NCBI GenBank assembly: GCA_026395755.1 | Contig: JAPLYC010000058.1 | Coordinates: forward strand, 1 to 33,156 | Direction: 5' to 3' | Source: Candidatus Parcubacteria bacterium | Lineage (GTDB): Bacteria; Patescibacteriota; Patescibacteriia; CAIXNZ01 | Length of the DNA stretch: 33,156 bases | Shown here: positions 1 to 33,156 of the stretch, in pieces | Layout of the letters: every line of letters starts with the position of its first letter | Numbering within the stretch: position 1 is the first letter of the stretch | Made by a program: the position numbers and the translations under genes | The notes under the pieces: generated by a model | The model's database searches: none | What the model saw: only the letters and a program-made list of their open reading frames with translations | What the model was told of the DNA's origin: nothing

Positions 1-3000
1 TTGTCATCATTAGGATCAATTTGCAGAATTATTTTATCCTCGCTGGTACTCAAAATTATCGGCTGGTTTGGCACTTTGGCCAAGGTAAAACAGCTGGCCA
101 CTGAAGTAGCCGCAGATTCGCCGGCTGCGTTATATGCTTTAACATAACGGCTATACTGTTTATTTACGTCTAAGCCTGTCTCTTCAATAGAACTCAGATT
201 AGGTTGTTCCACAAACTTCTTCAAAGCATCTGTGCCCGCTTCAAAAACCCGAAAGCCCATTTCACAAGTGGCATTATCCTTAAAATTCCAGCTGATGGAG
301 GCGGAAGTCAAAGCCTGGCAGGATGGCACAACAGCTGTCGGATCTTCAGGTGCTGCATCAGTACAACTTGAACCTAGTGAACCGGGTGGCGTGCCGACGC
401 TGAAAGTCATTCCGCTATAATCATAGGTTGAAGCCCAAACATCATTATTTGTTCCACCATTGGAATCACCGCCAGCTAACCACATGCGATTCTTAAATAA
501 CGTAGCGGCAAAAAAATCTCGTCCCTGCCAAGCCGCAGCAGATGTGACTGCTGACCAGGAATTGCCGTCAAACGCCCAGACATCATTAGTCCAAAGAGCC
601 GGAAAAAAATAAACACTGCCGATCACATAATGATTACCTCCAAAAATATAAATTTTGTCATTATAAGATAAAGCTTCAAGCGTGTAGCGAGTGGACCAGG
701 GTGCAGCGCCTAAATTTGTCCAGGTACGGCCATTGGGTGTGCTATAAACATCATTTAAACTCACGTTATTCCAACCGCCCATGATATATAATTTATCGCC
801 ACTTCCGCTATTTAAAACTGCTGCGGCATGCATATCACGAGCCGGCCAAGTCGCTTTATTAACCTGACAGGTACCACCTCCCAGACATGGCACATTATCA
901 TTACATGGAGCATCCGGAGCAGTACCACCAACGCAAAATCCGCTATACCAGTTGGTACCATTAGGGCTGAACCAGACATCATTTAAATATTGGTTAGCGT
1001 TTGTACCTCCGCAAACTGAAGCTGGACAGTTGGCGTCAGTAGCGCAAAATAGTCCCCGATTAACACCACCAAAACAAATTTTACTACATACTCCGGCTGG
1101 TATTAGTGGCAAAGAAGCCGGGCATTGCGCTGGTACATCTGCAGTGCGTCTGCAAATTGATCCGGGCCTGGTACCTCCACTGCAACGGCCAAAGACCTGA
1201 CCGCCTGTCATCCAAAGGCCGTTATTAGTTCCAGAATTAAAAATAGTAACCGTTGGTTCATAACGACCAACCCAAGCAGGCGCTGGTTCCAATGCCCAGG
1301 TAGTAGCGTCGGTTGAGGACCAGACTTCTTCAAAATTGGCTGAATTACAAATAAAACCAGGATCACAATAAGTAGCTGTAATACCTGATGAGGCATTAAT
1401 ACCATTTGTACAATAAGTCACTGTCCCGCCAGAGCACCTGCCGTAACATATACCAGTACCGCTGTCGCAACCTCCGATTAAATATAATTTATTATTAAAA
1501 TTAATTACTTTTTGGCCATGACGCTTCGCCCAAGGTGCTACTCCTGTAGGAACTTCCAGTGTCCAATCAGCGCCTTCTTCAGAACTCCAAACATCATTTT
1601 GTAATCCTCCAAATTGGGGTGATAAACCTCCAAGAAGCCATAATTTTTCCGGCGCTGGTCCGGCCGGGTCAAAACTTACTAAAGACGGCCGCCAGCGCGA
1701 ACCAAAAATGGCATCATAATTTTGCCCGATTAAGGTCCAATCACTACCATTTGACGTATGCCAGACATCGTTCCAATTACCCCGAAATCTCTCATAACCG
1801 CCCAGCAAATAAATTTGATTATCTTTAACCACGGTTTCAAAACCGCGTCTGGCGCTCCAATGTGTCCAAGTACTTGGCTCTGAAGCATAATCATAATTTT
1901 TAAAATCAACTGTTGGGGCTATCTTGGTCCAATGGACTCCTTGTTCACCAGCTTGCGTAGTGGTAACCCAGACATCATTATAATCAATTTCAGCTGAAGT
2001 AATGATCATGCCGCCCATTAAATACATTTTTTCACCCAGATCAGGCGCATCACCCGGTTCATCAAAAACAACGACCCGATGTAAAGATCTGCCGTTTTCT
2101 GCCGGATTAAGAGGATTAGGACTGCCCCATTCAGGTGAATTTGTTACTAAATTCCAGGTAATGCCGTCAACAGATGAATATATATCTTTAAAATACGTAG
2201 GCACAGAATCCCTACCGCCAAGTATCCATAATTTTTTCGGTGCCGGTCCGCTGCCGTCTTCATCCCAGGCAACCATCTGATGGGTACCACGCTTGGACCA
2301 GGCTGGCGTGGTATTGGGACAGCCAGGATCTACATCTCCGACCAAACACGTCCAATCAACACCATTACTGGTAACCCAAACGTCATCATAATTAAAAGGA
2401 GCTGGATTGGTAAAACCAAAACCGCCGGAAAGATATAATTTATTATTTAAAACAGCCAGACCAAAAAGCTGCCTTTTAGCCCAAGCCGCATTTTCTTTAC
2501 CGGATACCTGCTGCCAAGTCAAGCCATCATTGGAATACCAGCTATCATTGAACAAATTGAGAATAGGTACATCATATGTATAATCCTCATAATAATTGCC
2601 GCCGTAAAACCATAACTGGTTATTAAATTCTGTCAGTCCAAAATTTGATCTGCCATTGACAGCGCCTTTACCGGGCCAGGGTGCGGCCGTAGGTCCAACC
2701 CAATTAACGCCATTATCGGCTGAGTACCAAATATCTTTACTGATACGGTCTTCCAGCCCGCCAATTACAAATATTTTATTCTGATAATTAACGGCGCCAA
2801 ATTGGCTTCTGGCTGGCCAAGCCATATCATTTGCGCTCATTTTCTGCCAAGTTGCGCCATTGCCCGGATGACAGACATAAGAACTGCCGCTTTTAGACAC
2901 AAAAACAGAGACATCATTAACGCCTAAAAAAGTGTCATTAGTTGGCACAGCTTTCTGGTAATCATTGCCGCCAACGGGATCTAAATCATAAGTGGCAAAA

Positions 3001-5141
3001 AGCAGGCTATTTTTTTCAATCTCAGCCCAAACGCGGTCAGGTGCAGTTACGCCGGTAGTCGCGTTAATGGTCACGGACTGACCGGATGAAAGACTATTCG
3101 GAGTCAGACTGCAAGATATTTTATTTGTCTGATAATTAATATTTAAATCGTCAATTACCGGAGTAACAGAATTAAGCGTTGTCACCAGCTCAGCTTTCCA
3201 GCGTAAATCGACGCCTAGGGTGGTAAAATTATGCAAAACATTATTAGTGGCAGCTTCCCAAGTTGCACCGCCGTCATTAGACAAAGAGTAATTAATAGTC
3301 TGGCCATTGAGCGTCTCATTTGCGGCTATTTTGGCATTGGTAATAAAGTCCGTGCCCGAATTAATATTTAAACTTTGAACAATGCCGGGTGCCTGATAAT
3401 CAGGCATTATTTTAGTAAACAACACATCGGTATTCGCACCTACGTTCTGCACCCAAATTGTATATAAATTACGATCTGGGCCAAAAGTAAAAATCGGATA
3501 ATTGCCAGATACGCCCGATAAATCATCATAAGTCGGAGGGCCAATCGTCCCGTCTATTTTTGTCCAACCAGTAGCCGGGACTCCCTTACTAATATAAATA
3601 TCGGCGTCATGCCAAATCACATAGGCTTTATTATTAAGCTGATCAATCTGTAAAATGGGGTTTAATGATGCGGTGGCATTGTTAGATAAATTATCATAAG
3701 AGGTAGGCAAGATCGTCCCGTCCATTTTTGTCCAACCTGGCCCGGGCGTCCATTTAGTAAAACAAATGTCATAATTCCCGGTTGCCTCATCAGTCCAAGT
3801 AATATAAGGATTTTTTGCTGAATCCAAACCCAGCTTAATCCCAAGGGAATGAAAGCCCGGAGTATTTGATACATTGTCATAACTGGGCGAGGTAGTGCCG
3901 TCCATCTTTGTCCAACAATCATTGATACCAAATCCACAGATTATTGGGCCAGCCCCTAAACTTACTTTTGAAAAATAAACTTCGGTTTTTCCTGCAACAC
4001 TATTCGGCCAAGCAACATAAGGTATATTTGGATCTGTACTTTTATCAATTTCCATATCAAAATCTTGATAAAAAACCGCAAACGTATTCGAAATATTCTC
4101 CTGGCCTATGGTATCGCCTGCGAAATTAGTCCAACAAGCTGTTTTTCCTACCCCACAAACCGAGCCATCATCTCCCTTTTTCCATCTGATAAAATACATA
4201 TCAGCAGTCTCCCGAAAAACTATATACGGGTTATCATTCTGATCAGGAATAGAACTTCTAGAAATCTTAATAATCGGTTTAAGGCCGGTAGTAGCAGATA
4301 TAAATTCATAACCCGGGAAATTATTCATTGCGCTCCAAATAGTGCCGTTCCATCGAGTAAAGTTAAGCTGAGAACTTGTCTCAGCAACAACATAGGGATA
4401 ATTATTTGAATCAAGATCAATATCAGGCCTGAAACAATCATAAAGAGGTAATATTTCATAGCTTGTTGGCACTGTTGTACCATTCATTTTGGTCCAGGCA
4501 TTAGCTGACGGAGTCCATTTGGTAAACCGCGCTTCATGACCGACTATTTGTTCAGACCAAACAATAAACGGATTATTACTAGAGTCTAAAACTAATTTGG
4601 GCATAGATGAGACAGTTGCTGTTTGAGAAATATTTTCCGGGCCGAGAACGGTTCCCGCCATATTTGTCCAACAGTCAGTTAAACTGCCGCCGCAAACTCC
4701 ACTGCCGGCTCCGGGAGTCCATTTGGTAAAAAAGATATCATATGACCCGACATCTTCTATCCATACTACATAAGGTATATTATTACTACCGACTTTAATT
4801 ATCAGATCAGAAACACTGGCAGAAGTTGGTAAACTAGAAATATTTTCATATCCGATAGCAGTATTGGCCGCATTAACCCACTCTTTCCCCCACAACCTGG
4901 CTTTGCCAGCCGGAGCAACCGCAGTTTCCCATTTAGATGTGGTATTAGTAACATCCTTAGCTACTGCATCATGGAAATCTTCAGTATATGACAGATAATC
5001 AGCTCTTACCTCCTGCAGATAATTATAGCTGAAAATTACAGCTAAAATTAAAACAAAAACCAAACTCAAAATAAGTTTAGTTTTAAAACTAAAAAATTTC
5101 AAGAAAAATGCTCTTTTTCTGATTTTCCTTGGATTTAACAT
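1..5141 (-). CDS. Very large exported/membrane-anchored protein with N-terminal propeller-like repeats and C-terminal kelch-like repeats plus FN3-like segment (3' end beyond window)
   Basis: Manual reverse translation from CAT at 5139-5141 gives an open frame through position 1 (MLNPRKIRKRAFFLKFFSFKTKLILSLVFVLILAVIFSYNYLQEVRADYL...). There is an N-terminal TM/signal segment, ~60-aa repeats (ENIS...PYVVW...FTKWTPG..CWTKMDGT), then repeated kelch-like blocks (W..R....F...KIY..GG....NDVW.S.DG..W). The frame is not in the supplied ORF track, probably because it has no stop inside the window. Confidence 0.85.
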   Translation of the reverse strand, partial: MLNPRKIRKRAFFLKFFSFKTKLILSLVFVLILAVIFSYNYLQEVRADYLSYTEDFHDAVAKDVTNTTSKWETAVAPAGKARLWGKEWVNAANTAIGYENISSLPTSASVSDLIIKVGSNNIPYVVWIEDVGSYDIFFTKWTPGAGSGVCGGSLTDCWTNMAGTVLGPENISQTATVSSMPKLVLDSSNNPFIVWSEQIVGHEARFTKWTPSANAWTKMNGTTVPTSYEILPLYDCFRPDIDLDSNNYPYVVAETSSQLNFTRWNGTIWSAMNNFPGYEFISATTGLKPIIKISRSSIPDQNDNPYIVFRETADMYFIRWKKGDDGSVCGVGKTACWTNFAGDTIGQENISNTFAVFYQDFDMEIDKSTDPNIPYVAWPNSVAGKTEVYFSKVSLGAGPIICGFGINDCWTKMDGTTSPSYDNVSNTPGFHSLGIKLGLDSAKNPYITWTDEATGNYDICFTKWTPGPGWTKMDGTILPTSYDNLSNNATASLNPILQIDQLNNKAYVIWHDADIYISKGVPATGWTKIDGTIGPPTYDDLSGVSGNYPIFTFGPDRNLYTIWVQNVGANTDVLFTKIMPDYQAPGIVQSLNINSGTDFITNAKIAANETLNGQTINYSLSNDGGATWEAATNNVLHNFTTLGVDLRWKAELVTTLNSVTPVIDDLNINYQTNKISCSLTPNSLSSGQSVTINATTGVTAPDRVWAEIEKNSLLFATYDLDPVGGNDYQKAVPTNDTFLGVNDVSVFVSKSGSSYVCHPGNGATWQKMSANDMAWPARSQFGAVNYQNKIFVIGGLEDRISKDIWYSADNGVNWVGPTAAPWPGKGAVNGRSNFGLTEFNNQLWFYGGNYYEDYTYDVPILNLFNDSWYSNDGLTWQQVSGKENAAWAKRQLFGLAVLNNKLYLSGGFGFTNPAPFNYDDVWVTSNGVDWTCLVGDVDPGCPNTTPAWSKRGTHQMVAWDEDGSGPAPKKLWILGGRDSVPTYFKDIYSSVDGITWNLVTNSPEWGSPNPLNPAENGRSLHRVVVFDEPGDAPDLGEKMYLMGGMIITSAEIDYNDVWVTTTQAGEQGVHWTKIAPTVDFKNYDYASEPSTWTHWSARRGFETVVKDNQIYLLGGYERFRGNWNDVWHTSNGSDWTLIGQNYDAIFGSRWRPSLVSFDPAGPAPEKLWLLGGLSPQFGGLQNDVWSSEEGADWTLEVPTGVAPWAKRHGQKVINFNNKLYLIGGCDSGTGICYGRCSGGTVTYCTNGINASSGITATYCDPGFICNSANFEEVWSSTDATTWALEPAPAWVGRYEPTVTIFNSGTNNGLWMTGGQVFGRCSGGTRPGSICRRTADVPAQCPASLPLIPAGVCSKICFGGVNRGLFCATDANCPASVCGGTNANQYLNDVWFSPNGTNWYSGFCVGGTAPDAPCNDNVPCLGGGTCQVNKATWPARDMHAAAVLNSGSGDKLYIMGGWNNVSLNDVYSTPNGRTWTNLGAAPWSTRYTLEALSYNDKIYIFGGNHYVIGSVYFFPALWTNDVWAFDGNSWSAVTSAAAWQGRDFFAATLFKNRMWLAGGDSNGGTNNDVWASTYDYSGMTFSVGTPPGSLGSSCTDAAPEDPTAVVPSCQALTSASISWNFKDNATCEMGFRVFEAGTDALKKFVEQPNLSSIEETGLDVNKQYSRYVKAYNAAGESAATSVASCFTLAKVPNQPIILSTSEDKIILQIDPNDD

Positions 5142-5200
5142 GCTTGTTTAATTACACTTTTATTATAGCACTCTGTGCTAAAATTGGCCAATATCCAATA

Positions 5201-5235
5201 AAAAAACTCCCGCGCATCATCAGGGAGTTTTTTTT
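5201..5235 (-). terminator. Rho-independent terminator downstream of hpf-like gene
   Basis: AAAAAACTCCC-GCGCATCATCA-GGGAGTTTTTT inverted repeat with A/T tracts on both sides (could act bidirectionally). Confidence 0.75.
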
Positions 5236-5250
5236 ATACTTAATTTTAGC

Positions 5251-5568
5251 TTAATATTTCACATTACCGCGCATTTTTTCCTTATATTTCTTAATCTGCC
5301 GTTCCAATTCTTCTTTGGCCTCATTGATGGCGACGTATAAGTCGTCTCTTACGGCTTCGGCTCTTAACAGCTGTTTTTGGGGCACATTAATATTTATTTC
5401 CGCCCGAAATACATCACCTTTTTGATGATGATTGGATGTACGCCCGACATCAACTCTGGCAATTAGAGCCTGATCAAAAAACTTCTCCAAACTGCCGACC
5501 TTTTCATTGACATAATCTTTGATGGCTGGAGTCAAGTCCATATTAGTGCCTTTAATGTCGATTTGCAT
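5251..5568 (-). CDS. hpf: Ribosome hibernation promoting factor / sigma-54 modulation (YfiA/HPF, short form)
   Basis: 105 aa: MQIDIKGTNMDLTPAIKDYVNEKVGSLEKFFDQ...RVDVGRTSNHHQKGDVFRAEININVPQKQLLRAEAVRDDLYVAINEAKEELERQIKKYKEK, characteristic HPF/RaiA family pattern. Confidence 0.9.
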   Translation of the reverse strand: MQIDIKGTNMDLTPAIKDYVNEKVGSLEKFFDQALIARVDVGRTSNHHQKGDVFRAEININVPQKQLLRAEAVRDDLYVAINEAKEELERQIKKYKEKMRGNVKY

Positions 5569-5613
5569 AATATTGGTTTATTAGTTAATTAGTTAATATG
5601 AGAATAAAAATAC

Positions 5614-6078
5614 TTATTTAATTAAAAATCTTTCAATAAAAAAATATGCCAAAATCATATAAGATACAAAATTCATCAATAAGGATGAGACAAAAAGGTC
5701 TTTTTTACTTACGCTTTTAAAAAATAAGAGCAGCACTAGCCACTCAACAAGAATAGTCACAAAAAAACTGGTAACAAAAACCAGGGACTCCATTTGCAAA
5801 ACATTTAAACTCCTGCCCCAAAATAACATAAAAATAAGAGCGCCAAGAATATAAGTAACAATATTAGCGAGCAAAACAGCTACAATTATTTTCCAAAGCC
5901 GAATTTGATATTTTAGCAATTTACCCAAGGTCAAGTATAATACAAACATTTCCAAAACAATAATCGCGAAAAATAAGAATGGATCATAATTCATAAATGG
6001 CATATAACCATCCGCCCGCGCAATTTCAGGTAACATTAATAAAACTACAATGAAACTAAATAAAAAATATTTCTTCAT
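5614..6078 (-). CDS. Small multi-pass membrane protein with signal peptide, paralog A of tandem pair
   Basis: 154 aa, hydrophobic segments, about the same sequence throughout as the adjacent 6116..6580 ORF (YMPFM.Y.PFLF.AIIVLEM..LY..LGKLLKY.I..WKII.AV..AN..TY.LG). Confidence 0.85.
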   Translation of the reverse strand: MKKYFLFSFIVVLLMLPEIARADGYMPFMNYDPFLFFAIIVLEMFVLYLTLGKLLKYQIRLWKIIVAVLLANIVTYILGALIFMLFWGRSLNVLQMESLVFVTSFFVTILVEWLVLLLFFKSVSKKDLFVSSLLMNFVSYMILAYFFIERFLIK

Positions 6079-6115
6079 AATTGCTTAATTAAGTCTAAAA
6101 ATATTTCTTCATTTA

Positions 6116-6580
6116 TTATTTAATTAAAAATCTTTGGACAAAGAAATAAGTCAAAATTGAATAAGAAACAAAATTCATCAAGAAAGAGGCGGCCAAAAGA
6201 TCCTTTTTTCTAACTGTTTTAAAAAATAGAATCAGGATTAGCCATTCAACTAAAATGGTCACAATAAAACTGGTGATTAAGACTAAAAACTCCATCTGTA
6301 AAACAGTTGAAGTCCTGCGCCAATATAACAGATAAACAAAACCTCCAAGAAAATAAGTTATTAAATTAGCGCTAAAAACCGCCAATATAATTTTCCAAAT
6401 CTTTATTGGATATTTTAATAATTTACCTAAAACCCAGTATAATATTAACATTTCTAACACAATAATCGCTAGAAATAAAAAAGGGTTATACTCCATAAAC
6501 GGCATATAAAGATCTGCCCAAACAACCTCAGGCAATATCAATGAGACTAAAACAAAACTTAACAAAAATATTCGTTTCAT
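6116..6580 (-). CDS. Small multi-pass membrane protein with signal peptide, paralog B of tandem pair
   Basis: 154 aa, same length and clearly homologous to 5614..6078. Confidence 0.85.
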   Translation of the reverse strand: MKRIFLLSFVLVSLILPEVVWADLYMPFMEYNPFLFLAIIVLEMLILYWVLGKLLKYPIKIWKIILAVFSANLITYFLGGFVYLLYWRRTSTVLQMEFLVLITSFIVTILVEWLILILFFKTVRKKDLLAASFLMNFVSYSILTYFFVQRFLIK

Positions 6581-6582
6581 AC

Positions 6583-8655
<2,073 letters not shown>

Positions 8656-8687
8656 TCATAAAATCAACCAGAATCTTAGCCCAAATA

Positions 8688-8721
8688 TTGACAAATTACT
8701 TGATTTATGATAGGATATAAT
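8688..8721 (+). promoter_or_regulatory. Possible sigma70-type promoter for the P-loop kinase gene
   Basis: TTGACA at 8688-8693; a TAGGAT box lies at 17 nt spacing (8711-8716) and a perfect TATAAT overlaps at 8716-8721 (22 nt spacing). Exact -10 is ambiguous. Confidence 0.5.
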
Positions 8722-8752
8722 ATTCTCAAAGATTACATAAAAGGAGAAGAAA

Positions 8753-9208
8753 TTGGAAAAACAAATCATAATTATGAGAGGCCTTTCAGGCTCAGGCAAA
8801 TCAACCTATCACAAAAAATATTACCCTGAGGCGGTAGTCTGCAGCGCCGATGAATTTTTCATAACGCCAACTGACGGAGAGTACAAACATGATCCGGCAA
8901 TGATTGGCCAGGCTCACCAGCAATGTTTTGCCAAATTTCTGAACGCAGTCGCCGAAGGCCAACCAGTGATTGTGGTGGATAACACCAATATCCAACGCTG
9001 GGAAGTCTCGCCTTATTACATGACCGGCATGGTCTTTGGTTATCAGGTGCTGATCGTCACCATTGATTGCACTCCCCAGACTGCCACCCAACGCGGAATC
9101 CATGGCACACCAATTGAACGAAATCAGCAATATTACCAAAATTTTGAATCTTCTCTTCCTTTCTGGCGTGAATTAAAAATCACCACTGAACCCAAAAGCA
9201 CCACCTAG
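8753..9208 (+). CDS. P-loop kinase/ATPase (polynucleotide-kinase/N4BP2-like AAA)
   Basis: MRGLSGSGKSTYHKKYYPEAVVCSADEFF...VIVVDNTNIQRWEV..Y: Walker A GLSGSGKST and the VDNTN motif typical of PNK/N4BP2-like kinases. TTG start preceded by AAGGAGAAG. Confidence 0.8.
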   Translation: MEKQIIIMRGLSGSGKSTYHKKYYPEAVVCSADEFFITPTDGEYKHDPAMIGQAHQQCFAKFLNAVAEGQPVIVVDNTNIQRWEVSPYYMTGMVFGYQVLIVTIDCTPQTATQRGIHGTPIERNQQYYQNFESSLPFWRELKITTEPKSTT

Positions 9209-9218
9209 TGGTGCTTTT
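9194..9218 (+). terminator. Terminator hairpin overlapping the 3' end of the P-loop kinase gene
   Basis: AAAAGCACCAC-CTA-GTGGTGCTTTT, a perfect 11-bp stem with the stop codon TAG at 9206-9208 at the loop. Confidence 0.8.
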
Positions 9219-9248
9219 ATTATTAAATCTACTGATATTGTTAAAGCG

Positions 9249-9987
9249 TTAAATAGCTGATAAATAAACGCCGGATAAAATCAAATTGCCAACCAGCAAA
9301 ACAACTATGGCCGCCCCGGCTAAAAAACTGCCCATAGGCAGCATATCTCCGATTTTTTTCTGTTTCGTCAATAATAATATCGTGGCAATGATACCGCCGA
9401 TTATATACGCTAAAGCTAATGTCAGTACAGTAAATTGCCAGCCCAGCATTACTCCCAATAAAGCACCCAGTTTAACATCACCCAAGCCCACCCATTTTTG
9501 AGCTGACAACAGATATTGAGCGCCGAAAAACCCGGCACCGATAATTCCCCCTCCTAACAATTCCCAATACCCAATTCCCAATTAAACTGATAAAAAAGGC
9601 CGGCCAAATAATTTTATCCAGAATTAAATAATGACGCCAGTCAAAAATCAGAATAAGCAGTAAAGTAGAAATAAAAAATAAATCCCGGACTAAAAACCAG
9701 CTAAAGGCTCCGTATTTTATAAAAACTAAGGCAAAAAGAATACCGGTTACCAGTTCAATAAAAAAATATGGTTTACCAATCGGCTTTTTACAGAAGCGGC
9801 AATTCCCTTTTAACCGTAAAAAACTTAGCAAAGGTATCAAATCCCGATTCCATATTTTTTTTCGGCAGTGAGGACAAAAAGAACGCCCCCAAAGAGGGAC
9901 TTTTTTTGCCAAACGATATAGGCAGCAATTTAAAAAACTACCAGCAATAATACCTAACAAAAAGAAAAACAAAATGTTTATTATCAT
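9249..9987 (-). pseudogene. pilD: Type IV prepilin peptidase (PilD-like), split into two overlapping frames by a +1 frameshift at ~9561-9581
   Basis: Upstream frame (9478..9987) has MIINILFFFLLGIIAGSFLNCCLYRLAKK..., two CxxC pairs (CPHC, CRFC) and TM helices. Downstream frame (9249..9581) has VGLGDVKLGALLG (GxGDxK active-site motif) and C-terminal TM helices. Together they form a full-length prepilin peptidase. May be phase-OFF rather than dead. Confidence 0.85.
9561..9583 (-). repeat. Heptanucleotide tandem repeat, ~3 units, at the prepilin peptidase frameshift
   Basis: Plus strand TTCCCAA TACCCAA TTCCCAA TT; minus strand TTGGGAA TTGGGTA TTGGGAA. Removal of one 7-nt unit joins the two ORFs. 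Confidence 0.8.
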
Positions 9988-10018
9988 GCTTAAATTATAA
10001 CAGTTTTTATACTAAAAT

Positions 10019-10056
10019 AAAATCCGCCCGTCCCTTGCGAGACGAGCGGATTTTTA
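10019..10056 (-). terminator. Rho-independent terminator downstream of dockerin-protein gene
   Basis: AAAATCCGC-CCGTC..GACG-AGCGGATTTTT inverted repeat with T/A tract. Confidence 0.75.
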
Positions 10057-10069
10057 TATATCTTAGTAT

Positions 10070-11803
10070 TTATTCAATGGTAGGATATGCGGCTAAAATT
10101 TCAGGCGTGACATTATAAATTGTCTGGCCAAAATAATGAGCGGCTAAGTCTTGCAAAGTTTTAATATGACGCTTAAAACTATTTTCTATGATATAGATTT
10201 TAAAATCATTGATAGCGCGCAGCAAAGTACCGTCAGGATAAACTTTTATGCCCAAAACCGCCGGCTCTTCTGTCTCAGTTACAATTTGCGCATCAATATT
10301 TTCAGTTTCGCAAGTTTGTTTCTGGGCGGCAAATTGAGCCTCGGTCCACTCGCAAACTTCAGGAGTTTTCGTGATCATGTTCCTGGTTTGCTTGCCATCA
10401 ACGCAATCTGACCAATCGCTGTATGTTACCTCGGTGCAAACTGGAGCGATACCACCACCATAACTACCGCCGGAAACATCCGGCTTTGAATTACTGATGG
10501 TGAAAGTTGAACCGCTGGTTAAAACAATATTATTATAGGGAAAACCGCCGTTTATTGTTCTAACTGAAACTGTAGCTGTTAAATTACCAGTATTATTTAT
10601 GACCAAGTTGTAAGTAGCTTGTGAAGCATCAATTCTGGGCATATAAATATCAGTTGGCAAACCATTGTCAATATCCAAAAATGTCGCTTCAAATTGATTT
10701 AATGGCTTGCTATAAACAACTTTAATGGTTAAAATATCGCCATTTTTAACAGTAATTTTAGTAGCATAGGTTTCACCACCGTCTATTGAGTACAAAATTG
10801 ATGCCGTGGGTACATTGCAATTCCCTTTTTCTTCTTCAGTAACATCAGCTGATGCTGCATGGCTAAATTTAATCATGCTAATAACCATAGATAAATCGCC
10901 CGGGCCAATATAACCGTCGCCATCTAAATCGGCAGCTACTGTACGAGGGAGCTCTGACTTCATCATTTGAAGTATCAAGCCTATGTCTTTATAATCAATT
11001 TTATTGTCGCCATTGGCGTCACCTTTTGTACAACTGTTTGAGCTAGAATCTAATGCGCGTTTTGCAGCAGCTTCGGCGCTAAGCTCAGCAAGCTCAGCTA
11101 CTATTTCAGGATGAGCCGGCAAGTCAATTTTATATGTTTTTATTAAAAGGGAGATATCGCCGGCAGAAATAAAGCCGTCCAAATCCAAATCTGCGCATGG
11201 ATTACGCGGTTCCAATCCCTTTGCCATTTGGATCATAACTTCTGTATCATATTTATTGATCAGTCCGTCGCCATTTAAATCACCTGTAATGCCGTCACAT
11301 AAAGGATTATTAGGCAATTGATAAGGAATAGTTGGCACTGCTTCAACTAAGGGTTCGGGAATAGCTTCCAGAACCTGGGGTTCGGCTAAAATTTTCTCAT
11401 TATTTTGCTTGCCTTGTTCTTTAATTTCCTGGATTATAAGGGAAGCATCACCAGGACCGATAATATCATCGCCATCCAAATCAACCTTGGAATCGGCTGG
11501 AATTTGGCCAGTAATCATATCCTGAATTAAATCAGTATCCTGATTATTAAGTTCACCATCACCATTGGCATCACCCGTGATGACTGCGGGCTGATTGTCA
11601 ATAGAATCAACGACTGAGGGTTCGGTTACAGCAATGGATCCGGTGCTTGGAGCGACAACTGTTTCAGTGCTAGGAGCACTATCAATTGTTGATTCGGTCG
11701 TAACCGCATCTTCAGCAACTGCCACTAAGGGTAAAACCAATAATTGGCTGGCAATTATCAGTGTAATTAGAGTCCAATAAAAATTTTTCTTTGTCATAAT
11801 CAT
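10070..11803 (-). CDS. Secreted protein with three dockerin type I modules and a C-terminal cell-surface-like domain
   Basis: 577 aa, signal peptide (MIMTKKNFYWTLITLIIASQLLVLPLVAVAED). Dockerin-like EF-hand pairs: GDANGDGELNNQDTDLI...DLDGDDIIGPGDASLI; GDLNGDGLINKYDTEVMI...DLDLDGFISAGDISLL; GDANGDNKIDYKDIGLIL...DLDGDGYIGPGDLSMV. Confidence 0.85.
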   Translation of the reverse strand: MIMTKKNFYWTLITLIIASQLLVLPLVAVAEDAVTTESTIDSAPSTETVVAPSTGSIAVTEPSVVDSIDNQPAVITGDANGDGELNNQDTDLIQDMITGQIPADSKVDLDGDDIIGPGDASLIIQEIKEQGKQNNEKILAEPQVLEAIPEPLVEAVPTIPYQLPNNPLCDGITGDLNGDGLINKYDTEVMIQMAKGLEPRNPCADLDLDGFISAGDISLLIKTYKIDLPAHPEIVAELAELSAEAAAKRALDSSSNSCTKGDANGDNKIDYKDIGLILQMMKSELPRTVAADLDGDGYIGPGDLSMVISMIKFSHAASADVTEEEKGNCNVPTASILYSIDGGETYATKITVKNGDILTIKVVYSKPLNQFEATFLDIDNGLPTDIYMPRIDASQATYNLVINNTGNLTATVSVRTINGGFPYNNIVLTSGSTFTISNSKPDVSGGSYGGGIAPVCTEVTYSDWSDCVDGKQTRNMITKTPEVCEWTEAQFAAQKQTCETENIDAQIVTETEEPAVLGIKVYPDGTLLRAINDFKIYIIENSFKRHIKTLQDLAAHYFGQTIYNVTPEILAAYPTIE

Positions 11804-11824
11804 AAAATTATTATTAATTAAATG

Positions 11825-11878
11825 TTTCAGCCAGAGGCTGATCTTCGCCTGAAGCAGACTGGCTGCCTTTGGCGGATA
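11825..11878. repeat. Intergenic inverted-repeat element (GCCAGAGGCTG / CTTCGCCTGAAG / GCCTTTGGCGGA type)
   Basis: Sequence CAGCCAGAGGCTGATCTTCGCCTGAAGCAGACTGGCTGCCTTTGGCGGAT contains several short nested inverted repeats. Confidence 0.45.
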
Positions 11879-12006
11879 TGTTTATTTTTTAAATATGTCA
11901 GTTTATTATACTTGACAAAACTTAATTAATGTATTTTAATATATTGATTCTTAATTCATACGATAGATTACCATATATTTACAAAAATGTCAAGCCTGTT
12001 TATAAT

Positions 12007-12042
12007 ACTAAAAAATCCCTTGAAAATTTAGGGGTTTTTTAG
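12007..12042 (-). terminator. Rho-independent terminator downstream of pilin cluster
   Basis: ACTAAAAAATCCCT..AGGGGTTTTTTAGT inverted repeat. Confidence 0.7.
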
Positions 12043-12068
12043 TATAATATATTATTTTTTCAGTAGTT

Positions 12069-12539
12069 TTATTTCTTATTAATACCTTCGGCATTAGCGC
12101 TATATTGACCAGCCAGCCCCAGACTACTGGGCTTTTCCGTGTTAAAAATAATTTCATAATCCTTGACATTACCCTGGTATAAATATTGCCTGTCAGCCAA
12201 AGGATCTTTGGGGATCGTAGCCATATAAGTAGTATCCTGACTGCAGGGAGTTTCCAAAGAAACTATAGCCCCGACTGCCTTGGCACATAATTTTTCACTT
12301 CCCTTTTGTCCCAAAACAACGGATTTATCAACTACCGGATACTGATCTTCATCACTATGATAAAATTCCAAAGCAGTTCGAACTTGTCTGATATCGCTGA
12401 TTCTTCTGGCATCCCTGGCCTTGGCCCGCTGATCATTTAAGGCAATGACCGAAATAGTCGCTAAAAGTATTATAATGGCGACAACAATCAACAATTCTAC
12501 CAATGAAAATCCTCCTTGTTTTTTATTATCTTTAATCAT
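12069..12539 (-). CDS. Type IV pilin-like / pseudopilin
   Basis: N-terminus KKQGGFSLVELLIVVAIIILLATISVIALNDQRAKARDARRISDIRQVRTALEFYHSDEDQYP: classic prepilin cleavage site and pseudopilin pattern. Confidence 0.95.
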   Translation of the reverse strand: MIKDNKKQGGFSLVELLIVVAIIILLATISVIALNDQRAKARDARRISDIRQVRTALEFYHSDEDQYPVVDKSVVLGQKGSEKLCAKAVGAIVSLETPCSQDTTYMATIPKDPLADRQYLYQGNVKDYEIIFNTEKPSSLGLAGQYSANAEGINKK

Positions 12540-12543
12540 ATGG

Positions 12544-13011
12544 TTAAAAACATGGTTGACTAATTATTTGAATATTATTAGCGCAATTTTTTCCTTTTTT
12601 CAAGCCTAAATTTTTAAAATTGGAAACCAGATTAAATTCCAGCTGATAATTTTGCCCGTCATCACTTCTTTTATACCGATAGATATTGCCTTCAGCCAAA
12701 TATTGATTTGGAATCGGTTTTAATATATTTTGACTGCAATTGTCAGTTATTTTCTTAAAACCGTCCCCGCATAATTTTTCCGTACCGCTATATGAATCGC
12801 TTAGATTTATTATGCCGTTAGACTCGGGATAAAAATTATTTTTCAATAAATAGACTTCCAGCCCGCTTTTAATCTGATCGATTTCGGAAAAAACCTGAAT
12901 ATCTTTATTTTTTAAAGACAAATACCAAATTACGGCGACATCCATTGCCACTACCATAACAATAAGCAAAATAAAAATCAATACCTCTATTTTTGTAAAG
13001 CCGTTTTTCAT
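12544..13011 (-). CDS. Divergent prepilin-like protein
   Basis: N-terminus MKNGFTKIEVLIFILLIVMVVAMDVAVIWYLSLKNKDIQVFSEIDQIKSGLEVYLLKNNFYPES: G-F-T-x-x-E prepilin motif and pilin-like follow-on, tandem with a canonical pilin. Confidence 0.85.
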   Translation of the reverse strand: MKNGFTKIEVLIFILLIVMVVAMDVAVIWYLSLKNKDIQVFSEIDQIKSGLEVYLLKNNFYPESNGIINLSDSYSGTEKLCGDGFKKITDNCSQNILKPIPNQYLAEGNIYRYKRSDDGQNYQLEFNLVSNFKNLGLKKGKNCANNIQIISQPCF

Positions 13012-13029
13012 TTATTTTGTTAGCTAGAT

Positions 13030-13419
13030 TTATTTTTTGCTTTCTTTTAAAATCTTCTTGATTTTATCAACAACTTCCGAAGGCATAAAATGAGCCTTAA
13101 TCAGATAACCCACGGCGCCCTTTTCAAATCCCTTTTTGACATCGTCTTTTTGACCCAGATTAGTCAGCAATACGACAGGGATGTTCGCCAAATCCTTATT
13201 TTTCTTCAAAGCGTCCAAGACGGCAAACCCGTCCATTTTGGGCATCAAAATATCCAGCAAGATGATATCTGGCTTTTCTTTTTCGGCCATTTCCAGCCCC
13301 TTTTTGCCGTCCTCGGCAGCTATAACTAAAAAGCCTTCAAGATCAAACTTAGTTGTGTACATTTCCACCAAAAAAGTGTCGTCTTCAACCAATAAAATTT
13401 TAATTTTTGCGTCTGCCAT
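13030..13419 (-). CDS. CheY-like response regulator receiver domain protein
   Basis: KILLVEDDTFLVEMYTTKFDLEGF...PDIILLDILMPKMDGF..L..L...IPVVLLTNLGQ...KGFEKGAVGYLIKAHFMPSEVV; single-domain receiver. Confidence 0.95.
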   Translation of the reverse strand: MADAKIKILLVEDDTFLVEMYTTKFDLEGFLVIAAEDGKKGLEMAEKEKPDIILLDILMPKMDGFAVLDALKKNKDLANIPVVLLTNLGQKDDVKKGFEKGAVGYLIKAHFMPSEVVDKIKKILKESKK

Positions 13420-13458
13420 AATATAAAAGGATTAAGTATTAATTATCTTTATTTTTAA

Positions 13459-14349
13459 TTATTGAAAAAGAATTAATTCTGCTGAACTTAATATCCTGGG
13501 GTCCCAATCAACTTTACCGGAAACTATTTTCCCCATTCTCACTGTTTTAAAGCGATCGGCAATTAAATAAATTTCCTCTTCTTTGATTTCCCGAATGGCT
13601 TGGTTATTTTTAAAACTTGCGGTTAACGGATCAACTAGCCGCAATTCGCCGTTATAATCAATCAGATAAATATTTTTGTTTGTACTAAACTTGACCAGGG
13701 CACCGCGTAAAGGCGCTAATTCTGTGTCAGGCAAAATTACTTGCTGACACTGGCAATTAACGCAAGTCTGTTCAGAGCTACAGCCAATCAAATCACATTG
13801 TTCCCCGGTTTCAATTTTGCCATTGCCGCAAACTGGTTCAACCGGTGGTATGATTATTTGTTGGCATTGGCAATTAACGCAATTCTGATTAACTCCGCAG
13901 CCGCTTTGATCGCATTGTTCATTGGCTTCTATAGTGCCATTGCCGCAAATAGGTTCGGGGGGTGTCGGCGGTGTTTGGTTGGTGTTATCAATAACTACCG
14001 GCGGCAAATTAACATTATTAATATTAGTATTGTTAACAACAGTGACTGGTTTGGGCCTGGTAATCAGCCAATAAGTAACGCCAATTAGAACTGCTATTAT
14101 TATAACAAAAATTACGATAAAAGTTAACCGGCGTTTCCAAATATATTGTTTGAAAGAAAAGATTAAATTTACCTGCTCAAATTTCTCCCGGCTCAGGGTT
14201 TTGGGCGTTTCTTTTTTAGGTATAATCTTGGGTTTTTCCTTTGATTTGGAAGCTACAATAACCTGTTTTTCCGGACTATGCATTTTGATTTCAATTTCTT
14301 CCTTTTTAGTCGATTTTTCTCCTTCTTTACCTAAAAAGTCAATGGCCAT
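13459..14349 (-). CDS. Single-pass membrane protein with two extracellular Cys-rich (DUF4215/Myxo-disulfide-like) repeats
   Basis: Start set at MAIDFLGKEGEK (14349), since the longer ORF call (14415) overlaps pilM. TM segment RRLTFIVIFVIIIAVLIGVTYWLI; repeats CGNGTIEANEQCDQSGCGVNQNCVNCQCQQ and CGNGKIETGEQCDLIGCSSEQTCVNCQCQQ. Confidence 0.8.
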   Translation of the reverse strand: MAIDFLGKEGEKSTKKEEIEIKMHSPEKQVIVASKSKEKPKIIPKKETPKTLSREKFEQVNLIFSFKQYIWKRRLTFIVIFVIIIAVLIGVTYWLITRPKPVTVVNNTNINNVNLPPVVIDNTNQTPPTPPEPICGNGTIEANEQCDQSGCGVNQNCVNCQCQQIIIPPVEPVCGNGKIETGEQCDLIGCSSEQTCVNCQCQQVILPDTELAPLRGALVKFSTNKNIYLIDYNGELRLVDPLTASFKNNQAIREIKEEEIYLIADRFKTVRMGKIVSGKVDWDPRILSSAELILFQ

Positions 14350-14354
14350 ATATT

Positions 14355-15434
14355 TTAGATTATATCTCTCATAGCCAAACCCAGGGCAACGGCAAAACGG
14401 GGACCGATTTCCCAAAGCACAGGCCTTAATTCTTCCGGATAAATTACCCTGGCCCAGGGGTCGCCGATATAAGTTCTGACATTTAATTGCTCAGACAGAT
14501 ATTTATCCAAAAAATTACCGAGCAGAGCGCCGCCGCCTGTTAAAATTATTTTATCCAGTATTTTATCCTGGCCGAATTGTTCATAATATGTCTGCAGCAA
14601 ATATTTTATTTCCGTAACTAAAGGAGCCAAACCATCTTCAATCGGTTTCGGGAAATTTGTCATATTTTCCTGCTGCATCATGATGGCCAAATCCAGCTTA
14701 TAATTTTCTGCTTCGGAAATTGCGATATTCAAACTGTCAGCCACTGCCTTCGTGATCACTGAGCCGCCATAATTGATGCTGCGGTTAATAATCGGGATTG
14801 CCAAATTAACAATTTCCACGGAAGTTAAATTTTCGCCAATATCAATCAGCATGATTAAGGACTTATCAATACCGACCAAAGAACGGACTAAAGAAAAAGA
14901 CTCAATATCCAGGTTGGTTAATTGAAAGTTGGCCTGCTTAAAAATATCAACATAATTTCTTACAACATCCTTGGTCGATGCAGTAATTAAAAATCTGGCC
15001 GTGGATATTTTGGCTCCTGACGCTGCTTTTTCCACTTCGGAATCAGGGATGAGATTAAAATCAAAAACCATATCCTGCAAGGGCACGGCGGAAATCTTTT
15101 TCAATTCCTCGGCCAAAAGACCCTTGATTTTACTTTTATTATCAACATCTTTTTTTATCAGATTGGGCAATTTAATTACCGAAGTAAAAACCGAAGCCAC
15201 AGGCAAAGCAGCCGAAGCCAGATTAGTGGTAACTCCGGACCGATCCGCAAGCTCTTTCATCAAAGTAGAAGTCAAGTTTTTATTACTGATAAAATCACCC
15301 TTTAAAATATCGCTTTTTGATTCGGTATAGCCGTAAGTAATCAATTTCGGCCTGCCGTTTTCCGATACCAACTCCACCAACTTGATGGAATCAGGCGATA
15401 AATCAATACCTAAATAGCTGACTGGTTTAGCCAT
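14355..15434 (-). CDS. pilM: Type IV pilus assembly protein PilM
   Basis: 359 aa, YLGIDLSPDSIKLVEL.. N-terminus, actin-like fold motifs (MLIDIGENLTSVEIV, IILTGGGALLGNFLDKYLSEQL). Confidence 0.92.
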   Translation of the reverse strand: MAKPVSYLGIDLSPDSIKLVELVSENGRPKLITYGYTESKSDILKGDFISNKNLTSTLMKELADRSGVTTNLASAALPVASVFTSVIKLPNLIKKDVDNKSKIKGLLAEELKKISAVPLQDMVFDFNLIPDSEVEKAASGAKISTARFLITASTKDVVRNYVDIFKQANFQLTNLDIESFSLVRSLVGIDKSLIMLIDIGENLTSVEIVNLAIPIINRSINYGGSVITKAVADSLNIAISEAENYKLDLAIMMQQENMTNFPKPIEDGLAPLVTEIKYLLQTYYEQFGQDKILDKIILTGGGALLGNFLDKYLSEQLNVRTYIGDPWARVIYPEELRPVLWEIGPRFAVALGLAMRDII

Positions 15435-15442
15435 TTTACATT

Positions 15443-15545
15443 AGATTTTAGTGTTTTAGATTTTCCACCTTCGCTCTTCGAGCTTCGGCGGACAGGTAGA
15501 TTTTGGATTATTACCTAGAACCTAAAATCTAAGATCCAAAATCTA
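15443..15545. repeat. Intergenic nested inverted-repeat element
   Basis: TAGATTTTAG...TTCGCTCTTCGAGCTTCGGCGGACAGG TAGATTTTGGAT...CTAAAATCTAAGATCCAAAATCTA: pairs TAGATTTTGGAT/ATCCAAAATCTA and TAGATTTTAG/CTAAAATCTA. Confidence 0.65.
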
Positions 15546-15580
15546 TTTATATTATACCACAAAATACCTAAAATTCACAC

Positions 15581-15988
15581 CTAGGCGCGCCGATCCAATT
15601 CCTGATTTAAAATTTCGTCAGCTTCTTCATTTTGAGTCCTGGGAATATGGCTGAATTTTACTTTCTTCAAGGAAATCGACAAATTCCAGGCCTTGATAAA
15701 TAAAGGCTGTAAACCCGGATCTTTAACCCGATATTCCTGCCTTAATTGCTTCACAACCAGTTCACTGTCCAAAAAACAATGAACCTCGGCGGGTTTGAAA
15801 TCTTTAGCCAATTCCAAGCCCTTAATTAGAGCCTTGTATTCCGCCTGATTATTTGTTGTCTCACCTATATATTCGGCGTGTTTCTTTAAGATTTTATCCT
15901 TTTCATCTTTAATTACGATTCCAATTGCTGCCGGGCCGGGATTGCCCCGAGCACCGCCGTCAGTAAAAAGCTTTAGTATTTTTGTCAT
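15581..15988 (-). CDS. RNase H-fold (RNase HI-like) protein
   Basis: MTKILKLFTDGGARGNPGPAAIGIVI...TTNNQAEYKALIKGLELA...FLDSELVVKQL...PRTQNEEADEILNQELDRRA: D/E/D/D RNase HI catalytic pattern. Start placed at MTK rather than the longer ORF call at 16039. Confidence 0.9.
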   Translation of the reverse strand: MTKILKLFTDGGARGNPGPAAIGIVIKDEKDKILKKHAEYIGETTNNQAEYKALIKGLELAKDFKPAEVHCFLDSELVVKQLRQEYRVKDPGLQPLFIKAWNLSISLKKVKFSHIPRTQNEEADEILNQELDRRA

Positions 15989-16007
15989 AAAAAATATTTT
16001 ATCTATT

Positions 16008-16038
16008 ATTCCGCGTAGCGGAATGTTGCTTCGCAACA
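16008..16038. repeat. Twin adjacent small hairpins
   Basis: ATTCCGCGTAGCGGAAT followed directly by TGTTGCTTCGCAACA; both are perfect inverted repeats with small loops. Confidence 0.65.
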
Positions 16039-16076
16039 CTTATTACTCAATTATAATAGCATTTTATTTGCAATTA

Positions 16077-16104
16077 AAAAAGCCCACTAGGCGTGGGCTT
16101 GTGC
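16077..16104 (-). terminator. Terminator overlapping the 3' end of the PilZ-like gene
   Basis: AAGCCCAC-GCCTA-GTGGGCTTTTTT on minus strand; stop codon TAG (16087-16089) lies at the loop. Confidence 0.8.
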
Positions 16105-16572
16105 TGAAACAGGCAGGCTGGCTACAAATTGCTCGTAGCTTGCGCTGTCTGAATTATGAATGATTTCTAAGCCCGTTAAATGACCCATGCCCTTAACGGC
16201 TGCCCAAGGTTTATGCCAAATCACTTTACAGATCAGCGTAATGCCTTTCTCTTCTTTGGGGATTCCCAGAAAAATCTGAAAAAAAACCCCGACATGTTGA
16301 TCTTGGACCAAGTTCACACTGCTGCAAATACGCAAGCCTATTTCCGAGATATCAACTATGGTGCAATTGGCATTTTGCGCTGCCAGCAATCGGGCATTCA
16401 GAGCTTCTGTCGGTATTTTCCGATTGATTTCTCTAGGAAGTTTAAAAGAACCCTCTGGTTGTCCTAAAAAAACAAAAAACCGCTCACTCGCAGGAACAAC
16501 CTTTCTTGGAGCTTGCCGCTTATCAGCCGGCAAGTTACCGCTGTCCGACCGGTCTTTTTCTTCACTAACCAT
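16087..16572 (-). CDS. PilZ-like (c-di-GMP receptor-type) domain protein
   Basis: 161 aa. RXXXR-like RKVVPASERFF.. region, followed by TIVDISEIGLRICSSVNLVQDQHVGVFFQI....CKVIWHKP......HLTGLEI, resembling the PilZ D/NxSxxG...W pattern. SD AGGAGGGG. Confidence 0.65.
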   Translation of the reverse strand: MVSEEKDRSDSGNLPADKRQAPRKVVPASERFFVFLGQPEGSFKLPREINRKIPTEALNARLLAAQNANCTIVDISEIGLRICSSVNLVQDQHVGVFFQIFLGIPKEEKGITLICKVIWHKPWAAVKGMGHLTGLEIIHNSDSASYEQFVASLPVSAQAHA

Positions 16573-16590
16573 TTCCCCTCCTTGTTAAAT

Positions 16591-16614
16591 AAAAAAATCC
16601 CCCGTGGATTTTTT
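16591..16614 (-). promoter_or_regulatory. Terminator-like hairpin in the leader of the PilZ-like gene
   Basis: Minus strand AAAAAATCC-ACGGG-GGATTTTTT immediately upstream of the SD (AAGGAGGGGAAATG). Confidence 0.5.
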
Positions 16615-16689
16615 CTCTTAATATTATTTTAACAAATTTTTAATCAAAAGAAAAATTTTGCTGTTGATAAATATTTTAGATACTTAAGA

Positions 16690-16780
16690 TGTCTAACGTG
16701 AATCGGTATCGACATCCGTTTCGTTATCCGTTTACCGTCAACCGAATCGTCAACCTAAACCGTATAACGAAAAACGAATT
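16690..16780. repeat. CGTTA-family palindromic intergenic element, copy D
   Basis: CTAACGTGAATCGGTATCGACATCCGTTTCGTTATCCGTTTACCG...CCGTATAACGAAAAACGAATT; its first ~24 nt match the reverse complement of copy A (TCGGTATCGACATTCGTTACG). Confidence 0.65.
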
Positions 16781-16784
16781 AAAA

Positions 16785-16814
16785 AAAGGGCCCATGGTTT
16801 TCACCACAAGCCCT
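16785..16814 (-). terminator. Strong terminator downstream of the VIT-VWA gene
   Basis: Minus strand AAGGGCTTGTGGT-GAAA-ACCATGGGCCCTTTTTTT; stem fully pairable including three G-U wobbles. Confidence 0.8.
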
Positions 16815-16849
16815 TCGTTAACTTTGCAGCTAACGGTTAGTTGTTGATA

Positions 16850-19687
16850 TTAAGGAACAAGCGACCAGGAATCAGTGGGACGCGGATTGGTCGGATTGGT
16901 CTTCCAGTAAAGGTACTTGGAGCCATCGATGTTAGTGGGAATTTGGGGAATCCCCTTGGCTACTAGGCCGATTTCCTTGGCTGTCAGATACTGCCAGCAG
17001 TCCGCTTCTTTGGAACTTTTGGGCGGAATTGCCAGAGCATCCACAAGTTTCTGGTCCAGCTTCAAGTTGAACGCCCGCAGCCGGATCGCGAAGTAGAGAG
17101 CCATGGCTCGCTTGGATTCGCTCCAAGACTGGATTTCCTTGACCGTCAGTTTCAGGTTGGGGAAATACGCCTCGGCAACCAAACGATTGCCTTTGGCGAC
17201 TTCGATCAGGATGGCGATCAGCCGGTCAACCAGATCAGCCGCGTCCAGGGTGAAGCGGTCTGCGACCGTAGCACTGGCTTCATCATCGATATCCGGGCTG
17301 CCGATTGGCATTACCGCAAAGTCCTCGCAGACCTCATCACACGATTCCACTCCGGAATCTTCAAAGCAGCAGAGCTCATCGATTTCCGCAGGTTCATCTC
17401 CGCCCATAAGGCCAAAGGTATCAAGAGCAGACGAACCACGAGGAGGCGACGGTGAACAAAACGCGCTGGCGCCGATAAACCGTGAAGGACCCGGAGGCGG
17501 AGCAAACGCATAAGACTTCATCTGCAGTGACAGCTGTGGCCGCCCAGAGTCCTTGTCGTACTCCCAGACCATAGGCAGGTTGATCGGAATTTCCTTTTTT
17601 TCAGGCTTTTGACCCGGCACTTCCTTTACCGAAATGGCTACGAACGAGGTGTAAGCGCAGATAACGCCGTACTTCAAGCTGATTTGCACCTGCTTGGTTT
17701 TGTCCGGCGTTTCCCTGATAGCCTCACGCGCCCAGATCTGAGGGGCGAAGTCACAGTCTTTGCCGCTGGCCGGTTTGATGGTCCAGATTTCCTGCTGACC
17801 CGACGGATCCTTGCCGCTGATTTTGATTTCAGCCGGCAGTTCGCCGTCGAAGCGCAAGGCAATGGTCGCGGGCTGACCGACATAGACATCGGCCAAACCT
17901 GCCACTTCACCCTGACCTTCGACTTTGACATCGCGGAGCACGGGACCGGAAATCATGTTGGTCATGGTGTTGGCCGCCCGATCAAAATCCTCGCCCGGAT
18001 AGAACCACACAGCCGTTCCTTTGGTCTGTTTAGCCACATCCTTGAGCGTTGAATCATTGACCGCGCTGTCAATACCTGCGGCTATGATCCTGATGTCGGG
18101 ATCCAAGGTCGTCATGTCTTCGGTTTGGCCGTCGGAAACCAGCACAATCACTCTGGGTCGGCCGGAATCCTGAAACAGCTTGTAAGCTGCCTTCAAGCCC
18201 CTTCCCAGATAGGTGCTGCCACCCGCACGAATATCATTGATGCGAGTCCTGAGCTGTTCCGAGTCAGTGCCGATCGCTGCCAAAACCTGGGCATCGTTGG
18301 AATAGATAACTACACCGACTCGATGACCCAGCTGATCCTTCTCATTCTTGTCCACAACCTTACGCACGATTTCCTTCAACCCCTCGATTTTCGGACCATC
18401 CATGCTGCCGGACACATCAAGAAGAAAAACCATGTCACTGGGGACGTTGGCCATATCACCCGGAGGCAGAATGTTGACCAGGCAAAAACTTTCATCTTTG
18501 CCCGCATTCTGGAAAACCGCGATCTCAGGCCGTTTGGACAGAGATTTGTAAACCAGGGTGAAGTCCCTGTCCGTGCGGATGTCGCCGGTTTTCAGCTCGA
18601 TCTTGTCGTCCTTGGCCACTGTCTGCTCCTTGATGAGCAGGTCGTGAGACGGACAAGTCAGCTTGCAGCGGAAACCCGGTGCGAAAGACACGTTGATATT
18701 GGCGTCATAAGGCACGCCTTCGGGCGCCACGTTCGGAGTGATGCGAGAAGCATCCGGAACTTCGTCAGTATCCGATGCCCAGCCACCACCTTGCTTGCCG
18801 GTCGGAACACCAGGGATGAACCTCGGAGCCACGACCAGAGGCACGCGGAAGCGACCGCCGCCGTCCTGCCAGGGAATGCGCTGCACATAGGTGATTTCCA
18901 CTTTGATGGTTTCACCCTTTTCGATGCCGCCCACATTCATAGTGAAAATGTTTGGCCGTTCCTGTTCCATCAAAGCGCCATGATGACCCGCGTTGACCGC
19001 TTGGTCATATTCCCGTCTGGCCTGCTCCCGTTCTTTCAGTTCAGCCTGGATTTTCTTCTTTCCGATCTGCATGACACAGGCCGCAACGCTCGCTTCGTCA
19101 GGCAGAGGAAACGCGTAAACCGCTTCCACTGACTGCATGGCGTCATTGGTGAAAACCTGGATGCAGCGCACTCGCGCATGCGCGCCGTTGAGGGCCACGC
19201 GATACTCGATGTGTTTGAGTGGGATGCTCGGCTGAACCTGGGTTTCCTGTTTTTCGTTCTGAGCTTCCTTGGCTGCCGTTCCTTTTCCCTTACCCATAGT
19301 AACTTCTCCTTTTCCCTCTAATTTTGAGGGGTTGCTCTGGCCCGTGCTTGCGTGTTTCAGCAAACGTGGGCTGGTAGAGTCTGCCGTCGACCCGGAATTG
19401 TCAGCCACAAACTTGCCAAATTCTGCTTTGCCAAAATCACGTTTGATTTTAGCCAGCTGATGAACAGCATTTTGCAGAACCTTGACCTGTTTTAAGGCTT
19501 CAACCCGATCGCCGGCAGCGAGATATGCCAGTTCATAACACAATTCCGCATTGGCTTTTTTGAAAGCCTCATTTGGAGTCGAGCTATGCCTGACTATCCC
19601 AACCAGCTCTGGGAAATTCAAAGCTGGTCTGGCCCTTGTTTTGAGCAAGTTGAGAAGCTTCTCAGCCTCTCTTTTCTTGTTGCTCAT
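16850..19687 (-). CDS. VIT + von Willebrand factor A domain protein
   Basis: VIT-like region IPLKHIEYRVALNGAHARVRCIQVFTNDAMQSVEAVYAFPLPDEASVAACVMQIGKKKIQAELKEREQARREYDQA.. and MIDAS VWA DMVFLLDVSGSMDGPKIEGLKEIVRKVV...TYLGRGLKAAYKLF..VIVLVSDGQTED. Start set at MSNKK (19687) with SD AAGGAGG; the ORF call at 19720 is longer. Confidence 0.93.
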   Translation of the reverse strand: MSNKKREAEKLLNLLKTRARPALNFPELVGIVRHSSTPNEAFKKANAELCYELAYLAAGDRVEALKQVKVLQNAVHQLAKIKRDFGKAEFGKFVADNSGSTADSTSPRLLKHASTGQSNPSKLEGKGEVTMGKGKGTAAKEAQNEKQETQVQPSIPLKHIEYRVALNGAHARVRCIQVFTNDAMQSVEAVYAFPLPDEASVAACVMQIGKKKIQAELKEREQARREYDQAVNAGHHGALMEQERPNIFTMNVGGIEKGETIKVEITYVQRIPWQDGGGRFRVPLVVAPRFIPGVPTGKQGGGWASDTDEVPDASRITPNVAPEGVPYDANINVSFAPGFRCKLTCPSHDLLIKEQTVAKDDKIELKTGDIRTDRDFTLVYKSLSKRPEIAVFQNAGKDESFCLVNILPPGDMANVPSDMVFLLDVSGSMDGPKIEGLKEIVRKVVDKNEKDQLGHRVGVVIYSNDAQVLAAIGTDSEQLRTRINDIRAGGSTYLGRGLKAAYKLFQDSGRPRVIVLVSDGQTEDMTTLDPDIRIIAAGIDSAVNDSTLKDVAKQTKGTAVWFYPGEDFDRAANTMTNMISGPVLRDVKVEGQGEVAGLADVYVGQPATIALRFDGELPAEIKISGKDPSGQQEIWTIKPASGKDCDFAPQIWAREAIRETPDKTKQVQISLKYGVICAYTSFVAISVKEVPGQKPEKKEIPINLPMVWEYDKDSGRPQLSLQMKSYAFAPPPGPSRFIGASAFCSPSPPRGSSALDTFGLMGGDEPAEIDELCCFEDSGVESCDEVCEDFAVMPIGSPDIDDEASATVADRFTLDAADLVDRLIAILIEVAKGNRLVAEAYFPNLKLTVKEIQSWSESKRAMALYFAIRLRAFNLKLDQKLVDALAIPPKSSKEADCWQYLTAKEIGLVAKGIPQIPTNIDGSKYLYWKTNPTNPRPTDSWSLVP

Positions 19688-19879
19688 TTTGGCCTCCTTG
19701 CCGTGATAGTCCTTGTTCATGGTTAACTATTACCGCATACCCTTGCCGCGTTTAACCTCCTTTCTTTAATCCTCCGAAGCTCAAAAAGAGCGTAGGAAGA
19801 TCCTCAATATTTAAATGTCCAATCAAGATGCAATTCCATTACAACCTACTCCTCTGTCTCTATCATAGAACAATTTCCC

Positions 19880-19908
19880 ATCTTAAACAAATTACTTAAA
19901 ATTGTCAA
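19880..19908 (-). promoter_or_regulatory. Sigma70-type promoter for the VIT-VWA gene
   Basis: Minus strand TTGACA (19903-19908), 17-nt spacer, TAAGAT (19880-19885). Confidence 0.6.
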
Positions 19909-20032
19909 ATTCCAATGCAAAACATGCTTACTGCGCACTCCCAAGCTTCAGTAAAGGAGTGCCCTTCTTTCCCATCTTCTCATTAATTAGACAAATTTTA
20001 GCCAAATTTACCGTAAATAAGCTCTAGAATCC

Positions 20033-20061
20033 TTGACAAAACTCAAAAAACATGCTATACT
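20033..20061 (+). promoter_or_regulatory. Sigma70-type promoter
   Basis: Consensus TTGACA (20033-20038), 17-nt spacer, TATACT (20056-20061). Confidence 0.8.
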
Positions 20062-20150
20062 ATGTTTATAAATGCTTATCAAAGCAAAGGCTCAAACAAG
20101 CCAAAAAGATTGGTACAACGAAAATTCAAATAACGAAGGAGAAGACGACA

Positions 20151-20498
20151 ATGGCAAACAAAGGTTTTGATTTCGAAGCTTCCGTTCCGGTGATGCGGGC
20201 TATGGGTCTTGGCGACAACACCCCGGGCAAGGGCTTTTCCCAGCTGATGATCTTCAGCCCCGGTCTGCGCGCTCCCCTGACCGTCAACCTCAGCGAAATC
20301 CTGTTCATCAGATCCGACGAGGTCGACGCCAAAACCTTCGCCCCCTGCTACGACGAGACCAACAAGGTGATGGCGTTCCCGAGTGAAGAATCCATCGTGT
20401 GGCACTTCCGGGCCTGGCAGATCCACCTGGATCGAATCCAGAAGGAAGAAGACCAGCCCCGACCGAGCGCCGAAAAAGAAATCACCATGACCATGTAA
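20151..20498 (+). CDS. Small uncharacterised protein
   Basis: MANKGFDFEASVPVMRAMGLGDNTPGKGFSQLMIFSPGLRAPLTVNLSEILFIRSDEVDAK... with SD GAAGGAGAAG, consensus promoter upstream and strong terminator downstream. The listed ATG at 20052 lies inside the promoter, so the start was moved to 20151. Confidence 0.85.
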   Translation: MANKGFDFEASVPVMRAMGLGDNTPGKGFSQLMIFSPGLRAPLTVNLSEILFIRSDEVDAKTFAPCYDETNKVMAFPSEESIVWHFRAWQIHLDRIQKEEDQPRPSAEKEITMTM

Positions 20499-20516
20499 AC
20501 GACCAAATCGGTCACC

Positions 20517-20548
20517 AACCCCCGCGGACACAACATCCGCGGGGTTTT
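20517..20548 (+). terminator. GC-rich Rho-independent terminator
   Basis: CCCCGCGGA-CACAACA-TCCGCGGGGTTTT. Confidence 0.9.
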
Positions 20549-20670
20549 CTTTATCCACTGGAGCTTTCCTGCCATCCGAAGTTTTAACGAAAGCTGGAGC
20601 AACGAAAGCTGGAGCGAAGATGTATTTTGCTTAAAATTAGCCAAACTAATCATTTTCACTCACAACCATA

Positions 20671-20699
20671 TTGACAAAATGCCTAAAATGTGGTATCAT
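20671..20699 (+). promoter_or_regulatory. Sigma70-type promoter for the two small Cys-cluster genes
   Basis: TTGACA (20671-20676), 17-nt spacer, TATCAT (20694-20699). Confidence 0.7.
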
Positions 20700-20799
20700 T
20701 ATATATTCAGGAAACTGAATTAGACGATATAAATTGGTCTTTCAAAAGTCCAAAAATCATAGATATTTACCTGGTTAACCCCAGAAAGGAGTAAGAATC

Positions 20800-21111
20800 A
20801 TGTCAGTCAAACAGCGTATTGCGGCCATACAAAAGCTGGGGACCATCCTGGCTTTCTCGATCCTTTCGGAAATGCAGAGGTTTTTCAAACCCGCTGAGAT
20901 TTCTTATGAGATCATTTCCAAGCGGATGGTCCTCGATGCTAATGCCGTCTATCTGAAGATCGAGGATGGAAAACCAGTAGTCTGCGGAACAAGTATGGAA
21001 ATCATCCAACATTTCTTCCGCAGCTTCGGGTTCAAAGACCTGCCCGGCAAACTTCCCTGCTATCCGCACTGCGTACAGTGCGCCGGGAAGTGCCTGGCTA
21101 ACGCCGCCTAA
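20800..21111 (+). CDS. Small uncharacterised protein with C-terminal Cys cluster
   Basis: 103 aa ending ...KDLPGKLPCYPHCVQCAGKCLANAA (CX3CX2CX3C); SD AAAGGAG. Confidence 0.8.
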   Translation: MSVKQRIAAIQKLGTILAFSILSEMQRFFKPAEISYEIISKRMVLDANAVYLKIEDGKPVVCGTSMEIIQHFFRSFGFKDLPGKLPCYPHCVQCAGKCLANAA

Positions 21112-21130
21112 ACCAAGGGAGGAGGTCCCG

Positions 21131-21439
21131 ATGAACGTTTTTGACGAGCTGGAAAGAATCACTAACATGCGGGACCTGGGTGATTCGGTGGTGATTGAAA
21201 CCACTGATAATCGCACCCACACCGCCCACACCGTCCCCAAAACCGGACTAAAATTCTGCATCCTCGAGGAAATGCAGACCTTCTGTTTCCAAAACACTGG
21301 CGCCAACACAATCTGGTACTCAACCTGGAGCCAGATCTCGGACCAGCTGGAAGCAAAAGGAATCAACATCCCCGAAGAAATCAAGCCCTGTCGCACCTGC
21401 GACGGCACCCGCTGTCGCTTCTGGTGCACCAAGCACTAA
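21131..21439 (+). CDS. Small uncharacterised protein with C-terminal Cys cluster
   Basis: 102 aa ending ...EEIKPCRTCDGTRCRFWCTKH (CX2CX4CX3C); SD GGGAGGAGG; 19 nt downstream of the previous gene. Confidence 0.8.
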   Translation: MNVFDELERITNMRDLGDSVVIETTDNRTHTAHTVPKTGLKFCILEEMQTFCFQNTGANTIWYSTWSQISDQLEAKGINIPEEIKPCRTCDGTRCRFWCTKH

Positions 21440-21451
21440 AACCAAAACAAA

Positions 21452-21488
21452 GACCCCGCCATGGATCAAATCCACGCGGGGCTTTTTT
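21452..21488 (+). terminator. GC-rich Rho-independent terminator
   Basis: GACCCCGCCATGGAT-CAA-ATCCACGCGGGGCTTTTTT. Confidence 0.9.
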
Positions 21489-21490
21489 AT

Positions 21491-21627
21491 TTCGGTAAAG
21501 CGGCCTTCGTAAAATGGCTACGATGCTCGTATCGTTAAACGGTTACGTTATTCGTGATTTAAAATCACCTAACCGCTAGACGCTAAACGATACGGGCTTC
21601 GTTACCTTAACCGATTAACGTTTAAAC
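21491..21627. repeat. CGTTA-family palindromic intergenic element, copy E (extended)
   Basis: CTCGTATCGTTAAACGGTTACGTTATTCGTGATTTAAAATCACCTAACCGCTAGACGCTAAACGATACGGGC: arms CGTATCGTTAAACG / CGCTAAACGATACG around a perfect GTGATTTAAAATCAC centre. Confidence 0.7.
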
Positions 21628-21629
21628 AA

Positions 21630-21658
21630 TTGACTTTTTATATATTCCATGCTAAATT
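21630..21658 (+). promoter_or_regulatory. Sigma70-type promoter for the 837-aa gene
   Basis: TTGACT (21630-21635), 17-nt spacer, TAAATT (21653-21658). Confidence 0.5.
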
Positions 21659-21719
21659 TCCCTATTCAGGGGACTTCTAGGGTCCTTGAAAATTAAAGAC
21701 TCTTCAATAGGAGGACGAT

Positions 21720-24233
21720 ATGGCAATTGGTATGATGATGTGTTGTAGGCCGGCATTACAGCAAGAGATTAGATTGGAACAGCGCTTAATGCTGCGGCTG
21801 GAACAGCGCCTGGTGCTGGCTCAAAGATTAGTCGACCAACTTGGCCTGCTTAATGAAGGCAACAAAGACGTGCTTTATGAAATCTTTCAGCTGGAAAGAT
21901 ATCAGGAAATGCTGAAAACCGGTAATTTTCATTCCCTGGAGGAATGGAAATTATTTCTGGCCAAAGAAAGCCAATCAAAGACAGTCTTGCCGGAATTTTC
22001 CCAACATGGCAGCCTAAGCCCGAAAAAGAGAAACAAGGTTTTAGTGCCTGAATTGGCTATTGCCTTGCTTGGTTTGATAAATCTGTATCACCAGGATCTG
22101 ATTCTTGGCGAGACGCAACTCAGCTGGGATCAGTGGCAAAGACAAGTCATTGATTACAGTCTCAAAATCGGCCAGACTGGTGAAAAGCCTTCTGAAACTT
22201 GGCAGCAGTTTCTGCAAGCTACGGCTAAAAAGACCGCTGACCAACCAGAGCAAGTGAATGATTTTTCCTCTGCGTTTTGGAATTTGCTTAATCAGGTCAA
22301 GGATAAAGGCGACTTGGAAATAACTGCTAGCCTTGATCTTATTGTCGGTTTTCTAAACCAACTTGATTTACAGCAAACCGGATCGCTGATCAAATTCATC
22401 AGCCAGGAAATCAAAGACCAATCCCATGGCATGATTGACCTGAAGGGTGATTTAAGGGAACTGTCCGATCTTACTCAGCTTGATGCCATTAAGTTTGCCA
22501 TCAAAATAATCTTGCAGGCGGTCCGCTATAAAACCGGCTCCAGATTTGATGGCGGTGCCAATACGGGCAGGCTGGAAATGGTTTTGAAACAGCCGGCCTT
22601 AATCGACTTTTTGAACGGTTTAACCGACCTGCCCCAAGTCATGGGCATGACCATCCTGACCGGTTACAATTTCGAGCAGGAAGCCGCCATTAGACTGATC
22701 AAACAACTTGATCAATTGGCTGCTGACAAGCATTTCCAAAAATCGCGTGATGACAAAAGGCTGATGTGGCGCTTTCTGACCATTATGCGGTTTGCTTATC
22801 AGCCCGACCAGTCTTTACAGCATTTTTTCAGCATTGCGACCAATACCGAAGAAATGCTGCGCGGATTTCAGGCCATTGAAAAATTGGCCTTGCAAAACCC
22901 GGGCAAACTGCCTTATCCTCTGGAAGCAACTTCTATGCAAGATCTGATTTCCTGGGGAGAAAACAGCACCAGAAGAAAATATCAGGAGACTTTGGGATTC
23001 ACTCAGGAAGAAATGGATCTCCTTACCCAAGATGAAGTTTACAGGCTGGTCACTCGTAATGACCTCCTGAAAATGGTCATGACCTATGCTGCGCTGTGCA
23101 AAGCCAACGGCTATGAGCCGGGCGCAAAGCTGGCCTCAGAAATTTTAAGACAAGCCATGTACAAACACTTTGAACGCTGGCGTTACAGCCATGAACAAAG
23201 CCAAAAACAGATTGGCTTTCTCTCAGATATTACTCCCTGGAGAGATGAGCACAAGCGCACCATGATCGTCGGGCTGTCTGATGCCTTCGAGCAGCGACTG
23301 GCAGCTATCAAAAGGCTGGTTAGTGAACTGGCTGTACTCTGGCAAAAACAAACCGGACAAGCAATCACAGCTGATATTGACGGGGAAAGCGAAGAGCTTT
23401 ACGCCAAACTCAGAAGTAAAAGTTTAACTCCCGAAGAACGGAAGCAAATTGGTGCCAGGGTCGGACAGATCAAAAAAGAGTACGCGCTGATACACGTACT
23501 AAAAGACCTGCTTAAACTCAGCCCGGAGAGCGTCAACTATATGAAGGGCATTAATTATCATCTCGGCCTGGTGGCTGAGAAACTCAATACTGATGAGGCC
23601 AGGATGCTGGTCAAGGCAATCATTGAGTTGATTAATGCTACTGATATCAATGCGATCAGTTATCTGACCTTTGAAGATAGTGATCGTCCTTATGAACTGA
23701 TGCAGGTTGGTGTCAGCCCCATCCAGAGCTGCCAGCGCTGGTACGAGTGGACTTGTCACAACCGCTGTCTGACCGCTTACGTGGTCGATGCCAATAAAAA
23801 AGTGCTCTGGGTAAAAAATAATCATTTTGACATCATTGGCAGATGCATTCTGCGGCTTTTGCCTTACGAATATGGCAAGACTGACAAAGAAACCATTCCC
23901 CTGCTGATCATTGAACGTCCTTACAGCAAAGCCTGGTCCAAGGAAATCGGCATCGGTATTTTACAATGGCTGGTGGAAAAAGCCGGTCAAATCAGCAAAG
24001 CGAATGATCTACCCGTACTGGTGGCGATCAAGGATCCACAATTGGTGGCAACCCTCAAAGAGGTTTTGCCCAAATCCAAAATCAGCACCAGAACCCTGCG
24101 TCTGGAATTACCCCCCTCGCTTAATGAATTTGAATACTCAGATTCCATGGGCGGTGATCTAAAATCAGGAGCGAAAATTGTTGACAAGGAATTTCATACC
24201 TTCTTTGTCGGCGACGCTTCTGACGAAGACTAA
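21720..24233 (+). CDS. Large uncharacterised cytosolic-looking protein (837 aa)
   Basis: Open frame with SD TAGGAGG, promoter and terminator. N-terminus RPALQQEIRLEQRLMLRLEQRLVLAQRL; C-terminal module GVSPIQSCQRWYEWTCHNRCLTAYVVDANKKVLWVKNNHFDIIGRCILRLL...LLIIERPYS. No family recognised. Confidence 0.85.
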   Translation: MAIGMMMCCRPALQQEIRLEQRLMLRLEQRLVLAQRLVDQLGLLNEGNKDVLYEIFQLERYQEMLKTGNFHSLEEWKLFLAKESQSKTVLPEFSQHGSLSPKKRNKVLVPELAIALLGLINLYHQDLILGETQLSWDQWQRQVIDYSLKIGQTGEKPSETWQQFLQATAKKTADQPEQVNDFSSAFWNLLNQVKDKGDLEITASLDLIVGFLNQLDLQQTGSLIKFISQEIKDQSHGMIDLKGDLRELSDLTQLDAIKFAIKIILQAVRYKTGSRFDGGANTGRLEMVLKQPALIDFLNGLTDLPQVMGMTILTGYNFEQEAAIRLIKQLDQLAADKHFQKSRDDKRLMWRFLTIMRFAYQPDQSLQHFFSIATNTEEMLRGFQAIEKLALQNPGKLPYPLEATSMQDLISWGENSTRRKYQETLGFTQEEMDLLTQDEVYRLVTRNDLLKMVMTYAALCKANGYEPGAKLASEILRQAMYKHFERWRYSHEQSQKQIGFLSDITPWRDEHKRTMIVGLSDAFEQRLAAIKRLVSELAVLWQKQTGQAITADIDGESEELYAKLRSKSLTPEERKQIGARVGQIKKEYALIHVLKDLLKLSPESVNYMKGINYHLGLVAEKLNTDEARMLVKAIIELINATDINAISYLTFEDSDRPYELMQVGVSPIQSCQRWYEWTCHNRCLTAYVVDANKKVLWVKNNHFDIIGRCILRLLPYEYGKTDKETIPLLIIERPYSKAWSKEIGIGILQWLVEKAGQISKANDLPVLVAIKDPQLVATLKEVLPKSKISTRTLRLELPPSLNEFEYSDSMGGDLKSGAKIVDKEFHTFFVGDASDED

Positions 24234-24238
24234 AAACC

Positions 24239-24273
24239 AAAGCCCCGCGAGACATATTCCGCGGGGTTTTTTA
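24239..24273 (+). terminator. GC-rich Rho-independent terminator
   Basis: AAGCCCCGCG-AGACATATTC-CGCGGGGTTTTTT. Confidence 0.9.
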
Positions 24274-24366
24274 TTCGTCTTACGTTTTTCGGTATCGTTT
24301 CTCGATTCGTCTAACGTTTAACGTAATACTAAACGATTACCGAAACCGAATATCGACCAACGGTTT
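24274..24366. repeat. CGTTA-family palindromic intergenic element, copy C
   Basis: TTCGGTATCGTTTCTCGATTCGTCTAACGTTTAACGTAATACTAAACGATTACCGAAACCGAATATCGA: shares CGGTATCG, ACGTTTAACGT and CCGAA modules with copies A and B. Confidence 0.65.
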
Positions 24367-24371
24367 ACTTG

Positions 24372-26138
24372 TTACATTACTTTCTTGGTCAGACTTGACA
24401 CCAACCCATCACTGTCGCTTATAACCTTTTTCACATCCACCAACCGCAACTCCAATTTTCTGGCGCCGTTGAACTCATTTAAATTTATTTCACAAATTAC
24501 CTCAATCAAGTCCTCATGTTTAATTTCACTAATCATTCCCCCCATGCCAAAACCGATGGCTTCAAAACTTTTAACCATATTGTCATGTTTGAGAAACAAT
24601 TTCAGATGTTTATTATCGTTTCCGACCGTGCGCACATTTTCTACTTTTAAATTTTTAACTAAAAATATTGGCTTCGGGTTACCCATGCCGAATGGTTCAA
24701 ATTTTTCTATTTGTTCAAATAATTCCCAGGTTAAATCTCCTAAATTCAATTCTCCTTCTATTTCCAACTTGGGTGATAAATCCTGACCTTTTAATTGATC
24801 CTCTGCTATTTGCATTATCCGTTTCTTGAAATCAGCAATATATTTACGGCTTTTCATGGTAAAACCCGCTGCTCCGGGATGTCCGCCGTAAATTTTAAAA
24901 CAATCAGCAACCTGTTCTAAAGCCGCAATCATATTAAATTCCGGAATTGAGCGTCCTGAACCCGCAATTTTTGTCAAAGTCTTGGTAATAATCAGAATTG
25001 GGCGGTTATATTCATCCTTTATTTTACCTGCGGCTAATCCGATAATTCCCAGCGGCCAATTATTACCTTCAGCCAAAATCAGATATTGCCGGTCAATATC
25101 CTGAATTTCCCCCTTTATCTCTTTCATTATTTTTTCAGTAACACTCTGGCGTTTTTTATTATTGTTTTCCAGATTATCAGCCAATATTTCCGCTTCTGCC
25201 TGATCTTCGGTTTTCAAAAGTTCATACGCGCCATTGGCATGTTCCATGCGGCCGGCGGCATTTAAGCGCGGACCCAAAACATAACCGATATTTTCCGAGT
25301 TCATTAATTCAGTTTCAGTCACCGGCCAGATTCCCGCTTTTTGCGCCAGAAGTTTTAAGCCGATTCTTTTGGTTTTATTCAGGACAATCAAGCCATATTT
25401 CACCAAAGTACGGTTTTCTCCCAACAAAGGCATAACATCAGTTACCGTACCGATGGCCACTAAATCCAGCAACCATTTTTCATAACCTGACGGAAAAATT
25501 CCCCTTTTATCCCTGGCCACAATAGCCTGGGCTAATTTATAGGCTACGCCAACACCGGCTAACTCGTAAAATGGATAATTACAGGCTTTTACTTTAGGAT
25601 TAATAATGGCGTATGCAGGGGGAAGTTTTTTAGGCTCAGCATGATGGTCAGTAACAATCACATCAATCCCCTTTTGATTGGCAAAAATAATTTCATTAAA
25701 ATTACTGATCGCGCAATCCACCGTAATTATGAGTTTTACTTTTTGTTTGACAAAGTATTTAATTGTTTTTAAAAAAAGCCCATAACCTTCTTTTTCCCGA
25801 TGCGGAATATAAACTTCAAAATCAGCGCCCATTTTCTGTAAAATATTAGCAACTACAACTGAACTTGTCACCCCGTCAGCATCATAATCCCCGTGAATGG
25901 CAATTTTTTCCTTATTAGCAACTGCCTGGTATATTCTGGCTACAGCCTTGTCCATATCCGGAAATAAAAAAGGGTCAAGAACATCCTGACCATAATCCGG
26001 GGTTAAAAAAGCATCAATCTGTTTTTGAGTAACTAAATCGCGATTAAAAAGCAATTGTAAAATCACACCCGGAATTTCCGGAAAACTCTTTTTTAATTCC
26101 AAACCAACCGGCTCTTTCAGAACCCACTTTTTGAGCAT
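24372..26138 (-). CDS. recJ: Single-stranded-DNA-specific exonuclease RecJ
   Basis: 588 aa with DHH motifs: AIHGDYDADGVTSS, LIITVDCAISN, DVIVTDHHAEP, and DHHA1 domain SGRSIPEFNMIAALEQ...YGGHPGAAGFTM. Confidence 0.97.
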   Translation of the reverse strand: MLKKWVLKEPVGLELKKSFPEIPGVILQLLFNRDLVTQKQIDAFLTPDYGQDVLDPFLFPDMDKAVARIYQAVANKEKIAIHGDYDADGVTSSVVVANILQKMGADFEVYIPHREKEGYGLFLKTIKYFVKQKVKLIITVDCAISNFNEIIFANQKGIDVIVTDHHAEPKKLPPAYAIINPKVKACNYPFYELAGVGVAYKLAQAIVARDKRGIFPSGYEKWLLDLVAIGTVTDVMPLLGENRTLVKYGLIVLNKTKRIGLKLLAQKAGIWPVTETELMNSENIGYVLGPRLNAAGRMEHANGAYELLKTEDQAEAEILADNLENNNKKRQSVTEKIMKEIKGEIQDIDRQYLILAEGNNWPLGIIGLAAGKIKDEYNRPILIITKTLTKIAGSGRSIPEFNMIAALEQVADCFKIYGGHPGAAGFTMKSRKYIADFKKRIMQIAEDQLKGQDLSPKLEIEGELNLGDLTWELFEQIEKFEPFGMGNPKPIFLVKNLKVENVRTVGNDNKHLKLFLKHDNMVKSFEAIGFGMGGMISEIKHEDLIEVICEINLNEFNGARKLELRLVDVKKVISDSDGLVSSLTKKVM

Positions 26139-26164
26139 GAATATGTAAGTGAATAGTAAATAAA

Positions 26165-26280
26165 TTTGTCATGATGAGCCCTTCAGCTCAGGGCAAGCTT
26201 TACGAGTTTACAGTGAGCGTAGCCGAACTGAGCCATGACGCCGACGAGTCACCCTTCGACTAAGCTCAGGGTGACAAAAA
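26165..26280. repeat. Intergenic long-hairpin element, AGCTTAGTCGAA family copy 1
   Basis: TTTGTCATGATGAGCCCTTCAGCTCAGGGC...GCCGACGAGTCACCCTTCGACTAAGCTCAGGGTGACAAA; outer arms TTTGTCA/TGACAAA, right half shared with 28439..28530. Confidence 0.75.
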
Positions 26281-26282
26281 AC

Positions 26283-26381
26283 CTACATCAAGGCCGGCCC
26301 GATGGTCCAGATCAGCATGGATAAAACAACGATGATGCTGAGGAAAATCCAGACGATTTTGATCATATTTTGTCTTTTCAT
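26283..26381 (-). CDS. Short (32-aa) single-TM membrane peptide
   Basis: Manual translation MKRQNMIKIVWIFLSIIVVLSMLIWTIGPALM*: positively charged N-terminus plus one TM helix, in the recJ-lepA gap. Below the ORF-track length cutoff; no clear SD. Confidence 0.6.
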   Translation of the reverse strand: MKRQNMIKIVWIFLSIIVVLSMLIWTIGPALM

Positions 26382-26515
26382 AGATATATATTGATAACTT
26401 AAACACAGAATTAATTTCACAGAAAGCGCTGAATTAGATATTTCTGTGTTTTCAGTGAATAACCTTCAGTGGTTTATACAATTCCATTTTATCAAATTAT
26501 TCGTTCTCAATCCAC

Positions 26516-28378
26516 CTACCGCTTAAGTATCTTCAAAAACGTCTCCGTCGGGATATCGACTGAACCGGCCCCGATTGCCGCCATTTTCTTTTTGCCTTTT
26601 TTCTGTTTATCCAAAAGTTTGTTTTTGCGGGTGACATCGCCGCCATAAAGTTTGGCAATTACATCTTTACGATACGCGCTTAAACGCTCACTGGCCAAAA
26701 CCTTACCGCCAACCGCGGCCTGCAATTTAACTACAAACCACTGTTTGGGCAAGCTCTCTTTCAAAGTAGTAACTATTTGCTTGCCGACTTTATGAGCTTC
26801 ATCTTTATAAACAATTGATGCCAATGATTCCACGGTCTCTTCAGCCACCATAATATCCAGACGCGCCACTTCAGCTTTTTGATAACCGCAAAATTCATAA
26901 TTCAATGAAGCATAGCCAGAGCTCAGGCTTTTTAACTTATCGTAAAAATCAGTCAAAATTGAAGCCAAGGGCATTTTATAATGTAAAATCACACGCTGAT
27001 CCAATTCCGAAGCTGACATTAAATATTCAGTATTGATATATTCTCCTCTTTTTTCCGCCACCAATTGCATAATCCCGCCCAGAAAATCCTTGGGCGAAAC
27101 AATATCAACCTTAATCAGAGGCTCTTCAATTTTTTCAATATAATTTGGATCGGGCAGATCAATAGGGCTTTTAATGACTATCTGATTTGCCTCCAGATTT
27201 TCAGCCAAAAAATCTCGGCTTTTTAATTGGGCAGCCAATTCCTTTTTCAAACCGGCTGATTTCAAAGTCACTTTATAACCGACGCTCGGTACGGTTACAA
27301 TTAAATCCAGATTGAATTCCCGCTTTAATCGCTCCTGGAAAATTTCCAAATGAAGCAGACCCAAAAAGCCGCAGCGAAAACCAAAGCCCAAAGCTGAAGA
27401 ATGTTCCGGTTCAAAAAATAAAGCGGCGTCATTTAATTTTAATTTATTTACAGCCTCGCGTAATTTATTAAACTCACTGCCCTCTTTACAAAAAATACCG
27501 GCAAAAACCATGGGGCGGACTTCCTTATAACCGGGTAAAGGTTCAACTTCAGCCCCTTTTACGGTAATGGTGTCGCCGACTCTAGACTTTTCCACGTCTT
27601 TTAGACCGGTAACTATATAGCCGATCTGACCGGCTGCCAAAATTTCAGTCGGATCCAAGCTGATTTTCATTTTACCGACTTCCAGAGTTTCAGTGATGGT
27701 CTGACTGGCAATAAAATAAACCGGCTGGCCTTTTTTTAATTCACCGTCAAAAACCCTGACATAAACAATCACGCCTTTATACTCATCATAAAAAGAATCA
27801 AAAATCAGAGCCCGAAACGGCTCCTGACTATTGGTTACAGGCGCCGGAACTCTTTTGATTACTGTATCTAAAATCCCCAAGACCCCTTCTCCTGTTTTGG
27901 CCGAACACATTAAAATCTCATCTTCCTTACAGCCTAAAAGATTAATAATTTCCATTTTAGTTTTAGTCACCTGAGCGTTGGGCAAGTCAATTTTATTAAT
28001 TACCGGAATAATGGTTAAATTTTGTTCAATGGCCAGATAGAGATTAGCAATCGTCTGTGCTTGTATCCCCTGGGTTGCGTCAACTAAAAGAATAGCGCCT
28101 TCAACGCAGGCCAACGAACGTGAAACTTCATAAGTAAAATCAACATGCCCTGGCGTATCAATCAAATTCAAAGTATAGTCCTGATATTTCATCTGGACCG
28201 GAGTTAATTTAATGGTAATACCTCTTTCCCGCTCCAAATCCATAGAATCCAAAATCTGGGCCTTCATATTCCTTTTTTCCACCGTCCCAGTCAATTCCAA
28301 AAGCCGGTCAGCCAGCGTAGATTTGCCGTGATCGATATGGGCGATGATGCAAAAATTACGGATATTACTTGAGTTCAT
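26516..28378 (-). CDS. lepA: Elongation factor 4 (LepA) GTPase
   Basis: 620 aa: NFCIIAHIDHGKSTLADRLLELTG, DSMDLERERGITIKL, LIDTPGHVDF, VINKIDLP, C-terminal GGDVTRKNKLLDKQKKGKKKM. Confidence 0.98.
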   Translation of the reverse strand: MNSSNIRNFCIIAHIDHGKSTLADRLLELTGTVEKRNMKAQILDSMDLERERGITIKLTPVQMKYQDYTLNLIDTPGHVDFTYEVSRSLACVEGAILLVDATQGIQAQTIANLYLAIEQNLTIIPVINKIDLPNAQVTKTKMEIINLLGCKEDEILMCSAKTGEGVLGILDTVIKRVPAPVTNSQEPFRALIFDSFYDEYKGVIVYVRVFDGELKKGQPVYFIASQTITETLEVGKMKISLDPTEILAAGQIGYIVTGLKDVEKSRVGDTITVKGAEVEPLPGYKEVRPMVFAGIFCKEGSEFNKLREAVNKLKLNDAALFFEPEHSSALGFGFRCGFLGLLHLEIFQERLKREFNLDLIVTVPSVGYKVTLKSAGLKKELAAQLKSRDFLAENLEANQIVIKSPIDLPDPNYIEKIEEPLIKVDIVSPKDFLGGIMQLVAEKRGEYINTEYLMSASELDQRVILHYKMPLASILTDFYDKLKSLSSGYASLNYEFCGYQKAEVARLDIMVAEETVESLASIVYKDEAHKVGKQIVTTLKESLPKQWFVVKLQAAVGGKVLASERLSAYRKDVIAKLYGGDVTRKNKLLDKQKKGKKKMAAIGAGSVDIPTETFLKILKR

Positions 28379-28438
28379 ATGGACTCATTTTAGCAGAAAA
28401 AGCGGATAGAATCAACTTCTAAAAGACCATAAAGTAAA

Positions 28439-28530
28439 ACGGCCGCTCTCGTGTCATGGTGAGCTTAGTCGAACCATACGCCGACGACGTCACCCGTTCG
28501 ACTAAGCTCAGGGTGACAAGAGCGGCCGTT
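28439..28530. repeat. Intergenic long-hairpin element, AGCTTAGTCGAA family copy 2
   Basis: AACGGCCGCTCTCGTGTCATGGTGAGCTTAGTCGAAC ... GTTCGACTAAGCTCAGGGTGACAAGAGCGGCCGTT: about 35-nt near-perfect inverted arms. Confidence 0.85.
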
Positions 28531-28597
28531 CGCTTCAAATTCGCATGTGTTAAATTACAATTGTTTAAATCTCACCAACCGCGATTCGCATTAATTA

Positions 28598-28626
28598 AAA
28601 AAACCGAGCCTTGTGAGCCCGGCTTG
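28598..28626 (-). terminator. Rho-independent terminator downstream of the 108-aa gene
   Basis: Minus strand GCCGGGCTCACAAGGCTCGGTTTTTTT. Confidence 0.75.
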
Positions 28627-28643
28627 TTCCATGGTGATGGGAT

Positions 28644-28970
28644 CTATTCGAACATTTCTTTTTTAAGTTCGAAAATTGCCGATCCCGTTTTGAAGCTCTG
28701 ATCTTTCTGAAAAAAGCTGCTGACCTGCTGAGCGGATAATTCGCAGCTTTCAATCACCCAACCGATCACTTTAGCTGCATAAATATCCTGGCCTTCAATA
28801 GCCGTTGAAACGACTTTAAAGTCATGGCCCTGGCCTTCAAACTTGATTGTCACTTTCTCCAGAAAAAAAATACTCAACTTCTGCCAGATGGAAATTTTGG
28901 CAACGATACTTATCCCATCCGCATAGACCCGGGAACCCTTTTCAACCAGAAAATAAAATCTCTGTTCCAT
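28644..28970 (-). CDS. Small uncharacterised protein (108 aa), monocistronic
   Basis: MEQRFYFLVEKGSRVYADGISIVAKISIWQKLS...; SD AGGAGAGAGAAG, strong promoter at 29061-29089, terminator downstream. Confidence 0.8.
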   Translation of the reverse strand: MEQRFYFLVEKGSRVYADGISIVAKISIWQKLSIFFLEKVTIKFEGQGHDFKVVSTAIEGQDIYAAKVIGWVIESCELSAQQVSSFFQKDQSFKTGSAIFELKKEMFE

Positions 28971-29060
28971 CTTCTCTCTCCTTTTATCCCAAGTAAGATG
29001 AGTTAAGTTACAATCCTTACTTCGCGTATATCACGAAGTGCTAAAAAATGCCCATATTAA

Positions 29061-29089
29061 ATAATAACATGAAATATGTTTTTTGTCAA
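29061..29089 (-). promoter_or_regulatory. Sigma70-type promoter for the 108-aa gene
   Basis: Minus strand TTGACA (29084-29089), 17-nt spacer, TATTAT (29061-29066). Confidence 0.75.
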
Positions 29090-29104
29090 TAGTATTGGGA
29101 GTAG

Positions 29105-29131
29105 GAAAAAAAACGAGCCTTGTGAGCCCGT
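29105..29131 (-). terminator. Rho-independent terminator downstream of murJ
   Basis: Minus strand ACGGGCTCACAAGGCTCGTTTTTTTT; nearly identical to 28598..28626. Confidence 0.75.
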
Positions 29132-29171
29132 ATCTATTAACTATTAGCCATTTGTCATTAGCCACAAGCCA

Positions 29172-30821
29172 TTAAACTTCAACGTTCTCGTCCATACTCT
29201 CCTTAGGATAATTTTCCTTTTCCTTAAAGATTCTCTTTTTCAGAGAATTAACAAAAGTTATCATTTCCTGAGATTTCAAAGCCAGGCCAACCACAATAAA
29301 GACGGCAATACCTACCAAGCCGGCGATTAAACCCTGCAAAAAAATACCGATAAAAGTCGTGGTGCCAAAATAAGGTTCAATACCGAATTTCATAAATTGA
29401 GTTACTACAGCCAGGGCCAAAGTCGCGACTGATATTTTAAAGACTGACCAAATCACATTTTTTTCATCCAGACTTCCGGCTCTGAGTCGCAAGCCTATCC
29501 ACAGCAAAGCAAAATTCAAAATGCTGGATATGGAAAAAGCCAAAGCCAGACCGCTGACACCCAGATCAAAATTATAACCTAAAAATTCAAAAGGTTTAAT
29601 TAAAATTAGGCTTAAAATTATATTAATCACTGAAGAAATTAAACCTAAAATGAAGGGAGTTAAAGAATTTTGAAACGCATAATAACCTCGGATTAAAAGC
29701 GGAATCAAAGCCTGGGCAAATAAACTAATCGTAAACATAGCCAACGTATCAATAGTCAAAACAGTATCCTCCCAAGTAAATTGGCCGGAACCCAAAATCA
29801 CACGTACGATCTGAGCGCGCAAAACCAGAAGTAAAACAGAAGCCGGGATCATAAAAAATAAAATCTGGCGGGTGGTATTGGAAAAACTATGAATAAATTC
29901 CTTTTTATCTTCTTTAATCGCCAAAGCTGCCAAAGTAGGAAAAGCAGCAATGGCAAAGGAGATGCCAAAAATACCGACCGGAAAAATCTGCAAATTATTG
30001 GCCAGATTAAATATGGCCAAAGACCCGCCGGCCAAAGTCGAAGCGACAATAGTAATAACAACCAAATTTAATTGATTGATTGCCAAGGTCAATGTTCTGG
30101 GCACCATAATTCTGCCGATTTTTTTAATGGCTTCATCCTTCCAATTAAAAATCAACTGATAGCGAAAACCCAACCAGGTACAGGACGGGATTTGAACCAA
30201 TAAATGTAAAAATGCACCCAGTACTACGCCCCAGGCCAAACCCTCAATGCCCCACCACGGCACAAAGACCAAAGCGCCGAAAATAATTCCCAGATTATAA
30301 AATATCGGAGCGAAGGAATAAACTAAAAATCTTTTAAAAGACTGCAAAACACCGCCCAAGACGCTGCTAATTCCCAAAAGAAGCGGACTTAGAAACATAA
30401 TACGAGTCAAAGCAATTGTAGTGGCCATTTTGTCACCGCTAAATCCCGGGGTAATCAATTGCATCAATTGCGGCGCAAAAATAAAAAGCAGCCCGCATAA
30501 AACCAGCAAACCTATAATTATCAGATTCAAAATTTCATTAGTCAAACGCCAGGCCTTATCATTTTCCTGTCGTTGTAAATATAAAGTAAAAATCGGGATA
30601 AAACCCGCTGACAAGGCTCCCAAAACCAAAAGGTTGAAAATCAAATCGGGTATTCTAAAGGCCGCATAATACGTATCCAAGGTATCACCGGCGCCGAATT
30701 GACCGGCCAAAATTCTGTCCCTGATCACACCTAAAAAACGGCTTGCCAATGAAGCCGCGCCCACGATAATGGCTGCCGAGGTGATAGTCTTGGACTCTCC
30801 GTTTATTAAGCTTTTAATCAT
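29172..30821 (-). CDS. murJ: Lipid II flippase MurJ/MviN
   Basis: 549 aa polytopic protein: TSAAIIVGAASLASRFLGVIRDRILAGQFGAGDTLDTYYAAFRIPDLIFNLLVLGALSAGFIPIF is the canonical MurJ N-terminus. Confidence 0.97.
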   Translation of the reverse strand: MIKSLINGESKTITSAAIIVGAASLASRFLGVIRDRILAGQFGAGDTLDTYYAAFRIPDLIFNLLVLGALSAGFIPIFTLYLQRQENDKAWRLTNEILNLIIIGLLVLCGLLFIFAPQLMQLITPGFSGDKMATTIALTRIMFLSPLLLGISSVLGGVLQSFKRFLVYSFAPIFYNLGIIFGALVFVPWWGIEGLAWGVVLGAFLHLLVQIPSCTWLGFRYQLIFNWKDEAIKKIGRIMVPRTLTLAINQLNLVVITIVASTLAGGSLAIFNLANNLQIFPVGIFGISFAIAAFPTLAALAIKEDKKEFIHSFSNTTRQILFFMIPASVLLLVLRAQIVRVILGSGQFTWEDTVLTIDTLAMFTISLFAQALIPLLIRGYYAFQNSLTPFILGLISSVINIILSLILIKPFEFLGYNFDLGVSGLALAFSISSILNFALLWIGLRLRAGSLDEKNVIWSVFKISVATLALAVVTQFMKFGIEPYFGTTTFIGIFLQGLIAGLVGIAVFIVVGLALKSQEMITFVNSLKKRIFKEKENYPKESMDENVEV

Positions 30822-30822
30822 A

Positions 30823-30909
30823 TCGTAAATCGACTATCGGTTTCGTTGGACGTTACGTTATACGTTTAACGATAAACGTAACGAATGTCGATACCGAATA
30901 ACGAATAAC
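30823..30909. repeat. CGTTA-family palindromic intergenic element, copy A
   Basis: ATCGGTTTCGTTGGACGTTACGTTATACGTTTAACGATAAACGTAACGAATGTCGATACCGAATAACGAAT; by hand 61 of 71 positions match copy B. Confidence 0.85.
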
Positions 30910-31775
30910 TATTTTAATAATAACAATCCCACACCAATTAATATCTGCGCAATTCCCATACTCAATTTCATCCATTTATTAAACCTTTCCTGAACATCCT
31001 TGGCTTCAAAAATATGATGGGTTTTTACTAAAATTGCATAAACAAGAACTAATGGCGTGATAAACATTAAATTATAAAGCAGTAAATATAAAATTGTCCT
31101 GATATAATGAAAAGTCTGAGTCATGATGGCAATGGAACCGACATACAAAGGCAAAGAGCAAGGCAATTCAAATACAGTCACTGCCATACCTAATAGTATC
31201 GTAGTATGCCAGTCAACTTTTCTGATTAATTTTAATAGAAGTGGCACTCGGCCTTTGGAAACACCCAAGGAAAACCATTTGCCATAAGCAAAAAAATCCT
31301 TGATATTGATAAGCGCCGCAACCCAAACCGCGGCGACAATAACATATTTTATAATATGACTAAGTTCCTGATACCAGGACTGAGAAATTAGCTGATATAC
31401 AAATTGTGAAAATACGACCCCAATTAAAAAATAAGTGACAAAAACAGTAGCAATATAAATCAGACCTAATCTGACCATACGGTGCGGATCATGGGCAAAA
31501 ACCAAAAGATAACCTAGCAGCAAAATCAGCATGCCAATGGCACAGGGATTAATGCCGTCCAAAAGACCGGCAGTGGCAATCAAGGCAAAGCTGATTCCCC
31601 TATTTTCCAGCATAGTCGCCAATTGCAAGCCCTGCTGAGTGCAGCCGTTATTGCCGGCCTGACATACCTGACTGTTTTCCGTTGGCTGCGCCAAAACATG
31701 ATCTACGCCAAACATTAAAAGCGGAACCAAAATCAAAAAAAGAAGTAATAAGATTATTTTATAATTATTTTTCAT
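30909..31775 (-). CDS. Cytochrome c biogenesis/thiol-disulfide transmembrane protein (CcdA/DsbD-like)
   Basis: 288 aa polytopic protein with paired conserved Cys motifs LDGINPCAIGMLILLLGYLL and VFELPCSLPLYVGSI. Confidence 0.85.
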   Translation of the reverse strand: MKNNYKIILLLLFLILVPLLMFGVDHVLAQPTENSQVCQAGNNGCTQQGLQLATMLENRGISFALIATAGLLDGINPCAIGMLILLLGYLLVFAHDPHRMVRLGLIYIATVFVTYFLIGVVFSQFVYQLISQSWYQELSHIIKYVIVAAVWVAALINIKDFFAYGKWFSLGVSKGRVPLLLKLIRKVDWHTTILLGMAVTVFELPCSLPLYVGSIAIMTQTFHYIRTILYLLLYNLMFITPLVLVYAILVKTHHIFEAKDVQERFNKWMKLSMGIAQILIGVGLLLLK

Positions 31776-31776
31776 A

Positions 31777-32904
31777 TTATTTTAACTTTTTTGCCAATTC
31801 AACAATTAATTTTTCCTCATTAGCCGGAATGACAATACTCTTATACTTAGGCAAATCTTTCAGAATTAAACGCCTGATAATTTCGCTTCGTTCGCCTATG
31901 CCTCCCGTAAAGACCAAAGCATCAACTTTCCCTAAAATTGCGCTATATGCGCCAATGTACTTTTTTATATTATAGATAAATATATCTAATGTCAACTTAG
32001 CAATTTCTTTGTCCTTGGTTCTTGTTTTTCCCGGCAGTTTAAAGCCTTTAACCAGATAGCCGGCTTTAACCAGAATTTCCCGCATATCCATACTTCCTGA
32101 CAGCCCAAAAAGGCCGGAACGCTTATTTAACATTTCATTGACTTCATCTTCGGACATTTTTAAGCTGCGAATTAAATATAAAGGAATAGCCGGATCAATG
32201 CTGCCAGATCGGGTAGACATAACCAAACCTTCTAAAGGCGTAAATCCCATAGAAGTATCAATTGCCTTACCATTTTTAATGGCAGTGATACTGCAGCCGG
32301 ATCCCAGATGACAAGTGATTAAATTCAATTTATTTAAAGATTTTTTTAATTTTAACGCTGCCTGTTCAGCCACATACTGATGGGAAATACCATGAAAACC
32401 GTAGCGCCTGATTTTATATTTTTTGTAATAGCTTAAAGGAATAGCATAAATATAGGCATGCTTGGGCAAAGTCTGATAAAAACCGGTGTCAAAAACCGCC
32501 ACATCAGCGACTTCAGGCATATATTTTTGGCTGGCTTTAATGCAGGCAATCCCGACCGGATTATGGAGAGGCGCCAATTTATTATAAGTTTCCAATCTGG
32601 CCAGAACTTTTTTCGTGATCAAAGTCGGCTTGGTAAATTCTTCACCGCCATGAACAACCCGATGCCCGACCAAAACAATGCCGGATTTCAAATCCTCAAT
32701 TTTCGAAACCAAAAGACGAAAAGCCTGCTCATGCGTCTCGACTTCCTCAATTTCTTTTTTATCACCGATTTTAATAAACGAATTCATCAGTCCAATCCGC
32801 TCCACGATCCCCTCTCTGACCGATTTCAAATCAGCAAAGTTAAAAATTTTAAACTTCAAAGTCGCACTGCCCGCATTGAGGACTAGAATATATTTTTGTT
32901 GCAT
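31777..32904 (-). CDS. ackA: Acetate kinase
   Basis: 375 aa: ILVLNAGSATLKFKIF, GHRVVHGGEEF, FDTGFYQTLPKHAYIYAIPLSYYKKYKIRRYGFHGISHQYV, CHLGSGCSITAIKNGKAIDTSMGFTPLEGLVMSTRSGSIDPAI, VFTGGIGERS. Confidence 0.98.
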   Translation of the reverse strand: MQQKYILVLNAGSATLKFKIFNFADLKSVREGIVERIGLMNSFIKIGDKKEIEEVETHEQAFRLLVSKIEDLKSGIVLVGHRVVHGGEEFTKPTLITKKVLARLETYNKLAPLHNPVGIACIKASQKYMPEVADVAVFDTGFYQTLPKHAYIYAIPLSYYKKYKIRRYGFHGISHQYVAEQAALKLKKSLNKLNLITCHLGSGCSITAIKNGKAIDTSMGFTPLEGLVMSTRSGSIDPAIPLYLIRSLKMSEDEVNEMLNKRSGLFGLSGSMDMREILVKAGYLVKGFKLPGKTRTKDKEIAKLTLDIFIYNIKKYIGAYSAILGKVDALVFTGGIGERSEIIRRLILKDLPKYKSIVIPANEEKLIVELAKKLK

Positions 32905-32911
32905 AAATTTT

Positions 32912-33005
32912 AAACGTTATAAGTTAATCGGTTTCGTTTGGCGTTACGTTATACGTTTAACGTTAAACGAAACGTATCCCGATACCGCAAAACGATTTAC
33001 GATTT
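32912..33005. repeat. CGTTA-family palindromic intergenic element, copy B
   Basis: AATCGGTTTCGTTTGGCGTTACGTTATACGTTTAACGTTAAACGAAACGTATCCCGATACCGCAAAACGATTTACG; contains the perfect 16-nt palindrome CGTTTAACGTTAAACG; overlaps the stop codon of the next gene. Confidence 0.85.
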
Positions 33006-33156
33006 CACTACTTTAAACATTCCCGCATGCCCCGGAATAATATAATCAGCCAAATTGACCACCCGAGCCTGATTCTTTAATAGCGCCTTTTTGTCCTTAA
33101 CCATAATATTTTTCTCTTTTTGTTTGGCCCAAAATAAATCACCCACAATAGCAATC
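32997..33156 (-). CDS. C-terminus of MBL-fold metallo-hydrolase-like protein (5' end beyond window)
   Basis: Manual translation ...IAIVGDLFWAKQKEKNIMVKDKKALLKNQARVVNLADYIIPGHAGMFKVVKS*; D.IIPGHG-like C-terminal motif typical of MBL-fold hydrolases. Confidence 0.6.
   Translation of the reverse strand, partial: IAIVGDLFWAKQKEKNIMVKDKKALLKNQARVVNLADYIIPGHAGMFKVVKS

Follow-up and report, generated by a model that had tools for sequence, protein, structure and literature searches.

The prepilin peptidase locus

The DNA analysed here (the window) is a stretch of 33,156 nucleotides, contig C69 of a metagenome-assembled genome (MAG) that belongs to an uncultured member of the candidate phyla radiation and comprises 1.46 Mb in 120 contigs, with a completeness of 99.2% and a contamination of 6.57%. 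On its minus strand, between positions 9987 and 9249, the coding sequence of an A24 prepilin peptidase is split into two frames. Frame 0 runs from an ATG to its stop over 169 amino acids, carries the CxxC pairs CPHC and CRFC and matches Pfam PF06750 (E 7e-26). Frame 1 opens directly after a TAA, ends at 9249 and matches PF01478 (E 2e-6). The N-terminal A24_N_bact domain with two CxxC pairs and the C-terminal Peptidase_A24 domain with a GxGD motif, both characteristic of PilD, are thus present, the motifs are retained in both halves and no additional stops occur; what is lacking is a single continuous frame. The gene encodes PilD, the principal prepilin peptidase for type IV pili, in a Buchananbacteria-like member of the Patescibacteria. 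Two separate functional half-proteins were rejected as an explanation, since the N-terminal piece ends, past the heptamer array at the junction, in about 26 out-of-frame residues, and start-codon support was not found for the C-terminal piece, whose TTG at 9581 is a mechanical ORF start.

Table 1. Positions of the split gene, of the elements at its junction and of neighbouring pilus genes in the window.
Feature	Position	Strand	Remark
Prepilin peptidase, N-terminal frame (A24_N_bact)	9478..9987	-	both CxxC pairs and first catalytic Asp region
Prepilin peptidase, C-terminal frame (Peptidase_A24)	9249..9581	-	GLGDVK motif; open from array to natural stop
Heptamer array TTGGGAA-TTGGGTA-TTGGGAA-TTG	9558..9581	-	junction of the frames; about 14 nt under the length predicted from the family
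Four G-runs (GGGAATTGGGTATTGGGAATTGTTAGGAGGGGG)	9547..9579	-	G-quadruplex-like with one long loop, by pattern match only
Tandem in-frame AGG AGG codons	9550..9555	-	directly past the array; conceivable low-level +1 frameshift site
Prepilin-like protein (N_methyl, T2SSG)	12069..12539	-	Pfam and synteny
Companion protein adjoining the prepilin	12544..13011	-	conserved in synteny; no Pfam match
PilM	14355..15434	-	

The stops by themselves confine the change of frame to about 105 nt. Since the N-terminal piece covers positions 2–141 of the family profile and the C-terminal piece positions 140–243, the change is placed in the heptamer array, which on sequence comparison is the sole junction compatible with the homologues. 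An earlier note on this DNA, made from the letters alone, had called the gene a prepilin peptidase, located the split and the array at these positions and seen that the two coincide; domain searches and homology bear it out on each of these points.

The split gene keeps the conserved gene order of its family, pilM, response regulator, pilins, pilD and ligA, and the conserved block comprises pilM, the response regulator, two pilin-region genes, ligA and an S30AE gene. In relatives, pilD has a pilin gene as its immediate neighbour on one side and ligA on the other. In the window, pilD is flanked by a dockerin-domain gene (10070–11803) and an AAA_33 gene (8753–9208), neither of which relatives have at the corresponding place. 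The remaining pilus genes have no internal stops and include three PF00437 ATPases, PF00482 matches and five N_methyl proteins; a platform protein is likewise present and free of stops. Furthermore, a second A24-type gene on contig C120 (L001, 2–1432), conserved in much of the family, encodes a protein of about 477 amino acids with a GGDAK motif, an earlier Asp and a long C-terminal part, and with no CxxC pairs. Because of this second gene, for which pilin processing is putative, loss of the split gene need not abolish all prepilin processing; the claim of the earlier note that every prepilin in the cell would stay immature is therefore not established.

Two further observations concern the remainder of the window. 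Adjacent genes at 5614–6078 and 6116–6580, each for a membrane protein of 154 amino acids, have one counterpart in locus L087 and probably arose by tandem duplication. A surface-type protein of more than 1713 amino acids (3–5141, minus strand) runs off the contig end; its N-terminus is signal-like, and some of its segments are repeated and kelch-like in appearance.

The gene in relatives

Among the named genomes of the collection, the closest relatives are MAGs designated Candidatus Buchananbacteria, Uhrbacteria, Parcubacteria and Falkowbacteria. Matches to the gene were obtained in 87 of the 95 genomes searched (that of the window included), and the only truncated relative among them (G071) is a very short frame that runs into a contig end. 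One uninterrupted full-length frame is present in each of the 71 loci examined in relatives, some of which are the same gene reached via two routes, and no broken allele was found at the junction site in any of them. Uniform decay of the gene across the lineage, an outcome that the earlier note had named as speaking against its proposal, is accordingly rejected. One different species of the same genus is without the array. No second strain copy of the gene was found in the same genome, where the N-terminal piece gives one match only.

Length of the array

The array consists of three units plus TTG, the middle unit (TTGGGTA) being deviant. Tandem Repeats Finder reports a period of 7, 3.7 copies and a score of 45; with scores of 46, 47 and 60 for other arrays in the window, it is unexceptional as a bare tandem repeat. 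The frame is open with 2, 5, 8 or 11 units, one unit deleted giving a protein of 243 amino acids, two added 250 and five added 257. Against a profile of 29 relatives, from which the window was excluded, the five-unit allele scored 304.0 bits, followed by eight (294.7), eleven (287.9) and two units (286.4), the present pieces reaching 171 and 118 bits. Scores with a profile of seven members of the same family were 331.0, 321.9, 314.0 and 311.9 bits for five, eight, eleven and two units, so that both profiles rank the alleles identically, with five units best.

The segment from the LD to the GxGD motif points in the same direction. It measures 48 amino acids in 24 of the 29 relatives and 54–58 in the remainder; five units would give exactly 48, two units 41. 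In a wider set searched with a cruder motif match the segment is never shorter than 47 amino acids (the values 56 and 62 in that match, where an Asp further upstream was taken, stand for 48 and 54). When unspecified bases were inserted, or bases deleted, near the junction, an insertion of 14 nt was the best size tried with both profiles. In the alignment, the N-terminal frame through LIGNWVLGI and the C-terminal frame from LGIGYWELLGGG both match relatives such as LLNFILGFTWLDLLTG; read in either frame, the letters of the array fit the family, at positions next to each other. Segment length, profile scores and this adjacent-frame fit together suggest that, compared with relatives, the array lacks two repeat units (14 letters), the present allele being best described as two heptamers short. 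Since the loop length varies in a minority of relatives, a length of 48 amino acids is probable, not certain.

Deletion of one unit, proposed earlier as the functional state, does open the frame over 243 amino acids as claimed; the resulting segment, however, falls 7 amino acids under the modal relative, and the addition of two units, which matches the mode, is to be preferred. A simple sequencing error of 1–2 nt is disfavoured, as the best 1-nt deletion or 2-nt insertion scored about 7–10 bits below the 14-nt insertion and left the segment still shorter than in any relative. A foreign array merely inserted into a native gene was rejected as well: it would lengthen the segment, as in locus L102 of a Staskawiczbacteria MAG (+7 amino acids), and the segment of the window is shorter.

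Segment length bears also on translational recoding, one of the alternatives listed in the earlier note, by which the three-unit allele would yield a full-length protein through +1 frameshifting, for instance at the AGG AGG codons and perhaps aided by the G-rich stretch. Frame 0 reads GTT AGG AGG GGG at this site, the four G-runs overlap it, and AGG_AGG tandem codons cause frameshifting in E. coli (PMC5009743). The product, however, would have about 43 amino acids between the motifs, below every relative, and AGG, with 24 of the 176 arginine codons in the window genes, is not particularly rare there. Moreover, a conserved split frame or shift site, as expected of a programmed +1 frameshift gene, is absent from all 71 loci, and since no relative uses a split gene there is no conserved recoding signal. 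We consider recoding very improbable. An Rfam search of the window gave no matches.

A dispersed heptamer family

The array at the junction belongs to a dispersed heptamer family, ATTRGGW (GGGWATT). In the source genome TTGGGWATTGGGWATTG has 41 matches with up to two mismatches and its reversed control 1; ATTRGGWATTRGGWATTRGG has 45 and its control 3; it is as a member of this family (41 versus 1), and not as a bare tandem repeat, that the array is exceptional. The ATTRGGW arrays of the source genome have mostly 3–4 units and lie outside long frames, mostly in intergenic regions. With at most one mismatch, ATTRGGWATTRGGWATTRGG is present in 22 of 95 genomes, and a longer form of the pattern in 12 of 381 members of the class.

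Some arrays lie inside genes in frame and encode NSQFPIP- or LGIGNWV-like peptides. Prepilin peptidases carry them in three places: in the window; in a Staskawiczbacteria MAG (L102, 3449 onward, ATTGGAAATTGGGTATTGGGAATTGGAA), at nearly the same site, in frame and with 7 extra residues; and in another class member (G025; L141, 1506–1533), as an in-frame insertion in another loop and on the opposite strand. Many arrays in the class-member survey, which was not designed to detect broken genes, lie within long open frames, which shows that coding sequences tolerate them.

In the source genome an array is also found in the coding sequence of radA, identified from its translation and not by a family search. 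Two variants of this gene at contig ends (L079, at the end of C12, and L080, at the start of C35) are 96.8% identical over 371 nt and have an identical array with the same number of units. From the two variants it follows that the MAG mixes strains; their equal unit number is weak evidence, from one pair, that the arrays are stable. No paper on such a dispersed heptamer family in Patescibacteria was found in the literature searched, and none on heptanucleotide repeats in Parcubacteria or on slipped-strand mispairing in Patescibacteria MAGs.

Origin of the frameshift

The frameshift is explained most economically by slippage in the array. We favour, at somewhat better than even confidence, the reading that the sampled genotype has truly lost 14 nt in this way. 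The length-conserving in-frame form would have five units, as against three in the assembled form. In the simplest history, 14-nt direct repeats slipped or misaligned once during replication; this would have removed two units, shifting the frame by one and leaving a frameshifted, probably non-functional PilD. The event was presumably recent, and the allele is probably null and probably present in the cells sampled. Should the array have been seeded here from another part of the genome, more than one contraction may have been involved.

A fault of assembly or consensus, by which the cells would carry an in-frame array, most likely of five units, and the assembly of a strain-mixed metagenome would have dropped two units, is in our estimation rather unlikely, although it has several points in its favour. 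The gene is intact in all relatives and the other pilus genes are intact too, the deficit is an exact number of units, and arrays with a 14-nt period are of a sequence type prone to miscounts by assemblers; since the MAG mixes strains, as its contamination and the two radA variants indicate, a faulty consensus is possible. Yet a five-unit array measures only 38 nt, less than the usual short-read k-mers and reads, the other window genes checked are uninterrupted and the radA array was assembled identically in two contigs.

The earlier note had preferred a phase-variable gene. In such a gene, frequent, reversible changes in unit number would switch the peptidase between ON (2, 5 or 8 units) and OFF. 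A tandem unit of 7 nt, not a multiple of 3, does lie within the coding sequence, both halves of the gene are intact, the array is part of a repeat family, and three units correspond to the lowest cut-off in a survey of heptanucleotide simple sequence repeats (SSRs; PMC2651432). Contingency loci are, however, also marked by many uninterrupted units, and here there are three, the middle one different, compared with 13–38 copies at hmw promoters (PMC2651432). In addition, no relative has a broken allele at the junction, the gene-borne arrays of other class members lie in open frames, and the radA variants kept their unit number over about 3% divergence. The dispersed nature of the family and its in-frame arrays in other genes favour an occasional slippage loss, or an assembly fault, over a contingency switch; reversible phase variation is thus unsupported, and we regard it as quite unlikely. 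Still less likely is a broader version, by which the dispersed heptamer would seed slippage-prone arrays in Patescibacteria genes, and repeatedly in prepilin peptidases, and so create a heritable switch of pilus maturation, perhaps affecting host attachment.

If the favoured contraction is real, the window represents a genotype, occurring in nature in an uncultured and probably host-dependent lineage, that has lost its main prepilin peptidase and kept its other pilus genes, which bears on the dispensability of pili in these bacteria. If the split is an artefact, it is a warning that genes can be broken at heptamer arrays when metagenomes are assembled. By entering genes in frame, the heptamer family provides Patescibacteria with a general source of variation in coding sequences.

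Comparison with known systems

The gene resembles PilD (PF06750 and PF01478; MEROPS A24A) in both domains, in the two CxxC pairs, in LD and GLGDVK and in its neighbourhood of pilus genes; it differs in that its frame is off by one base (modulo 3) between the catalytic motifs, whereas all relatives examined are intact. With the heptanucleotide and tetranucleotide SSR contingency loci of Haemophilus influenzae, among them the heptanucleotide loci upstream of the hmw genes with 13–38 copies (PMC2651432), the array has in common a short tandem unit that is not a multiple of 3 and its occurrence in a gene of a surface-structure pathway; in contrast to these, it consists of three imperfect units, lies in the middle of the gene and not near its start, and is without evident allele variation. 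The heptamer family itself is similar to the dispersed heptamers GGGNATC of Xanthomonas and Nostoc, which are under-represented on the coding strand of genes (PMC4692102), and TAACTGA of Beggiatoaceae (PMC4679880), these likewise having few, heterogeneous units scattered over the genome, mainly in intergenic regions, and with GGGNATC it also shares the G-run pattern. It is distinguished from both by its unit, ATTRGGW (GGGWATT), by its occurrence in Patescibacteria and by the presence of some of its members inside coding genes.
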